A stretch of 64,000 nucleotides of DNA from Armatimonadota bacterium (lineage in GTDB: Bacteria > Armatimonadota > HRBIN16). Where the stretch lies: NCBI GenBank assembly GCA_026003195.1, contig BPGU01000003.1, positions 372,001 to 436,000 of the forward strand. Direction: 5' to 3'. Each line of letters begins with the position of its first letter. Position 1 is the stretch's first letter. The notes under the pieces were generated by a model. It had not been told where the DNA came from, did not search any database, and saw nothing but the letters and a program-made list of their open reading frames with translations. Below, in pieces: positions 1 through 64,000 of the stretch. The translations under genes and the position numbers were made by a program.

Positions 1-2
1 CC

Positions 3-341
3 GCTGAGCGGGCGGAACGATGGGGCGACTGGTCTGCGCTGATACTGGGCTTCGTGTTTGCGCTCTCTTTCTGTCCGGTATCTGCCGCGCTGTATTTTGG
101 CGCGCTGATCCCCTTGTGTGCAAGGGGCGGTTTCTACTTCCACTACCCGTTGCTGTTCGGCATTGGCACGGCGATACCGGTTGTCATCCTTGCCGTTGCG
201 CTGGCACGTGGCGTACACGCTGCTGGGGCGTGGCTCAACCGGCTCTCCCAGATGGAGAAAGTGTTTCGAATGGGAACGGGTGTGCTGCTGATAGGATTGG
301 GCATCTATCTATCGGGATCGGTGATCTTTCACTTATGGTGA
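3..341 (+). CDS. ArsG/CcdA-type membrane transporter, C-terminal part (5' end outside window)
   Basis: The reading frame is open to the left edge, so only the last 112 residues are present. It resembles the DsbD/CcdA membrane fold of the ArsG-type aminobenzylarsenical efflux permeases. A hydrophobic segment carries FALSFCPVSAALYFG, with the Cys-Pro pair typical of this fold, and two more hydrophobic stretches follow (PLLFGIGTAIPVVILAVALA and GTGVLLIGLGIYLSG). It probably moves a thiol-bound or arsenical substrate, or electrons, across the inner membrane. It leads a same-strand run with a TauE/SafE exporter, an HdrA-N-like protein, an ArsP-type permease and a thioredoxin-like protein, which supports a metalloid or thiol role. 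A CcdA proper (cytochrome c maturation) is the main alternative. Confidence 0.75.
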   Translation, partial: AERAERWGDWSALILGFVFALSFCPVSAALYFGALIPLCARGGFYFHYPLLFGIGTAIPVVILAVALARGVHAAGAWLNRLSQMEKVFRMGTGVLLIGLGIYLSGSVIFHLW

Positions 342-370
342 GAAATACACTCTTTTGACAGGGGGGGCCC

Positions 371-1111
371 ATGTCGCGTGAGGTGATTCTTGTTGGAGGA
401 TTGGGCATCCTGTCTTTTCTCTCCGGGATGCTCGGACTGGGAGTGGCATTCGCCGCCATTCCGTTCCTGGGCTTGTTCATGAACGATCTGGTGCATCAGG
501 TGCAACCGCTCAGCCTCACACTCAACGGGGTCACTGCGCTGTTCGCCACTTTCGGTTTCGCCCGGTCGGGATATATTGACTGGAAAAAGGCGATTATTCT
601 GGCTGTGGTCACTACTCTCAGCGCGCCCGTAGGTGCGTTGCTGGCGCAACATATCGAGCAGAAGGTCATCTGGGTGATTTACTTTGCGTCGGTGGCATAT
701 CTGGCATATCGTTTGTTCCAGCCGGTGAAGGGGGAAGCCTGGGCTGAACCTCGCTTTGCCCTTGCGCTGGCGCTGGCAGTGCCGATTTCCATCTTGAGTG
801 GGCTACTGGGAGTGGGACCGGGCTTTTTGCTGATGCCCACGCTGATTCTGGTGGGGTTCGAGCCCAAAATGGCGGCTGGCATCAACGCCTTTGCGGTTAC
901 ACCGCCTTCCTTCTCCGCGCTCTTGCCGCACCTGCATACGGCACAGTGGGAACCGGGCATCACCCTGTGGTGCATTGTGGTGGGCATCCTTTTCTCTTAC
1001 ATGGGCGCGAAAGTGACAAGCGTCTATGTGCCGGATCAGCGGTTAAAGCAGCTGTTTGGGGTGCTGATTGTGGTGATGACTCTCTATAAAATCACCACAC
1101 TGCTACACTAA
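371..1111 (+). CDS. TauE/SafE family sulfite/anion exporter
   Basis: A 246-residue polytopic inner-membrane protein of the TauE/SafE family, whose members export sulfite, sulfonates or related anions. The internal duplication typical of the family is visible as two glycine-rich helices: LSFLSGMLGLGVAFAAIPFL near residues 13-32 and ILSGLLGVGPGFLLMPTLIL near 142-161. A purine-rich G run lies just before the ATG. It sits 29 bases after the ArsG-like gene and 15 before the HdrA-N-like gene, so co-transcription is likely. The substrate cannot be read from sequence. The context suggests a sulfur oxyanion or thiol-derived anion. Confidence 0.85.
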   Translation: MSREVILVGGLGILSFLSGMLGLGVAFAAIPFLGLFMNDLVHQVQPLSLTLNGVTALFATFGFARSGYIDWKKAIILAVVTTLSAPVGALLAQHIEQKVIWVIYFASVAYLAYRLFQPVKGEAWAEPRFALALALAVPISILSGLLGVGPGFLLMPTLILVGFEPKMAAGINAFAVTPPSFSALLPHLHTAQWEPGITLWCIVVGILFSYMGAKVTSVYVPDQRLKQLFGVLIVVMTLYKITTLLH

Positions 1112-1126
1112 TCCAGGAGGCGAACC

Positions 1127-1507
1127 ATGCAAGTCAAAGTCGCTCTGTGCAACTGTAAGGGGTTGTGTCCCTCCTTTCGGGAGACGGACATGGACACCTT
1201 GCTGTTTGAGATTGAGTCCGAGATAGACGCCAAGTACGCCGTTCTGCATGCCCAGTTGTGCGGGCAGGGAGGCAACGAAATACTTCGCGACGTGTTGCGA
1301 AACTCCGACGAGGATACCTACGTGGTGGTAGGGGCATGCGCTCCGGAAGCTCAGCAAAAGCTGTTCAAGAAACTGCTTCGCGAGACGGGCTTTGAGGGGA
1401 AACGCTTCATACCGGTAGACGTCCGCAACACCACGAACGAGGGAGTGATCGAGCGTCTGCGCCCGGCGATGGAGCAGATAGTAACTGCCCGACCATCAGA
1501 CACATAG
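1127..1507 (+). CDS. Free-standing HdrA N-terminal-like cysteine protein
   Basis: A 126-residue soluble protein that resembles the N-terminal domain of heterodisulfide reductase subunit A but lacks the FAD and ferredoxin parts. Conserved-looking cysteines lie in CNCKGLC (about residues 8-14), LCGQGG (about 44-49) and VVGACAPEAQQKLF (about 67-80), with the later VDVRN segment matching the position of the ANIRE motif of HdrA. In HdrA this region binds an iron-sulfur cluster, so cluster or thiol chemistry is inferred here. A strong AGGAGG stands 7 bases before the ATG. The neighbours (TauE/SafE upstream, ArsP-type permease downstream) suggest a sulfur or arsenical redox role. No exact family name is claimed. 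Confidence 0.6.
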   Translation: MQVKVALCNCKGLCPSFRETDMDTLLFEIESEIDAKYAVLHAQLCGQGGNEILRDVLRNSDEDTYVVVGACAPEAQQKLFKKLLRETGFEGKRFIPVDVRNTTNEGVIERLRPAMEQIVTARPSDT

Positions 1508-1519
1508 GGGAGGTGAGAG

Positions 1520-2590
1520 ATGCTGGTGGAAGCGATTCGAGGGGGATTGCTGGCTTTACAAGACTACGTGGTATACCACGTGCTCACCTGCCTGATACCG
1601 GCGTTTCTGCTGGCGGGAGGGATGGTGGCGTTTGTGCCCAAGGAGGCGGTGCTGCGTTATCTGGGCATCGCCTCCCATCGCCTCGTCACCTATTTGAGCG
1701 CAGCGTTCGCCAGCTTCTTCGTGGCGGCGTGCTCCTGCACGGTGATTCCGGTGTCGGCGGGTGTGTACTTCGCCGGGGCAAGTATCGGTGCAGCGTTCAT
1801 CATCCTGTGGGTGGCGCCTGCTACCAACGTGCTAGCCCTCACCTATACTGGCGCGATTATCGGCTGGGATATGGCGGTCGTGCGCATCGTCAGCGCGTTC
1901 CTGATGGCGATCGTCGTGGGCACGGTGATGACGGCTGCCTTCCGCCATGAAGAGATGGAGAGGCTCAGCGCGGCACAGGCAGCAGACGATGGTGCCTCCT
2001 TTGGCGGCGAGGCGCGCGTAAAGTGGAACGACATCGTGCTGTTGCTACTGATTGTCATCGACCTGCTCGCGCCCAACTATGTGATACGCACCGGTCCCTA
2101 CTGGCAGAAGGTCGTGGTGTGGGCGGTAGGGATGGTGGTGGTTGCCGCCTATGCGTGGCGCACCAAAAGCCGCGAGGAGATACGCCACTGGCTGGGTGAG
2201 ACGTGGTGGTTCGTGCGAATCATCCTGCCCCTGCTGCTGGCAGGCGTATTCGTCGTGGGCATCGTGGGTGCCCTGTTGCCTCAGCAGCTGGTAGAGAAGT
2301 GGGTAGGTGGCAATAGCCTGCAAGCCTCCTTCATCGCCACGCTGGTAGGAGCTATCAGCTACTTCGCCACCATGACGGAGGCGCCGTTCGTGCATAAACT
2401 GATGCAGCTGGGCATGGGCAAGGGACCTGCACTGGCATTGCTGTTGACCGGTCCCGGCTTGAGCCTGCCCAACTGGATAGCTATCGCCCGCGTGTTCGGC
2501 GTGCGCAAGTCGGCGGTGTACGTGGTCACGCTCATTGTGCTGGGCACGCTGGTGGGATGGGTAGCAGGCAACATCGTATGGCGGTCATGA
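1520..2590 (+). CDS. ArsP-type permease (DUF318 family)
   Basis: A 356-residue inner-membrane permease of the ArsP_1/DUF318 family, linked to efflux of organoarsenicals and possibly other soft metals or thiols. Two four-helix halves are visible (about residues 15-140 and 225-355), joined by a charged loop near 145-180. The first half carries the CSC motif in FVAACSCTVIPVSAGVYFAG, the cysteine site expected in this family. Each half ends with the repeated Pro-Gly-rich signature (APATNVLALTY and LTGPGLSLPNWIA). A GGGAGGTG site precedes the ATG. It lies 12 bases after the HdrA-N-like gene and 31 before the thioredoxin-like gene, an ArsP-thioredoxin pairing seen in other thermophiles. Confidence 0.85.
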   Translation: MLVEAIRGGLLALQDYVVYHVLTCLIPAFLLAGGMVAFVPKEAVLRYLGIASHRLVTYLSAAFASFFVAACSCTVIPVSAGVYFAGASIGAAFIILWVAPATNVLALTYTGAIIGWDMAVVRIVSAFLMAIVVGTVMTAAFRHEEMERLSAAQAADDGASFGGEARVKWNDIVLLLLIVIDLLAPNYVIRTGPYWQKVVVWAVGMVVVAAYAWRTKSREEIRHWLGETWWFVRIILPLLLAGVFVVGIVGALLPQQLVEKWVGGNSLQASFIATLVGAISYFATMTEAPFVHKLMQLGMGKGPALALLLTGPGLSLPNWIAIARVFGVRKSAVYVVTLIVLGTLVGWVAGNIVWRS

Positions 2591-2621
2591 CGGCAAAAAA
2601 CACGCACAAGGAGGTATCGCT

Positions 2622-2885
2622 ATGAAGATAGAGGTACTCGGCTCGGGCTGTCCCCGATGCCACACACTGGAAAAGCACGCCAGAGAGGCGGTGAAGGCGC
2701 TCGGCATCGAGGCGGAAATAGAACATATCACCAACCTGCAGCATTCCATCAAGCGCATGCAGGAAGTCCGCGCGATGAGCACCCCTGCACTGATAGTGGA
2801 CGGAAAGCTGGTATTGCAGGGGAAGGTGCCGAGCGTGCCGGAGCTGGTACAGACGCTCACCTCGCTGATGGCAGCAGAGGGATAG
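2622..2885 (+). CDS. Small thioredoxin/glutaredoxin-like protein (TM0996/MTH895 type)
   Basis: An 87-residue thioredoxin-fold protein of the TM0996/MTH895 glutaredoxin-like type (redox-active disulfide protein). The active site is CPRC in LGSGCPRCHTLEKHA (residues 10-13 of the CXXC), and the cis-proline is in MSTPALIVDGKLVLQGK. It would supply or shuttle a thiol pair in the cytoplasm. AAGGAGG precedes the ATG by a normal distance. It follows the ArsP-type permease, so it may reduce or deliver the permease substrate. Confidence 0.85.
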   Translation: MKIEVLGSGCPRCHTLEKHAREAVKALGIEAEIEHITNLQHSIKRMQEVRAMSTPALIVDGKLVLQGKVPSVPELVQTLTSLMAAEG

Positions 2886-2941
2886 CGACGGCAGGAAAAA
2901 CTCACTCTGGGAGCGAATCTATCTATAGGAGGATAGCCTGC

Positions 2942-3184
2942 ATGCCCAGAGTGAGAGTACTGGTCACGTTAAAGCCCACCTTGCTGGACGCCCAGGGCAG
3001 GACGGTGCAGGAAGCATTGCATGCCCTGGGCTATCAGAACGTACGTCAGGTGCGCATCGGCAAAGTGATAGAGATGGACGTTGCCGACGAAGGGCAGCCG
3101 GTGGAGGCTCAGGTGAAAGAGATGTGCGATCGCCTGCTGGCGAACCCGGTCACCGAACTGTATGAGATTGAGGTGCTGGAATGA
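2942..3184 (+). CDS. purS: Phosphoribosylformylglycinamidine synthase subunit PurS
   Basis: An 80-residue PurS, the small subunit of the three-part FGAM synthase (PurL-PurQ-PurS) of purine synthesis. The text matches the family closely: [20 protein letters not shown] at the N-terminus, RIGKVIEM in the middle and [14 protein letters not shown] at the end. The ATG chosen has AGGAGG 8 bases upstream. The stop overlaps the purQ start as ATGA, which points to translational coupling. PurL is not in the window. Confidence 0.93.
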
Positions 3185-3882
3185 AGTTCGGGGTGGTGGT
3201 GTTCCCCGGCTCCAACTGCGATGCCGACGCCTACTACGCCATCCGTGACGTGTTGCAGCAGCCGGTGGAGTACATCTGGCACCAGGAGGATGACCTGCAC
3301 GGTGTGGATTGCGTGGTTCTGCCGGGTGGCTTCTCGTACGGCGACTACCTGCGATGTGGAGCCATTGCCCGCTTCTCGCCGGTAATGCAGGCGGTGGAGG
3401 AGTTTGCACGGCAAGGCGGACTGGTCATCGGCATCTGCAACGGTTTCCAGATATTGTGTGAAGCGCACCTTCTGCCGGGTGCGCTGGTGCGTAACGAGGG
3501 GTTGCGCTTTGTGTGTAAGCACGTTTACCTGCGCGTGGAGAACACCAATACGCCATTTACCAACCGCTGCAGGCAGGGCGAAGTGTTGCGTATCCCGATT
3601 GCGCATGGCGAGGGGCGCTACGTCTGCGACCGGGAGACCTTGCAGGAACTGCAGGCGAACAATCAGATACTCTTCCGCTATTGCGACAGCAACGGCGCAC
3701 TGACCAAAGAGAGCAACCCCAACGGCTCGCTGGCAAACATCGCGGGCATCGCCAATGAGCGATTCAACGTGATGGGCATGATGCCTCACCCCGAACGCGC
3801 CTGCGAGGCGATTTTGGGCTCCGAAGACGGACTGAAGATTTTTCAATCCATTGTGCACTCCGCGCTGGCGGTAGCACGGTAG
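3181..3882 (+). CDS. purQ: Phosphoribosylformylglycinamidine synthase subunit PurQ
   Basis: A 233-residue class I glutamine amidotransferase subunit that supplies ammonia to PurL for FGAM formation. The nucleophile is Cys86 in GICNGFQIL, and the His-Glu pair is His203/Glu205 in MPHPERACE. The N-terminal [15 protein letters not shown] is the classic PurQ signature. Length is as usual for the family. It overlaps purS by four bases. Confidence 0.95.
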
Positions 3883-3897
3883 CAAGGACGGTGACCT

Positions 3898-4485
3898 ATG
3901 GCGAACTTCAAAGAGGGCGACCGCGTGCAGATTGTATCGCGTGAGCAAACCAACGGCGACATCAAAGAGCGCGCTTACTATCCGTATATGGGTGGTTTGA
4001 GAGGTACCATCTATCGACTGTATAGCGATGGGCGGGCGGCGGTGCAGATAGACCTGGATAGCCTGCCCGAAGCGGTGCTCATCCGCCATACCGAAGCACA
4101 GGAACGCATGAAAAACCGCTGGATAGAGAGTCTTTCGGAGGAGGCGCGTTCTCGCCTGACGCCCGAGGAGCGTGAATTCCACCTGAACTACGTGCTGTTG
4201 GTGCGCGTGGAGGACCTGCAACCCGAAAGCAAACGCGCTCGCGCGGCAGCCACTGCCAAAACCGCCGAGCCAGAAAGCAAAGCGACGACAACCCGCGCCG
4301 CTTCCAAGCCCGTCGTCGACGCCGCTGCCGAGCAGCCTGGCACACGTGCTACCTCCCGTCAGAAGGCACAAGCAACAGTCGCCTCTCCGGTGGGAGAAAC
4401 CGAGGTGCCCAGGCGCAAAACGCTGAAAGACCTCGAGAAGGCGGAAGAGGAGTTCCTGAAGAGCCGACAGCGAGGCAGAAGGTAG
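3898..4485 (+). CDS. Uncharacterised protein with basic/low-complexity tail
   Basis: A 195-residue protein I cannot assign. Residues 1-105 look folded, beginning FKEGDRVQIVSREQTNGDI and containing GLRGTIYRLYSDGRAAVQID, which reads like a small SH3/KOW-type beta barrel. Residues 110-165 are rich in Ala, Thr, Lys and Pro, like a disordered linker, and the end (LEKAEEEFLKSRQRGRR) is a charged helix and basic tail. A nucleic-acid or ribosome-associated role is possible but only inferred. It starts 15 bases after purQ and may be co-transcribed. Confidence 0.7.
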   Translation: MANFKEGDRVQIVSREQTNGDIKERAYYPYMGGLRGTIYRLYSDGRAAVQIDLDSLPEAVLIRHTEAQERMKNRWIESLSEEARSRLTPEEREFHLNYVLLVRVEDLQPESKRARAAATAKTAEPESKATTTRAASKPVVDAAAEQPGTRATSRQKAQATVASPVGETEVPRRKTLKDLEKAEEEFLKSRQRGRR

Positions 4486-4506
4486 CGCATATTCTTCCAT
4501 TCGAGT

Positions 4507-4512
4507 TATAAT
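4507..4512 (+). promoter_or_regulatory. -10 box of the peroxiredoxin promoter
   Basis: A perfect TATAAT lies 21 bases after the preceding stop and 66 bases before the peroxiredoxin ATG. No good -35 hexamer is visible at 16-18 bases, so activation or an atypical promoter is possible. Confidence 0.45.
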
Positions 4513-4524
4513 GTTTTCGAAAGC

Positions 4525-4550
4525 CACCGTACCTTTACGGGGGTACGGTG
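4525..4550 (+). promoter_or_regulatory. Perfect 9-bp inverted repeat in the peroxiredoxin leader
   Basis: CACCGTACC and GGTACGGTG flank an 8-base loop (TTTACGGG). It lies 12 bases after the -10 box and ends 10 bases before the ribosome binding site. It could be a repressor site or an mRNA hairpin. Confidence 0.5.
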
Positions 4551-4577
4551 AGCCGATTCCGGAAAGGAGGTACCGTG

Positions 4578-5237
4578 ATGTCCACCGAATTGACCGAAGG
4601 CGTCAAGCCTGTGGGATTGCCTCGTTTAGGGGAACCTGCACCGGAGTTTGAAGCAGTTACCACGCACGGCGTGATTCGGCTCTCCGACTATCGCGGACGC
4701 TGGCTCATCCTGTTCTCGCATCCCGCCGACTTCACCCCCGTTTGCACCACCGAGTTCATCGCCTTTGTCGAAATCTATCCCGAACTGCAGAAGCGGGGGG
4801 TGGATTTGCTGGGCTTGAGTATCGACAGCGTGTATTCGCACATCGCGTGGATTCGCAACATTAAGGAGAAGACAGGTGTGGAAATCCCCTTCCCCATCAT
4901 CGCCGACCTGAACAAGGAAGTGGCGACTCTCTACGGGATGATTATGCCCGGCGAGAGCAAGACCGAGACCTCGCGCTGTGTGTTCGTCATCGACCCCAAC
5001 GGTATCTTGAGGGCGATGATTTACTATCCGCTGACGACAGGGCGCAATATGCAGGAGATTCTGCGCCTGATTGACGCCCTGCAGACTACCGATGCACACA
5101 AGGTAGCCACGCCAGCGAACTGGAAGCCGGGCGACAAGGTGATCGTGCCGCCTCCCACGACGCTGGAGATGGCAGAAGAGCGCGTCAAGGCGGGATATGA
5201 GTGCATCGACTGGTACCTGTGCAAGAAGGAGCTGTAG
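4578..5237 (+). CDS. Peroxiredoxin, Prx6/1-Cys type
   Basis: A 219-residue thiol peroxidase of the AhpC/TSA superfamily that reduces hydrogen peroxide or organic peroxides. The peroxidatic Cys56 is in SHPADFTPVCTTEF, the expected PxxxTxxC motif, and the long C-terminal arm (KPGDKVIVPPP...YECIDWYLCKKEL) is that of the Prx6 group. Cysteines near 209 and 215 could act as resolving residues, as in archaeal Prx6 proteins. The ATG was chosen because GGAAAGGAGG stands 7 bases upstream; a GTG one codon earlier and another 30 bases upstream are less likely. A small winged-helix gene follows after 3 bases. Confidence 0.9.
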   Translation: MSTELTEGVKPVGLPRLGEPAPEFEAVTTHGVIRLSDYRGRWLILFSHPADFTPVCTTEFIAFVEIYPELQKRGVDLLGLSIDSVYSHIAWIRNIKEKTGVEIPFPIIADLNKEVATLYGMIMPGESKTETSRCVFVIDPNGILRAMIYYPLTTGRNMQEILRLIDALQTTDAHKVATPANWKPGDKVIVPPPTTLEMAEERVKAGYECIDWYLCKKEL

Positions 5238-5240
5238 GCG

Positions 5241-5456
5241 ATGGCGTGTATCAGCCCAGATGGCACGCTGACCGCATCAGCACGCAAGATACTGGAAGCG
5301 CTGAGCAGCGCAGCGACACCGGAGGAGATTGTACATGTCACCGGACTGCCTCTCTTTCGGGTGCGTAGCGGTCTGCGCGAGATGGCACAGGCTGGTCTGG
5401 TGGAGGAGAAGGAAGGACGTTACATCCTGACGGAAAGCGGGAAGCAGAAGTTGTAG
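5241..5456 (+). CDS. Small winged-helix DNA-binding protein
   Basis: A 71-residue protein that looks like a stand-alone winged helix-turn-helix of the MarR/ArsR kind. A helix pair (TASARKILEALSSAATPEEI, then VHVTGLPLFRVRSGLREMAQ) is followed by the wing GLVEEKEGRYILTESGKQKL. No cysteine pair suited to metal sensing is present. It begins 3 bases after the peroxiredoxin stop, so it is probably co-transcribed and may regulate that gene; this is inferred from position only. Confidence 0.65.
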   Translation: MACISPDGTLTASARKILEALSSAATPEEIVHVTGLPLFRVRSGLREMAQAGLVEEKEGRYILTESGKQKL

Positions 5457-5472
5457 TGGTGCTCGCACCTTG

Positions 5473-5499
5473 CCCCTCTCCCGCAGTGTGGGAGAGGGG
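5473..5499. terminator. Bidirectional hairpin terminator (CCCCTCTCCC element)
   Basis: A perfect 10-bp stem CCCCTCTCCC/GGGAGAGGGG with a 7-base loop, followed by ATTCGTTTTA. It separates the convergent winged-helix and lipoprotein genes. The same palindrome occurs inside coding regions near 17.5, 18.2 and 33.8 kb. Confidence 0.75.
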
Positions 5500-5507
5500 T
5501 ATTCGTT

Positions 5508-6206
5508 TTATGACCTCACCTCTACCTGCCAGTCCACGATGTCCAGGTCGGGGTCATTGCCGTTAACCACGTCTCCTGCTGGTTCCATACCGGTATCGGC
5601 GTTGCGCAGGATGCGGTCGGCGTCGGTCTGGAGGGTGAGGTAGCTGTTCGGAGACTGGCGCGAGTCGCCCAGCGCATCCCACATCTTCAGCGAGGTATCG
5701 GTGGGGTCCTTGGGGGTACGGTCCGTGGCGATGACATTGATTTGTAGAACCCGAATATCCGCCGGGTCCTGCCCCTCGCGTGCAATGCTGCCGAAGTCCA
5801 CCACAACGCGCAGGCTTTTGCCATCGGGGCTGACGGATGCCTCCAGCGGCGCGCCCAGCGGCTGAAACACCTGCAGGCGGTCGGGATCAAGCACTTTGTA
5901 CAGCATGAAGCCGTTGAACGGCAGTGCGCTGTAGTGCTCCACAAAATACTGGAAAGAGCCGGTAGCGAAGCCGTTGCCGCCCCAGGGAGGCGCGATGGGT
6001 GGCACCGGACCGTTGACGCCCAGAAAGTCGTTGTCATTGTCTATCAGGATGAAGTAGTGATAATCTGGGCGAATTTGCCCCGCCACCCGAAACTGCACCA
6101 CCAGCCGCTTGCTCACCGCCTGCCCGGTTTCGGGAAAGCGTGCACAGCCAGCCAGCAGCAAGAAAAGAAACAGGCAAGTTGTCTGAAAGCGACCACGAGT
6201 GCACAT
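5508..6206 (-). CDS. Secreted lipoprotein of unknown function
   Basis: A 232-residue protein with a lipoprotein signal: MCTRGRFQ, a hydrophobic run TTCLFLFLLL and lipobox LAGC. The mature part is beta-rich, with VVQFRVAGQIRPDYHYFILID and LRVVVDFGSIAREGQDPADI, which would suit an extracytoplasmic beta-sandwich. The start was chosen at the ATG with GGGAAGAAGG directly upstream; the frame is open further 5' but without a signal peptide. I do not recognise a family. Confidence 0.7.
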   Translation of the reverse strand: MCTRGRFQTTCLFLFLLLAGCARFPETGQAVSKRLVVQFRVAGQIRPDYHYFILIDNDNDFLGVNGPVPPIAPPWGGNGFATGSFQYFVEHYSALPFNGFMLYKVLDPDRLQVFQPLGAPLEASVSPDGKSLRVVVDFGSIAREGQDPADIRVLQINVIATDRTPKDPTDTSLKMWDALGDSRQSPNSYLTLQTDADRILRNADTGMEPAGDVVNGNDPDLDIVDWQVEVRS

Positions 6207-6346
6207 CCTTCTTCCCTGCCATGGATTCACGATGGGATGCTGTATCACCTGCTGGTTGCACCGAGATGTCCTAGTCGCGTTGCTTGTGTTGCAGGAGACA
6301 CTCTGAGATATTTTTCTCAAAATGATGAAAAATTGCTGTAACCCTC

Positions 6347-6375
6347 TTGACAAATTTGGTGCACCTGCTTATAAT
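6347..6375 (+). promoter_or_regulatory. Consensus sigma70-type promoter of the first pilin-like gene
   Basis: TTGACA (6347-6352) and TATAAT (6370-6375) are both perfect and 17 bases apart, 45 bases ahead of the ATG. A GGAAGGAGG site follows at about 6402. Confidence 0.85.
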
Positions 6376-6420
6376 GAAAGTACTTAAGCGAATAATCATT
6401 TTGGAAGGAGGCAGTCTCCC

Positions 6421-7191
6421 ATGCAACGCCGAGCATTTACGCTGATTGAGCTGTTAGTGGTCATCGCGATTATCGCGATACTGGCAGCGATCCTGTTCCC
6501 CGTGTTCGCGCGAGCGCGCGAGAAGGCGAGGCAGACTAGCTGTCTCAGCAACATGCGGCAGCTGGGTCTGGCAATGCTGCAATATGCCACCGACTACGAT
6601 GGCATCATGTACCACCTGAACGGGCGAGGCTTCAATTTCCCCGGATGCACAGTGTGCAACAACCCGGCTTGCGACTCTACCAAGCGGTGGTACGACCCGG
6701 AGATTGCTGCCGACCCAGACATGGGACCGCGCAAGTACATCGCGGCTCTGGTGCCCTACATCAAGAACACCGACATCTTTTACTGCCCATCCGATGCCTA
6801 CAAGAAACAGCACATCTGCCGCAGCACTTACGCTGGTGTGGGACCGCAGAACGACAACCAGTATGACCATTATTACACCAGCTATCGCTTCTGGCACTAT
6901 GCTGGATGCACGGGCATCGGCGGCTCGTTCCCTGAGCCGGGCACAGTGCGGATCGACCAGGAGGAGTGGTTCCCGCCCATCGGCGAGGGCTGGGGAAGCC
7001 CCTCTTGCTCGAACCCCAACATGAAGCCTCTGCAACCGGGGCGCATCCAGATGTTCCGCGAGGATGTGCCGCTGCATCTGACGCCGCAGTCGGGGCAGTT
7101 CGGCGCGATTTACGCCATAAACATCTGCTTCCGCGATGGGCATGCCAAGATGTGGTTCCGCGAACCGAACCGCGTCTATCCGGATGAGTAG
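6421..7191 (+). CDS. Prepilin-type N-terminal methylation domain protein (DUF1559-like)
   Basis: A 256-residue type IV pilin-like or pseudopilin-like secreted protein. The short N-terminus MQRRA is followed by [19 protein letters not shown], the class III signal cleaved before Phe, with Glu5 of the mature form present. Next come the [20 protein letters not shown] linker, a Cys-rich globular region ([13 protein letters not shown]) and a C-terminal [14 protein letters not shown], the DGH motif of DUF1559-like proteins. Such proteins are exported by a type II/IV pilus-like machine, but their role is poorly known. It has its own strong promoter and a terminator, so it is a single-gene unit. Paralogues are at 22428 and 56886. 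Confidence 0.88.
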
Positions 7192-7211
7192 TCTTTTCTC
7201 GGGGTAGTTGC

Positions 7212-7239
7212 CCCTGGGGAAGTTCCTCTTCCCCAAGGG
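7212..7239 (+). terminator. Hairpin terminator after the first pilin-like gene
   Basis: GGGGAAG/CTTCCCC with a TTCCT loop, extended by CCCT/AAGGG, 20 bases after the stop. Confidence 0.65.
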
Positions 7240-7301
7240 TATTTGGATGCGGCCATTCCTTCGGACGCGAGGTTGAAAGCTGTGCCATCTAAACTCCGAA
7301 C

Positions 7302-8156
7302 CTATGCCCTGGAGGTCTTGTCGTCGGAGCCCCACCTCTCCTCCCAGACTGCTCTTGCCCACTCCGCACCAAACAGAAACGCCTGTGTGGAGAAGTACGC
7401 CCACAGCAGAAGCACCACCGCCGCGCTGGCTGCACCATACGCCGATTGCATCCCCGTCAACCCCAGATAAACGCCCACCAGCAGCTTACACAGCGCAAAC
7501 AGAAACGAGCCAATCGCCGCGCCTCCCCACACATCCCGCCAGCGCACGTGCTCGTCGGGCAGGAGGCGATAGGCGGTCGCGAACAGCAGGGTGAGCAACA
7601 CCCATCCCGCTCCGAAGCTCAGCCATTGCCATCCTGTCGATACCAGCGTCCACCGTGCGGAGAACGCCGAGAGCACCACATCTATCCCTAACCACACCAC
7701 CAGCGCCGTCGCTACGAGAAGCACCATCAGAACTGCCAGCAGATGCGCTCGCACGGTCGCTCGCAATCCCTGCGCCCGTGATCGGCTCTCCCACACGATG
7801 TTCATCGCCGCCTTCAGCTGTCGGAACAACCTCGCTGCGCCGAAGAGCATGAGCAGCAGGCTGATTCCCGCAGCGGAAAAGGTGCTGGCAGGACGCTGGG
7901 TGTTGCGCAGTACTTCCTGAGCGAAACGTGCGGTCTCCGCATTGACCGCTTGCCCGACCACATTCACCAGGTACTGCGAGGCGACATCGGGCTCGACCAC
8001 CAGTGCGGTCACCGCCACCGCGACCACCAGCAACGGCGACAGCGATAGCATGGCGTAGAAGGCGATGGCTGCCGCCAGCAGTGGCGCGTCATGTTCGCGC
8101 CAGCCTCGATAGGCTTTTCGAGCGAGATGGAACCAGCGTTGAATCCGCCAGAACAT
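7302..8156 (-). CDS. YihY/BrkB family inner-membrane protein
   Basis: A 284-residue polytopic protein of the YihY/virulence factor BrkB (formerly RNase BN) family, function unsettled. The family opening RKAYRGWREHDAPLLAAAIAFYAMLSLSPLLVV is visible in pieces, followed by the amphipathic segment with RLFRQLKAAMNIVWE and about six hydrophobic helices. The C-terminal VVLLLWAYFSTQAFLFGAEW is the usual last conserved block. It is transcribed alone, convergent with the pilin-like gene and divergent from greA. Confidence 0.88.
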   Translation of the reverse strand: MFWRIQRWFHLARKAYRGWREHDAPLLAAAIAFYAMLSLSPLLVVAVAVTALVVEPDVASQYLVNVVGQAVNAETARFAQEVLRNTQRPASTFSAAGISLLLMLFGAARLFRQLKAAMNIVWESRSRAQGLRATVRAHLLAVLMVLLVATALVVWLGIDVVLSAFSARWTLVSTGWQWLSFGAGWVLLTLLFATAYRLLPDEHVRWRDVWGGAAIGSFLFALCKLLVGVYLGLTGMQSAYGAASAAVVLLLWAYFSTQAFLFGAEWARAVWEERWGSDDKTSRA

Positions 8157-8505
8157 GGTCGAGTCTCCTGTTCACCATCCGATTCGTCGCCTGGGGAAGG
8201 GATTCCGTGTGAGTGCATCTATGAATAGGGCGCACACCAGGCGCGCTGCTCCGGCCTGTCAGGGCTTATGGTGGGGTGAGGGAACCTTCGTCGTCTGTGG
8301 CACGTCCTAATAACTGCGTCTCCCCTGTGAAACAAGCAGGAATACGGGTATAATATGGCACAATAACAGAGGGAAACCAAGAAGATACCGAAATATACCT
8401 TTCCCGACGCGGGCGCAATGTGCGTCCGTTTTGACGTATATCATATCAACAGGAGCCTCATACTGAAGACGGTATGAGACGCCTAACAAGGAGCATCACA
8501 CGCCG
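8157..8505. other. Divergent intergenic region and greA leader
   Basis: The gap between the divergent YihY gene and greA holds no gene I can support. It carries a perfect TATAAT at 8349-8354 pointing to greA, without a clear -35. The following 150-base leader has two short hairpins, GACGC...GTGCGTC near 8408 and CTCATAC/GTATGAG near 8456-8477. Transcript attenuation in the leader is possible but not shown. Confidence 0.4.
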
Positions 8506-8997
8506 ATGAAAGCAGTCACCTTGAACGGACAGGAGATCGTGCTGACCGCCGAGGGATACGCACGCATCGAGAAAGAGCTGGAGCACCTGAGCAAGGTAGA
8601 GCGCAAAGCGGTGGCAGACCGCATCCGCGAGGCGAAGGATTTTGGCGAGCTGACGGAAAATGCTGAATATGAAGACGCCAAGAGCGAGCAGGCGCTCATC
8701 GAGGGGCGAATCCTGGAGCTGCGCCAAATCCTGAGCCAGGCGGTCATCCTGAAAGACGAAGATATCTCTACCGAGCACGTGAGCATCGGTTCGTATGTTC
8801 GCGTGCGCGACGTGGATACGGGGGAAGAGTGGGAGTTTCGCATGGTGAGCCCCTTCGAAGCGGACCCCGATGAAGATCGTATCTCGCACGAATCGCCCAT
8901 AGGTGAGGCTTTGCTCGGACACAAGGTCGGCGAAGTGGTCGAAGCGCGTATACCCGCCGGCACAGTCCGGTATCAGATTCTACAGATCCGAAAGTAG
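8506..8997 (+). CDS. greA: Transcription elongation factor GreA
   Basis: A 163-residue GreA, which binds the RNA polymerase secondary channel and stimulates cleavage of the RNA in stalled complexes. The N-terminal coiled coil has the diagnostic tip DFGELTENAEYEDAK with the acidic pair, and the C-terminal FKBP-like domain has SPFEADPDEDRISHESPIGE and ALLGHKVGEVVE. The leader of about 150 bases is unusually long for this window. lysS starts 10 bases downstream, a common pairing in bacteria. Confidence 0.96.
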   Translation: MKAVTLNGQEIVLTAEGYARIEKELEHLSKVERKAVADRIREAKDFGELTENAEYEDAKSEQALIEGRILELRQILSQAVILKDEDISTEHVSIGSYVRVRDVDTGEEWEFRMVSPFEADPDEDRISHESPIGEALLGHKVGEVVEARIPAGTVRYQILQIRK

Positions 8998-9007
8998 CCG
9001 AGAGCCG

Positions 9008-10501
9008 ATGGAACTGACACACGAAGAGAACGACCAGGTACTCAGGCGACGAGAGAAGCTGCAGACGCTGCGCGAGATGGGTATCGACCCTTATCGTGAA
9101 GAGCGATATGAGCGAACCCATCTCGCTGCTGACATCCTGAACGGATACGACGAGCTGGAAGGCAAAACGGTGCGAATCGCCGGGCGCATCGTGGCGATGC
9201 GTCTGATGGGTAAAGCCTCTTTCATGCACCTGCAGGACGGCTCGGACAAGATTCAAATCTATCTCCGCGCGGATGACCTGGGCGAGCAGCGCTACGGTCT
9301 GCTCAAACTGCTGGACCTGGGTGATTTCCTTGGCGTGCAGGGCGAAGTGTTCCGCACCAAAACGGGCGAAATCACCGTGCACGTGCGCGAGTTCACCATC
9401 CTCTCCAAAGCGCTGCGCCCCATCCCCTTCGGCAAGGAGAAGGGGGAACAGCACTGGTACGGCTTGCAGGATGTGGAGCTGCGCTACCGCAGGCGTTACC
9501 TCGACCTGCTGGTGAACCGCGAATCGCGCCAGATACTGCTGGACAGGTGCCGCATCGTGCAGGCGACGCGCCGATTTCTGGACAACGAGGGCTTTCTGGA
9601 AGTCGAAACTCCCGTGCTGCAGCCGCTGGCGGGCGGTGCGGCGGCGCGCCCGTTCCTCACCCACCACAACGCGCTGGATGTGGATTTCCATCTGCGCATC
9701 TCGCTGGAGCTGTATCTCAAGCGCCTCATCGTGGGCAATATCGAGAAGGTGTACGAAATCGGGCGCGTGTTCCGCAATGAGGGCATGGACCGCCGCCACA
9801 ACCCCGAGTACACCCTGCTGGAGCTTTATCAGGCATACGCCAACCTGGAAGACATTATGGACCTGGTGGAGCGGTTGTTCTACCACGTCTGTCTGGAAGT
9901 GCGCGGCGAACCGTTCATTGAGTATAACGGTCAAAAGGTGGATATGACGCCTCCGTGGAAACGCGGGCGCCTGCTGGACCTGATCGAGTACTACGCTGGC
10001 GTGAAGCCAGAGGAGTTCGCCACCCTGGAGAGCGCGAAGGCGGCGATGGAGCGCAAAGGCTTGCCCACTGAAAACGAACACACGGTGGGCGGAATCATCG
10101 AGAAACTGCTGGAGCGGTTCGTGCAGCCCAATCTGGTGGAGCCTACTTTCGTCACCGACTACCCGATAGAGACCTCACCGCTGGCGAAGAAGCACCCGCA
10201 AGACCCGCGCTTCACCCGTCGCTTCGAGGGCTATGTGGCTTGTCAGGAGGTGGCAAACGCCTTCTCGGAGCTGAACGACCCCGACGACCAGCGCGAGCGG
10301 TTTGAGGCGCAGATGCGGATGCGCGCTGCGGGCGACGAAGAGGCACACCCCTACGACGAGGACTTCGTGACCGCGCTGGAGTACGGCATGCCTCCCACCG
10401 GCGGACTGGGTATCGGCATGGATCGGATGGCGATGGTCATCCTGGGCGCGGATTCGATTCAGGACGTCATCTTCTTCCCCCAGATGCGCCCGAAGCCGTG
10501 A
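9008..10501 (+). CDS. lysS: Lysyl-tRNA synthetase, class II
   Basis: A 497-residue class II LysRS charging tRNA-Lys. The N-terminal OB-fold anticodon-binding domain includes VRIAGRIVAMRLMGKASFMH (about residues 57-76). Class II motif 2 is seen as FRNEGMDRRHNPEYTLLELY, and motif 3 as GLGIGMDRMAMVI near the end. The ATG lies 10 bases after greA; the frame is open upstream into greA, but the text there is not LysRS-like. Confidence 0.96.
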   Translation: MELTHEENDQVLRRREKLQTLREMGIDPYREERYERTHLAADILNGYDELEGKTVRIAGRIVAMRLMGKASFMHLQDGSDKIQIYLRADDLGEQRYGLLKLLDLGDFLGVQGEVFRTKTGEITVHVREFTILSKALRPIPFGKEKGEQHWYGLQDVELRYRRRYLDLLVNRESRQILLDRCRIVQATRRFLDNEGFLEVETPVLQPLAGGAAARPFLTHHNALDVDFHLRISLELYLKRLIVGNIEKVYEIGRVFRNEGMDRRHNPEYTLLELYQAYANLEDIMDLVERLFYHVCLEVRGEPFIEYNGQKVDMTPPWKRGRLLDLIEYYAGVKPEEFATLESAKAAMERKGLPTENEHTVGGIIEKLLERFVQPNLVEPTFVTDYPIETSPLAKKHPQDPRFTRRFEGYVACQEVANAFSELNDPDDQRERFEAQMRMRAAGDEEAHPYDEDFVTALEYGMPPTGGLGIGMDRMAMVILGADSIQDVIFFPQMRPKP

Positions 10502-10577
10502 AGACGTGATGTCCCTTCATAACTTTTCCCCTGCCAGGGCGTCTAACTATCGGAGTATGCGTGCGAGGTGAAAAGGG

Positions 10578-11834
10578 ATGAAGCCATTCTGGCTCTGGAG
10601 CGTACTCGCCCTGCTGGTGGCAGGGTGTGGTAACGTGGCAACGACCGGCGTGGGCAACGAACCTTCGCCGCAACCGAATGCTGGCAACAAGACGACCGAA
10701 TCAACCCGAAAGGTGGATCCGAAGCTGGTAGACGCGAACAATCAGTTCGGCTTTGCACTCCTCCACCAGCTGCGCGAAGCGGACAAGGCGAAGAACGTTT
10801 TCCTCTCACCGGCGAGCATCACCCTTGCCCTCGCCATGACCTACAACGGCGCGGCAGGCGAAACGGAGCAGGCAATGGCGAAGGCGATGCGGCTGGAGGG
10901 GATGAGCAAGGAGGAGCTGAACCAGGCGGCTTTCGACCTGCGCCAGAGCCTGCAAAGCGCAGACCCCAAGGTGGAACTCACTATCGCCAACTCACTATGG
11001 GCACGGCAGGGGATCTCGTTCAAGAGGCAATTTTTGGATGCCAACCGCCAGTACTTTGGAGCGCAGGTGAGCGTGCTGGACTTCGCCGACCCCGACGCTC
11101 CACAGACCATTAACCGCTGGGTGGAAGCTCACACCAAAGGCAAAATCCCGAAGATCGTGGATCGTATCCCCGCCAGTACAGTGATGTTCCTCATCAACGC
11201 CATCTACTTCCATGGCAAATGGCAGAAGCCGTTCGACAAATCCCTGACGCAGGAGAAACCCTTCCATCTGGCAAATGGCGAGCAGAAGCGCGTGCCGATG
11301 ATGATGCAAACGAGCAAGTTTCCTTATCTGAAGGGTGAAGGTTTCCAGATGGTGAGCCTGCCGTACGGCGGTGGGAGGCTGAGCATGGTGATTGCCCTGC
11401 CCGACGAGGGCACCAGCCTGAACGAGTGGCTGAAGTCGCTGGATGCGAAGAGCTGGAAGGAATGGACGTCCCGCCTGGTGACCACCGACGGCGAACTGCA
11501 GCTGCCCCGTTTCCAGATGGAATACGAGAAGACGCTGAACGATGCCCTGAAAGCGCTGGGGATGGAAGTGGCGTTTGACCCCGACCGTGCCGATTTCACC
11601 GGCATGCGTGAGGTGCGCGACCTGTTCCTGCAGAAAGTGCATCACAAGGCGGTGGCGGAGGTGAACGAAGAAGGCACCGAAGCGGCTGCGGTCACCTCCG
11701 TGCAGGTGGGCATCACTTCCGTGCAACAGCCACGTCCGCCCTTCAAAATGGTGGTGGATCGGCCGTTCTTCTTCGCCATTCGCGACAGCCGCACGGGTAT
11801 AGTGCTGTTCCTGGGGGCGGTGTACGAGCCATAG
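10578..11834 (+). CDS. Serpin-family protease inhibitor, predicted lipoprotein
   Basis: A 418-residue serpin with a lipoprotein signal (MKPFWLWSVLALLVAGC, Cys17) and a polar linker to about residue 50. Serpin signatures include NVFLSPASITLALAMTYNGA, INAIYFHGKWQKPFD and the end RPFFFAIRDSRTGIVLFLG. The reactive-centre hinge, NEEGTEAAAVT, has the small residues needed for loop insertion, so it is predicted to be inhibitory. Counting from the hinge puts P1 near Thr380 and P1' at Ser381, which is an estimate. It would protect the outer surface from serine or cysteine proteases. Confidence 0.93.
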   Translation: MKPFWLWSVLALLVAGCGNVATTGVGNEPSPQPNAGNKTTESTRKVDPKLVDANNQFGFALLHQLREADKAKNVFLSPASITLALAMTYNGAAGETEQAMAKAMRLEGMSKEELNQAAFDLRQSLQSADPKVELTIANSLWARQGISFKRQFLDANRQYFGAQVSVLDFADPDAPQTINRWVEAHTKGKIPKIVDRIPASTVMFLINAIYFHGKWQKPFDKSLTQEKPFHLANGEQKRVPMMMQTSKFPYLKGEGFQMVSLPYGGGRLSMVIALPDEGTSLNEWLKSLDAKSWKEWTSRLVTTDGELQLPRFQMEYEKTLNDALKALGMEVAFDPDRADFTGMREVRDLFLQKVHHKAVAEVNEEGTEAAAVTSVQVGITSVQQPRPPFKMVVDRPFFFAIRDSRTGIVLFLGAVYEP

Positions 11835-12129
11835 TGCTTTGTCAAACTTGAGTCTTCGCCTTGCTACTTTGAATGGCGCACCTCCCGGTGAGCCGATGCA
11901 ATCAGCCCCACCCTGCCTGCGGGGGGAAAACAGGGGGGCTGACAGATCGGCAGGAGCATGGCCATTCACGCGGAGAACACTTGCGCTGCGTGTTCGCACC
12001 GGTTCTACCGATAATATATCTCAGAGGCTCGCGAAATTGCGAGCATCAGGGGCACAATTCACTGGCAAAGAGAGGTACAATACGTTTGTGTGCACATTTG
12101 CAAGCCACAAGAAGGGGGTTCCGCCGCCT
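11835..12129. other. Intergenic region with repeat fragment ahead of the export gene
   Basis: No gene is supported here, although the frame of the next gene is open. At 11876-11896 it carries a fragment of the LEGEA repeat, matching the copy at 20.8 kb in 20 of 21 bases. A TACAAT near 12078 could be a -10 box, but the -35 is poor. Confidence 0.4.
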
Positions 12130-13287
12130 ATGAAGCGCGTGACGATTCTTTGCATCCTGCTGGCAACGGTTTTCGCCATCCCATCGCTGCTGGCGCAAAA
12201 CGAGCCGATTCGAATCGGTGCAGGAGACACTCTGGGCATCACCCTCGTCGGCGATAAGGACATCAGCGGACAGTATAAGGTGGACGACAACGGCTACATC
12301 AAGATGCCGCTGCTGGGTTCCATCCGAGTCGCCGGTGAGACCGAAGAGGGGTTGACCAAGAAGCTCACCGAGATGCTGAAGAAGTACTACGTAGACCCCG
12401 TGGTGACGGTGGTGATACTGGAGCGGTTCCCGCGCTATGTGACGGTAACCGGTGCAGTGCGCAAAGGTGGGAAGGTGCCTTTGCGAGAAAACATGCCCAC
12501 TCGCCTGATAGAGGTGATCCAAGCCGCCGAGCCGGAGCAGAGCGCGGACCTGGCGCGAATCAAGCTCACCCGTAAGCAACCCGCCCCTGCGGAGATGACG
12601 CTGGATCTGGAACGGTTCATCAAGTTTGGTGACCCGGCTGCCAACGTAGAGATCATGCCCGATGACGTCATCCTGGTACCTGCCAAACAGATGATGACCA
12701 TCTTTGTCACCGGAGCGGTCGCACGTCCGGGCGCGCTGACCCTGCAGGAGGGCAGCACCTTCCGCGAGGCGATACTGCAGTCGGGCGGCTTGCAACCCAA
12801 CGCCGACAACTCGCGCATCACCATCCGCCACGAAGGGCAAACGGAGGAGATCCCGGTCAACTACACCGACGCGATGTCCCAGGACCCCGCAAAGCAAGTG
12901 GTGCTGAAGAACGGAGACCGCATTCTGGTGCCTACTGTGCAGGAGGCGGTGACCGTGTCGGTGTTTGGTGGGGTGAACCGCCCGGGACCGGTGCCTCTGG
13001 TGGGACGGATGCGCCTGAGCGAGGCGATTGGCGCTGCGGGTGGCTTTTCTCCGTATGCCCGAAAGTGGGACATCAAAATCCTGCGTGCAGTGCCGGGATC
13101 CAACAAACGCCAGACGGTGAAGGTCCACTTCGGCGAGATTGAGGAAGGCAAGGCAGACGACCCGTATCTGGAGCCGAACGACCAGATTGTGGTGGCAGAG
13201 CGGCCACGTGAGCAGTTCACCCTGGGCACCGCGCTGTCGATGCTATCGGCTATCGCCAGTCTCGCCTGGCTACTGAGGCGAAGGTAA
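12130..13287 (+). CDS. Polysaccharide biosynthesis/export protein (Wza-like, SLBB domains)
   Basis: A 385-residue secreted protein with signal peptide MKRVTILCILLATVFAIPSLLAQ. The poly-export domain follows, with IRIGAGDTLGITLVGDKDISG and later GYIKMPLLGSIRVAGETEEG. Three SLBB-type beta-grasp units are visible, starting near VTVTGAVRKGGKVPL, IFVTGAVARPGALTL and VSVFGGVNRPGPVPL. A short hydrophobic C-terminal helix with RRR end (LSMLSAIASLAWLLRRR) is present. Such proteins form the outer-membrane channel for exopolysaccharide. Chain-making genes lie on the other strand at 16.8-20.8 kb. The ATG was chosen for its AAGAAGGGGG site and the signal peptide. Confidence 0.9.
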   Translation: MKRVTILCILLATVFAIPSLLAQNEPIRIGAGDTLGITLVGDKDISGQYKVDDNGYIKMPLLGSIRVAGETEEGLTKKLTEMLKKYYVDPVVTVVILERFPRYVTVTGAVRKGGKVPLRENMPTRLIEVIQAAEPEQSADLARIKLTRKQPAPAEMTLDLERFIKFGDPAANVEIMPDDVILVPAKQMMTIFVTGAVARPGALTLQEGSTFREAILQSGGLQPNADNSRITIRHEGQTEEIPVNYTDAMSQDPAKQVVLKNGDRILVPTVQEAVTVSVFGGVNRPGPVPLVGRMRLSEAIGAAGGFSPYARKWDIKILRAVPGSNKRQTVKVHFGEIEEGKADDPYLEPNDQIVVAERPREQFTLGTALSMLSAIASLAWLLRRR

Positions 13288-13588
13288 GAGCGAAAAGAAC
13301 GCCTCCTCTTGCCGGCAAGAGGAGGCGTTGCCCTCGCCCTGCATCCATCGCTCTCCCAAACGGTCGCTACCGTTGAGGCGCCGGTTCGCAGATAGAGGTT
13401 TACCATCTACCCATTACCGTAACCATCAGTGTTGAGGCACTCAAAGTTCCATCACTGGCGTTCCTGCTTGTGCACTGTTTCCAGTAGGGGCGTATATCCT
13501 GAGGACCCCTACTCTTCTCCCCTGCTCCAGTAGCAAGGTATCGCTTCGCATCTGGTAAAAGTCTCTGGCGTATTTACCCCTAAAACAC
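13288..13588. other. Non-coding or decayed stretch ahead of the pilin remnant
   Basis: Apart from the 32-base palindrome, no intact gene is visible. Short pieces resemble decayed pilin-like coding sequence in a different frame from the remnant. Confidence 0.35.
13298..13329. terminator. 32-base perfect palindrome after the export gene
   Basis: Arms AACGCCTCCTCTTGCC and GGCAAGAGGAGGCGTT meet without a spacer, 11 bases after the stop. No T run follows, so it may act as a hairpin or transcript-end stabiliser. Confidence 0.6.
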
Positions 13589-13855
13589 TTGACTGGCTGG
13601 ACACACCCGTCAGTACGGGTGGCTGGTGAACCATCTGAAGGGGAACACTTTGTGTTCGCAGATGGACACGTGAAGTGGACACGGATCCAGGGTGCGATTG
13701 CGAATAACCTCTGGAAGTGGACATGCTTCCGGCGCCCGAGCGAACGCACTTTTCCCTATGACGGCTACGACAACAACGTCTATAACTGCTGTCAACCTGC
13801 CCCAGATACGTGCCGTAATGTCGCACAGCGGCTCATCGCGGGCGAATACAGGTAG
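13589..13855 (+). pseudogene. C-terminal remnant of a pilin-like DUF1559-type gene
   Basis: A fragment encoding GEHFVFADGHVKWTRIQGAI, the C-terminal DGHVK block of the pilin-like family, with no N-terminal methylation signal in front. About 100 bases upstream another frame reads GVYPEDPYSSPLLQ before a stop, which resembles mid-regions of this family. A frameshifted, decayed gene is therefore likely. The end is intact at a TAG. It lies between two strong hairpins. Confidence 0.55.
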
Positions 13856-13872
13856 TCCTTACCCGTGCTCTG

Positions 13873-13903
13873 AATCGCTCTCCCACGCTGTGGGAGAGCG
13901 ATT
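13873..13903. terminator. Bidirectional hairpin terminator
   Basis: A perfect 14-bp stem AATCGCTCTCCCAC/GTGGGAGAGCGATT with a GCT loop, flanked by T and A runs. It lies between the pilin remnant and the convergent VWA gene. Confidence 0.8.
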
Positions 13904-13907
13904 TTGG

Positions 13908-16760
13908 CTATTCTCTCTTGCGAGCCCGCCGCTTGGCGTCCAGCAGCCTGCCGATTTGCTCGCCGGGAGTGGACGGTTGAGAAGCAGCAGGGCGTGAGGA
14001 AGCCGTCTCAGTAGAAGCCGGCGGTGTTCCTGCAACGGGCGGAGGCGTGCTGCCCTCCGCAGGCGCGTATTTCTCGCGCAGACGTTGCTTGCGCTGCAAC
14101 AACCGCGACGTGGAAGGAACCGCAACAGGCGCACCCCGCTTCAGGCGCAAACGGGTGAGCACGCGCCCCCATGCCTGCTGCCATTCCGGCAACATCTCTG
14201 TCTGCCACACGATGCGCCTGAGAGCGATATCCACCGGCAACAGGAACAACACCACGAACAACAGCGGAATGCTCGCCTCCGAAGGCACCCGTACCGGAGC
14301 ACGCTGAGCGCCGAAGATATCCTGCGGCGACGGCTGTTGCCTGCCGCCGGTGAGCCGTGCCACCTGCTCCAAAAGCGCCCGGTTGTCTCTCAAATCCCGA
14401 TACTCTGGCGAATAGGCGATGGTGTCCGTGCCGACACTGACGCCAACCGTGCCGTTGGGACGACGGTTCTGTACAGCGACCACGTAGGTTCCGTAGCCCC
14501 GCGCGTCGAAGGCGGCTTCGTAATGGGTGGCTCCCGTCTGCGACAACATGAGCGGTACCACCTGGCCGGTCGGTGAAATCAGTTTGGCGGTCAGCGAGCG
14601 CGAGCCTGCCTCCTCTGAAGCAGGCTGTCGTAACAGGTCTACGCTCACGTAACCCTTCCCGCCTGAAATGCTCACCTGCGTCCGCACCTCGTCGGCGGGC
14701 AGGCTGCGCAGGATGGTGCGCACAATGCGCGCGGCGAAAGCGGGAAATTCGGACCACTTGACCCACTGCGCACACCACTTCGCCCGCCCATCGGAGGTGA
14801 ATGCCATGCTGCGTCCTACGCCGTACTGCCACACCGCGAAGATGGGGTCGTCTTTGTGCGAGAGCAACCCGATCTGCGCACCCGGCTTGGCGGTGGTGGT
14901 GTTATAGCCCAGCAACGGCGGTGAACTCTCCCAGTTCAACCCCGAAACGATTTCGTCGCCGGTGTAGCGCACGTAAAACGGCTCCTCGATATATTGCGCC
15001 TTGCTGGCTATCATCGCCTCTTTGGTGAAGATTTGGGGCAGGTTTGCCATGCGGTCGGTGAAGTAGTAGCGTCCGCCACCCGCTTTCGCCAGCTGCTGCA
15101 GGAACGCCTCATCCTTGCCGCGTCCGAAACAGACCACGGTGACGGTGATGCCTGCCTGACGCAGTTTGGCTGCCAGCGGTATCGCCCCTTCCTGGTCGTC
15201 GCAGTCGTCGCCGTCCGCCAGCACAATCATGTGCTTCAGCTTGGCGCGGCTCAACTGCATCAGCTTTGCACCTGCCTCCATGCCTGGACGCACGTAGATG
15301 CCCCCTCCACCCGGCTGGAAGGCGGCGATGGCACGCAGAATCTGCTCCTTCTTCTCGCCCACACGCCACATCGGCACCACCGCGCGGCAATCCGAACCGG
15401 CGGCGATAACGCCCACTTCATCCTGCGAGGTCAGAAAACGCACCACCGTCGCCGCGGCGCGGTTCGCCAGCTCCATCTTGGTGGTTCCGCCTTCCGGCAT
15501 TGCCATACTGCCCGAATCGTCCACCACCAGCACGATGCCCACGCTGGGAAAAGAGTGGTACTTACGCACGTCCATCGACACGGGTAGTGCCTCTTCTACA
15601 GGCGTCTCAAAGTAGCCCCCTGCGCCGAAGCTGTCCTCCCCGCCCACCATGCCCAGCCCGACGCCCAGCTCGCGCGTGGCGGTCTGCAAGGCGCGCATGG
15701 CGGGGATGCCCAATTCATAAGCGGGCACGTTGTGTAGAATCACTGCATCGTATGCCTGCAGTTGTGCTGGCTGCGTCTTCATCCCCTGTGGGGATACCAC
15801 ATCCACGCGGATACGTTGTGATTGCGCGGCGGTGGACAGCGGGGTGGGCTTTCCGCTACCGGTCACGTACAGCACGCGAGGCGTGCCCTGCACACGCACG
15901 TAGCCTGCGCCACGATTGTTCTGGGGATAGGTATCGGTGGTAGCCATCAAAGACACCTGATACCGATACTGTCCCGTACTGTCCTCGCGGTGCGTCAAAC
16001 GCACTAGATTCTTGCCGCGCTTTAACGCGACCATCTGCGTCTTCACAGGCTGTCCATCCCGCAGCAGGGTCAGCTCCGCCGATTGCTCGTGGGTGGACTG
16101 TATCCACACGCGCAGGTCAAACGGCTCGCCCTCCTTGACCAGCGTGGGAGTTTGCACCCTTTCTACCAGCGCCTCGGTGCGCACATCGCGTGGGAAGGGG
16201 ACGACGTGCACCTTCACTCCACGGCTGGCGGCTTGTAATGCCTGCGCTACCGTATCGCCTGCGTTGGCGTTGCCGTCAGAGAAGAGCACTATCTGCTTCC
16301 CCGCGTTTTCGGGAAAGGCAGCGAGCGCGAGGCTGATGGCGCGTCCGATATCGGTCATTTCGGGGGAGCTGCTGGCGGGGATACGGCTCAGGTCGGGGCG
16401 TGTGCTCAGCGGGACGACCATCTGGGGGTCGCTGCCGAAAACGATGACACCCGCCATGTCGTCTTCGCGCATCTGGCGTGTGGCTTCGCGGATAAACTGC
16501 AGAGCGTTCTCGCGTTGCTGCGGCTCCACACTCGCGCTACCATCCACGACAAAAAACACCGCCTGCGCGGTGGTGGTACGCACCCAGCGCACCCCAGCCA
16601 GCGCAAAGACGAGGAGGCTCACCAGCAACAGGCGCAACCACAGCGAAGCCTGCCTCTGCCAGCGGGGCAGAGCTGCCAGGCTGTGATGGTGTACCCACCA
16701 GAAGAGGGGCAGCACCGCCAGCAAGAGCAACATCCACGGTCGCGCGAACTCTACAGGCAT
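13908..16760 (-). CDS. Large VWA/glutamine-amidotransferase-like membrane protein
   Basis: A 950-residue protein with two N-terminal membrane helices (RPWMLLLLAVLPLFWWVHHH and ASLWLRLLLVSLLVFALAGV) and one more near the C-terminus (IPLLFVVLFLLPVDIALRRI). A first von Willebrand A domain has MIDAS-like DGSAS near residue 73. A class I glutamine-amidotransferase-like region (AYDAVILHNVP...LGMVGGEDSFGAGGY) lies near 320-380, and a second VWA domain opens with VVDDSGSM. Such proteins are common in planctomycetes and related phyla; the role is unknown, perhaps a surface metal-dependent adhesion or chaperone platform. The tail from about 900 is Pro/Thr/Ser-rich. It starts 6 bases after the O-antigen-ligase-like gene. 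Confidence 0.85.
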   Translation of the reverse strand: MPVEFARPWMLLLLAVLPLFWWVHHHSLAALPRWQRQASLWLRLLLVSLLVFALAGVRWVRTTTAQAVFFVVDGSASVEPQQRENALQFIREATRQMREDDMAGVIVFGSDPQMVVPLSTRPDLSRIPASSSPEMTDIGRAISLALAAFPENAGKQIVLFSDGNANAGDTVAQALQAASRGVKVHVVPFPRDVRTEALVERVQTPTLVKEGEPFDLRVWIQSTHEQSAELTLLRDGQPVKTQMVALKRGKNLVRLTHREDSTGQYRYQVSLMATTDTYPQNNRGAGYVRVQGTPRVLYVTGSGKPTPLSTAAQSQRIRVDVVSPQGMKTQPAQLQAYDAVILHNVPAYELGIPAMRALQTATRELGVGLGMVGGEDSFGAGGYFETPVEEALPVSMDVRKYHSFPSVGIVLVVDDSGSMAMPEGGTTKMELANRAAATVVRFLTSQDEVGVIAAGSDCRAVVPMWRVGEKKEQILRAIAAFQPGGGGIYVRPGMEAGAKLMQLSRAKLKHMIVLADGDDCDDQEGAIPLAAKLRQAGITVTVVCFGRGKDEAFLQQLAKAGGGRYYFTDRMANLPQIFTKEAMIASKAQYIEEPFYVRYTGDEIVSGLNWESSPPLLGYNTTTAKPGAQIGLLSHKDDPIFAVWQYGVGRSMAFTSDGRAKWCAQWVKWSEFPAFAARIVRTILRSLPADEVRTQVSISGGKGYVSVDLLRQPASEEAGSRSLTAKLISPTGQVVPLMLSQTGATHYEAAFDARGYGTYVVAVQNRRPNGTVGVSVGTDTIAYSPEYRDLRDNRALLEQVARLTGGRQQPSPQDIFGAQRAPVRVPSEASIPLLFVVLFLLPVDIALRRIVWQTEMLPEWQQAWGRVLTRLRLKRGAPVAVPSTSRLLQRKQRLREKYAPAEGSTPPPVAGTPPASTETASSRPAASQPSTPGEQIGRLLDAKRRARKRE

Positions 16761-16766
16761 ATCCGC

Positions 16767-18926
16767 TCACCGCAAGGCGCGTTCACACTCCTGTCGCAGT
16801 TCCTCCAGCGCACGCTCGCGTTCGGGAGTACGAGGCATTGCCTGCGCCATCGGATTTTTCTCGCGTACGGTGCGGTCGGCGTCCAGAATCTGCAAGGCAC
16901 GAGCGTACAGCTCACGCACCTCGCTGTCTGGCTTGCCCTGTCGCCGCGCTATCCGCGCCAACCCTGCACAGGCAAATGCGTAGTCCACTTCGGGCAGCTC
17001 GGGGATCGCACGCACCCGGTTGTACACACTGCTCTCTATCTCCAGCATCCGCCGATACACCGCCTCCGCCTCTTCCAGTTTACCCTGTCGCTCTAACGTT
17101 TTGCCCAGTTCCACCATCACGCGCAGAGCGTGCGGATCCAGCTCCAGCGCGCGACGATAGGCTTCGGCCGCTTTCGCAGGGTCCCCCATCACATCCCGAT
17201 ACAGGTTGCCCAGATGATACCACGTTTTGGAGAGCGGCATCAGCTCTGCCGAGCGTTGTAGAAGCCTTTCCGCGTCTCCTGCCCGTGAGGCATCGCCCGC
17301 GCGCGCCATTCCCAGATACAGCATCCCCAGGCTCAGGTAATGGTCACCGTTGAAAGGCTCCCACCCTATCGCACGCCGATAGCCCTCCTCGTCCGGTATC
17401 CCCTGCGACAGGTTCCAGTTCGCGCTGTTCGCGCTCAGTGCGCCGCTCATGCGCAGGGTTAAGACAACCAGAGCGATAGCCAGCAGGGTGGTGTGGGCGA
17501 AAGAGAGGCGGTGGAGAGAGGTTTCCCTCACCCCTTGCCCCTCTCCCAGTGGGAGAGGGGTGAGCGAAAGCATCAACCCCACGATTGCCCAGAAGGTAAA
17601 CAGGCAGGCGAAGACAGACCAGTCCGAGTCGATCAGGTTACGCGCCAGCCCTGCGGCAATCGCTGCCGCCAGCCCCGCACGGAGCACGCGAGCGTCGTAT
17701 GGCAGGCTAAAGCCTGAACGACCAGCATCTGCCGCTTTGGTAGCGCGCACTTCCGTGCGTAGAACTCGCCACGCCAGCACCCCCAGTGTGCCCAGCAAAA
17801 GCACCAGCGCAGGCATGCCCGCTTCCGCTGCCAGTTGCAGGTAGGAGTTGTGTGCCAGACGGGTAAAGCCCACGAGAGCGTAGCGCGGGTAAGCGATTTC
17901 GTAGGTGCCCAGCCCTGTACCCAGCAGAGGGTGTGCCTGCACCATGCGCAGGGTTCCGCGCCACGTCCAGAGGCGAAATCCACCAGAGTGTTCACCTGCC
18001 TGAGCCGCCTGCGGCGTGACGCGCGCTGTCAGCGAGCGGGCAGCAAAAAACGCTGTGCCCATCACCAGCAGACACACCACGCCAAACAACACCGCACGCT
18101 GGCGGTTCCACGAGCGGTTGAGCACCATCCACCCCGCCAGCACCAGCAACGCGAGCACCGCACTCGCCGTGCCGAAACGGGAACCTGTGAGCAATATGGC
18201 GACCGACTGCATCCACGCGCTGAAAGCCAGTAGCCAGCGCCACTCCCCTCTCTCTTTGAGAGAGGGTTCAGGGATGGGGGCTTGACCGGGCAAGGAAGCC
18301 ATCGCCAGTGCCAGCGTGACGGGCATGGTCAGGCACAGGTATCCTGCCAGAAAATTGGGATTGGCGAAGGTGCCAAACACCCGCCAGTCAGGCACCTCTC
18401 GCACGTTCCATGCATACTCGTGGATGGCGAGGGCAGCGGCAACAGTGCCCGCTCCAGCGAGTGACAGCCCAACCGTGAAAACCTGTTCCCCGTCCCTCCG
18501 CGAGAAAAGCCATGCCACAACAAGCACCACCACCCAGATGCTCCACGTGACCACCGTACCCCACCGATACGCCGACACCACCACCGATGCCAGCATCCAT
18601 AGCAGCAACAGGGCTGCCAGCAAACGCGCTGACGGGGGAACGTTTTCCCTGCCAGCAGGGTGGCTTTTCCCTTCCAGTATGGTGGCGGCAAGCACGAGCA
18701 GGGCGATGATCCAGATAGCAACCGGCAGCAGAGTTCCGGTAGTCCACAGGGCAGTGAACACCCCACGCAGGGATGGCTCTACAGGTTCACCGCCCATCTC
18801 CAGCCGACCAGTGGTCAACGGCGCCACCACCAGGGCGATACTCAAGAGCCACGTGGAAAAGCCGATTCCCCGACGCAAGAGTGGTGGAGATTCGGCTGGT
18901 TTTCGACTCAAACGCTTCTTCTTCAT
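16767..18926 (-). CDS. O-antigen ligase/Wzy-like membrane protein with TPR tail
   Basis: A 719-residue membrane protein of the O-antigen ligase (Wzy_C) group, with about 12 helices in residues 1-470. The conserved loop LLGTGLGTYEIAYPRYALVGFTRLAHNSYLQ is seen in parts, with the His-Asn essential in the family. Three or more TPR units follow (for example AYRRALELDPHALRVMVELGKTLE near 590-615). It probably ligates or polymerises a polysaccharide. Two palindromic elements are embedded in frame: LTPLPLGEGQGVRE (17526-17567 region) and IPEPSLKERGE (18246-18266 region). The ATG with MKKKRLSRK was taken; a GTG 15 bases upstream is the alternative. Confidence 0.82.
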   Translation of the reverse strand: MKKKRLSRKPAESPPLLRRGIGFSTWLLSIALVVAPLTTGRLEMGGEPVEPSLRGVFTALWTTGTLLPVAIWIIALLVLAATILEGKSHPAGRENVPPSARLLAALLLLWMLASVVVSAYRWGTVVTWSIWVVVLVVAWLFSRRDGEQVFTVGLSLAGAGTVAAALAIHEYAWNVREVPDWRVFGTFANPNFLAGYLCLTMPVTLALAMASLPGQAPIPEPSLKERGEWRWLLAFSAWMQSVAILLTGSRFGTASAVLALLVLAGWMVLNRSWNRQRAVLFGVVCLLVMGTAFFAARSLTARVTPQAAQAGEHSGGFRLWTWRGTLRMVQAHPLLGTGLGTYEIAYPRYALVGFTRLAHNSYLQLAAEAGMPALVLLLGTLGVLAWRVLRTEVRATKAADAGRSGFSLPYDARVLRAGLAAAIAAGLARNLIDSDWSVFACLFTFWAIVGLMLSLTPLPLGEGQGVRETSLHRLSFAHTTLLAIALVVLTLRMSGALSANSANWNLSQGIPDEEGYRRAIGWEPFNGDHYLSLGMLYLGMARAGDASRAGDAERLLQRSAELMPLSKTWYHLGNLYRDVMGDPAKAAEAYRRALELDPHALRVMVELGKTLERQGKLEEAEAVYRRMLEIESSVYNRVRAIPELPEVDYAFACAGLARIARRQGKPDSEVRELYARALQILDADRTVREKNPMAQAMPRTPERERALEELRQECERALR
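17538..17560. repeat. Palindromic CCCCTCTCCC element inside the ligase-like gene
   Basis: CCCCTCTCCCA and TGGGAGAGGGG surround one central base. With its flanks it codes for LTPLPLGEGQG in frame on the minus strand, and it matches the intergenic terminator at 5473, including the CTTG flank. Confidence 0.75.
18246..18266. repeat. Second palindromic element inside the ligase-like gene
   Basis: CCCTCTCTC/GAGAGAGGG with a TTT loop, read in frame on the minus strand as PEPSLKERGE. It falls in a loop between predicted membrane helices. Confidence 0.7.
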
Positions 18927-18977
18927 GTTCTTGGGGTTCACCAGAGAAGGGTGACGCTCCTGCCGAGCTGCAAACCG

Positions 18978-19874
18978 CTACCTGCCCAGTATTTTCAGCC
19001 GCAGTGCGATGAGGTGATTTCGCGCTATCAAAAGGTTCGCCCTCAGCCACAATCCCAGCGGAACCAGCAAGCGGCTCCACACCGGCAGGCGATGGGCGTA
19101 GTGCTTCTGGAAGAACAGCCGATGACTGCGATGGAACTGCCGAATCATGGCGTTCACCGCCTTGTCGCTACTGCGTCCGATGGCGTGAGTGACCACCGCT
19201 TTGGGGTGGTATACCACTTTCCAGCCCATCTCGTGCGCCCGCCAGCACAGGTCCACGTCCTCGCAATACATGAAGAACCGTTCGTCAAATCCGCCCAGCT
19301 GCTGCCACGTTTCGCGCCGCACCATCATCGCGCAGCCGGACACCCAGTCCACCTCTATCGTGTGCGCATGGTCGAAGTCGGTCATCAGGTAGTCACGCAC
19401 GAAGCGGTTTTGCGGAAAGAGCCTGCCCAGAAAGGTGTTGCGGAACAGCCCCGCCTCATAGACGGGGAAGCGTCGGCAAGAGTACTGCAGCGAGCCGTCG
19501 GGGTTCAGCACCTTTGGGGCGACGATACCCGCGTCGGGATGGGCGTCGGCGTAGTCCACCAGCGCTTTAAGCGAGCCCGGGTGCGCCTTCGCATCCGAGT
19601 TCAGCAACATCAGATACCTGCCCTGTGCCAGCTGCGCGGCGCGGTTGTGTGCCTTGCCGAAGCCCTCGTTCAGGCGGTTTTCAATCAGCTTCACCTCCGG
19701 GAACTCGCGCTTAACCATCGCCACGCTGTCGTCCCAGGAGGCGTTGTCCACCACGATAATCTCCACCTGCACGCCCGGATGATGCGAGGGGTGTAGCGAG
19801 AGCAAGCACTCGCGCAGTTCATCGCGCGTGTTCCAGTTGACCACGATGACGCTTACATCAGGTTGTTCGTTCAC
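18978..19874 (-). CDS. Glycosyltransferase family 2
   Basis: A 298-residue GT2 (GT-A fold) enzyme, likely adding a rhamnosyl-type or similar sugar to a surface glycan. VSVIVVNWNTRDELRECL, VVDNASWDDS and MLLNSDAKAH (the metal-binding acidic motif) lie in the first 110 residues, and FFMYCEDVDLCWRAHEMGW is the downstream ED block. A C-terminal amphipathic or membrane-associated segment follows. The GTG start overlaps the end of the next glycosyltransferase gene by 17 bases, so translation is probably coupled. Confidence 0.9.
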   Translation of the reverse strand: MNEQPDVSVIVVNWNTRDELRECLLSLHPSHHPGVQVEIIVVDNASWDDSVAMVKREFPEVKLIENRLNEGFGKAHNRAAQLAQGRYLMLLNSDAKAHPGSLKALVDYADAHPDAGIVAPKVLNPDGSLQYSCRRFPVYEAGLFRNTFLGRLFPQNRFVRDYLMTDFDHAHTIEVDWVSGCAMMVRRETWQQLGGFDERFFMYCEDVDLCWRAHEMGWKVVYHPKAVVTHAIGRSSDKAVNAMIRQFHRSHRLFFQKHYAHRLPVWSRLLVPLGLWLRANLLIARNHLIALRLKILGR

Positions 19875-20763
19875 TCTGCCAGCCCTCGCGTCCTTTGCCC
19901 AGCGTCTTCAGCCAGACGTTCAGGGTGATGCTTGCCACAATCAACCAGTATATCAGCTTCGGCAGGCGTTGCCGATAATGCTTCGCATAAAACTTTTGCA
20001 GGGAGCGATGCGACTCCCATATCATCTGCGGACGCACCTGCCGCGTGCTTGCCCCGCCGTGATGGATGATGACCACACCGGGGTGAAACACTATCCTGAA
20101 GCCCATCCCCTTCGCCCGATAGCACCAGTCTACCTCGTTGAAGAAGATGGGAAACCGCTCGTCCATCAGCCCCACCGCGCTGACAGCGCGTCGGGAGAGC
20201 ATCAGGAAGGTTCCCATCGGCTGATCCACCTCGGCGATATGGTCGTAGGTGAACCACGTCATGCGATACGCGCCAAACCGGCGTGAGCGCGGAAACAGCC
20301 TCGCCAGTCCCAAATACTCCCACATCACCGCTTCGGGTTCCGGGAAGCCCCGCACCGACCGTTGCACGCGCCCGTCGGGGTGTATCAGCTTCGCACCCAG
20401 CGCGGCGACATCGGGATTCTGGCGCATGTACTGCACAGCGGTATCCAGCGCGCCCGCCGTCACCTCCGTATCGGGATTGAGCAGCAGCAGATACTCGCCC
20501 TGCGCCTTTTGCAACAGCAGGTTATTGCCCGCGGCGTAGCCCAGATTGCGCTCGGAGGCTATCAGATGCACTTCGGGGAACTCCGTTTGTACGGTCTGCG
20601 CGCTGCCATCGTGCGAGGCGTTGTCCAGCACCCACACCTCCATCGGCTCGGAGAGAGGGTAGCGACGCAACGACTGCAGGCACGCTCGCAACAGCTCGCG
20701 CGTGTTCCAGTTGACGATCAGCACGGAGAGAACCGGCGCATCGGTTTTCAAGAGGTGGTTCAT
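19858..20763 (-). CDS. Glycosyltransferase family 2
   Basis: A 301-residue paralogue of the downstream GT2 gene. Matching blocks are SVLIVNWNTRELLRACLQSL, VLDNASHDGS, LLLNPDTEVTAGAL and FFNEVDWCYRAKGMGF, with a likely C-terminal hydrophobic segment (KLIYWLIVASITLNVWL). It is the first gene of the minus-strand surface-polysaccharide set running to the VWA gene. No clear Shine-Dalgarno site precedes the ATG. Confidence 0.9.
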   Translation of the reverse strand: MNHLLKTDAPVLSVLIVNWNTRELLRACLQSLRRYPLSEPMEVWVLDNASHDGSAQTVQTEFPEVHLIASERNLGYAAGNNLLLQKAQGEYLLLLNPDTEVTAGALDTAVQYMRQNPDVAALGAKLIHPDGRVQRSVRGFPEPEAVMWEYLGLARLFPRSRRFGAYRMTWFTYDHIAEVDQPMGTFLMLSRRAVSAVGLMDERFPIFFNEVDWCYRAKGMGFRIVFHPGVVIIHHGGASTRQVRPQMIWESHRSLQKFYAKHYRQRLPKLIYWLIVASITLNVWLKTLGKGREGWQSERTT

Positions 20764-20824
20764 GGGAATATACTATACCTGTTACCACGCCGATTCTCCT
20801 GCATTTCCTTCGCACGGGAGGGGT

Positions 20825-20911
20825 GGTGGCGTGCACACCTTTGGAGAGCGAACCTCCCGGTGAGCCGAACATCGCGTCCCCCAATGGCTCGCCAGGAGCC
20901 TCGCCCTCCAG
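20825..20911 (-). repeat. LEGEA repeat, full copy A
   Basis: An 87-bp element. On the minus strand it aligns without gaps to copy B at 50794-50880, with 69 of 87 bases equal by hand count. Both stay open and encode LEGEA..EP.GD.MFGSP..S...VHAT. Its first 70 bases form an imperfect inverted repeat with ends CTGGAGGGCGA and TCGCTCTCCA. Confidence 0.75.
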
Positions 20912-21109
20912 AGGGATGGCGAGAACCATGCTGGACAGACTAACTCAGAGTGCCACTGAAAAAAAGATTCTTCGCTTCGCCCAGCAGGACACGGGTGGCG
21001 TTGCCATCCTGTGACCCCAGAACAATCAGGCTTGAGCAACCAACAGTGTGTCTGGCTGTTTCCTGTGGATATATTCAACAAATTTTACCCAAAGTGTAGC
21101 TCCAAGCTC

Positions 21110-21138
21110 TTGACTTTTTTGCAAACCCGCTGTATACT
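21110..21138 (+). promoter_or_regulatory. Sigma70-type promoter of the GntR-LacI regulator
   Basis: TTGACT (21110-21115) and TATACT (21133-21138) are 17 bases apart. Confidence 0.75.
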
Positions 21139-21141
21139 GTA

Positions 21142-21175
21142 GATAATAAAATGTATTGTAACGTATTCTATTATC
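21142..21175 (+). promoter_or_regulatory. 34-bp imperfect palindrome, likely auto-operator
   Basis: The outer arms GATAATA and TATTATC match perfectly, with AAT and TT matches further in (12 of 17 paired positions). It begins 3 bases after the -10 box and ends 11 bases before the ATG pair, a position suited to repression by the encoded regulator. Confidence 0.6.
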
Positions 21176-21186
21176 GTAATGGTGCC

Positions 21187-22323
21187 ATGATGGACGAACA
21201 GATACTGTATAGGCAAATCTACCACACGCTCAAGGCGGAAATACAGAACGGTCACTACCCGCCAGGCTCGCAGCTTCCTACCGAGGCAGCATTGATTGAG
21301 CGCTTTGGGGTTAGCCGGGTGACGGTTCGGAACGCGCTGGCGCTCCTGCAGCAAGAGGGGTTAGTCGTGCGCATTCCGGCAAAAGGCACCTTCGTGCGGC
21401 AGAGTGAGCTTTCTTCTTCACAACCCAAACTGATTGCCCTGCTTGCGCTGGACGTACAGCTGGATTTCTTCGGCAAAATCATCCGTGGGGCGGAGCAAGA
21501 AGCAGCAGCGCATGGCTATAAACTGCTGGTACGCTCCACCGACAACGATGCAGAAAAGGAGCGACAGTGCCTGCTGGAGTTGCAATCGCACGTGGCAGGT
21601 TTCGTCATCGCACCTGCAACAGGCAACCAGAACCATGCGCACTATGGACAACTGCTGGTGCAGGGCGTGCCGTTCGTGTTTGTGGACCGCTATCTGCCTG
21701 AGTTCAATGTAGACCGGGTGACCTCGGATAACGTGCAGGGAGGCTACCTGGCAACGCGCCATCTGCTGGAGCTGGGTCATCGGCGGATCGGGGTTATCTC
21801 CGCGCGCAAAGCCACTACCTGCACCGAACGGTTACGCGGATACCAGCAGGCGCTGGAAGAGTTTGGGGTGCCCTTCGATCCTGCGCTAATTGGACACGCC
21901 ATCGGTAAGCGACGCGACGGCTGGGACGAGTACCTGCACCAGGGCAGCGCGCAAACGGAAGCTTTGCTCCAACTGCCTCAGCCACCCACCGCTCTGTTCG
22001 CCATGAATGACCTGCTGGCTGTGGGTGCATTGAGATACCTGCGCGAGAAAGGCATCGCGGTGCCGGAAGAGATAGCTGTCGTCGGCTACGACGGCATGGA
22101 GCTCTCAGAACTGGTGAACCCCAGTCTGACCACGGTGGATCAGCAGTCGCTGCGCATGGGGGCAGAAGCAGTTCGTCTGCTGGTGCGGCGTCTTCGGGAG
22201 CCGGAGACCCCTGCCCAGCACGTGGTACTGCCTGTGAACCTGCGTGTTCGCGCTTCCACCACCGGTTCCGTAGCTTTAGTAACGTCTTCCCTGACGGCTG
22301 TCCGTGTGAGAGGAGGTGGTTAG
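21187..22323 (+). CDS. GntR-type regulator with LacI-like ligand domain (AraR-like)
   Basis: A 378-residue regulator. Residues 1-70 form a GntR winged helix, with LPTEAALIERFGVSRVTVRN as the recognition region and GLVVRIPAKGTFV as the wing. The rest is a LacI/GalR periplasmic-binding-like domain (LIALLALDVQLDFFGKIIRG, then HRRIGVISARKATTCTERLR and ALFAMNDLLAVGALRYLREK). This layout is that of AraR-type sugar repressors; the ligand is unknown. The start was placed at MMDEQILY because the earlier in-frame ATG lies inside the palindrome. The pilin-like gene follows 104 bases later. Confidence 0.88.
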   Translation: MMDEQILYRQIYHTLKAEIQNGHYPPGSQLPTEAALIERFGVSRVTVRNALALLQQEGLVVRIPAKGTFVRQSELSSSQPKLIALLALDVQLDFFGKIIRGAEQEAAAHGYKLLVRSTDNDAEKERQCLLELQSHVAGFVIAPATGNQNHAHYGQLLVQGVPFVFVDRYLPEFNVDRVTSDNVQGGYLATRHLLELGHRRIGVISARKATTCTERLRGYQQALEEFGVPFDPALIGHAIGKRRDGWDEYLHQGSAQTEALLQLPQPPTALFAMNDLLAVGALRYLREKGIAVPEEIAVVGYDGMELSELVNPSLTTVDQQSLRMGAEAVRLLVRRLREPETPAQHVVLPVNLRVRASTTGSVALVTSSLTAVRVRGGG

Positions 22324-22427
22324 CTGGCAGATGTTTGCAGCAGGACGAAAGTAATGCCCTGTCGCCATGGCACCATGTGCCAACCAGAACGCAATAAACC
22401 AACATTTCATCAGGAGGTGTGAAAGAC

Positions 22428-23414
<987 letters not shown>

Positions 23415-23422
23415 AACGGTAC

Positions 23423-23447
23423 GGGTGCTCCCCAACCGGGAGCACCC
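23423..23447 (+). terminator. Hairpin terminator after the second pilin-like gene
   Basis: GGGTGCTCCC/GGGAGCACCC with a CAACC loop, then CTTTAG. Confidence 0.75.
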
Positions 23448-23473
23448 CTTTAGCATTACAGGAGGTGAATTCT

Positions 23474-23779
23474 ATGCCGCAAACGATTCGTCGTGGCGGT
23501 AGTTCACAAGGTTCCGATTGGCGGCAGCGTGAGGTCCATCCGGGCGTGGCAGTGCTGGCGGGTGTGGTGCTGCTGGTCATCGTCCTCTTCCTTGTCAACC
23601 AGTTCATTACACCGATATTCCCACGCCGGCAAGTGAGTCAGGAAGAGATGATGCAAACCAAGGTGCAGGAGCTGCAACAGCGAATACCTCAAGGAGGATG
23701 GGTGTCGCCTGCGCCGGGCATGCCACCTGTTTACGTTCCGCCTGCGGGGCAAGCGGCTCCGCCAGCTCAGGGACGATGA
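23474..23779 (+). CDS. Small single-pass membrane protein
   Basis: A 101-residue protein with one membrane helix (VAVLAGVVLLVIVLFLVNQF, about residues 23-42), a basic N-terminus and a Pro/Gln/Ala-rich tail (GMPPVYVPPAGQAAPPAQGR). The topology would leave the tail outside. I do not recognise the family. GGAGGTG lies 8 bases before the ATG. It sits between the pilin-like and DUF6785-type genes. Confidence 0.7.
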   Translation: MPQTIRRGGSSQGSDWRQREVHPGVAVLAGVVLLVIVLFLVNQFITPIFPRRQVSQEEMMQTKVQELQQRIPQGGWVSPAPGMPPVYVPPAGQAAPPAQGR

Positions 23780-23810
23780 GGCTGACCTTTTGTCTGCGAT
23801 CGACCTTGTA

Positions 23811-23836
23811 GGTGGTTGCGGGCGAACGCAACCACC
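23811..23836 (+). terminator. Hairpin between the small membrane gene and the DUF6785-type gene
   Basis: A perfect 10-bp stem GGTGGTTGCG/CGCAACCACC with a GGCGAA loop, followed by ATCTGTTCTCT. Confidence 0.65.
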
Positions 23837-23885
23837 ATCTGTTCTCTAAGGCGAACGGTTCTCAGGGAGGGGTTCAAAACTATTA

Positions 23886-25808
23886 ATGCCGCACGAAAGA
23901 CGAGCGCGCTCGCTGAGCTGGCGAGCGGTAGGGATTGGTTTTGTGGCTTCTTTGCTCATCGCTGTGCTAGACCCTTACGGACTGTATGTCATACAAGGCT
24001 CCTATATGACCCTCGACTACAGTACCCCAGCAGCGGTGTTTGTATTCTTTGTGCTGGTGGTGTTCCTGAACGGTCTGTGGAAACGCCTGAATGCTCGCAC
24101 CGCTCTGCGCCCCTCAGAACTCATCACCATCTACATCATGATGATTACCGCCTGCGTGGTGCCTACCCTGGGCTTGACGGCACAGATTTTGCCCGTGCTG
24201 GGCGCGGTCATCTATTATGCCAATCCAGCCAACGGCTGGGAAAGGCTGATACATCCGCACCTGCATCCGCTTCTCGTGCCGCGCGACAGGGAGGCGGTTC
24301 GGCTCTTCTTTGAGGGGAAGCCGGGCGCAACAGTGCCCTGGGAGGTATGGCTCCCCCCGCTACTGGTATGGATGCCACTGATCCTGGCGCTGTACTTCGT
24401 GATGATTGCGGTGATGGTGATATTCCGACGACAGTGGATGGAGCGCGAGCGGCTGGCTTTCCCTGTCACCCAGCTGCCGCTGGAAATGGTGAACGAGCAG
24501 GACCCGCTCCTGCGCAAACCGCTCTTCTGGCTGGGCTTCGCCTTGCCGTTTGCGGTAGGCAGCCTGATTGCTCTGCACAACTATGCGCCTTCCGTGCCTG
24601 CGCCACCTGTCTTCACCCGCATACCGATTTTCCGCGAGACCGTCACGTGGACGTTCCGCTTCAGCTTTCCCATGCTGGGTTTCTTTTATCTGGCGAATCT
24701 GGACGCGCTGTTTAGCCTGTGGTTTTTCAACCTGCTGTTCATGGTGGTGCGCGGATACCTGAACATCTACGGCGTGGAGGTTCGCGAGGACCTGGGCGGG
24801 GCGTACGGCACACCGTACATCCCCTACAAGTATCTGGGCATGGGCGCGATGCTGATGCTGGTGGCGACCAGTTTGTGGGCAGCGCGCTCGCACCTGTCAG
24901 ACGTGGTGCGCAGGTCGCTGGGCAGAGGTAAAGCGGCGGACGACAGCGGGGAGGTGCTCAGCTATCCTGTCGCCTTCTGGGGCACCGTGCTCGGTCTGCT
25001 GGTCATGAGCGTGTGGATATGGTGGTCGGGCTTGCCCTACTGGGCAACATGGCTTTACCTCTTGTTCATGATGGTGCTGTTCTTCGGGCTGACGCGCGTG
25101 GTGGTGGAGACGGGGTTGGCGGAGGCGGTGGCGGCAATGATTGCACCGGTGTTCGTCGTGGCGGGATGGGGTAGCACGCCATTTGGTCCGCGCGGCCTTG
25201 CCGCGCTCGGGCTCACCTGGGTCTATTCCGCCGACATCCGTACGACGGTGATGGCTTCCAGCATACACGGTCTACGCCTCGCCGATCGCACTGGCGTACG
25301 TTCGCGTGGGCTGTTCGGGGCGATGATTCTGTCTATTCTGGTCAGTATCGCGGCTTCGGTCACAGTGACCCTGCTGCTCGCTTACGATCGGGGTGGAGTG
25401 AACCTGAACCGCTGGTTTTTCATCGACGGTCCGCAATTTCCTTATAAATGGGTAGAGGGAAAGATGAACAACCCTTCCGAGCCCAGCCTGACCGGCTGGC
25501 TGCTGACCGGCTTCGGCGCGGCGGTGATGGGATTCTTGAGCGCGATGCGCCAGCGATTCGTGGGCTGGCCCTTTCATCCCGTCGGCTTCTGCGTGGGCAG
25601 TACGTGGATTATGGATGAGATATGGCTCACCTGCTTCATCGCCTGGCTGCTCAAGTGGCTTATCCTGCGCTTTGGCGGGTTGCGCTGGTTTCGGCTGTCC
25701 CTACCGTTCTTCCTGGGTCTGATAGTGGGGCAGTATACCTGCAACGGCTTCTGGCTTATCATAGACTACTTCAGCGGCGCACGAGGCAATCAGATATTCT
25801 GGATCTGA
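23886..25808 (+). CDS. DUF6785/DUF6784-type polytopic membrane protein (OPT-like)
   Basis: A 640-residue protein with about 14 membrane helices. It resembles the large DUF6785/DUF6784 proteins of Armatimonadota and Planctomycetota, distantly like oligopeptide transporters. It has the opening FVASLLIAVLDPYGLYVIQG, the block LNARTALRPSELITIYIMMI, the central long loop with VEVREDLGGAYGTPYIPYKY and the end PFFLGLIVGQYTCNGFWLII. Transport of a small organic substrate is inferred from the fold only. The ATG has a weak, distant GGGAGGGG. The GntR-LacI regulator two genes upstream might control it, but terminators intervene. Confidence 0.75.
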   Translation: MPHERRARSLSWRAVGIGFVASLLIAVLDPYGLYVIQGSYMTLDYSTPAAVFVFFVLVVFLNGLWKRLNARTALRPSELITIYIMMITACVVPTLGLTAQILPVLGAVIYYANPANGWERLIHPHLHPLLVPRDREAVRLFFEGKPGATVPWEVWLPPLLVWMPLILALYFVMIAVMVIFRRQWMERERLAFPVTQLPLEMVNEQDPLLRKPLFWLGFALPFAVGSLIALHNYAPSVPAPPVFTRIPIFRETVTWTFRFSFPMLGFFYLANLDALFSLWFFNLLFMVVRGYLNIYGVEVREDLGGAYGTPYIPYKYLGMGAMLMLVATSLWAARSHLSDVVRRSLGRGKAADDSGEVLSYPVAFWGTVLGLLVMSVWIWWSGLPYWATWLYLLFMMVLFFGLTRVVVETGLAEAVAAMIAPVFVVAGWGSTPFGPRGLAALGLTWVYSADIRTTVMASSIHGLRLADRTGVRSRGLFGAMILSILVSIAASVTVTLLLAYDRGGVNLNRWFFIDGPQFPYKWVEGKMNNPSEPSLTGWLLTGFGAAVMGFLSAMRQRFVGWPFHPVGFCVGSTWIMDEIWLTCFIAWLLKWLILRFGGLRWFRLSLPFFLGLIVGQYTCNGFWLIIDYFSGARGNQIFWI

Positions 25809-25843
25809 GGCTGGTATAATGTGGATGGAGGTGAAGACGCTTT

Positions 25844-26209
25844 ATGCCCATCTACGAGTACCGGTGCAATGCCTGCCGAAGGCGTTTCAGTGTGCTGGTG
25901 GGAGTGATTGCCGAAGACGACCCGTTGCAGTGTCCGCGTTGTGGTGGAACAGATGTCACGCGCCTCATTTCGCGCTTCGCCCGATTGCGCAACGAGGATG
26001 ACCTGATAGACGATATGCTGGACCCTGACAAAATCGGCGACCCCGAGGACCCCAGGACCATGCGCCGCTGGGTGAAGGAGATGGGCAAGGAGCTGGGCGA
26101 GGACTTTACCGACGAGTTCGACGAGATTCTCGCCGAGGAGGAGAAGAAAGCGGCTGGCGCAGACGGTGAAGAAGGGGGCGAAGCGGGCGATTCCGACAAC
26201 CTGCTATGA
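25844..26209 (+). CDS. FmdB-type zinc ribbon protein
   Basis: A 121-residue protein with an FmdB/CxxC-CxxC zinc ribbon at residues 1-40: YEYRCNACRRRFSV and PLQCPRCGGTDVTRLISRF. The remainder is acidic and probably helical or disordered (EEEKKAAGADGEEGGEAGD). FmdB-like proteins are thought to be regulatory, but the role is not fixed. It converges with selB, with 2 bases between stops. Confidence 0.85.
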   Translation: MPIYEYRCNACRRRFSVLVGVIAEDDPLQCPRCGGTDVTRLISRFARLRNEDDLIDDMLDPDKIGDPEDPRTMRRWVKEMGKELGEDFTDEFDEILAEEEKKAAGADGEEGGEAGDSDNLL

Positions 26210-26211
26210 GC

Positions 26212-28113
26212 TTATTCCACCAGCACGCGCACATCCCCCATCCGGCGCGTCAGGCGAATGCGGTCGAAGTACTCTAACAGGGGCACGGCGAACTTGCGGC
26301 TGGAGCCGGTGAGGTCGCGAAACTCGCCCACACTCAGCGAGCCCTTCTCCCGAATGGTGCGCCGTACCAGCTCGGCGAGCCGGTCTATTGTCTCATGGTG
26401 AAAGAAGAGGTCTCCCTCCAGCCGCACCAGCACTTCTTGCTCCAGTAGTACCTGTATCATGGCTCGCACCGCATCAGGGGGCGCGCTCACTTGCTGAGAG
26501 ATGACCTCCAGGGGCGGAGGGGTCACTCCCGCCTCCCGCAATATCTGTTCCACCCGCTGCGCCAACCGCTGCTGGCGTTCGTTCAACCGGATGGTAAAGC
26601 TCGCCAGCCTGACTAGAGCGCCCTGTAAGGCGAGAAGTCCTTCCTCCTGCCAGCGCAGCAGCATCGCCTCAAACAGCCGAGCGGGCAACCGCCCGCCAAG
26701 CGTGGAGCGCAGTTCCTCGCGGGGCATTCCGGCGCGCAGAGGGTTTTGCTGATGATAGCGTTGTAGCGTGCTCTCCACCCGCTGGCGCAGGCTATCCCAC
26801 ACGCTCCGCGCGAACCAGACATCGCCGACCCGCACCGCCTGTCCCTGTGTGTGCAACCGGTTCAGGATGGGAAGTACGTTCCGCACCTCCGTCTCGGCGC
26901 GGCGGGCGAGCTCGGCTTCGTCCATACCGACAGGCGATTGCGCCAGAATCGTCAGCACCTTTTCCTCCGGTTCGCCCTCTAGCAGCGACTGCAACCTTTC
27001 CATCACTGCAGGGTCAAACCGTCTGTGCCGGGGTGCGTGCGGCTCCAGCACGATGCCCCCGCCGACGGTGAACATGGGCGAGAAGGTGCGGATAACGAAG
27101 CGGTCGCCCCGCGCGGCTACCAGCGGCTTCTCCAGACGCAACTGCACGAAGCCCTGTTGACCGGGCTCCAGTCGCTCGCTGTCCAGCAGGGAGACTCGCC
27201 CAATGACCTCCGCCGTGCCCAGATACAGCCTTACGCGCGTGCGGTGCGCGAACCCTCTGGGCGCATCGGGAAGCAGGCTCAGTTGCGCATCGAACGCCTG
27301 CGTCGGCTGGAACACGCCCGGCGGCGCGCACACCATCCCCCGCTGCAGATGCTCCTTCTCCACGCCCGGCAGGTTGATGGCGACGCGACTGCCCGCAACC
27401 GCCTCCTCCACCTTGCGCCCGTGCACCTGTATCTGCCGTGCCCGCGAAAGCAGACCGAGCGGTAGTATCTCTATTGGATCGCCCACGCGCACCCGTCCAC
27501 TGACCAGCGTGCCCGTCACCACCGTGCCCGCCCCTGCCAGCGTGAACACACGGTCAATGGGCAGGCGGAAGGGAGCGTTCACCTCACGGGCAGGTACACG
27601 CGCCACCGCCTCTTGCAAAGCGTGTAGCAGTTCGGGCAAACCCTGCCCCGTCACCGCCGACACCGCCACCACCGGCGCGTCCTGAAGCGGCGTACCCTGC
27701 AGAAACTGACGCACCTCCTCGGTGACCAGCTGCAGCCACTCCGCATCCACCAGGTCGCACTTGGTGAGCGCGACCACTCCCGCCTTCACGTCCAGAAGGC
27801 GCAGGATGTCCAGATGCTCGCGCGTCTGTGGCATCACGCCCTCATCGGCAGCAATCACCAGCAGCACCACATCTACCCCGCCCGCACCCGCTAACATGTT
27901 CTTCAGGAAGCGTTCGTGCCCCGGCACGTCCACGATGCCCACCGTCTGTCCGTCGGGCAGGGTGAGCGAGGCGAAACCGAGGTCGATGGTCATCCCGCGC
28001 TCTTGCTCTTCCTTCAGGCGATCGGGGTTGGTCCCGGTGAGGGCGGTAATCAACGTGGACTTGCCGTGGTCCACGTGACCCGCCGTGCCGATAATCACGT
28101 GTTTCTCGGACAT
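26212..28113 (-). CDS. selB: Selenocysteine-specific elongation factor SelB
   Basis: A 633-residue SelB, the EF-Tu-like GTPase that brings selenocysteyl-tRNA to recoded UGA codons. G1 is [12 protein letters not shown] (residues 8-19), G3 is VDVPGHERF, and [20 protein letters not shown] covers the switch I region. Domains II and III follow, then winged-helix units that bind the SECIS RNA ([27 protein letters not shown] at the end). The start with MSEKHVI has GAGAGGGAGAGC just upstream; a longer open frame beyond it runs through a repeat. selA, selD and tRNA-Sec are not in the window. Confidence 0.94.
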
Positions 28114-28499
28114 GCTCTCCCTCTCTGGGTGAAACCGGCTGGTGTATGACGGAATGTTACTTCGACTTGCGCGAGGCAAAACCTTTCCCCCGTCGGACGC
28201 GACAGTGCACCTCCCCCCACACAAGCGCGTGGAAGGCGAGGCTCCCACCGAGCCTCTGTGTCCTTGCGAGGATACGCCAGCACTCAGGCAATCCCCTTCG
28301 TGGGTGCCGGAGATTACTTCACTCCTGAGTCGCTCGCAGGGACATGGGGGGCATACCCGCAAGTTTTTCGAATTTTCCTCGCAAAACCCCCAAAAAGTTC
28401 TCCTGTGGTACGAATCTTGCACCTCTATAAAGAGGAAAAGGCAATGTTTGCCTGCTCACAGCCCAGACGAAAATCATGCCAAGAAAGGAGGCGATCAGA
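28114..28499. other. Divergent intergenic region with LEGEA repeat fragment
   Basis: No gene is supported. At 28230-28254 the left arm of the LEGEA repeat occurs (VEGEAPTEP when translated), here outside any gene. A TATAAA at 28426 may be a -10 for the beta-helix gene, but the -35 is weak. Confidence 0.45.
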
Positions 28500-30584
28500 G
28501 TGAAACGGTCTGGGCAGTATGGATGGATGGGTGTGCTGTGTCTTCTGTTGCTGGGTATGAGCAGTCCCCTGTGTGCGAAAGTGGTGTATGTCTCCCCCCA
28601 GGGCGATGACCTGCAGGACGGTCTTTCGTGGACGACGGCGAAGCGCACAGTGACCGCCGCGTTGCAGACGGCGTTGCCCGGCGACGAGGTGTGGGTGCGC
28701 TATGGAGTATACGACGAGCGCATCACCCTCCAGAGCGGTGTTTCGCTGTATGGCGGCTTCCGGGGCACTGAGAGCAGCCTCTCCGAGCGTCCCACCTTTC
28801 CCCGTCCCCAGCCTGACCCCTACGAGACGGTTCTGGACGGCAATCAGGGTGGCAGTGTGGTCACCTCACCAGACAGTGCGGATCAAGCGTTCCGTCTGGA
28901 TGGTTTCACCATCCGCAACGGCAAGGCAGAGTATGGTGGGGGATTATACCTGACCGCGAGCGCGAACCTGCTCACCGTGGCAAACTGCACCATCGCTCAC
29001 AACAGCGCTACTTACGACGGTGGTGGGGTGTATTGCATCGATTCCTCTCCGAAGTTGACCGGTTGCACCATCGTGCACAACAGCGCTACTTACGACGGCG
29101 GCGGGTTGTATTGTACCGACAACTCCTTCCCGTGGTTGACCAGCTGTACTTTCTCTGTCAACAACGCCAGCTCTGGCGGCGGGGTATTCTGCGTGCAATC
29201 GTCCCCGCTGTTTATCGAGAGTATCCTCTCTGGCAACTTTGCCTTGTTCGGCGGCGGGATCAGCTGCCTCAACGCCTCTCCGATGCTGATGGATTGCGCT
29301 ATAAGCCACAACCACGCTCGCTACGACGGCGGTGGACTGCACTGCCACGAATCTTCTCCGGAGTTGATCGGCTGCGTTATCTCTGGCAACAGCGTTTTGG
29401 GCGCAGGTGCAGGGCTATTTGGTGTTGTGCATTCCCATCTGGTGTTGAACAGCTGCACCATCTTCGCCAACAGCTCAGGGGGTGACGGTGGAGGCATGTT
29501 TTGTGATATCCACTCCTTCTTGACGCTGACCAGATGCGCCGTCTCCGCCAACAGCGCCGGCGCGTCTGGTGGAGGAGTGTTCTGTGTGGGCTCCTCCTCC
29601 CTGACGATGACCAACAGCATCGTCTCCGCCAACAACAGTACCGACTACTCCGGTGGAGGAGTGTTTTGTAGCGACTACTCCTCCCTGACGATGACGAACT
29701 GCATTGTCTCTGCCAACAGCGCCGGCACGTCCGGAGGAGGAGTGTTTTGTAGCGACTACTCCTCCCTGGCGATGACGAACTGTACGATAGACCACAATAT
29801 CTCTGCGGATGCGGGCGGCGTGTGGACGGATAACACAGACACTGGTGTGCAAAACAGTATCCTGGTCCTGAACACAGGAGGAGGTATCCGCTCTCCTGTG
29901 CCCTCTACCTTCCGCCATAACTGCGTGTGGGGCAACGAACCGTACAACTTCGAGGGAGACATCGGCGACCCCATCGGCACAGATGGCAACATCTCCGAAG
30001 AACCTCTGCTGGTAGCGTGGCACCTACTGCCCGGCTCGCCCTGCATCAACGGGGGAGATAACACCTTGGTGAACACCGACATCGACATCGACGTGGAGGA
30101 GCGTATCGGGGACGACATGGTGGACATTGGCGCGGATGAGTTCCACGCTCCTATCGTGCAGGGCTACCTGCTGTTCAACGACTTCGTGGGCAGTCTGCCC
30201 ATATGGGTAGACTGGGAGATACGCACAGATATTATCGAGAGGCGTGTGCCGCTGCTGGCACCCGACGGTGGGTTCGTGGTGCCGGGAGTGCCGGTGGGGC
30301 AGTTTGCGCTGTCGGTCAAGCCGTTGAGCTACCTGCGGCGTACGGTGGAGGTGGATACCGGCGGTGGCAGTGTGCTGGGCTTGGTGATTTCACTCACCAA
30401 CGGCGACATCGACAGAGACAACGAGGTGACGCTGTTTGATTTCGGCAGGCTGGTGGCGGCGTTCGGCAGCATGCTCGGTGACGAGAAATGGGATGTTCGC
30501 GCGGACTTAGACGGCGATGGGGAGGTGACGCTGTTTGATTTCGGGGTGCTGGTGCGCCACTTCGGCGAGATAGGGGACGAGTAG
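28500..30584 (+). CDS. Secreted right-handed beta-helix protein with C-terminal dockerin-like module
   Basis: A 694-residue secreted protein. After a signal peptide (MGVLCLLLLGMSSPLCA) comes VVYVSPQGDDLQDGLSWTTA, the usual start of choice-of-anchor-Q/pectate-lyase-like beta-helices, then over a dozen coils with GGGVFC and the alternating NC/NS pattern. Neighbouring coils around 29655 and 29736 are near-identical 81-base repeats. The end carries two calcium-loop repeats ([14 protein letters not shown] and [14 protein letters not shown]). The GTG start was chosen because AAGGAGG is 9 bases upstream; an ATG 24 bases earlier lacks a site. No catalytic residues were identified, so a binding or surface role is as likely as lyase activity. 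Confidence 0.83.
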   Translation: MKRSGQYGWMGVLCLLLLGMSSPLCAKVVYVSPQGDDLQDGLSWTTAKRTVTAALQTALPGDEVWVRYGVYDERITLQSGVSLYGGFRGTESSLSERPTFPRPQPDPYETVLDGNQGGSVVTSPDSADQAFRLDGFTIRNGKAEYGGGLYLTASANLLTVANCTIAHNSATYDGGGVYCIDSSPKLTGCTIVHNSATYDGGGLYCTDNSFPWLTSCTFSVNNASSGGGVFCVQSSPLFIESILSGNFALFGGGISCLNASPMLMDCAISHNHARYDGGGLHCHESSPELIGCVISGNSVLGAGAGLFGVVHSHLVLNSCTIFANSSGGDGGGMFCDIHSFLTLTRCAVSANSAGASGGGVFCVGSSSLTMTNSIVSANNSTDYSGGGVFCSDYSSLTMTNCIVSANSAGTSGGGVFCSDYSSLAMTNCTIDHNISADAGGVWTDNTDTGVQNSILVLNTGGGIRSPVPSTFRHNCVWGNEPYNFEGDIGDPIGTDGNISEEPLLVAWHLLPGSPCINGGDNTLVNTDIDIDVEERIGDDMVDIGADEFHAPIVQGYLLFNDFVGSLPIWVDWEIRTDIIERRVPLLAPDGGFVVPGVPVGQFALSVKPLSYLRRTVEVDTGGGSVLGLVISLTNGDIDRDNEVTLFDFGRLVAAFGSMLGDEKWDVRADLDGDGEVTLFDFGVLVRHFGEIGDE
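29655..29816 (+). repeat. 81-bp (27-residue) tandem repeats within the beta-helix gene
   Basis: GGAGGAGTGTTTTGTAGCGA recurs at an offset of exactly 81 bases. The following bases match almost fully, one coil of the helix per repeat. Weaker copies extend to either side. Confidence 0.7.
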
Positions 30585-30603
30585 TCTGCACAGGCTCCCT
30601 TTT

Positions 30604-30634
30604 CTGAAGGGCGAGGCTCCTGCCGAGCCATTTG
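30604..30634 (+). repeat. LEGEA repeat fragment
   Basis: The first 31 bases of the element (CTGAAGGGCGAGGCTCCTGC then CGAGCCATTTG), close to copy A, immediately after the beta-helix gene. A more diverged GC-rich tail continues to about 30735. Confidence 0.6.
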
Positions 30635-30742
30635 CTTTGGGGATGCGACGGCGTGCTTCAGCGTGGAGGTCAGAGGGTATTCCCCAAGGGTGGGGCGAAG
30701 CCTTGCCCTCAGAACCTCCGAAGAGAGGTGCGAGCAGGAGAT

Positions 30743-30771
30743 TTGACATACACACGGCGAAAACGTATAAT
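30743..30771 (+). promoter_or_regulatory. Consensus sigma70-type promoter of the beta-barrel gene
   Basis: TTGACA (30743-30748) and TATAAT (30766-30771), 17 bases apart, both perfect. Confidence 0.85.
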
Positions 30772-30841
30772 GCTAAAGAGGTAGCAGGCAACGCGGAAGA
30801 CTGCTGCCTTGGGGGCGAATTCGGCACAAGGAGGAATGCGA

Positions 30842-31378
30842 GTGAAAGGCTTGTCTCGTCTGGTAGCGCTGTGTGTTCTGGCGCTGACCTTTGGTATCTG
30901 GGCGGCACCACAGGCTCTGGCGCAGTTCGACAACCCGTCCACCGATGTGAGCTTGCGGCTGGGGGCGAATGTGGTCAACCGCGCGAATATGCGTACGGTG
31001 GGTGACGTGTGGCTGGCTGTGGGCGCGGATGTGAAGCTGCGCGGTGGCTCCCCCATCGGCGAAGGGGAACTGTTGCTGGGCGTCGACTACTACACCCGCA
31101 GCAAGAGCGGTCAATCGTCCAGCATTACTGCTATCACCCTGACGCAGGTGTTCTCGGTGGACCCCTCTGAGAAGTTCAAGGGCTACATTGGCGTGGGGGC
31201 AGGAGTGTACGTGCTCAAGCCTGTGGGCGTCAGCGCGAGGTCTGTATTCGGTGGAAAGGTCGTGCTCGGCTACGACATCAACGAGAGATTGTTCATCGAG
31301 CTGAACTATCACCTCACCGACAAAGGGAACGATTTTCGGGGCGATAGCACCACCATTCTTGTCGGGTACCGACTCTAA
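30842..31378 (+). CDS. Predicted secreted outer-membrane beta-barrel-like protein
   Basis: A 178-residue protein with a signal peptide (LSRLVALCVLALTFGIWAAP to AQA) and a mature part of alternating strands ending with an aromatic or hydrophobic residue pattern (ELLLGVDYYTRSKSG, GYIGVGAGVYVLKP, TTILVGYRL). The terminal GYRL suits an eight-strand outer-membrane barrel. GTG at 30842 has AAGGAGG 7 bases upstream; an ATG 6 bases earlier (MRVKGL) is too close to the site. Strong promoter and terminator mark a single-gene unit. Function unknown. Confidence 0.75.
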   Translation: MKGLSRLVALCVLALTFGIWAAPQALAQFDNPSTDVSLRLGANVVNRANMRTVGDVWLAVGADVKLRGGSPIGEGELLLGVDYYTRSKSGQSSSITAITLTQVFSVDPSEKFKGYIGVGAGVYVLKPVGVSARSVFGGKVVLGYDINERLFIELNYHLTDKGNDFRGDSTTILVGYRL

Positions 31379-31384
31379 GACGGC

Positions 31385-31410
31385 GGGGGCGGCTCACGCT
31401 GCCCCCCTTT
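31385..31410 (+). terminator. Hairpin terminator after the beta-barrel gene
   Basis: GGGGGCGGC/GCTGCCCCC with a TCAC loop (one G-U pair), then CTTTCTCTCT. Confidence 0.75.
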
Positions 31411-31418
31411 CTCTCTGC

Positions 31419-32378
31419 ATGAGGCAACGTCGTCCTCTGAAACTGTTCGCCGGCAATGGCAACCCCGCTCTGGCTCAGCGTATTGCTGCTGAACTAGGCG
31501 CATCGCTGGGCAAGCTGATGGTACGCCGTTTCAGCGACGGCGAGGCGCGCGTAGAATGTCACGAGACCGTGCGCGGATGCGATGTGTTTGTGATTCAATC
31601 TCTCTGCCCCCCCATCCATGACAACCTGATGGAGCTGCTTATCCTGCTGGATGCTCTGAGACGCGCTTCCGCCGCACGGCTGACGGTGGTGATACCCTAC
31701 TACGCCTACGCGAGACAGGAGAAAAAGGTCACGCCGCGCGACCCTGTGCCCGCGAAGGTGGTGGCGGATATGCTTACCACTGCTGGAGCCAATCGCGTGA
31801 TCACGATGGACTTGCACGCGGAGGCGATCACCGGCTTCTTCCATATCCCGGTGGACGACCTGAGCGCGCTCTCTCTGCTGGTGCACCACTTTGTCCCTCT
31901 CAGAGAGGAGAATCTGGTGGTGGTTGCGCCGGACGCCGGGGCGGTGCGGCTGGCACGCGCGGTGGCGCAGAAACTGGAGGCTCCGCTGGCGGTGGCTTAC
32001 GCCCGTACTGGACGCACCGAAAACCCGGCACATATCCAGTTCGCTGGCGAGGTGGAGGGCTTGAAACCGCTGATTATCGAAGATATGATTGTCACGGGAA
32101 AACGGGTAGAATCCTGTGTGAAGGCGTTGATTCGGCAGGGGTGCAACCCCGAAGTGCGGGTCGCGGCGACACATGGTGTGCTGGCAGGCGACGCTGTGCA
32201 GCGAGTGATGCAGCCGGAGGTGGTAGAACTGGCTATCACCGACACCATTCCCCAGCCACATCAGCATCCTCGCATCACAGTCATACCGACGGCGCACCTG
32301 TTCGCCGAGGCGATTCGGCGTGTCTACCACGACCGAACGCTGGATACCATTGTACTCCCGCAAGCGGTGAGAGATTAA
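31419..32378 (+). CDS. prs: Ribose-phosphate pyrophosphokinase (PRPP synthetase), divergent
   Basis: A 319-residue PRPP synthetase-like protein, the source of PRPP for purines, pyrimidines, His and Trp. Family blocks are LKLFAGNGNPALAQRIA, RRFSDGEARVECHETVRGCD, PYYAYARQEKKVTPRDPVPA and ANRVITMDLHAEAITGFFHI. Two sites differ from the usual family: the PRPP loop reads IIEDMIVTGKR rather than DDIxDTxGT, and VVAPDAGAVRLA replaces the usual PDxGGxxRA. A divergent or paralogous enzyme is possible. The ATG at MRQRRPL was preferred because the longer frame overlaps the preceding gene; it lacks a clear Shine-Dalgarno site. Confidence 0.8.
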   Translation: MRQRRPLKLFAGNGNPALAQRIAAELGASLGKLMVRRFSDGEARVECHETVRGCDVFVIQSLCPPIHDNLMELLILLDALRRASAARLTVVIPYYAYARQEKKVTPRDPVPAKVVADMLTTAGANRVITMDLHAEAITGFFHIPVDDLSALSLLVHHFVPLREENLVVVAPDAGAVRLARAVAQKLEAPLAVAYARTGRTENPAHIQFAGEVEGLKPLIIEDMIVTGKRVESCVKALIRQGCNPEVRVAATHGVLAGDAVQRVMQPEVVELAITDTIPQPHQHPRITVIPTAHLFAEAIRRVYHDRTLDTIVLPQAVRD

Positions 32379-32395
32379 CAGGAGAGGCAACGGCT

Positions 32396-32692
32396 ATGGC
32401 ACAGCGTTTGACTCTGGAACAGATAGCCCACGTCGCGAAGCTGGCACGGCTGGCGATGAGCGAAGAAGAGATGCGCCAGATGGAGAAGCACATCAACAAC
32501 CTGATGGCGCAGTTCGAGCGCCTGCAGGAGCTGGACACCACCGGCGTAGAACCTACAGCGCATTCATTCCCGGTGTATAATGTGCTCCGCGAGGATGCGG
32601 TACAGCCCTCTCTGCCCCAGGAGGAGATTCTCGCCAACGCTCCCGACCAGCGCGACGGCTGTTTCATCGTACCTATTATCGTGGAGGAGTAA
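32396..32692 (+). CDS. gatC: Asp/Glu-tRNA amidotransferase subunit C
   Basis: A 98-residue GatC, the small subunit of the GatCAB amidotransferase that converts Glu-tRNA-Gln or Asp-tRNA-Asn. The pattern QIAHVAKLARLAMSEEEMRQ, the middle LDTTGVEPTAHSFPVYNVLR and the end CFIVPIIVEE are typical. GGAGAGG precedes the ATG. gatA and gatB are not adjacent. Confidence 0.94.
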   Translation: MAQRLTLEQIAHVAKLARLAMSEEEMRQMEKHINNLMAQFERLQELDTTGVEPTAHSFPVYNVLREDAVQPSLPQEEILANAPDQRDGCFIVPIIVEE

Positions 32693-32698
32693 AGCCCC

Positions 32699-33727
32699 AT
32701 GCCTGTCCTGCCCGGCGCAACGCGCGAGGAGATACTGCAGGTGGTGCGTACGTTAGGGCAGCCGGACTACCGCGCCCAGCAGATAGCCGAATGGGTATAC
32801 CGCAAGGGGGCGCATACCTATGAGCAGATGAGCAATCTTCCCCGCAACCTGCGGGATACCCTCCCCGACGTACTCCCTCTAAAACGTCTGGAAGTCGTTC
32901 GGGCTCAGCATTCCACAGACGGCACGGTAAAGTATCTGTTGGCGCTATCAGATGGCGAACAGGTAGAGGCGGTGTTTCTGCCTTACGAGGACCGTGCTTC
33001 CGTGTGTATCTCCTCGCAGGTGGGATGCGCTGCAGGATGTCGTTTCTGCGCCACCGCGCAGATGGGCTTCAGCCGCAACCTGACCGCCGGCGAGATGGTG
33101 GACGAGGTGCTTACCATCCAGCAGGCAGCAGGACAGCGTATCAGTCACGTGGTATACATGGGCATGGGCGAGCCGCTGTGGAACCTGCAGGAGGTGGTGA
33201 AGAGCATCCTGCTGCTGAACCGCGAAGTGGGTATTTCGCAAAGACATATCACCGTTTCCACGGTCGGCGTCGTACCGGCTATTGAGGAGCTGGCGCAGCA
33301 TCGCTTGCAGATAACGCTCGCCATCTCCCTGCACGCGCCCGATGATGAACTGCGCCAGAGTCTCATGCCTGTCGCACGGAAGTGGAAGGTGCAGGAGCTG
33401 ATAGGCGCCGCTCAGCACTACACGCAAGTGACCGGACGCAAAGTGACCTTTGAATATCTCTTGCTGCGCGGCGTGAACGATGAACCGCACCACGCACACG
33501 CTCTGGCGCGACTGGTGAAGGGTCTGGTGTGCAATGTCAACCTGATACCGTTCAACCAGGTGGATACCCCGGAGGGATTCACCCGTCCCGAACCGTCGCG
33601 CGTGGCTCGCTTCCGCAGGGTACTGGAGGAAGCAGGAATCGCGGTGACACAACGTGTGGAGAAAGGACACGATATTTCTGCTGCATGTGGTCAGCTGAAA
33701 TTGGAAACGGCGCGAGTACGCGCCTGA
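32699..33727 (+). CDS. rlmN: 23S rRNA (adenine(2503)-C(2))-methyltransferase RlmN
   Basis: A 342-residue radical SAM enzyme methylating A2503 of 23S rRNA (and tRNA A37). The cluster motif CAAGCRFCATAQMGF is at about residues 109-123, MGMGEPLWN is the glycine-rich SAM site, and HDISAACGQL near the end holds the second conserved methyl-carrying Cys. The N-terminal part (ADYRAQQIAEWVYRKG-like) is typical. It follows gatC by 6 bases. Confidence 0.96.
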   Translation: MPVLPGATREEILQVVRTLGQPDYRAQQIAEWVYRKGAHTYEQMSNLPRNLRDTLPDVLPLKRLEVVRAQHSTDGTVKYLLALSDGEQVEAVFLPYEDRASVCISSQVGCAAGCRFCATAQMGFSRNLTAGEMVDEVLTIQQAAGQRISHVVYMGMGEPLWNLQEVVKSILLLNREVGISQRHITVSTVGVVPAIEELAQHRLQITLAISLHAPDDELRQSLMPVARKWKVQELIGAAQHYTQVTGRKVTFEYLLLRGVNDEPHHAHALARLVKGLVCNVNLIPFNQVDTPEGFTRPEPSRVARFRRVLEEAGIAVTQRVEKGHDISAACGQLKLETARVRA

Positions 33728-35691
33728 AGCGTGGTCGGCATTGGAGAATTGCCGTCGCCCTGTGGTGGATAGGGGTGATGGCAAGCGCTGTTGCTCATGC
33801 AAACCTCTCCCCCAGCCCCTCTCTCACAGAGAGAGGGGAGCAAGGTGTTCTCCCCTCTTCTCCCGCAGAGAAGGGGGACAGAGGGGCGAGTTCCTGGTGG
33901 GCATACAAATCCCCGCAGGAGCTGCTGCAGAAAGCCGCTTCCCAGATTGCCCTTGCGTCCCCCAGAGAACCTCTGGCCATCTTGCGCCTGCAGGGCACGG
34001 TGCAGGTGTTCTACCCGATGAGTAACGCGGGCACCATCACCCTCACGGAGGACGGCGACAGCTTCCACGTCCTCCTGCGCGTGGGCGGTGTCCACAGCGA
34101 AAGCGCGTACGACGCACGCACTGGCTCCGGGTGGCGTAGACAGCATGGGCTGGTTCTCCCGCTGGACGTGAGCAACGTGCAACAACCTGCACGGCTCTCT
34201 CTCCTGAATCTGCGCAGAGTGCTGCTGCAGGGAGCGAATGGCCATCTGGGCGTGATCGACTGCGGCAACTGTAGCCTGCCCGATGGGCGTCCAGCAAGAT
34301 GGTTGAAAGTGATTCCGCATACGGGCGTCCCATGGGACATCTACTGCGACTCCGAAGGCAATCTGATAGCATGGGGTTACCACGAGAGCGATGACCTGCG
34401 TCGCCGACCGACCCAGTTCACCATGATACCCACCCGCTGGCAAGAAGAAGAGGAGGGCATGCACCTCCCTGCAGAGGTGAGGATATACGAAGACGACCGT
34501 CACGCCCAGACGATACGCTGGGAACAGAGTGAACACCTGCCCAGACATGCTCTTCTGTCGAAACTACAAGCGCCCGCCCCCTTGCCACCACCGGCAGGCT
34601 TGCCCGTGAACCTGCCTGTTCGTCTCTCCCAGCGTGAGATATTCGTGCCGGTGAAGCTGAACGGGCGCGAATACCTGATGATGCTGGACACCGGCGCAGG
34701 TATCACGGTGGTGGACCAGCCGGTTGCGGAAGCGCTGCGCCTGCCGCCAGGCGAGAGCATGAACGTGCTGGGAGCCAGCGGACAGGGCGAAGCTTCGGTA
34801 ACCAGCCTGGCGAGCTTGCAGATAGGCAATGTACGCCTGCGGGATGTGCAGGTAGCGGTGACCGACCTGGGATTGATTCGCCTGATAGGTGGCAGCCGGT
34901 TTGGAGGGATACTCGGTTTCAACGTGCTGAACCGCTTCCGCGTGACGCTGGACTATCACCGGCGCACGGTGACACTGGAGAGACCGGGCGGAAAACTGCC
35001 TGCTGGTACAGCCATCACCGCTCCGTTTCCCGGCGCGACACCGATGCTAGAGGTAGAGGTGGAGGACATCGGCAAGGTGCCGATGCTGCTGGACACCGGC
35101 GCCGCGATGAGCATCCTTCCGGTGGAGGCGGCACAGCAGTGGCAGCCGTTGCGTGCGGCATCGTTGGGGCTTACGCTCGGAGTGGGAGGCGCAGGAAGTG
35201 TTCCCCGCGCGGCGCGAGCCAGTGTGGTCAGGCTCGCAGGGGAGACGGTTCGCGGCGTCACGCTGATGTTTTCTTCTCCCGCCCCCAAAGGCGCACCAGT
35301 GCAGATACTTTCTGAAGCGGGATTCGGCTTGCTGGGCAATAACCTGCTTCGCCACTTCCGACTGACCATCGACTACCCGATGCGCACGGTGGTATTGCAG
35401 CGCATGCCCCAACCTGCGCCACTGGACGACGCTGCGACCGTGGGCATCGTGCTGGACCTGACAGCGGAGAGCGCAAAGGTGGCAGGAGTCACACCGCTTT
35501 CCTCCGCGTGGGAAGCGGGTGTCGAACGAGGGGACGAGGTACTGGCGATAGACGGGCGATCCACCCGGTGCGTTCCTCCTTCTGAAGTACAGAAGTGGCT
35601 GGTGGGCAAGGAGGGAATGTGGAAGCGTGTGCTTCTGCAACGCGGCGCGAAGCGCTGGCAGGTCCGGCTCCAGTGCCAGCCGATGTTCTGA
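33685..35691 (+). CDS. Secreted protein with two retropepsin-like domains and PDZ
   Basis: A 668-residue protein with a long basic lead and a signal peptide (WRIAVALWWIGVMASAVAHA). A first region (about 80-310) resembles LolA-like outer-membrane proteins. Two aspartyl-protease-like domains of the retropepsin type follow, DTGAG near residue 334 and DTGAA near 470, then a PDZ domain (GVTPLSSAWEAGVERGDEVLAIDGR, near 600-625). The Asp-Thr-Gly sites are intact, so a periplasmic protease is inferred. The ATG overlaps rlmN by 43 bases; other starts are not obvious. A palindromic repeat is embedded in frame just after the signal peptide (SPSPSLTERGEQG...SPAEKGDRG). Confidence 0.8.
   Translation: MWSAEIGNGASTRLKRGRHWRIAVALWWIGVMASAVAHANLSPSPSLTERGEQGVLPSSPAEKGDRGASSWWAYKSPQELLQKAASQIALASPREPLAILRLQGTVQVFYPMSNAGTITLTEDGDSFHVLLRVGGVHSESAYDARTGSGWRRQHGLVLPLDVSNVQQPARLSLLNLRRVLLQGANGHLGVIDCGNCSLPDGRPARWLKVIPHTGVPWDIYCDSEGNLIAWGYHESDDLRRRPTQFTMIPTRWQEEEEGMHLPAEVRIYEDDRHAQTIRWEQSEHLPRHALLSKLQAPAPLPPPAGLPVNLPVRLSQREIFVPVKLNGREYLMMLDTGAGITVVDQPVAEALRLPPGESMNVLGASGQGEASVTSLASLQIGNVRLRDVQVAVTDLGLIRLIGGSRFGGILGFNVLNRFRVTLDYHRRTVTLERPGGKLPAGTAITAPFPGATPMLEVEVEDIGKVPMLLDTGAAMSILPVEAAQQWQPLRAASLGLTLGVGGAGSVPRAARASVVRLAGETVRGVTLMFSSPAPKGAPVQILSEAGFGLLGNNLLRHFRLTIDYPMRTVVLQRMPQPAPLDDAATVGIVLDLTAESAKVAGVTPLSSAWEAGVERGDEVLAIDGRSTRCVPPSEVQKWLVGKEGMWKRVLLQRGAKRWQVRLQCQPMF
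33816..33886. repeat. Two palindromic elements in frame after the signal peptide
   Basis: CCCCTCTCTC/GAGAGAGGGG with an ACA loop (33816-33838), then CCCCTCTTCTCCC with a matching GAGAAGGGGG and GAGGGG (33853-33886). They code for SPSPSLTERGEQG and SPAEKGDRG. Confidence 0.7.
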
Positions 35692-35775
35692 CACTATTGG
35701 TTTGCCAAGTGTCCATCACACTCTGCGATAAACCCGGTGATTGAGAGTCACAGGCGGTGGGGAACAAAGATGACT

Positions 35776-37584
35776 TTATCCCCTCTTAAAGCGCTTCTCC
35801 AGCTCCTCCAAGCTGAGTACCAGCACGACGGGACGACCGTGCGGGCACAGGTAGGGGTTCTCGGTATCTGCGAGCTCTTGAAGCAGGTGCGTCATCTCGG
35901 CATGGGAGAGAGCATCGCCCGCCTTCACCGCCATCTTGCACGCGGTGGTTGCCACCAGTGTCTCGTCGGTCAGGGGCAGGCGACGCTGCACGCCCAGATC
36001 GGAGATTTCATCCAACAGGTCGCGCACCAGAGCCTCCACGTTGCGCTGACCCAGCCACGCCGGCACACCACGCAACACCACGCTATCGCTGCCGAACGGT
36101 TCCAGCAGAAAGCCCATATGCTGGAGCTCCTGCAGATGCTCTCCCAGCAGAGCGGCGGTGCGTCGGTCCAGATGAAACACCAGCGGCGTCAGCAGGTGCT
36201 GGACAGGGACAGGCTGTTTCTGGCGCAACACGGTGAGTTTCTCGTACAGCACACGTTCGTGCGCCACGTGCTGGTCAATAATCAGCAGACCACGCAGCGA
36301 AGAGGCGACGATATAGGTGCGATGGATTTGCCCCAGTACCTGGAAGCCTTCGAGCATCTCTGCATAGGGACGAGCGGTGGGCTGCACTTCCGTAGAGGGA
36401 GCCTGCGTGAGGTCAATCCCCGCTCGACGCAACAGCTCGGCGTGAAGCACCTCCTGTGGTGGCAACGGCGAAGGCTGCCAGGCGGTTTGTCCAGTAGCTG
36501 GTCGTTCAGCAGGCTGGGGAATATCCAGTCCGCTCTGCAGTCCGGGCAATGCGGAGGGCATCATGCCCTGCTGGAGCAACGCCTGTCGCACCGCGTTCAG
36601 CACCGCGCGGTACACCTCGCCCTCATGGGAAAACTTCACCTCCGCTTTGGTGGGATGGACGTTCACATCCACGCTGTACGGGGGCACTTGCAGGAAGATG
36701 GCTGCAATGGGATGTCGCCCTTCCGGGGTCAGTGTGCGATAGGCATCGTCCAGCGCTTTGGAGAGCACCCGGTGACGTACCAGCCGACGGTTGACGAAGA
36801 AGCTCTGCATAGCACGTGTGGGGCGCGTCAGGTGAGGTGGAGACACATAGCCGGTGATGCGCAGGGTGCCTTCGGTGTAGTCTATACTGCGCAGCTCTCT
36901 GGCAACCTCACGCCCGAATACCGCCAACAGAGCATGACGGGGGTCGGTGCTTCCCTGTGAGACGAAAATCTCTTGCCCGTTGTGCAGCAGGCGAAAGGAG
37001 ATTTCTGGAAACGCCAGTGCAAAGCGCGTCATCAGCTCGGTGATATGCGAGAGCTCGGTGGCAACGCTTTTCAGAAACTTGAGGCGAGCAGGCGTGTTGT
37101 AAAACAGGTCGCGCACGGTGACGGCAGTGCCATTACGGGCAGCGCATTCCTCCGCTTCCACCACCTGCCCATTTTCCACCAGCAGGCGCATCCCGGTATC
37201 GAGGTCGGCGCGTTTGGTAAGCAGTTCAAAGCGGCTGACGGCAGCGATACTGGGCAGTGCCTCCCCTCGAAAGCCCAGCGTGACGATAGACTGCAGGTCC
37301 TCCGCATCGCGTATCTTCGAGGTGGCGTGTCGCTGGATGCTGAGCAAGGCGTCAGCGGGGCTCATCCCCTCTCCATCGTCGGTCACGCGAATGAGCCGCT
37401 TGCCACCCTGCTCTACTTCCACGCTGATGGTGCGCGCCCCCGCGTCAATACTGTTCTCTACCAGCTCCTTCACCACTGACGCGGGGCGTTCCACCACCTC
37501 GCCTGCTGCGATCCGGTTGACCGTATGCTCTTCCAGCAGGTGGATACGTGTGACAAACGTTTGTTCCGTTGGCTGTGTGCTCAC
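35776..37584 (-). CDS. mutL: DNA mismatch repair protein MutL
   Basis: A 602-residue MutL. The GHKL ATPase has ELVENSIDAGA, VTDDGEGMS and TLGFRGEALPSIA in the first 110 residues. The C-terminal endonuclease site is DQHVAHERVLYE (usual DQHAxHERxxxE, with Val for Ala) plus ACKMAVKAGD and CPHGRPVV, so it is predicted to nick DNA. GTG start, overlapping the preceding minus-strand gene by the four bases GTGA. mutS is not in the window. Confidence 0.96.
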   Translation of the reverse strand: MSTQPTEQTFVTRIHLLEEHTVNRIAAGEVVERPASVVKELVENSIDAGARTISVEVEQGGKRLIRVTDDGEGMSPADALLSIQRHATSKIRDAEDLQSIVTLGFRGEALPSIAAVSRFELLTKRADLDTGMRLLVENGQVVEAEECAARNGTAVTVRDLFYNTPARLKFLKSVATELSHITELMTRFALAFPEISFRLLHNGQEIFVSQGSTDPRHALLAVFGREVARELRSIDYTEGTLRITGYVSPPHLTRPTRAMQSFFVNRRLVRHRVLSKALDDAYRTLTPEGRHPIAAIFLQVPPYSVDVNVHPTKAEVKFSHEGEVYRAVLNAVRQALLQQGMMPSALPGLQSGLDIPQPAERPATGQTAWQPSPLPPQEVLHAELLRRAGIDLTQAPSTEVQPTARPYAEMLEGFQVLGQIHRTYIVASSLRGLLIIDQHVAHERVLYEKLTVLRQKQPVPVQHLLTPLVFHLDRRTAALLGEHLQELQHMGFLLEPFGSDSVVLRGVPAWLGQRNVEALVRDLLDEISDLGVQRRLPLTDETLVATTACKMAVKAGDALSHAEMTHLLQELADTENPYLCPHGRPVVLVLSLEELEKRFKRG

Positions 37585-38222
37585 TTGGGAGCAATCGCCG
37601 GCTTGGAAGGTCGGGCAGCCGACGCCTTCAGCATCTGCTGATAGCGCTGGATACGCTCTTGATACATCTTCACCTGGGGGTCGGTGTCTGGCTTCCCCTG
37701 CTTCTTCAGTTTCGCCAGCTGCTCTTTGGCTATCTCAATCTGCTTGGCGATAATCTGTGGAGGCATCCCCGGCGTCATGCCTGGCGGCATCCCCGGTGGG
37801 CTCTGGAACGCCTCAGGGTTCTCTTTGCGCCACCGTTCCATCGCCGCTTTTTGCCATGCTTTGTATACCGCGTTGCGCTTCGTCACGACGGCGTCCATCT
37901 CCTTCAGCAGAGCCAGTTTTTGCTGTTCCAGCCGCTTGCGCTCTGCAGGGTCTTGCGTACTGAACCGTTTCCTATCCAGCTCCGCCGACTTCTGGATGAG
38001 AATATCGCGCTGCTTTTCCAGCTGGTTGAGCTGCGCCATAAGTGCCTTCTCTCTCGGGCTAGGCTGAGGAGGCTTCTTCGGCACCTGAGCCTTTGGTGGC
38101 AAGTTCATCGCCGGCGCAGGGGGCTTGGCAACTGGTTTGGGTGCCTCCTCCTGCGCCCAGAGAGCGCTGGTGCACGCCAGTACACCCGCTAAGGCAACCA
38201 TTACACCCAAAGATTTCACCAT
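37581..38222 (-). CDS. Secreted coiled-coil protein of unknown function
   Basis: A 213-residue protein with a signal peptide (MVKSLGVMVALAGVLACTSALWAQ) followed by a Pro-rich segment and a long charged coiled coil (KALMAQLNQLEKQRDILIQK through LAKLKKQGKPD). A Pro/Met-rich loop (PPGMPPGMTPGMPPQ) breaks the helix. AGGAGG stands 10 bases before the ATG. It is coupled to mutL by a GTGA overlap, but a link to repair is doubtful because it is exported. Confidence 0.75.
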   Translation of the reverse strand: MVKSLGVMVALAGVLACTSALWAQEEAPKPVAKPPAPAMNLPPKAQVPKKPPQPSPREKALMAQLNQLEKQRDILIQKSAELDRKRFSTQDPAERKRLEQQKLALLKEMDAVVTKRNAVYKAWQKAAMERWRKENPEAFQSPPGMPPGMTPGMPPQIIAKQIEIAKEQLAKLKKQGKPDTDPQVKMYQERIQRYQQMLKASAARPSKPAIAPK

Positions 38223-38292
38223 CGGGTTGACCTCCTGTAATGAACAGTAACCTACCTTCATTATATACGAAAACAAGGCAGAGGGATGTTAT

Positions 38293-38314
38293 CGGTGCTC
38301 CCGCAAAAGCACCG
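38293..38314 (-). terminator. Hairpin after the sugar ABC genes
   Basis: CGGTGCT/AGCACCG with an 8-base loop, 63 bases downstream of the permease stop on the minus strand. Confidence 0.55.
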
Positions 38315-38376
38315 GATGTATAGGAGATACAGTCTACTCCAGCGCATGGGAGAGCACAGCGTTGCGAACAGAGAGA

Positions 38377-39369
38377 TCAGCGACGCCGAGCCAGCCACTG
38401 CTGCTGCAGGCGGTTCAGCACAGCAGTGATCAGCAGGATGCTGCCAACGACAGTGCCTTCCCAATTGGATGCCCCCTGCTGAATCACGAAACTGATTCCG
38501 CTGAGTATCACGTTCAGTAGCGCGGCACCAATCACCGCGCCGATGACCGTGCCCTGACCACCGCTGAGGCTACAACCACTGACCACCGCCGCGGCGATGG
38601 CTTTGAGCTCATACGAGAGCCCGCTGCCAGGAATGCCCTGTCGCTGGTAGGAGGCGTACAGAATGCCTGCCAGCCCCGCCAGCAGACTGCACAGCCCGTA
38701 GGCAATCATCTGCGTGCGCAGCACGCTGATACCCGACAGGCGCGTGGCTTCTTCGTTATTGCCGAGCGCGTAGATGTGCCTGCCGATGACCGTGAAATGC
38801 ATCAGCACCGAAACCAGCACCAGCACCCCCAGCAGGATGTAAACCGGCACAGGCACATTCCATATCTTGCCGTTGCCCAGAAACTGAAACGCCTCCGAAT
38901 AGGGAGAATCCTGCGGCGAGACGGGGATGGGCACGTTGTTGGTCATGAGCTGCCCGACGCTGAGGAAGATAAACAGCGAGCCCAACGTGACGATGAAGGG
39001 CAGCAAGCGGAAGCGGTGAATCAGCAAGGCGTGCACCATGCCTATTGCTGCCGAGAACACCAGCACCGCAAGGATACTCGCGCCCAGCGACCAGCCCGCT
39101 CGCGCCAGCAGATAGGCACACAGCACGCCCGAGAAGCCAATCAATGTGCCCACCGAGAGGTCAATCCCTCCGGCAATAATCACCACCGCCTCGCCGATGG
39201 CAAACACGCCCAGCAAGGCAATCTGGCGGGAGAGGTTCTGCAGGCTGATGGGTCCCAGAAAAGCCTCACCCTTTTCGGTGGAGCTGATGAACAGTACCAG
39301 CAGTATCAGCACCACCACCACGCCGAACTCGCGGGTGCGTAAAATGCGTCCTGCCCAGTAGCGCAACAT
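38377..39369 (-). CDS. Sugar ABC transporter permease (RbsC-like)
   Basis: A 330-residue permease of the ribose/xylose-type (BPD_transp_2) group, about 9 helices. The signature AIAAAVVSGCSLSGGQGTVIGAVIGA includes the EAA-like coupling part, and VIIAGGIDLSVGTLIGFSGV is the usual family block. It follows the binding-protein gene by 9 bases. No ATPase gene is between or beside them. Confidence 0.9.
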   Translation of the reverse strand: MLRYWAGRILRTREFGVVVVLILLVLFISSTEKGEAFLGPISLQNLSRQIALLGVFAIGEAVVIIAGGIDLSVGTLIGFSGVLCAYLLARAGWSLGASILAVLVFSAAIGMVHALLIHRFRLLPFIVTLGSLFIFLSVGQLMTNNVPIPVSPQDSPYSEAFQFLGNGKIWNVPVPVYILLGVLVLVSVLMHFTVIGRHIYALGNNEEATRLSGISVLRTQMIAYGLCSLLAGLAGILYASYQRQGIPGSGLSYELKAIAAAVVSGCSLSGGQGTVIGAVIGAALLNVILSGISFVIQQGASNWEGTVVGSILLITAVLNRLQQQWLARRR

Positions 39370-39378
39370 TGGCTATTC

Positions 39379-40413
39379 CTACGATGACTTAATGCCCAGC
39401 TCTTGCAGCCGCTTCAGGTACTCTTCGATATTCTGAGGGGTGATGATCTCCACGCCAGTGTCGATAACGTTGCCGGGCGCGACCTTATAGCCCGATTCGG
39501 CTTCGAACTCCTTCAGTGCCTTGTCCACATCGCCCAGCGTGATAATCTTGTAGAGCAACTGCACGGAGCGGTAGCCGAACTCATAAGGCTTTTGTACCAC
39601 GGTGGCGTCGATTTCGCCGCGCTTCAGGTGGTTGATGGTCTCCGGTTCGGCATCGAAGCAGAGGACTTTGACCTTGCCGAGCATCCCCGCCTCTTTCACC
39701 GCCGCCGCAATCTGTGGACCGTCGTAGGAGAACAGTCCCAGCAGCATTTTCACATCTTTATGCGCCTGCAGCACGTTCTCCACGTTGGCACGCGCCTTGG
39801 CGGGGTCCTTGTTGTCGTCGAACACATCCACCAGCACAATATTGGTGCCTTTCACCGCCTCTTTGAAACCGGCAATGCGCTCGCGGGCATTGGGAGCGTT
39901 CTGGTTGCCCACGAAGCCGAATACCTTACCGCCTTCGGGGAGCAGCTTCTTTGCCGCTTCGCCTGCTGCCTTACCCGCCTCGAAGTTGTTCGTGCCGATG
40001 TAAGCGATGCGCCTGGAGTTCGCTGCGTCCGAGTCGAAGGTGACGACCTGAATACCACTGTTCATCAGATCGTCGATAATCGGACCAATGGTGTCCGATT
40101 CGATGACCGAAATGCCGATACCGTCCACCTTCTGCGCCTGATATTCCTCGATAATCTGCCTCTGCAGGGCAGGGGAGTCGGTAGTGGGACGTCGCGAGAT
40201 CGCTTCGCAGCCGAGCTCCTCCGCCGCCTTTTTCATACCCACCTCCATCGGATCCCAGAAAGGCGAATTGCCGTTGGTGATGAGCACAATGCGCACCTTC
40301 TTCTCGCCCGATGGAGCCTGCGTGGTAGTGGTCGTGCTCTCCTTCTTCGCACAGCCGACCAACCACAGGGCTATCACGACTATCCACCACACCGCCCAGC
40401 GAGATGTTCTCAT
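39379..40413 (-). CDS. Sugar ABC transporter substrate-binding lipoprotein (RbsB-like)
   Basis: A 344-residue lipoprotein: signal AVWWIVVIALWLVGC (lipobox LVGC), a Thr-rich linker and a type I periplasmic-binding fold (VRIVLITNGNSPFWDPMEVG to AGMLGKVKVLCFDAEPE). It would capture a sugar or related ligand for the RbsC-like permease. GGAGGTAGAGGACT precedes the ATG. An inverted repeat lies upstream. Confidence 0.9.
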   Translation of the reverse strand: MRTSRWAVWWIVVIALWLVGCAKKESTTTTTQAPSGEKKVRIVLITNGNSPFWDPMEVGMKKAAEELGCEAISRRPTTDSPALQRQIIEEYQAQKVDGIGISVIESDTIGPIIDDLMNSGIQVVTFDSDAANSRRIAYIGTNNFEAGKAAGEAAKKLLPEGGKVFGFVGNQNAPNARERIAGFKEAVKGTNIVLVDVFDDNKDPAKARANVENVLQAHKDVKMLLGLFSYDGPQIAAAVKEAGMLGKVKVLCFDAEPETINHLKRGEIDATVVQKPYEFGYRSVQLLYKIITLGDVDKALKEFEAESGYKVAPGNVIDTGVEIITPQNIEEYLKRLQELGIKSS

Positions 40414-40434
40414 AGTCCCTCTACCTCCATGTAC

Positions 40435-40464
40435 GTGCTACTTTTTGTTTATTCGCAGTAGCAC
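40435..40464 (-). promoter_or_regulatory. Inverted repeat upstream of the sugar-binding gene
   Basis: GTGCTACT and AGTAGCAC are perfect 8-bp arms with a 14-base AT-rich centre, 22 bases ahead of the ATG. A repressor site or a leader hairpin. Confidence 0.5.
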
Positions 40465-40526
40465 CGGGGTAATCCTGCGTGTCCAGCTCGGCTGCAGGTT
40501 GGATGGGATGGGGTCGGTACGCTCCC

Positions 40527-42479
40527 TTACCGTTCGAAGAGCGTTGCCTTGCGTATCTGTTGCAGACGCCTGGTCAGGGGGGCAAAGCGGTGCACTAGTG
40601 CCAGCACCATGATGCGGTCTCGGCTCAGTGGTGGAGAAACGGGCAACTGCTGGGCTACCTGTTCCAGCAGGGCGGCTTCCTGTTGGGTGAATTGATGACT
40701 GCGCAAACGCAGTGCCAGCACGTACAGTGGCTCGTCCGTATACTGCTTCACCACCTTGCGTACGAGGTAAGCCGCGCGTATCTGCTCATACTGCCACAGG
40801 TATCTGCGCAGGGCAAGAGCCTGGGCTGGGGTAATGTCTGCAGACTCGAAGGGGTCGTCGGGACTAATTTCAGTGCGCTCATAAATCGCTTCCGACACCT
40901 TTTCATAGTGCTGTTGCCCGCGTCGGCGATAGTGATCTGCCTTTTCCCAGTCGCCCTGTCCAGCCCAGTAGCCAGCGAGCAGTTCACATGCCGGCACAAT
41001 GTAGGACTCGTCCAGCTGCATTGCGCGTTCGAGGAGAGGGATAGCTTGCTCGGGCTGTTCGTCGATGAGCAGACCACCCAGTACATAGTGCGCCGCGGCG
41101 TGTTGGGGGTGGCTCTGCAACACCGATTGGGCGTCAGCTATTGCCTGCTCTCGAGAGCGAAAATTGGCAGCTAACGTCAGCCTCTCTTCGATTTGCTCTT
41201 CGCTCAGAGACGTTTTGCCTTCGAGCACAGCGAGGCGCCCTTTGGCTTCCCTGATCTGCTGTTGGGTCTGACGCCATTGCGGCAGGATGTTGTCGTGCCA
41301 GAAGATGAAGAGCGACTGCGAGATGGAGCTGCGACTGTCCCCCAGCAGAAATTCGGAGGCAGTCTCAGCGGAGGAAGGAGGTAACTCTACCTTCGCAGGG
41401 GTCAAAAGGTCGGTTTGTGCGGGCAGGTAGCCCATGGTACGCAGGCGGTTGCGCAGCGACGGGTGTGGATCGTTCGGGTCGTTTGTTGTCAGCAGCTGCA
41501 AGCCAAGCCACCGCTGGAAACGAGGCGAGGGATAGTGTTGCTCCCACGACTGGCGTAGACTGTCGAAGGGGTTGATTATTGTATACAGTTCTTCTTCCAG
41601 AATGCGGTTCCAGAACACTTGCGCAAGCCACCTGTTGCCCAGTGCGAGCAGAATGAGCGCATCGCCATAGGCTTTAGGTGTGCCGATTGCCGCAGCCACT
41701 CTGTCCGCATACTGTTCATACTGTCGTTCAGCCACCTGGCTGAGAAGGTGGAAACGGGGCAGGAATCTGGAGTAAAAGGATAGGACGGCAGGCGCCACAA
41801 ATGCTCCCTGCTCATCGCTTTCGGCGAGGTCGAGCATGCGTTTCCAGAACCAGTAAAGACGCAGGGCTCTGGCAAGTGTGCCGTGCTGATCGTTAGAGCG
41901 TACCAGGTGCGCTAATTCATGGGCTACCACAGCCCGCATCTGGTCGGGGCTGAGTATGTCCATCAGAGGCAGTCCCAGTATCAGGGTATAACGGATGCGC
42001 CGAAGAGCGGTGCGTGCGGTCCAGGGCGCCACTGCTGCCGTCATCTCCGGCACGATAACCACCTCTTCAATCGGATAAGTATCCATACGCTGACACATCT
42101 GGTCGAGGATGCGAAACAAGCGTGGCGCATCGGCACGGGTGAGCAGCACGCCATCAGGCGGAGGAATTTGTGTAGCGAAGAGCGACTTCACAATCTGATG
42201 CGTACCGTGCCACAAGGCGAGCACAATTCCCACCGGTATCGCACCCACGTATACTCCAAAGCGTAACCATAATGGATATTTCACGAAGAGGTACCATGAC
42301 AAGTAAGCGACACCTGCTGAGATGAGAAGAGCCAGTACGAGCAGTCCAATTGCCAGCATTAACGGGAAAAACGTGCCCAGAGCCGTCCACATCCTCAAGT
42401 GCAAACGGAAGGTACCGGGGGAACGTGATGCTACCCGTTCCCAATGCAGGTATTGTTCTTCCCAAGAGGCTCTTGCCAT
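40527..42479 (-). CDS. M48 family zinc metalloprotease with TPR tail
   Basis: A 650-residue membrane protein. Two membrane helices near residues 35-85 (PLMLAIGLLVLALLISAGVA and FGVYVGAIPVGIVLALW) are followed by an M48-type zinc site, MRAVVAHELAHLVRSNDQ, near residue 187. A C-terminal region with TPR-like repeats (YVLGGLLIDEQPEQAIPLLE) may recruit partners. HtpX- or Ste24-like quality control is inferred. The ATG of MARASWEEQ was taken over a longer frame without a signal. Confidence 0.87.
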   Translation of the reverse strand: MARASWEEQYLHWERVASRSPGTFRLHLRMWTALGTFFPLMLAIGLLVLALLISAGVAYLSWYLFVKYPLWLRFGVYVGAIPVGIVLALWHGTHQIVKSLFATQIPPPDGVLLTRADAPRLFRILDQMCQRMDTYPIEEVVIVPEMTAAVAPWTARTALRRIRYTLILGLPLMDILSPDQMRAVVAHELAHLVRSNDQHGTLARALRLYWFWKRMLDLAESDEQGAFVAPAVLSFYSRFLPRFHLLSQVAERQYEQYADRVAAAIGTPKAYGDALILLALGNRWLAQVFWNRILEEELYTIINPFDSLRQSWEQHYPSPRFQRWLGLQLLTTNDPNDPHPSLRNRLRTMGYLPAQTDLLTPAKVELPPSSAETASEFLLGDSRSSISQSLFIFWHDNILPQWRQTQQQIREAKGRLAVLEGKTSLSEEQIEERLTLAANFRSREQAIADAQSVLQSHPQHAAAHYVLGGLLIDEQPEQAIPLLERAMQLDESYIVPACELLAGYWAGQGDWEKADHYRRRGQQHYEKVSEAIYERTEISPDDPFESADITPAQALALRRYLWQYEQIRAAYLVRKVVKQYTDEPLYVLALRLRSHQFTQQEAALLEQVAQQLPVSPPLSRDRIMVLALVHRFAPLTRRLQQIRKATLFER

Positions 42480-42576
42480 TGGCTCGCTCCGAAGCGGGAT
42501 ACGGTCATGTTTTCCCGCTACGAGCGCACTATTCCTGCATTGCAAGAGCCTCGCGTTCCGGCAAGAGGTGGCATCC

Positions 42577-42606
42577 TTGACGAGAGGATTTATGCCAGTA
42601 TACAAT
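42577..42606 (+). promoter_or_regulatory. Promoter of the PhyH-type gene
   Basis: TTGACG (42577-42582) and TACAAT (42601-42606), 18 bases apart. Confidence 0.65.
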
Positions 42607-42646
42607 AGCGATGATAAATAAGTCACCAATCGGAGGAGAATCAACC

Positions 42647-43465
42647 ATGTCTGCAACCTATATCACCGATGAGCAGTGGTGCGAATACTTCCGGAACGGA
42701 TACCTGCGTCTGGGCAAGGTGCTGAGTGATGCGGAACTGGAGCAGATGCGCCAGCGCATTGACGAGATCATGCTGGGCAGAGCAAACATCGACTACGATC
42801 GCCTGTTGATGCAGCTGGACGGCGAAACAGGACGTTACGAGGACCTGCCGGAGCAGACACTTGGCTTTAAGGGTCCCACGCTCCACTACCGCAAGATCCA
42901 GAATCTGGAGTACGACCCCGTGTTCCTGCGCTATATGCAGAAGCCTATCTTCCGTGAGATTTGCGCTACCGTGTACGGCGCACATGTTCCCATTGCCTGC
43001 TATCGGGCGATGTTTATGAACAAACCCGCCCAGAAGGGCACGGTGCTGCCCTGGCACCAGGACGCGGGGCTACAGTGGGGGCTGGACCGTGACCCGGTGG
43101 TGACTATCTGGACAGCTTTAGACCCCGCCACGAAAGAGAACGGCTGCGTGCGCGTGGTACCGGGTACGCATCGGCTGGGCTTGCTCAGCGAGTGGGGTCA
43201 TACGATTACTCCGGAGCAGGAAGCCCTGTACTGCCCAGAGGACAAGGTGGTGTATCTCGAGGCGGATGCAGGTGAAGCCATCCTGCTGCATAACTGGTTG
43301 TTACATGGCTCAGGCGTGAATACCATTGACATCCCGCGTCGTGCTTTCAGCGTGTGCTATATGGATGGGCGCACCCGCCGCCTGAGCGATGGCGGAACCT
43401 TTCCCATTATTTTCGGCAAAGGCGCCCTGAACCCCGACGAGCTGGAGGTGGGCACGCCGGCATAG
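42647..43465 (+). CDS. Phytanoyl-CoA dioxygenase (PhyH) family protein
   Basis: A 272-residue Fe(II)/2-oxoglutarate-dependent oxygenase of the PhyH group. The facial triad is visible as His-x-Asp in LPWHQDAGLQWG (about residue 138) and the distal His in LLHNWLLHGSGVN, with Arg in RRAFSVCYMD to bind 2-oxoglutarate. The substrate is unknown; such enzymes hydroxylate secondary metabolites or osmolytes. GGAGGAG precedes the ATG. Confidence 0.9.
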   Translation: MSATYITDEQWCEYFRNGYLRLGKVLSDAELEQMRQRIDEIMLGRANIDYDRLLMQLDGETGRYEDLPEQTLGFKGPTLHYRKIQNLEYDPVFLRYMQKPIFREICATVYGAHVPIACYRAMFMNKPAQKGTVLPWHQDAGLQWGLDRDPVVTIWTALDPATKENGCVRVVPGTHRLGLLSEWGHTITPEQEALYCPEDKVVYLEADAGEAILLHNWLLHGSGVNTIDIPRRAFSVCYMDGRTRRLSDGGTFPIIFGKGALNPDELEVGTPA

Positions 43466-43484
43466 GAGTGTATCATATATACAA

Positions 43485-43510
43485 GCGGGGAGGCAGTGAA
43501 TCCTCCCCGC
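43485..43510 (+). terminator. Hairpin between the PhyH-type and DUF2892 genes
   Basis: GCGGGGAGG/CCTCCCCGC with an 8-base loop. It lies just before the AAGGAGG of the next gene, so it could also act as a leader structure. Confidence 0.6.
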
Positions 43511-43526
43511 AAGGAGGTGTACTCTG

Positions 43527-43763
43527 ATGCAGAAGAACATGGGAGTTGCCGACCGCGTGATACGCGCAATCATCGCAGTGGTTTTCGTCCTGCTCATCCT
43601 GCTGGGCACTGTGAAAGGCGCTGCAGCATGGGTACTGGGCGTTCTGGCGATTATCCTGCTGGGCACCAGCGCGGTGGGGTACTGCGGACTGTACAAAGTA
43701 CTGGGCATCTGTACCCTGAAAGAGCACGGAGCCTCGTCTGGCGACAAGCCTGCGACCACATAG
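43527..43763 (+). CDS. DUF2892 (YgaP-like) small membrane protein
   Basis: A 78-residue protein with two membrane helices and the DUF2892 pattern: NMGVADRVIRAIIAVVFVLL and AAAWVLGVLAIILLGTSAVGYCGLYKVLGI. Cysteines are in GYCGLYKVLGIC. The domain is often fused to rhodanese in YgaP, suggesting sulfur-related work, not proven. AAGGAGGTG precedes the ATG. Confidence 0.85.
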   Translation: MQKNMGVADRVIRAIIAVVFVLLILLGTVKGAAAWVLGVLAIILLGTSAVGYCGLYKVLGICTLKEHGASSGDKPATT

Positions 43764-43878
43764 TACGACGAGGCTGACACCTGAGACGGTGTCCATAGCC
43801 CCACCCCCCACTCTGTCGCAAGGGCGCCAGCGTGTTCTTTCCCTTGCAGGGAAGGAGACCTTTTTCTTGCCGCACCTG

Positions 43879-44700
43879 CTAAAATGCACGCCACGCCATG
43901 CGCACTGCACTCACCACCAGCAACACCATCAACACATTGCGCAGCACGCGCGAGCGCAATCTTCGAGACAACACCGCCCCTAAATGTGCCCCAGCCATCA
44001 CCCCCAGCACGGAAGGGGCTGCCAGCGTGGGGTCTACGTAACCGTGCAGCAGGTAGATGGCTGCGCTGACGCTTCCTGTAATGCCGATCATGAACGAACT
44101 GGTTGCTGCCGCCGCCTTGAGCGGTACGTTCATCAGCAGGTTCATTACGGGAACTTTAATCAGCCCTCCGCCTACCCCTAGCAGGGCAGAGAGTATTCCT
44201 GCCAGCAGGCTGAAGACCCATCCCGTCGCCATGCGAACGGGCGTATAGCAGACCCTTTTGCCCGTTGCATGGTCCACGTAACACGCGCTGGCGCCGTTGG
44301 CATCGTCCACGAAGCTCTCGCGTGTAGCCGGTTCGGCAGGTCGCCTGCTCAGTGTCCAGGCAACGTATGCTTGCAGCAAAGCGAACAGCAAGGCAAGCCA
44401 GCGCGGGTTCAGCAACCGGAAGAGCATACTGCCTGTCAGCGCGCCCAGCACCGTCGCACTCTCCAGCCACATTGCCAGCGGGATATTGGTGTAGCGGTAG
44501 CGCAGGTGCGAGGTGCTGGCGGTCACCGATGTAGCGATAACGCCCAGCAAGCTGGTAGCGACCGCCGCCTTTTCCGGCACATGCAACAGCAACACCAGCG
44601 CAGGCACCAGAATAATGCCTCCGCCCAGCCCCAGCAACGCGCCCAGCGTCCCCGCCACCACCGAAGCCGCAAAAACGGTCAGCAGGCTCAGTGGTTCCAT
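43879..44700 (-). CDS. TauE/SafE family exporter (second copy)
   Basis: A 273-residue polytopic protein, distinct from the copy at 371. Glycine-rich duplicates are GTLGALLGLGGGIILVPALV and GILSALLGVGGGLIKVPVMN. A cytosolic loop with SACYVDHATGKRVCYTP carries two Cys. Its start lies one base from the purH stop, so co-transcription from purH is likely, though the pathways are unrelated. Confidence 0.88.
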   Translation of the reverse strand: MEPLSLLTVFAASVVAGTLGALLGLGGGIILVPALVLLLHVPEKAAVATSLLGVIATSVTASTSHLRYRYTNIPLAMWLESATVLGALTGSMLFRLLNPRWLALLFALLQAYVAWTLSRRPAEPATRESFVDDANGASACYVDHATGKRVCYTPVRMATGWVFSLLAGILSALLGVGGGLIKVPVMNLLMNVPLKAAAATSSFMIGITGSVSAAIYLLHGYVDPTLAAPSVLGVMAGAHLGAVLSRRLRSRVLRNVLMVLLVVSAVRMAWRAF

Positions 44701-44701
44701 C

Positions 44702-46333
44702 TCAGTGTCGGAAGTGGCGCATGCCGGTGAAGACCATCGCCAATCCCAGCCTGTCTGCTGCGGCGATAACCTCCTGGTCCTTCACCGAGCCGCCCGGCTG
44801 GATGATGGCGGTCACTCCGGCAATGGCTGCCGCCTCGATGTTGTCGGGGAAGGGGAAGAAGGCATCGGAAGCCAGCACCGCGCCTTTCGCCCGCTCACCG
44901 GCAGCCTCCGCTGCCAGCCGTACCGACTGCACGCGGTTCATCTGCCCTGCTCCTACACCCACAACCACCCAGTCCTTTGCCAGCACGATGGCGTTAGATT
45001 TCACGTGTTTGACCACCTTCCATGCGAAAAGCAGTTGCTCCAGTTCCTCATCGGTAGGGTGGCGGCGGGTCACCACCGTCAGCGCCTCACGCTTCAGGTC
45101 GCTCAGGTTGTATGTTCCAGGTTGTTCCTGTCCCGGAGCTGTCCGTGCCTGGAGCAGTTGCACATCGCGCGTCTGCACCAGCACGCCTCCCGTCAGCCCG
45201 CGCAGAATCAACCCTTGCTCGGGTGGCGTGAGCTCTCCCACCTCCAGCAGGCGCAGGTTCGCTCCCCATTTCTTCTTCTCGGTGAGGATGGGCAGGGCGT
45301 CCTCTGCGAACGCGGGTGCAATCAAGCACTCGAAGAAGGTATTGGGCGCGGTAATCTTCTCGGCGGTGGCGGCGTCTACGGGTCGATTCAGCGCCATAAT
45401 GCCTCCGAAGGCGGAAACAGGGTCTGCCATACGGGCACGTTCCACCGCTTCGGGCAGGGTATCCGCGACCGCCACACCGCAGGGGTTCGTGTGCTTGATG
45501 ATGACACAGGCGGGGCGGTCACCAGCGAACTCCTTCACCAGTTCCAGCGCGGCGTCGCAGTCCAGCAGGTTATTGTAGGACAGCTCTTTGCCGTGCAGTT
45601 GCCGTGCGGTGGCGATGCTGGGTTCGGTGGAGCCGGGTATGCGATAGAAAGCCGCCTGCTGGTGAGGGTTCTCACCATAGCGTAGCTCCTGCGCCTTGCG
45701 CAGGGCGACGGTGAACTCCTGCGGGAAGAGGGTTTCGGGAGTGAACTGTTGTCGCAGGTACGCCGCGATTTGCGCGTCATAGAAGGCGGTATGCGCAAAT
45801 GCCTTCGCTGCCAGCCGACGGCGCGTTTGCAGGCTAATCGTGCCACCACTTGCCCGCATTTCCTCAATAATGGCTTCATAATCGGCGGGGTCTACCACGA
45901 TGGCCACGCTCTCGTGGTTTTTGGCGGCGGCACGCACCATCGTCGGACCGCCGATGTCGATGTTCTCTATCGCCTCGTCCAGCGTCACATCGGCGCGGGC
46001 GACCGTGCTTTCGAAGGGATACAGGTTCACGCACACGAGGTCAATCGGCTCGATGCCCGCTGCCTGCAACGCCTGCAGATGTTCGGGTTTGCGGCGGTCA
46101 GCGAGGATGCCTGCGTGGATGGCGGGGTGCAGGGTCTTTACTCGCCCTTCCATCATTTCGGGAAAGCCGGTGACCTGTTCCACCGGGGTGACGGGGATAC
46201 CCGCTTCCTGCAGAGTGCGTGCGGTTCCGCCAGTAGAGATAATGTGCACACCCATTTCGCTCAGCGCCTGGGCGAACGATACGATGCCGGTTTTATCGGA
46301 GACGCTGAGCAGTGCCCGTCGTATCTGGCTCAT
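44702..46333 (-). CDS. purH: Bifunctional AICAR transformylase/IMP cyclohydrolase PurH
   Basis: A 543-residue PurH catalysing the last two steps to IMP. The N-terminal MGS-like cyclohydrolase domain has [29 protein letters not shown] and [15 protein letters not shown]. The transformylase domain has [12 protein letters not shown] and [23 protein letters not shown]-type blocks near 430-450. The end, FTGMRHFRH, is typical. The ATG MSQIRR has a nearby AGGACC(T) region but no strong site; the longer frame adds an unrelated N-terminus. Confidence 0.96.
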
Positions 46334-46423
46334 GGCGAAGGTCCTCCCGCGAAAGTGTTGCTCCTCATTGTAGCCCCAATGTAGGGCATGAGTCAATATG
46401 AGCTGAAGTGGGGGATAGAGTAT

Positions 46424-46478
46424 TACTCTGTCAAGGCTCAATGTTGTTGTAGAACACCCGGCGACTGGAAGTCGCGGG
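46424..46478 (+). repeat. Dispersed 54-bp repeat, copy 1
   Basis: TACTCTGTCAAGGCTCAA, then a variable stretch and ACCCGGCGACTGGAAGTCGC. Matches copy 2 at 62809-62861. Its hairpin has one base missing. Confidence 0.7.
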
Positions 46479-46490
46479 CAATGTGTACAA

Positions 46491-46507
46491 AACCCCCTTC
46501 GGGGGTT
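46491..46507 (-). terminator. UUCG-type hairpin after rqcH
   Basis: AACCCCC/GGGGGTT around TTC, 19 bases downstream of the rqcH stop on the minus strand. Confidence 0.6.
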
Positions 46508-46525
46508 CATAACCCGTCAGACAGA

Positions 46526-48256
46526 CTACTGCGGCGACACATGCAGTGTTTTCTCGTGGGTATAGGTGACGAAGCCAGGCTGTGCGCCACGCGGACGACG
46601 TACATACTTGCGCAGGGTGTAGTCCACCGGCACGATGGAAGAGTGACGTTGCGGACTGTTGGCGGCGGCGAGCTGGGCTGCGAACTCCAGCACCTGTCGG
46701 GGAACCGCCTGGGGATTGTTGTTCGTGCGTATCACCACATGCGCACCCGTGCCTGCCCGAACGTGCAGCCACCAGTCGTTCGGTTGCGCCACGCGCGTCA
46801 CCAGGTAGTCATTCGCCTCGGCGTTTTCGCCCACCAGCACCTGCCAGCCTCCCGGTGCCAGGTGCACGCGGATGCGCTTGCCCTCAAAGTCCTCCTGTGG
46901 TCTGGCAGACACCTCGCCGGAGACGCCGGCGGTAGGGTTCAGCCAGCCGCGTGCGGCTATCTCTTCGCGCAGAGCTTGCAGCTCGGAGAGCTCGCGCACC
47001 GACTCCAGGCGTTGCAGGGTATCCTGTACTTGCCTCTCTTCGCTCCTCAAACGATAGCGCATCGCTTCCAGCTTCTCGGCGTTTTGCTCCACGTGGCGTG
47101 CGCGTGCGAAGTATCGCTCCGCGTTCTGCTGGGGCGTGAGCGTGGGGTCTAAAGGGATGGTGACGGTGGCTCCGTCAGCACCGTACAGGTCGGGCAGGGT
47201 CACCTCCACTGCGCCTTTGGGTACCTGCGGCAAAAACGCCAGCAGGGTTTCGCCCCAGCGACGGTACTGCTCCGCTCTGGTTCGCTCCCGGACTCCCTGC
47301 TCCAGCTGCTGCAGGGCATTGCGCCTAGCGCTGAGCACCCGCTGCAGAGTGCCCTGCAGACTGCGCTTTTGCTGTTCCATCTCCGCGTGGGGGATAGCGA
47401 CCGCGTAGTAGTTTTCCAAAGCGACGTGGATATTGCTGCGCGGATGTTGCTGTTCTTCGGGGAAAGACGCCAGCGGAATCGGATAGGCACCGATAGGGCG
47501 ACGCGCTTCGTCACGCACCAGCACAGGTTCCCAGTCACCCTGCCTTGCCGCCTCGAACACCGAGCGGAACGCCCCCCAGAGAACCTCGGGGTCGTTAGGG
47601 TGCCCCAGCCTGTGTGCTCGCGCCGCTATCTCGCCAGCCAGGAAGCCTCCGATGCCTTCGAATCGGGCACGCAACCACTCGGCGAAATCGGTAGGTTGCT
47701 CCTGTTGATACCACTGCAGGAACTGGGACTCGGACACGGTGCGCGGGTCAGGGCGCTCTTCGGCAGGAGGTGGGGTGTACGGTTTACCCGGCAGCACCTC
47801 GCGCACCCGGCTGATACGGGAAGAGACCAGCTTTGCCGCGTGCAGGATGCGTTCGTCCGGGGCGATGAGGATGATGTTGCTGTGCCTGCCCATCAGCTCC
47901 GCACTGAGCAGGTAAGTGTGTCCCTCATGCCCCTTGACCTCCACATCCAGCACGCGGTCAAACCGTCTCTGGGCGATGGCCAGGATGGTGCCGCCCTGCA
48001 GGTATTTGCGCAAAGCCATGCAGAAGGGTGGCGGTTGGGGCGGGTTGGGCAGGCGATGGGAGAGCAGGTAGGTACGCGCCCACTGTGGCGAGCAGCTGAG
48101 CAGCCAGTACACTTCGCCCATGCCGCGCACATACACGGTCAACAGAATATCGTGTTCCACAGGCTGCGCGATGTGCTGGATGCGCCCGCCTTGCAGAGAC
48201 TGCAAAGCGTGTACCACTGCCGCCAGAGTGAGACTATCGTAGGGAATATGGGGCAC
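46526..48256 (-). CDS. rqcH: Rqc2/NEMF homologue RqcH (NFACT protein)
   Basis: A 576-residue NFACT protein of ribosome-associated quality control, which adds alanine tails to stalled chains on 50S subunits. The N-terminal block YDSLTLAAVVHALQSLQGGR and the GRHSNIILI motif, a central coiled coil (near 290-430) and the NFACT-R domain NDWWLHVRAGTGAHVVIRTN at the end are all present. GTG start with GGTGAGAG upstream. It lies 17 bases after the terminase gene, and a TATAAT on this strand in the terminase end (48283-48288) may give it its own promoter. Confidence 0.93.
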   Translation of the reverse strand: MPHIPYDSLTLAAVVHALQSLQGGRIQHIAQPVEHDILLTVYVRGMGEVYWLLSCSPQWARTYLLSHRLPNPPQPPPFCMALRKYLQGGTILAIAQRRFDRVLDVEVKGHEGHTYLLSAELMGRHSNIILIAPDERILHAAKLVSSRISRVREVLPGKPYTPPPAEERPDPRTVSESQFLQWYQQEQPTDFAEWLRARFEGIGGFLAGEIAARAHRLGHPNDPEVLWGAFRSVFEAARQGDWEPVLVRDEARRPIGAYPIPLASFPEEQQHPRSNIHVALENYYAVAIPHAEMEQQKRSLQGTLQRVLSARRNALQQLEQGVRERTRAEQYRRWGETLLAFLPQVPKGAVEVTLPDLYGADGATVTIPLDPTLTPQQNAERYFARARHVEQNAEKLEAMRYRLRSEERQVQDTLQRLESVRELSELQALREEIAARGWLNPTAGVSGEVSARPQEDFEGKRIRVHLAPGGWQVLVGENAEANDYLVTRVAQPNDWWLHVRAGTGAHVVIRTNNNPQAVPRQVLEFAAQLAAANSPQRHSSIVPVDYTLRKYVRRPRGAQPGFVTYTHEKTLHVSPQ

Positions 48257-48273
48257 TTTGTTCTCTCACCACC

Positions 48274-49620
48274 TCAGCCCCTATTATACATCACCCTGCC
48301 CATCTGTTCACATTCCCTTCGTCTGCCGCTGGTCAGCGGACGCACGCTGGACGTGCCGAGCACACTCTTCCCTGCCGCCTGCACCGCCAGCGCCAGCGCG
48401 ACCACCAGGTCGTCGTGCTCATTGCCCTGCGCCTGCAGACGGGTATACCCGGTGGGGGTTCGGGTAGCAGTGAAGGCGTGCAGCTCGCGCAGCAGTTCTG
48501 GATGAGGTGGGATCTTCACACGCCCCTGCTCCATCGCCAGCGCCAGAGATTCTATCATCATCCGCTTCGTGGAGGGGGTGAAAACCACCGGCTCCAGACG
48601 CACTCCCACCCGATGGTCGCTCAGGCGTTGTTGAAGCATTTCCGCCAGCGGGTCGCCGATGCCGGTAGCGTCACAACACACAGCATGTATCCACCACTCG
48701 CTGAACCGGCGAATCAATCGGTCTATCTGGTTCTGCCATCCCGTGCCGGGCAGGCGTTCCACATGCACCGCATGAAGCTGTTTGTCCGTCTGGCGCAGCA
48801 CCACCAGCGCGGTAAAGTCGCGATAGCGTCCCCAGTCCAGCCCGGCGACGGTGGGGGTCAGTTCCGACTGGGCATCCGAGAGGCTGGGCAGAATACATGA
48901 TTCGAGCACCGCCTGCGGAAACACCGCCCCAGAGTCGTCCACAAACTGCGCCTCGTATTCGATGGCAAATTGCCGTTCGGTCAACAGCTGCCGTTGCATC
49001 TGCAGAAAGCTCGGAGAGATGCGCGGGTTGCTGGAGGTGGGGAAGCGGAAACTGCGGCATACTTCGCCCGACTGTCCTCGCTGGAACCACTGCCAGAAGT
49101 GATTCCTGCCAAAGGGGGTGGAAAGCAACACCAGCTGCCCTTCGGTATCCGCCAGCATGGGCATCAGCACCTGAGGAACAACCTCCTCGGTCAGGTAAGC
49201 GGCTTCATCTACCACGATGCGATGTGCACTTCTGCCGCGCAGGGAACGTGCCTGCCGATAGGCGCTGCGGGCGGTGATTTCACCATCGTGGACACGCACC
49301 CGTGGATAGGGAGTGGTGCGAACCTGTAGTTTGCTTCCCGTCTCTTCTGCCCACTGCTGAAGGAGTTCTACGGTGCGCTCCCAGAGGAGGCCTGCCTGGT
49401 CTAAAGTGGGAGCGACAATCACTTGCCGGATTCCGGGCTGGAGCAGGGCGAGCGCGGCGGTCTCCACTGCCAGCGACTCGGTTTTACCCCATCGCCTGCC
49501 ACATGCCGCCACCTTCACGGGATGGGTATCTAACATCCACTCGCGCTGTGCCGGATGCGGCGTCCATCCCCACCACTGCTCTGCTGCCTGCAGAATGCTT
49601 TCGGGAGAATACGTCCACAT
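48274..49620 (-). CDS. Orphan phage-type terminase large subunit
   Basis: A 448-residue terminase-like ATPase-nuclease. Walker A is CGRRWGKT (about residues 40-47), Walker B is IVVDEAAYL, and coupling motif LVLLSTPFG follows. The RNase H-like nuclease shows GLDWGRYRDF, CCDATGIGDPLAE and HDDLVVALALA. In phages this packages DNA into capsids. Here no portal, capsid or tail gene is nearby; the neighbours are rqcH and a methyltransferase. It may be a prophage remnant or a domesticated protein. GAGGTG lies 8 bases before the ATG. Confidence 0.85.
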   Translation of the reverse strand: MWTYSPESILQAAEQWWGWTPHPAQREWMLDTHPVKVAACGRRWGKTESLAVETAALALLQPGIRQVIVAPTLDQAGLLWERTVELLQQWAEETGSKLQVRTTPYPRVRVHDGEITARSAYRQARSLRGRSAHRIVVDEAAYLTEEVVPQVLMPMLADTEGQLVLLSTPFGRNHFWQWFQRGQSGEVCRSFRFPTSSNPRISPSFLQMQRQLLTERQFAIEYEAQFVDDSGAVFPQAVLESCILPSLSDAQSELTPTVAGLDWGRYRDFTALVVLRQTDKQLHAVHVERLPGTGWQNQIDRLIRRFSEWWIHAVCCDATGIGDPLAEMLQQRLSDHRVGVRLEPVVFTPSTKRMMIESLALAMEQGRVKIPPHPELLRELHAFTATRTPTGYTRLQAQGNEHDDLVVALALAVQAAGKSVLGTSSVRPLTSGRRRECEQMGRVMYNRG

Positions 49621-49725
49621 GGGGGAATCACCTCAACCTGTACCCAGCCAGAAGGAATATACGTCAACAAGGCGAAAGCACATCCGGTCGCGTGCTCTAC
49701 AGGAGGTTTTGAAATACTGTCTGCC

Positions 49726-50691
49726 ATGCACTTTCAGTGCCTGTGGTGCCATTCTACCGCCATGGCGCGCACTTTCGTTGCGCAGGAGAGGTTGTTCGGC
49801 ATAGAGGGTGAGTTTGAATATGCCGAGTGCGCACAGTGTGGCTCTCTGCAAATCCTTCAGCCCCCCGAAGACCTGTCGCGTTACTATCCGCCCCAATACG
49901 ATGCCTACAACACCCTTCCGGACGCCTACTACCGAGGTCTGCTGGGGATTATCCGCGCCTGGCGCGACCGCACAGTGGCTACCGGCAAGGGGGTGCTGGG
50001 TAGACTGGTGTTGCTGGTGCATCCCCAGCAGGACCCGCGTGTGCGCAGCATCCGCTTGCTGAACCTCTCACCGGGCGCACGCGTGCTGGACGTCGGCTGT
50101 GGAAGTGGACTGCTGTTGCTCATCCTCTATCAGGTGGGCTTCAGGAATGTGGAAGGCATCGACCCCTACTACCCCTCCGAGCAGCCCGTCGGGGGCAAGG
50201 TTCCCGTCTACCGGCGTACTCTGCGGGAGCATCTCGAAGCGCAGCCGCCGCCCTACGATGTGCTGATGTATCATCACGTACTGGAGCACGTACCCAACCC
50301 CGAGCAGGAACTCACGCTGGCAAAACAGCTCCTGAAACCCAATGGCAGGGTGCTGGTGCGCCTGCCTCTGGCAGGCTCCTATCACTGGAAGCACTATGGT
50401 GTCGACTGGTTCCAGCTGGACGCTCCTCGTCACCTCAGTATTCCCTCGGTGCAGGGCATGAAGGCTCTGGCGGAGCGGTGTGGATACCGGGTGGAGTACG
50501 TTGGCTATGATGCTCTGCCACTGCACCTGCACGCCAGCGAGCTGTACCGCAAGGGCATCCTCGGCAGTCAGCACCGCCCCGAGATGCATCCCCCTGCTCA
50601 GTGGCGAGAGTTTGCCCGCTTGACCGCAAAGCTCAATCGTACGGGAGAGGCAGATTCGGGGGTATTTGTGTTGAAGGGGAAGGGTCTATAG
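49726..50691 (+). CDS. SAM-dependent methyltransferase with N-terminal zinc ribbon
   Basis: A 321-residue class I methyltransferase. The N-terminus has a treble-clef or ribbon pair, CLWC (residues 5-8) and CAQC (about 37-40). The SAM site is VLDVGCGSGLLLLIL, followed by DVLMYHHVLEHVPNPEQEL and PLAGSYHWKHYGVDWFQLDA. This layout is common in sugar or polysaccharide methyltransferases. An AGGAGG lies 19 bases upstream, rather far from the ATG. Divergent from the terminase gene. Confidence 0.85.
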   Translation: MHFQCLWCHSTAMARTFVAQERLFGIEGEFEYAECAQCGSLQILQPPEDLSRYYPPQYDAYNTLPDAYYRGLLGIIRAWRDRTVATGKGVLGRLVLLVHPQQDPRVRSIRLLNLSPGARVLDVGCGSGLLLLILYQVGFRNVEGIDPYYPSEQPVGGKVPVYRRTLREHLEAQPPPYDVLMYHHVLEHVPNPEQELTLAKQLLKPNGRVLVRLPLAGSYHWKHYGVDWFQLDAPRHLSIPSVQGMKALAERCGYRVEYVGYDALPLHLHASELYRKGILGSQHRPEMHPPAQWREFARLTAKLNRTGEADSGVFVLKGKGL

Positions 50692-50793
50692 AAAAACCTT
50701 GTGACGGGAGATTTTGCCATTGAAAAGAAGCCTTCTGCGACCCATCGCCGTTCGCTCTCGTGGTTCGTCAAGCCCGACCTTTGCCTGCACCCA

Positions 50794-50880
50794 CTGGAGG
50801 GCGAGGCTGTCGCCGAGCCGGTGGGAGATGTGATGTTCGGCTCACCCGAAGATTCGCCCTCCAGCCTTGTGCACGCTACC
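50794..50880 (+). repeat. LEGEA repeat, full copy B
   Basis: An 87-bp element aligned without gaps to copy A in opposite orientation. An adjacent partial unit (RLEGEAR) follows at 50886 and runs into the hairpin. Confidence 0.75.
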
Positions 50881-50890
50881 GTCCGCCTAG

Positions 50891-50917
50891 AGGGCGAGGC
50901 ACGCTGTGCCTCGCCCT
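50891..50917. terminator. Hairpin between convergent genes
   Basis: A perfect 12-bp stem AGGGCGAGGCAC/GTGCCTCGCCCT with a GCT loop. It lies between the methyltransferase and SPFH genes; no T run follows. Confidence 0.6.
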
Positions 50918-50968
50918 GACACGCCAAAACAGTTCGGCGAGATCCCACCTCCCTGCATGTTTTGTTGT

Positions 50969-52840
50969 TTATTCCTGAGCAGGTTGTTCCGCGGCGGGCG
51001 TGCTCTCTTTCTGCGCGGAGCTCACCACCTGTTGCACCAGGTCGTTCACCTGCTGGGCGACCTCAGGCGACACCGCCTTGCCCGTGAGGCTCTGCACCAG
51101 CGACAGCACCTGATTCGCCAGCTGGGGCACCACGCTTCCATCACCGCCCAACGGCGAGCCTTTCATGAGCCCGTCCACGAACGCGCCCACGCCCATGCCC
51201 CGGAAGTATTGTTGCACCATATTCGCCATCATGCCCGGGTCACCGAAGATGACGAACTGTCCGTTGCTCATGAACCGCCCGATAGATTCGGCGATAGCCT
51301 TCTGGATGTCGCGGCTGGCTTCTATCTGCAGTTTGGTCAGCTCGAAGCGCAACGCGGCGTCGCTGAAGGTCTGCTTGTTCTCCAGTGCCTGGCGCTCCAC
51401 TTCCACCTGCGCCTTCTGCACCTCTACCTGCTCGCGGGCGATGTTGACATCCACCATCTTCAATGCCTGCTCGCCCTGAGCCACCAGCTCCTTCGCGCGT
51501 GCTTCGGCGTCCGCCTTGCGCAGGATGGCTTGCGCCTCCAGTTCAGCCGCTTTCTGCTGCGCTTCGGCGCGTTTCACCTCGGCGTATGCCTGCACCTCTG
51601 CTTCCACCTGTCGCTTCAGGCGGTCTTGCTCGATCTGCTGCTTGGCGGCAATGAGCTTGGTCTGCGCTTCGCGGTCTGCCTGTGCGGTCACCTGCACGGT
51701 GATAATATCCTGGTTGGCGCGCTCGCGTTCGGCTTGCGCCTGCAGAGCCTCCTGTTCCGCCTCCGCGCGCTGTTTCTCCTTGTTGGCTATCGCAATCTGC
51801 TTCTCGCGCTCCGCCACTTCGATGGCTTTGAGCCGCTCGATGTCGGTTTGCTTCAGCTCCTGCTCTTTGAGCACCAGCGCCTTGTCGCGTTCGATGGCGG
51901 TGCTTTGCACGGCGAGGTCGCGCTGGATTTCCGCCTCCTTCACCTGTCGTTCCTGTTCTATCTGGTAGGTCTGCGCCTCGCGCTGCTTCTCCGCGCGGAT
52001 TTTCGCGACCTGCGTGGCTTGTTCCGCTTCCGCCTCCGCCTGCTGTCGCTCCAGCTCCAGCACCTCTTTGCGCGTCTGCACGTTCTTGAGGGTCATCTCA
52101 CGCTGCGCGTCGCGCTCGATACGGTTGCGCTCCACCAGCGCTGCCTGCGTAATCTCCGTGATTTTCTTCTTGCCCTGCGCGTCAAAGATGTTGTTGTCCG
52201 AAAGCAACTCCTGCGAAGTCTGGTCCAGGCGCGAGATGGTCACCGACTCCAGCGTGAGACCGTTCTGCTGCAGGTCTGCCACCACCAGGTTATGTACTGC
52301 GCTGGCGAAGGCGTCACGCTGGGCGTGAATCTCCACCAGGTCCTTGGTCGCCGCCACACTGCGCAGGGCGGACACCAGCTTCTCAAACACCAGCGCCGAT
52401 ACCGAGTGCGCGTCCACCGACTTCTCGCCCAGCGAGCGCGCTGCGTTCAGCACGTCCTCCTTGATGGCACGCACCTTGATGTAGAACTCCGCCTTCACGT
52501 CCACGCGCAGGTTGTCTCTGGTAATGAGCGCGTCAGGACCCTTGCGCTCTACCTCCAGCTTCATCGTCTCCAGCGAGACGGGAACGATCTTATGCACCAC
52601 CGGAAACACCAGCGAACCACCGTCAATCAGCACATGCGTGCCGCCCCAACCGGTACGCACGTATGCCAGGTTCGCCGAGGGCTTGAGGTAGAAGCGTTTA
52701 ATCGCCAGCGCCAGCGCAGAGAAGAACATCACCACTACGCCCACGACGGACGAAATCAGCGTCTGCGTCCATTCCCAGCCCAGATAGAACGGCGCAAAAA
52801 CGAGCAATGCCCCAATCAATACGAATAGCAACCCTGTCAT
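50969..52840 (-). CDS. Flotillin-like SPFH/band 7 protein
   Basis: A 623-residue membrane scaffold. Two N-terminal hydrophobic helices (LLFVLIGALLVFAPFYLGWE and ISSVVGVVVMFFSALALAIK) precede an SPFH domain (about 60-240), then a very long coiled coil rich in Glu, Gln, Lys and Ala (about 240-500) and a C-terminal flotillin-like part. GGGAGGT precedes the ATG. It starts inside the stop of the NfeD-like gene (ATGA overlap), a known flotillin-NfeD pairing that organises membrane microdomains. Confidence 0.9.
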   Translation of the reverse strand: MTGLLFVLIGALLVFAPFYLGWEWTQTLISSVVGVVVMFFSALALAIKRFYLKPSANLAYVRTGWGGTHVLIDGGSLVFPVVHKIVPVSLETMKLEVERKGPDALITRDNLRVDVKAEFYIKVRAIKEDVLNAARSLGEKSVDAHSVSALVFEKLVSALRSVAATKDLVEIHAQRDAFASAVHNLVVADLQQNGLTLESVTISRLDQTSQELLSDNNIFDAQGKKKITEITQAALVERNRIERDAQREMTLKNVQTRKEVLELERQQAEAEAEQATQVAKIRAEKQREAQTYQIEQERQVKEAEIQRDLAVQSTAIERDKALVLKEQELKQTDIERLKAIEVAEREKQIAIANKEKQRAEAEQEALQAQAERERANQDIITVQVTAQADREAQTKLIAAKQQIEQDRLKRQVEAEVQAYAEVKRAEAQQKAAELEAQAILRKADAEARAKELVAQGEQALKMVDVNIAREQVEVQKAQVEVERQALENKQTFSDAALRFELTKLQIEASRDIQKAIAESIGRFMSNGQFVIFGDPGMMANMVQQYFRGMGVGAFVDGLMKGSPLGGDGSVVPQLANQVLSLVQSLTGKAVSPEVAQQVNDLVQQVVSSAQKESTPAAEQPAQE

Positions 52841-53700
52841 GTCTGTACCTCCCGATGCCAAATGCTATCTGCAAACGGGTTCTCCTCCACGAGGTACCTC
52901 CCCGTTTCGACCTCGTAGTCGGTCACGACGACCGGCGAGCCGGCAGGAAGCGGTGGATTGCCCTCGCGCACGTGGCAGGTGATACGGTGCACCGTACCGA
53001 CCGCATCATGAACATCCGCGACACCGCCCCTTTCATCGATGGTGAACACCGCTACCCCTGTTGCTCCGACGAGTCGTTCACGGGACACATGAGGAACCTG
53101 CCCCATCTGCAGGTAGCGTGCCACCACCCCTGACACGCCACGCGCGATGAGCGACGTGCCGAACAGGCTGAGCAACGCGCTGATCCATACGTAAACCGCC
53201 GGAAGGCGCAGCAACGGGTGCAACGCCTGATTGCTCGCCAAGCCCAGCACACCCCACAGCATCATGCAAAACGGCAGCATTACCGAAATCGGCACGCCCC
53301 GCCCGATGCCGAACGCCTCCAGTATCTGCGTGAAAACCGATTCGTGGTGGTTATGGTTGCCCTGTCCGGCTTCGTGAGCGTGCTCGGCATGAGCCTCGTG
53401 CGCAACCTCGCCATGGGCAACCTCTGCAGGCACAGGGTGTGCCATGTCGCCATGGTCCGCGTGAATGTCCACGTCGTGGTGCAGGTCACCATGGTCGGCA
53501 GAAACATCTGCTGCGTGGTCGATATCGCCGTGCTCTACAACAGCGCCTGTATCATGCCCCGCATCGCCACCGTGTCCTGTTTCGCCCCGGTCCGTGGAGA
53601 CAAAACCGAACGCGGTGACGAAGGAAAACAGCACCCCCACGACCAGCGGAAGCGCAAAGAGAAGGTTCCACCATTGCAGCAAGCTCTGCAGGTTGCCCAT
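52837..53700 (-). CDS. NfeD-like membrane protein with His-rich loop
   Basis: A 287-residue partner of the flotillin-like protein. A membrane helix (NLLFALPLVVGVLFSFVTAF) is followed by an unusual His/Asp/Glu/Ala-rich segment (about 40-120, e.g. HGDIDHAADVSADHGDLHHD), then two more hydrophobic helices and a C-terminal OB-like domain with LVGATGVAVFTIDERGG. YqiJ-type proteins (DUF1449) are the closest match. The His-rich stretch may bind metal, inferred only. ATG chosen because AGGTGA lies 5 bases upstream; a GTG three codons earlier is the alternative. Confidence 0.75.
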   Translation of the reverse strand: MGNLQSLLQWWNLLFALPLVVGVLFSFVTAFGFVSTDRGETGHGGDAGHDTGAVVEHGDIDHAADVSADHGDLHHDVDIHADHGDMAHPVPAEVAHGEVAHEAHAEHAHEAGQGNHNHHESVFTQILEAFGIGRGVPISVMLPFCMMLWGVLGLASNQALHPLLRLPAVYVWISALLSLFGTSLIARGVSGVVARYLQMGQVPHVSRERLVGATGVAVFTIDERGGVADVHDAVGTVHRITCHVREGNPPLPAGSPVVVTDYEVETGRYLVEENPFADSIWHREVQT

Positions 53701-53826
53701 TGCTGTCACCTGCCTTTCATTCCAGTAGACATCGAAACGGTGTACAAAGTTGCAGCATAGACTCTCGCCCCCATCTTAACATGCAGGAGCGAGGATGTCA
53801 ATTTCCTCTTTTTACGGGGGCACCCC

Positions 53827-53854
53827 TTGCATCTTGCAAAATCTGTGGTATAAT
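53827..53854 (+). promoter_or_regulatory. Promoter of hsp20
   Basis: TTGCAT (53827-53832) and a perfect TATAAT (53849-53854), 16 bases apart. Confidence 0.6.
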
Positions 53855-53861
53855 AGAAGTA

Positions 53862-53886
53862 GAATTGAGTAATATACACTTAATTC
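53862..53886 (+). promoter_or_regulatory. HAIR-like inverted repeat ahead of hsp20
   Basis: GAATTGAGT-N7-ACTTAATTC. The core TTGAGT-N7-ACTTAA is close to the HspR element CTTGAGT-N7-ACTCAAG, with the same spacing. It starts 7 bases after the -10 box, a position suited to repression. Confidence 0.55.
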
Positions 53887-53926
53887 CATTGCCTGTTTAT
53901 CACTCAGGTAAAAGGAGGTGAGGGTT

Positions 53927-54427
53927 ATGGCACGCCGTGAACTGACACTCGCTCGTCGTGAGACCAACGGTGGCATCCGCCGCTGGGACCCGTTTGCGGA
54001 GATGGAGCGCCTGCATCGCGAGATGGATCGCTGGTTCGACCGGCTGTTCCCGTTCAGCCCGCTCACCCGCTGGAGTTCGGATGTGGAAGTGGGCTTTGAG
54101 CCCGCCGTGGATATCTACGAGACCAACGAGGAGCTGGTGGTGTTCGCCACGTTGCCCGGCGTGGAGATGAAAGACATCCACGTGGAGGCGACGGCGGACA
54201 CGCTGATTATCCGCGGCGAACGCAAGCCGCTCCTCAGCGAGGAGAACGTGACGGTGCACTACCGCAGCGCGTGGAGCGGGCACGGCACCTTTGAGGCGCG
54301 TTATGACCTGCCGGTCGAGATTAACCCGAACAAGGTGAAGGCGACGCTCCGCAACGGTATCCTGGAGGTGCGGTTGCCGAAAGTGGAATCCGCCAAGGCG
54401 AAGGCGGTGAAGGTTCAGGTCGAGTAG
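53927..54427 (+). CDS. Small heat-shock protein Hsp20/alpha-crystallin
   Basis: A 166-residue small heat-shock chaperone that holds unfolding proteins. The alpha-crystallin domain covers about 55-150: FEPAVDIYETNEELVVFATL, GVEMKDIHVEATADTLIIRG and the A-x-x-x-x-G-I-L-E signature as TLRNGILEVRLPK. AAAGGAGGTG precedes the ATG. A HAIR-like repeat is upstream. Confidence 0.95.
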   Translation: MARRELTLARRETNGGIRRWDPFAEMERLHREMDRWFDRLFPFSPLTRWSSDVEVGFEPAVDIYETNEELVVFATLPGVEMKDIHVEATADTLIIRGERKPLLSEENVTVHYRSAWSGHGTFEARYDLPVEINPNKVKATLRNGILEVRLPKVESAKAKAVKVQVE

Positions 54428-54457
54428 CCTGCCCCTCTACCAGCCTCCTGAAACAAG

Positions 54458-54485
54458 CATCCCCGCCCGTCGACGGGCGGGGATG
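54458..54485. terminator. 28-base perfect palindrome between hsp20 and rpmB
   Basis: CATCCCCGCCCGTC meets GACGGGCGGGGATG without a spacer, between convergent genes. Confidence 0.7.
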
Positions 54486-54507
54486 TCTATCCCCACACTT
54501 CCCATGA

Positions 54508-54723
54508 TTACAGCGCACGTTTCACCTTGCCTGCTTTGAGGCAGCGCGTGCATACCTTGAGCCGACGCACACTGCCGTTCAGCACCGCCCGCACCGGCTG
54601 TAGATTGGGATACCACACTCGCTTGGTGCGAGGCGCGCGCAACGCCCACGCTCCAGAGTGAACGTGCCGAATATTTTGACCGTGCATGACGCCCTTGCCG
54701 CAGATATCACAGACGTGAGCCAT
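54508..54723 (-). CDS. rpmB: 50S ribosomal protein L28
   Basis: A 71-residue L28. MAHVCDICGKGVMHGQNIRH, the middle TKRVWYPNLQPV and the CTRCLKAGKVKRAL end are typical, with a four-Cys zinc site (CDIC and CTRC). GGGAGG lies 9 bases before the ATG. Confidence 0.95.
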   Translation of the reverse strand: MAHVCDICGKGVMHGQNIRHVHSGAWALRAPRTKRVWYPNLQPVRAVLNGSVRRLKVCTRCLKAGKVKRAL

Positions 54724-54758
54724 CTCCAAGAACCTCCCTGCTGAGAAAACCGCAGGCT

Positions 54759-54788
54759 ATTATACCAGACGATCCCCCCTCTTCGCAA
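54759..54788 (-). promoter_or_regulatory. Promoter of rpmB
   Basis: On the minus strand TTGCGA (54788-54783) and TATAAT (54764-54759) are 18 bases apart. Confidence 0.6.
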
Positions 54789-54881
54789 ATAGGCAAGAAT
54801 ACTGTGCCTGTATGCGTTGACTCAAAGCTGGTCATTGTGATAGACTGCAGGCACACTATCTTCTCAGGAAGGAGAGTAACC

Positions 54882-56048
54882 ATGAAAGCGTTCCTTTGCA
54901 CCCTGCTGCTCTTTGCCAGCTGGTGCAGCACATGGGCACAGGCACTGGCTCCAGAGCGCCCCAGGCCGGTGCATCCGATGGTGCTGGGCACGGTGAAACG
55001 GTTTGTCACCCCTGCCAGAAGCCACCTGACGCCTGCTTCCGTGCAACAGTCGCCCACTTTGAGGCTGTATGACGCCACTTCGGAAGCGCAGCTTGCCTTC
55101 GACGGCACATACGTCTACCTGTACGGTCCTAACAGCGGGGAAATCTTCCGTGAGCAGATCCCCCTGCTGGGTCCCGCCAGGCTGGACACACTGGACATCC
55201 TGTACTCCGCAGGCGGCGCCGCAGGCAGCACGGTCAGCGCCACCGTGCTGGTTTACGGATGTCGCACTGGCTACGTCGGCGATGACCCGGTAACGAACGG
55301 CTTCCCGCTGATCGCCTCGTTCACCGACACCATTCCCGCCGACGGTGTTTATCTGTGGACACTGGACCTCGGCGGAGTAGTGTACGATGCTGGCAAAGAC
55401 ACCAGCGGTCAACCCTACTCGCACGACCTGATGGTGCAGGTGGTGTTTACGGGTACCGACGCCAACATCCCCGACTTTTTCATCGCCAACGGAGCGAACT
55501 CGCTAGGACTGCGTAACGACGGTGGATTGGCACAGGAGCAACCGAGCCTCTTCCCGCTGGGCGCAGGGGCGTTCTGGAATGACGTAGGCAACCGCTTCCA
55601 CATGGAAAACTACTTCACGGGCATCAGCCAGAACGTCTGGCGACAGGGGACATCCAATTACTGGTTTGGAGGCAGTCCACTGGGCAACTTCTCGTTCAGT
55701 GTGTCCGGCAGCTACAACTTCGTGGGCATCGTGTCCAACACTGCAGGCGTAGACATGAAGGAGGCGAAGGTGCAGATTGATGGGCATCCTGTGATTGTGC
55801 CCCTGAAGCTGATAGACGATGCCACGCGCGTCTTTACACTGCCCCTGACGCCCGATGTGGAGCACGACGTGCGCATCGTGATGGGACCGCCCTATCTGGT
55901 ACGCGCCCAAACGGTCACTGCCTCCTCGCCAGCTATGCCAGTGGTAGAGAACTTCCTGCTCATCTCCGGCGACCTGGATGGGGATAACGAGGTCACGTTG
56001 TTTGACTTCGGAATCCTTGTGCAGAGTTTCGGGGAGATTGGCGACTGA
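54882..56048 (+). CDS. Secreted protein with C-terminal calcium-loop (dockerin-like) motif
   Basis: A 388-residue secreted protein. Signal peptide MKAFLCTLLLFASWCSTWAQA, then a beta-sandwich-like body (LDTLDILYSAGGAAGSTVSA, GAFWNDVGNRFHMENYFTGI) of no named family. The last 27 residues are [20 protein letters not shown] plus SFGEIGD, one calcium-binding-loop repeat. GGAAGGAGAG precedes the ATG. A surface or matrix role is inferred from the module shared with the genes at 28500 and 58537. Confidence 0.75.
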   Translation: MKAFLCTLLLFASWCSTWAQALAPERPRPVHPMVLGTVKRFVTPARSHLTPASVQQSPTLRLYDATSEAQLAFDGTYVYLYGPNSGEIFREQIPLLGPARLDTLDILYSAGGAAGSTVSATVLVYGCRTGYVGDDPVTNGFPLIASFTDTIPADGVYLWTLDLGGVVYDAGKDTSGQPYSHDLMVQVVFTGTDANIPDFFIANGANSLGLRNDGGLAQEQPSLFPLGAGAFWNDVGNRFHMENYFTGISQNVWRQGTSNYWFGGSPLGNFSFSVSGSYNFVGIVSNTAGVDMKEAKVQIDGHPVIVPLKLIDDATRVFTLPLTPDVEHDVRIVMGPPYLVRAQTVTASSPAMPVVENFLLISGDLDGDNEVTLFDFGILVQSFGEIGD

Positions 56049-56070
56049 GAAACGTTCTTCCTGAAACATG

Positions 56071-56091
56071 GGGGCGGGTTTCACCCGCCCC
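56071..56091. terminator. Bidirectional hairpin terminator
   Basis: GGGGCGGGT/ACCCGCCCC with a TTC loop, between convergent genes. Confidence 0.7.
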
Positions 56092-56100
56092 AATACCGTA

Positions 56101-56886
56101 TTATTTCCACACCTCCCAGAGTTGAGGAGCCTCCTCCGGAAGCAACCCCAGACGACTGCATCCCGTGCCTCCCGAGGACTCGCAGACCGTCTCCGGTACC
56201 GGATACAACCCTTCGAAGGGAAGCGCTTTCACATGACCATCGCAGAAGACAACCGTGACCTTCTTGGTGTGGCGGGCATGTGGGCGCTGATGCCAGGTGC
56301 TCAGGTCGGCGTTTAGCCCATAACCCTGTAGAGGGTCAAACGGACTGACCGCGTGGTTCATATACGCGCCCCACGAGTGATACAACGCGATGCTACTCGG
56401 TCCGTCCGGCACCACATCCGAAACGAGGATATGGGATGCCGGTGCCTCAATGCGCGCCATCGCTCCAAAGCCGGGTCCTCCAGGCACCGGATAAGCAAGA
56501 CCGTAGCCAATGCGTCCCTCCATCCACAGGCGTTTTCCATCGGGAAGGGACGTATCCACCTTTTTCGCCTCCGGGCACTGGGAATAGAGATTGTTCTTGG
56601 AGTAGGGCTGTATCATGTACAGGAACCCTACGGACACAATGCTGGTGCCGCAGATATCGGGCCAGGGACACTGCATGTTGATCTGAGCCCGCGGATAGGT
56701 CTCGTCGTAGTCCTCAGCATACATCATGATAGCCAGCCCGATCTGCTTGCTGTGGCTGATACATGCCGACTGCCGAGCTTTGGAACGCGCTTGCGCGAAC
56801 ACAGGAAATAGAATGGCTGCCAGTATGGCGATAATCGCGATAACCACGAGCAGCTCAATCAATGTGAACGCTTTAGACCTTCCCAC
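56101..56886 (-). CDS. Prepilin-type N-terminal methylation domain protein (DUF1559-like)
   Basis: A 261-residue pilin-like protein. GRSKA, then [15 protein letters not shown] and [20 protein letters not shown], a Cys-containing body ([20 protein letters not shown]) and the end [16 protein letters not shown]. The GTG start has AGGAGGTG 7 bases upstream; the longer open frame has no signal. Its DNA is more diverged from the two plus-strand copies. A hairpin separates it from the gene upstream on the same strand. Confidence 0.87.
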
Positions 56887-56918
56887 TATAGAACACCTCC
56901 TATGAGAGTGATAGAGTA

Positions 56919-56945
56919 AGCGGGCAGGCGCCTCGCCTGCCCGCT
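56919..56945 (-). terminator. Hairpin between the 527-residue secreted gene and the pilin-like gene
   Basis: AGCGGGCAGGCG/CGCCTGCCCGCT around a CCT loop (12-bp perfect stem), 8 bases past the stop on the minus strand. Confidence 0.7.
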
Positions 56946-56953
56946 CATTGCCG

Positions 56954-58537
56954 TTACTCATCCCCGACCATGCCGAAGTTGCGAACGAGGATGCCGAAGT
57001 CGAAGAGCGATACCTCCTCGTCGCCGTCCAGGTCGGCATTGGGGTTCCAGTTGCTGTCGCCCGGCATCGCGCCAAACGCCGTTACCAGTTGGCCAAAGTC
57101 GAACAGCGTCACCTCGTTATCGCCGTCGACGTCACCGTTAATCAGGCTGAAATTCAGCGTCACCGGCGCACCCGTCAGGTTCACACCCGGGATGACCTGT
57201 CGCAGCCAGTGCGAAGCCTTCGCTGCCACATCATAGGTGCCTGTTAATGCGGTGGAGAACTCGTATGCCCCCGTGCTATCCAGATTCACGACGTGTGTCT
57301 CCACCGGGGTGGTCTCGCCCGGGTTGCGGATTTCGATGGTGACCGGAACCTGCCCCGCGTCCCCATCATAGTCGCCGAGCGTTACCGTACCGCTCACCTT
57401 TGCAGTGGTCACGAGCTCGAGGATGCTCAGCCGGTCAATCGTGCCCGCAGGCGAACCACTCGTTTGTCCACCTACCACAAACAGCAGCACCTTTCCGTCG
57501 CCTGTGAGGTAGTAGGAGGCACCGATGATCGTATCTCCGAAGGCACCTACCTCTACTCCGTCTTCGGTGACCCCGCTGCCATCCCAATCCAGCAGTGGGT
57601 TACCGTTCGTATCGGAGATGTAAATCTTGCGGGAGGCAGGGTCTTGTGGTGAGAAGCGGAAGTTGCGCACCAGCAAGTCGGGCAGCGATTGGTTCGCCAG
57701 GGAGGCTGGAACATACACAATCCTGTGTTCCTGATAGTTGCCCGAGTCGAAGGGGATAAGGCGAACCGGTTCTGCAAAGCTGTTGACGCCGGTGCGAACC
57801 GCCTTGAAGATGCCATCATTAGCATCGCCAGAAGCACGGTACATGTAGATGTCGCCATTGGGAGCGAAGGCGATATCACGCAGGTAGTTCGGTGCGACCG
57901 TGTTCGTAGTGCCGATGAGCGCTCCCGAAGACAGGGATACCCGCCGGATCGCTTGTGGGTTGGTCAGATGCAACGTACCCACTGCCAGCGCGGGTCCCGA
58001 CCCACCGTAGCCGGGATCCAGGGCAATCGTATCGTAGCGTCCCACTCCCAGTTCGGAGAGCGAGACGATCCCATCGTTCGACCAGAACTCGTCCCAGATG
58101 CCATTGGGGGTCAGGCGAACGATGGCAGTGTCCGGGTTCGTATTGTGTCCCAGACCAAAACCGACATATAGATACCCGCCGTAGTAAAAGAGCCGGGTAT
58201 CCCGTCCAACACCCGGTGCATTCCATCCGAAAATCTTGGCAACGCCGCTACCATAGCCGAGGTTTCCGCTTGGCAGGTTCAGCACATTGTCGATGCGCAC
58301 GATACCCACAGGACCGACGCCCGATTGCGAGCGGAACCCTGCTACATACACCGTTGTACCGTCGAAAGCCGCGTCGATAGCGCCGTCGCCGCACCCCTGA
58401 TCGGTACCGTTGAAGATGGTGGAGAGGTTGAAACTGCGCAGGAGCTTCAGCTGCAGGTCAGCCTGTGTCGACACGGCGAGACCAAGCAAACCAGCCGTCA
58501 GGCACGCTAGTGTGACGAGAGACCACAGACGTCTCAT
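56954..58537 (-). CDS. Secreted protein with two C-terminal calcium-loop (dockerin-like) repeats
   Basis: A 527-residue secreted protein. Signal peptide [20 protein letters not shown], then a long beta-rich region that reads like a beta-propeller ([39 protein letters not shown]). A fibronectin-like or carboxypeptidase-regulatory-like unit (about 390-460) and the end [20 protein letters not shown] / [20 protein letters not shown] follow. AAGGAGGATTCACCC precedes the ATG. No enzyme motif was seen. Confidence 0.77.
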
Positions 58538-58737
58538 GGGTGAATCCTCCTTTCACCGAGATTCCAGCGTTATATAATGCTGTCCGTAATTATCATAGCA
58601 CGACGTTCCCAGTGTGTCCAGTATTTTCACCAGTGCAGGAGGAAAAAAATTTGATGGAATCCCTCAGGGTTTTCGTCTACCCTGTGAATAGGGTAAGATA
58701 GCAAGTGTAAGGTTTTCACGGAGGCGTTGAAGAGGGC

Positions 58738-60495
58738 ATGTTCTGGCGTTTACTGGGCTTGATGCGTCCCTATCTGGTTCCTATTGTCATCGGCTTTACC
58801 TGTCTGGTGCTGGCGACCCCTGCCCAGATGTTTCCCCCACTGGTGTGGAAGTACGTGGTAGACGAGGTGATCATGAACCGAAAGGTGGAGCACCTTGCCC
58901 CTGCGATGCTGGTGATGCTGGCAGTACATCTGGTAGGCATGGGGCTCTCCGCAGCGCGCACCTACCTGCTGGGCGTGGCAGGGCAACGCTTTGTGGCTGA
59001 CCTGCGCAGCCGCCTGCACGACAAGTTGATGCGCCAGTCGGTGCGTTACCACCATGACCGCAAAAGCGGTGACCTGATGGCGCGTGTGATCGGCGACGTA
59101 GACACCCTGCAGGAAGTGGTCATCAACGGTGTAGACAACATCCTGGGCAACGCGCTGAGCCTCCTCTGGGTGGCAGGTATCATCGTGTGGTTGAACTGGA
59201 AGGTGGGAACGCTGACCCTGCTACCGCTGGCCATCGTGGCGGTGATGGTGTGGTTTTTCAATCTGCGCGTGAAGGGACTGTATCGTGCTATCCGCGACCG
59301 TTTAGGCGACCTTTCAGCGAAGCTGCAGGAGAACTTGCTGGGTGTGCTGATTATCAAAGCCTTCGCCCGTGAGGCGTATGAGCAGGAACGTTTTCAGCAG
59401 GTGAACGCCGAGTATCTGACCACCAGCCTGAAGGGCGTCCAGGTACGCTCCGTATATTTCCCCGGCGTGATGACCGTTGGTTTCCTGAGCAATATCGCCA
59501 TGATAGGCGCAGGAGCCTATTTCGTGCTGAAAGGCGAGTTTACCATCGGCGGGCTGGTCGCCTATCGTGGTTACTGGTGGCAGCTGTTTGCGCCGGTTTT
59601 TTCGCTGGCTCAGGTGAACGAGATGATTCAGCGTGCGATCGCAGCCGCCTCGCGTGTGTTTGAGGTGCTGGATGCGCCGGAAGAGGTGACCGACGCCCCG
59701 GACGCCATCGCCCCCGACACGGTGCGGGGACATATCCGCTTCGACAGGGTGAGTTTCGCCTACACGCCGGAACGTCCGATCCTGCAGGACGTCTCCTTCG
59801 AGGTTCTGCCGGGGCAACGCATCGGTATCGTGGGTCCCAGCGGCACCGGCAAGACCACCATCCTCAACCTGATCTTGCGTCTGTATGACCCGCAGGAAGG
59901 TGTCATCTCGTTGGACGGTATACCTCTGCACCGGTTACAACAGCAGGCGTTCCGCCGTCATATCGCGCTGGTCACTCAGGAGCCGTTCCTGTTCAACGAC
60001 ACCGTACGCCAGAACATTCTCTTCGGCAGGTTAGATGCGACCGACGAGGAGATGGAAACTGCCGCCCGACTGGCGAACGCCCACGAGTTCATTATGGACC
60101 TGCCACAGGGCTATGACACACTGGTTGGTGAGCGCGGGGTCAAGCTCTCCGGCGGACAGAAACAACGCATCTGTATCGCCCGTGCCTTTCTGGCAAATCC
60201 CAAGGTGCTTCTGCTGGACGAAGCCACCGCTTCGGTAGAGCCGGAGTCAGAGGCATTGATCCAGGCTGCGCTGGAAAGGCTGATGCAGGGACGTACCACC
60301 ATCATCGTCACACACCGCCTCTCGCTGGTACGCGACTGCGACCGCATTCTGGTGATTGACGAAGGGCGCGTGAGGGAATCGGGCAGGCACGAGCAGCTCA
60401 TGGAGCAAAACGGATGGTATGCGCGCATGTATCGCCTGCAGATGGAGGGCGGCGCACTGGTGGAGGAGTTGATGGATTCAAGCACTGTGGACTGA
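58738..60495 (+). CDS. ABC transporter, fused permease and ATPase (MsbA/LmrA-type)
   Basis: A 585-residue half-transporter exporting lipids, peptides or drugs. Residues 1-300 hold six membrane helices with the ABC exporter coupling helices (HDRKSGDLMARVIGDVDTLQ). The ATPase has Walker A GPSGTGKTT, signature LSGGQKQR, Walker B VLLLDEATASVE and H-loop IVTHRLSLVRDCD. No partner gene is adjacent, so it probably acts as a homodimer. A 6-bp inverted repeat TACCCT/AGGGTA lies at 58678-58695. Confidence 0.92.
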   Translation: MFWRLLGLMRPYLVPIVIGFTCLVLATPAQMFPPLVWKYVVDEVIMNRKVEHLAPAMLVMLAVHLVGMGLSAARTYLLGVAGQRFVADLRSRLHDKLMRQSVRYHHDRKSGDLMARVIGDVDTLQEVVINGVDNILGNALSLLWVAGIIVWLNWKVGTLTLLPLAIVAVMVWFFNLRVKGLYRAIRDRLGDLSAKLQENLLGVLIIKAFAREAYEQERFQQVNAEYLTTSLKGVQVRSVYFPGVMTVGFLSNIAMIGAGAYFVLKGEFTIGGLVAYRGYWWQLFAPVFSLAQVNEMIQRAIAAASRVFEVLDAPEEVTDAPDAIAPDTVRGHIRFDRVSFAYTPERPILQDVSFEVLPGQRIGIVGPSGTGKTTILNLILRLYDPQEGVISLDGIPLHRLQQQAFRRHIALVTQEPFLFNDTVRQNILFGRLDATDEEMETAARLANAHEFIMDLPQGYDTLVGERGVKLSGGQKQRICIARAFLANPKVLLLDEATASVEPESEALIQAALERLMQGRTTIIVTHRLSLVRDCDRILVIDEGRVRESGRHEQLMEQNGWYARMYRLQMEGGALVEELMDSSTVD

Positions 60496-60570
60496 CAGGT
60501 GCGCACGCAGGAGCTGATTGCTGCTGGTGCGAATCGTGATTTAACACACCCATCGAAAGGAGAAGTATCT

Positions 60571-61674
60571 ATGCGCCGCATGAAAGTGGGCGTGATTGGC
60601 TGTGGCAACATCAGTCCTATCTACCTGCAGGCGGGTAAAGTGTTTGAAAGCATACAGATAGTGGCGTGCGCGGACATTGACATGGACAAGGCGCGCACCC
60701 GTGCTGCCGAGTTCGGTATTGCAAAGGTTTTGACGCCCGACGAGCTGCTTGCTGACCCCGAAGTGGAAATCGTGCTGAACCTCACCGTGCCCAAAGCACA
60801 CGCCGAGATCAACCTGAAGGCGATTGAGGCGGGCAAACACGTCTACACCGAGAAACCGCTGGCGACCAACCGCGAGGACGGATGCAGAACCATCGAGGCG
60901 GCTCGCACAAAGGGCGTACGCGTTGGCTCCGCGCCAGACACCTTTCTGGGAGGCGGCATCCAGACCTGCCGCAAGCTGATTGACGACGGATGGATCGGCG
61001 AACCGGTAGGCGCGACCGCCTTCATGACCTGTCACGGTCACGAGAGCTGGCACCCCTCTCCGGAGTTCTACTACGAGGTGGGTGGAGGACCAATGTTCGA
61101 CATGGGTCCCTACTACCTCACCGCGCTGGTGAACCTGATAGGTCCCATTCGGCGAGTCAGCGGCTCGGCGCGTATTACTTTTCCCGAAAGGCTCATCACC
61201 AGCCAGCCCAAGTACGGCAAAGTGGTGAAGGTGGAGACGCCCACACATATCGCCGGCACGATGGACTTCGCCAACGGTGCTATCGGCACGGTGGTGATGA
61301 GCTTTGACGTGTGGGCAGCCCAACTGCCGCGCATCGAGATATACGGTACGGAGGGAACGCTCAGCGTGCCCGACCCGAACACCTTTGGCGGTCCGGTGCG
61401 CCTGTACCGACCGGGTAACCGCGACTGGATGGAGATTCCGCTCACGCACGGCTACACCGAGAACAGCCGTGGACTGGGCGCCGCAGACATGGCGGTGGCT
61501 ATCCAGACGGGCAGACCGCACCGCGCCAACGGCGATCTCGCCTACCATGTGCTGGACGTGATGCAGGCTTTCCTGGACGCCGCCGAGACAGGCACGTATA
61601 TCCCCATCGAAAGCACTTGCGAACGCCCGGCTCCCTTACCAATGGGCTTACGGCATGGGCAGATAGACGCTTAA
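60571..61674 (+). CDS. Gfo/Idh/MocA family NAD(P)-dependent oxidoreductase
   Basis: A 367-residue sugar or inositol-type dehydrogenase. The Rossmann motif is [16 protein letters not shown] (G-x-G-x-x-S), and the catalytic lysine motif EKPLATN is near residue 95. The C-terminal domain has [17 protein letters not shown], the expected His/Tyr-like region with a Gly-rich entry. AAAGGAG precedes the ATG; a second ATG 9 bases in is possible. The substrate is unknown. It is followed by a ThuA-like gene, the classic pairing. Confidence 0.9.
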
Positions 61675-61689
61675 AAGGAGGACATTCAC

Positions 61690-62334
61690 ATGAAACGCGC
61701 GTTGATTGTGTGGGGCGGCTGGGAGGGGCATGAACCCAAACAATGCGCCGAGATTTTCGCACCCTGGCTGCAATCGCAGGGCTACGAAGTGATCGTGTCC
61801 AATACGCTGGACACCTATACGGATAAAGAGCTGATGCAGTCGCTGAACCTCATCGTACCGATATGGACGATGGGCACGATTACCCCGGAACAGGAGGCAG
61901 GACTGCTGGACGCCTTGCGCAGTGGCGTGGGCATTGCTGGCTGGCACGGCGGCATGGGCGACTCCTTCCGCAACAACACCGAGTACCAGTTCATGGTGGG
62001 CGGGCAGTGGGTCGCGCACCCGGGCAACATTATCGACTACGAGGTGAACATCATCAAGCCGGAAGACCCCATCGTGGCGGGCTTGAGCGACTTCAAAATG
62101 CACTCCGAGCAGTATTACATGCACGTAGACCCCTCGAACGAGGTGCTTGCCACCACCACCTTCAGCGGAGAGTACTGTGAGTGGATAGCAGGCACGGTCA
62201 TGCCGGTGGTATGGAAGCGACGCTACGGCAAGGGGCGCGTGTTCTACAGCTCGCTGGGACACGTGGCAAAGGATTTTGAGGTTCCTGAAGCGCTGGAGAT
62301 TATGAAGCGCGGGATGTTGTGGGCGTCAAGGTAG
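61690..62334 (+). CDS. ThuA-like (trehalose utilisation) protein
   Basis: A 214-residue ThuA-type GATase-fold protein. [20 protein letters not shown] opens it, [20 protein letters not shown] is the central family block, and [20 protein letters not shown] is the conserved end with its His. The active nucleophile Cys of true glutaminases is absent, as usual. AAAAGGAGG precedes the ATG. A sugar-conversion role with the Gfo/Idh/MocA enzyme is inferred. Confidence 0.88.
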
Positions 62335-62342
62335 CGGGGGCA

Positions 62343-62807
62343 ATGCCTGAACAGACCCAGAAAAAAGCAAAGCCTCCCTCCCTGGAGGAGGTAAAACGTC
62401 GGCGCAAACCGGTGCGCAACGTTAACGAGGAACACCTGCGCCAGCTCTCCCAGATGGAGCAGCTGGCGCTCGCCGTCACCGAGCGCGTGGGCACGATGGG
62501 CTTTTTCTTCCTGATAGCCACATGGACCGCTCTCTGGCTGGGGTGGAACACCCTCGCGCCCAAACCGCTACGATTTGACCCACCCACCGCCTTCGTGCTG
62601 TGGCTGTTTATCTCCAACCTTATCCAGATTCTGCTGATGCCTCTGTTGATGGTCGGGCAGAACGTGCTCAGCCGTCACGCCGAGCTGCGCGCGGAAGCCG
62701 ACTACGAGGTGAACCTGAAAACTGAGCACGAAGTGGAGATGATATTGCAACACTTAGAGTATCAGAACCAACTGCTGGAAAAGATTGCTCGCAAGTCAGG
62801 GGAGTAG
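62343..62807 (+). CDS. DUF1003 small membrane protein
   Basis: A 154-residue protein with a charged N-terminus, two membrane helices (VGTMGFFFLIATWTALWLGW and AFVLWLFISNLIQILLMPLL) and a helical tail (MVGQNVLSRHAELRAEADYE). This matches DUF1003. Function unknown. The ATG is 8 bases after the ThuA-like stop. Confidence 0.85.
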   Translation: MPEQTQKKAKPPSLEEVKRRRKPVRNVNEEHLRQLSQMEQLALAVTERVGTMGFFFLIATWTALWLGWNTLAPKPLRFDPPTAFVLWLFISNLIQILLMPLLMVGQNVLSRHAELRAEADYEVNLKTEHEVEMILQHLEYQNQLLEKIARKSGE

Positions 62808-62808
62808 T

Positions 62809-62861
62809 ACTCTGTCAAGGCTCAACGTTAGAGAGCACCCGGCGACTGGAAGTCGCCGGGA
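62809..62861 (+). repeat. Dispersed 54-bp repeat, copy 2
   Basis: TACTCTGTCAAGGCTCAACG, then a variable stretch and a perfect 10-bp hairpin CCCGGCGACT/AGTCGCCGGG with GGA loop (62839-62861). It begins 2 bases after the DUF1003 stop. Confidence 0.75.
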
Positions 62862-62920
62862 CAACACCGGCATCTTCAAAAAAGGTCTGACAAAGTAGTG
62901 CTTTGCCAAAAGGGTGGTGC

Positions 62921-63100
62921 CGAGGCTGTCTCGCCTCGCTGTTCTTCTGAGCGCAAGAGAAGAATATCGGTGAGCGTTTGCGGCTGAAGCCGCACCCCTT
63001 CAGACAAAGCCAGCTTTCGCTGGCTGAATATGGTTTGCGAGGGAACGGCTTGAGCCGTGAGAGGGGTAGCTGCGCGCGCAGCTCACAGAGCGGAGCTCCG
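62921..63100. repeat. Run of six short palindromes
   Basis: CGAGGC/GCCTCG (62921-62938), GCGGCTGAAGCCGC (62980-62993), AGCCAGC/GCTGGCT (63008-63025), ACGGCTTGAGCCGT (63045-63058), AGCTGCGCGCGCAGCT (63068-63083) and CGGAGCTCCG (63091-63100). Confidence 0.7.
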
Positions 63101-63145
63101 AGATGCTTCACTGCGTTCAGCATGAGGATGAGATGTAGCGGAGTA

Positions 63146-64000
63146 CTATTCGGATACTTGCACGGTCCCCTTCCGTTCCAGCTTGCTCCATCCGGCGCGC
63201 ACACCCTGCAGGGCAGTGAGCACCGACTTGATCATCACCGCGTACATCAGCTGGCGATACACGAACCGCTGCCAGAACAGCCACCATAGCAGCCGCATTC
63301 GCTCACGGTCCAGGCGGAAAGCGACGCTGCTTGCCAGCAGTTCAATCGCGAAGAACAGAGCGTAGAGAAAGCCGATTTGCGAGAGCGCGGCAACCGCCTG
63401 GGGCAGGGGGTGCCAGTCCTGACGCAATAGCCCACGGGTGAGCCACGCTTCCCCCACGTTGACCAGCGTCCACGCCACCTGCAAATCCACCAGAGGCGAC
63501 AGAATCTGGAAGAGCACTTGAAACAACCACAGGGACGGCAGCAATACCCAGCCGAACCATCCATAACGACCCAGCGCGTCACGATGCTTCCACAAGCACT
63601 GCAGGGTACCGTATGCCCAGCGGAAACGCTGGCGGAACAAGCCCTTCAGGTTGTCTGGCGCCTCCGTGAGCCCGATGGCGTCGTTGGCGGTTTCGATGTG
63701 CCAGCCCGCCCGGCGCAGTCGCCAGGTCAGGTCCATGTCCTCTGCCATCGTATCGCGCTCATAGCCGCCAGCCTGTAGCACCGCCTCGCGCCTCCACGCC
63801 CCCACTGCGCCGGGTACCACGGTGACCGCGTTGAGCAGTGCGTAGGCGCGCCGATCCAGATTCTGGCTGGTGATGTACTCTATCGCCTGCCAGCGCGTTA
63901 GCACATTGATGCGGTTGCCTACTTTCACATTGCCGGCGACGGCTCCTACTCGCGGGTCCGCAAATCGCCTGACCAGGCGAACGACGGTATCGGGCAGGAA
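63146..64000 (-). CDS. Membrane glycosyltransferase family 2 synthase (5' end outside window)
   Basis: A processive GT2 synthase, at least 284 residues, cut by the right edge. The frame is open to 64000, reading FADPRVGAVAGNVKVGNRIN and then EAVLQAGGYERDTMAEDMDL (acceptor-binding ED), FRQRFRWAYGTLQCLWKH (QRxRW motif) and about four C-terminal membrane helices. This is the layout of NodC, hyaluronan and poly-N-acetylglucosamine synthases. A GTG at 63928 is not the real start because the protein text continues upstream. Confidence 0.88.
   Translation of the reverse strand, partial: FLPDTVVRLVRRFADPRVGAVAGNVKVGNRINVLTRWQAIEYITSQNLDRRAYALLNAVTVVPGAVGAWRREAVLQAGGYERDTMAEDMDLTWRLRRAGWHIETANDAIGLTEAPDNLKGLFRQRFRWAYGTLQCLWKHRDALGRYGWFGWVLLPSLWLFQVLFQILSPLVDLQVAWTLVNVGEAWLTRGLLRQDWHPLPQAVAALSQIGFLYALFFAIELLASSVAFRLDRERMRLLWWLFWQRFVYRQLMYAVMIKSVLTALQGVRAGWSKLERKGTVQVSE

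Follow-up and report, generated by a model that had tools for sequence, protein, structure and literature searches.

A lone terminase gene in an Armatimonadota genome, probably the packaging motor of a scattered and vertically inherited phage-head module

The terminase large subunit (TerL) encoded in the window, by which we mean the whole 64-kb stretch of DNA analyzed here (C3:372001-436000 of the host genome G000, 4.58 Mb in 29 contigs), is probably the packaging motor of a domesticated, vertically inherited head module that derives from a phage, is split into chromosomal loci and resembles a gene transfer agent. The first-pass annotation of this DNA had taken the gene for either a domesticated motor-nuclease or a gene-transfer-agent part separated from its locus. 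Our results support that proposal, and the second option is the better one, because the gene is present in all ten genomes of the genus and is under selection, a second locus is conserved as well, and TerL and the major capsid protein (MCP) follow the host tree. We have found no paper describing this module in the open-licence PMC literature.

The terL gene has an ATG start and encodes 448 amino acids with no internal stop. Its product combines an ATPase motor with an RNase H-like nuclease and is of the P74-26/P23-45 type. It matches the Pfam families Terminase_6C (53.9 bits, cut-off 22.6) and Terminase_6N (28.3 bits, cut-off 22), as well as PHROG_2 (terminase large subunit; 1.2e-45), and its two domains have relatives of solved structure, 4zni for the ATPase and 5tge for the nuclease, both of which we take to be structures of the terminase of phage P74-26. 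The features that are typical of such a TerL, i.e., a P-loop ATPase with Walker A and B motifs and the acidic residues of an RNase H fold, were all located in the window protein. The counts given with them come from 70 TerL rows of the phylum, each row being the best match of one genome:

48274..49620, minus strand: TerL, terminase large subunit (Pfam, PHROG, solved-structure relatives, conservation in the genus)
49480..49500, minus strand: Walker A motif GRRWGKT, residues 41-47 (K46 in 65/70 rows)
49195..49215, minus strand: Walker B motif VVDE, residues 136-139, read as VVDEAAY, 136-142 (D138 in 69/70 rows, E139 in 70/70)
48829..48843, minus strand: nuclease motif GLDWG with D262 (69/70 rows; aligned with 5tge)
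48661..48678, minus strand: nuclease motif CCDATG with D317 (D in 64/70 rows, E in 5/70)
48409..48417, minus strand: nuclease motif HDD with D403 (67/70 rows) and D404 (68/70 rows)

The first impression that the Walker A, Walker B and nuclease motifs are intact was therefore borne out by the residues of the window protein and by their retention across the phylum. The GC content of terL and of the capsid locus described below is 0.61-0.62, which is host-like, and that of prophage pieces of the same genome is 0.55-0.58. A scan of IMG/VR using the window TerL as query returned no relatives.

The genes at both sides of terL are host genes that do not belong to the module:

46526..48256, minus strand: rqcH (NFACT), host gene (Pfam; adjoins terL in 8/10 genomes of the genus)
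49750..50691, plus strand: class I methyltransferase, divergent host gene (Pfam; beside terL in 5/10 genomes of the genus)

Only 17 bp separate terL from rqcH, which lies downstream and is followed by purH, and the start of the methyltransferase gene was chosen by us within a longer open reading frame. The adjacency of rqcH, found in all genomes of the genus but G005 and G008 (n = 10), marks a fixed chromosomal site of terL in the genus. Pfam detected no phage family, integrases included, among nine other proteins scanned at 44.7-58.5 kb of the window, and there is no tRNA within the window. When 13 module proteins (TerL, portal, MCP, decoration protein, protease, the products of four small genes and four small terminase subunits, TerS) were searched by tblastn against the whole 64-kb window, TerL was the only one to match. 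Thus, the gene does sit alone between housekeeping genes, as had been noticed from the sequence, and the absence of portal, capsid and small terminase genes from its surroundings extends to the entire window, the portal and capsid genes lying elsewhere on this contig, about 150 kb from terL.

All ten genomes of the genus carry TerL, and in eight of the nine others it is 70-83% identical to the window copy. It is divided between two contig ends in G004, is clipped by a contig end in G008 and is most divergent in G001. The median dN/dS of TerL is 0.149 (9 genomes, the fragmentary copy of G004 being excluded), which is close to the values of its host neighbors RqcH (0.108; 8 genomes) and methyltransferase (0.116; 5 genomes), and indicates purifying selection. 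For the other genes, between 5 and 10 rows could be used, as contigs permitted, and within the genus the medians were 0.125 for the portal, 0.142 for the protease, 0.067 for the MCP and 0.060 for the decoration protein. The value of the G001 TerL is higher (0.18 versus 0.14), but RqcH also evolves faster in that genome (0.135 versus 0.104). In addition, TerL distances track those of RqcH within the genus (r 0.85), and portal distances do likewise (r 0.92). Since terL has been kept in the whole genus with a low dN/dS, we consider it an old gene under selection. The first-pass annotation had pointed to conservation and synteny in sister genomes, dN/dS and distant gene-transfer-agent loci as the places to look, and had reasoned that absence from close relatives or decay of the gene would make it a recent prophage scrap. 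Neither occurred, and conservation, purifying selection and the common chromosomal site rule out such a scrap.

The distant locus was revealed by searching 61 genomes for the portal family PF06074 and the capsid family phrog_371. In G000 it occupies C3:572163-580670, TerL itself being at C3:420277-421620, and contains, in this order, genes for a Mu-like head protease (PF10123), a decoration protein (phrog_1731), a gpT-type MCP (phrog_371), an 87-aa protein, c8, c5, c6, several host proteins including an ABC transporter, and a Mu-type portal (PF06074). Together with TerL, the portal, protease, decoration protein and MCP are what a tailed phage needs for building and filling its head. The 87-aa product may be holin-like, according to our reading of its sequence, and c8 is a fibre-like gene of about 350 aa. 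The c5 and c6 genes are presumed to encode head-completion proteins on account of their position and size; within the genus, profile searches yielded nothing for c5 and, for c6, just a weak match to RodZ_C.

Protease, decoration protein and MCP were each found in 10/10 genomes of the genus, and the four genes that follow the MCP gene in 9/10, the contig of the tenth (G008) ending at the MCP. The portal was present in 8/10 genomes, in one of them clipped by a contig end, and was not found in G008 or in G001, which is 98% complete; in G001 the module is perhaps being lost, or the portal gene falls within an assembly gap. In several members of the genus, the head genes and the portal gene are separated by a dockerin/DUF3466-type gene (L145:11158-14022 and similar) and an ABC transporter gene, which shows how host genes interrupt the cluster. 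The genes flanking the capsid locus, whose size had suggested tail genes, proved to be host genes instead: those scanned encode a rhamnosidase, a DUF1844 protein, a GNAT protein, a DUF72 protein, an S13 peptidase and UvrD.

Three tail families, PF10145 (tape measure), PF04984 (sheath) and PF13550, gave 0/10 each in the genus, in searches that covered 61 genomes each and in which 7, 3 and 2 of the 14 control genomes, respectively, were positive. With these searches negative in the genus, the tails by which DNA would be delivered may be encoded elsewhere, as in the second locus of FpGTA, the gene transfer agent of Faecalibacterium (PMC12946183), may be borrowed from co-resident phages or may be absent. 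Taken with the split loci and the host flanks, the same result speaks against an active or recent prophage, which should have its replication, integration and tail genes in a single contiguous element.

Phages do coexist with the module in G000, which has six other TerL loci. One prophage, on contig C1 (C1:646000-665900), carries a copy of c8 (L065:14656-15699) that is 83% identical to the c8 of the module (L140:7149-8213), the copies of seven other species being 67-74% identical to it. This likeness, as judged from the sequences, would be a sign of contact through the exchange of surface proteins between phage and module. Since its MCP gene is cut by both contig ends, contig C6 of the same genome (44,058 bp; L066, L067) is probably circular and complete, either a phage or a phage-plasmid. 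Its head is related to that of the module (MCP about 49% identical), and it encodes its own tape measure, for which no homologue was found in 20 other genomes. A scan of IMG/VR with the MCP yielded 20 distant relatives.

Beyond the genus, we have searched 291 genomes of the phylum, with thresholds of E<=1e-20 for TerL and E<=1e-10 for MCP and portal. TerL was detected in 127 of them, MCP in 120 and portal in 131, and 101 genomes have all three. TerL and MCP occur together in 104/291 (odds ratio 42, by a Fisher test that ignores relatedness). Some of the genomes having TerL alone (16), MCP alone (12) or portal alone (19) probably contain ordinary prophages. The module genes are mostly present in one copy per genome.

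The comparison of coordinates in 34 genomes revealed that the arrangement of these genes differs between families. In f17, f37, f38 and f39, TerL and MCP are 3-6 kb apart within a single cluster of 6-10 kb, and in f12, f30, f31 and f1 the distance ranges from 2 kb to 1 Mb. Within f12, TerL and portal remain about 1 kb apart in 18/19 genomes, with the MCP located 2 kb to 1,033 kb from TerL; in G200 (f31), assembled as one contig, TerL, MCP and portal occupy three loci separated by 178 to 1,039 kb. Further phage genes accompany the module in some families: a TerS gene (phrog_7344, 4e-10) precedes TerL in the f39 cluster, an amidase gene (phrog_435, 3e-34) follows the head genes in f17, and an endolysin gene (phrog_2649, 2e-28) follows them in f5, where TerL is elsewhere. 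No tail gene was recognized between the head genes in the clusters that were read, and tblastn against the loci retrieved from the genus detected no TerS homologue.

In four species of one f17 genus, a gene for a membrane protein that looks aquaporin-like from its sequence is placed between terL and the portal gene (L041:11164-11937, L042:10409-11182, L260:6946-7719 and L261:1659-2411). The MCP matches of f7 (Chthonomonas) were rejected as module copies; they lie with other head genes and resemble Mu-type prophages, judging by gene order alone. In L163, L164 and L165 (genomes G029, G015 and G034), relatives of the decoration and capsid genes are found beside a larger head gene (cluster c26), and these loci probably belong to Mu-type prophages, carried by Chthonomonas relatives and by a further family.

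To follow the inheritance of the module, trees were built for 30 genomes of 12 families, chosen from those having both TerL and MCP and using the best TerL match of each genome. The TerL, MCP and RqcH trees require 11 family label changes each, which is the minimum for 12 families, and each family with several rows is set apart from the others by a branch in all three trees, except f5 in that of TerL. Families f12 and f30 are neighbors in all three. The distances correlate with those of RqcH (0.73 for TerL and 0.77 for MCP), and none of 2000 permutations reached such values. With one genome per family, the correlations with RqcH were 0.57 for TerL (23/2000 permutations as high) and 0.735 for MCP (1/2000), and that between TerL and MCP was weak (r 0.43; 112/2000).

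In a tree of 27 genomes that included phage TerLs, the module TerLs of nine families formed one group, with a support of 81 that is not strong, apart from those of P23-45, phiFa and MMP17 and from the TerLs of the host's own phages on C1, C8 and C14. These co-resident phages were hence discarded as the source of the window TerL. The TerLs of f13 and f22 form the nearest outside group and, on the basis of their sequences, may belong to the module. The TerL of G019, a genome with 9% contamination, has a very long branch outside the module group, and is for these reasons probably not a module copy. A single domestication before these families split is the simplest account.

We propose that the host would express the separate loci together under some condition, so that capsid protein, protease and portal could assemble a procapsid. 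TerL would then dock onto the portal, pump in any chromosomal DNA within reach and cut it once the head is full; the products of c5 and c6 might close the filled head, and lysis would free the particles. The lysis genes of sister families fit release by lysis. Moreover, in many genomes the loci are too far apart for joint packaging, and thus any particle that formed would hold DNA from elsewhere, in the manner of gene transfer agents. More tentatively, the module may represent an ancient gene-transfer-agent lineage that pre-dates many family splits and has lost its tail module, its genes lying at up to three sites under joint selection and working though scattered, in a particle that would be tailless or would borrow tails; this extended version is possible, and we would not yet call it probable.

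The strongest competitor, although an unlikely one, is that the particle serves a use other than gene transfer, as a tailless capsid, empty or filled with DNA, employed for storage, as a phage decoy or in phage interference. It would agree with the failure of the searches run in the genus to find tail genes and with MCP and decoration protein being the most conserved members of the module, and the c8 gene held in common with a co-resident prophage would mean that module and phages swap surface parts. However, a TerL with intact ATPase and nuclease, together with a portal, would be pointless unless DNA were packaged and cut, and sister families have kept TerS and endolysin.

It is improbable that TerL and the capsid genes are leftovers of defective prophages, one or more, and are drifting out of the genomes. 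Their break-up into distant pieces resembles decay, the six additional TerL loci of G000 tell that phages are common, and short 'incomplete' prophages are reported in Fimbriimonadales MAGs in the available text of PMC8597652, one of which, 7.1 kb long and described there as having portal, head and capsid genes and no attachment site, may be this very module. Nevertheless, frames and catalytic residues are intact, dN/dS is near that of host genes, the chromosomal site is the same in most of the genus, the three genes are jointly present in about a third of the phylum genomes and the trees recover the host families. Neutral remnants would not persist over a divergence this large, the RqcH proteins of other families being 37-44% identical to that of G000.

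Still less credible is a satellite, or another slow-moving element, that uses the tails of helper phages. The cfPICI-like elements are capsid-forming satellites, and head genes lacking tail genes, in a genome with phages of related heads such as that of C6, recall them. Yet the module genes do not form one mobile unit, being spread over as many as three loci at distances of 0.2-1 Mb, mostly in single copy, with host-like trees and fixed neighbors in the genus. Finally, the recruitment of TerL alone to a new chromosomal job apart from the capsid genes, for instance in an rqcH operon, to which the short gap and the adjacency to rqcH in the genus lend some appeal, is about equally unlikely, since the adjacency is absent from G005, G008 and the 27 genomes of other families in which RqcH was located, TerL lies with the portal in f12 and with a full head cluster in f17, f37, f38 and f39, and its co-occurrence with MCP is strong.

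If the interpretation as a gene-transfer-agent-like module is true, the head and packaging genes of Armatimonadota would constitute a further independent domestication, at the scale of a phylum, and would account for those orphan terminase and capsid genes annotated as incomplete prophages. As their arrangement ranges from one cluster to scattered loci, depending on the family, they would offer a natural experiment on what holds a gene set together without linkage, and they raise the question of whether DNA packaging can still move genes when no tail is encoded. Since some hosts in the phylum have been cultured, the module is testable.

The formal classification of gene transfer agents recognizes three independently exapted groups in the available text of PMC9662315, and that of a 2026 paper (PMC12946183) adds Faecalibacterium as a further host. 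Of the six features in the definition of PMC9662315, as far as its available text goes, three were observed here: proteins derived from caudoviricetes (TerL, portal, protease, decoration protein and MCP match phage families), full endogenization at several loci, and mostly vertical inheritance, the one-per-family correlation between TerL and MCP being weak. The remaining three concern caudovirion-like particles, the packaging of mostly random host DNA rather than of the whole own gene set, and delivery to cells; loci up to 1 Mb apart are beyond joint packaging in an ordinary head.

Regarding individual phages, the TerLs of Thermus phages P23-45 and P74-26 (Oshimavirus) are among the closest annotated ones, with 86% of the protein aligned at about 30% identity, and the position of TerL beside the portal is a further point in common, but those phages have a whole genome of 84 kb, whereas here TerL stands alone. 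The portals of Mu-like phages, a group that includes FP_Mushu (Faecalibacterium) and RcapMu (Rhodobacter), are about 27-30% identical to that of the module. FP_Mushu also has an MCP 34.5% identical to the module MCP and the same order of protease, small protein and MCP, but its adaptor, neck, sheath, tube and tape measure genes follow within 5 kb, while none was recognized after c5 and c6 of the module.

The RcGTA-like agents (Rhodogtaviriformidae; PMC9662315, available text) and the module are alike in having phage-derived packaging and capsid genes that are inherited vertically and distributed in several loci. The module differs from them in phylum and in phage ancestry (P74-26-type TerL; Mu-type portal, protease and MCP), in the separation of TerL from the capsid genes and in that tail genes were not found by the searches run, and we call it gene-transfer-agent-like, as it is known here from its genes alone. 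The nearest precedent for the way in which the module might work is FpGTA of Faecalibacterium prausnitzii, which, according to the available text of PMC12946183, has a TerS-TerL-portal-scaffold-capsid operon, lysis genes and particles without identifiable tails, and a second locus, about 125 kb from the first, with baseplate and receptor-binding genes. FpGTA is documented in that text by its operon I in Faecalibacterium genomes, by particles with about 9 kb of DNA and by proteomics, and the module by its genes in many families of Armatimonadota.
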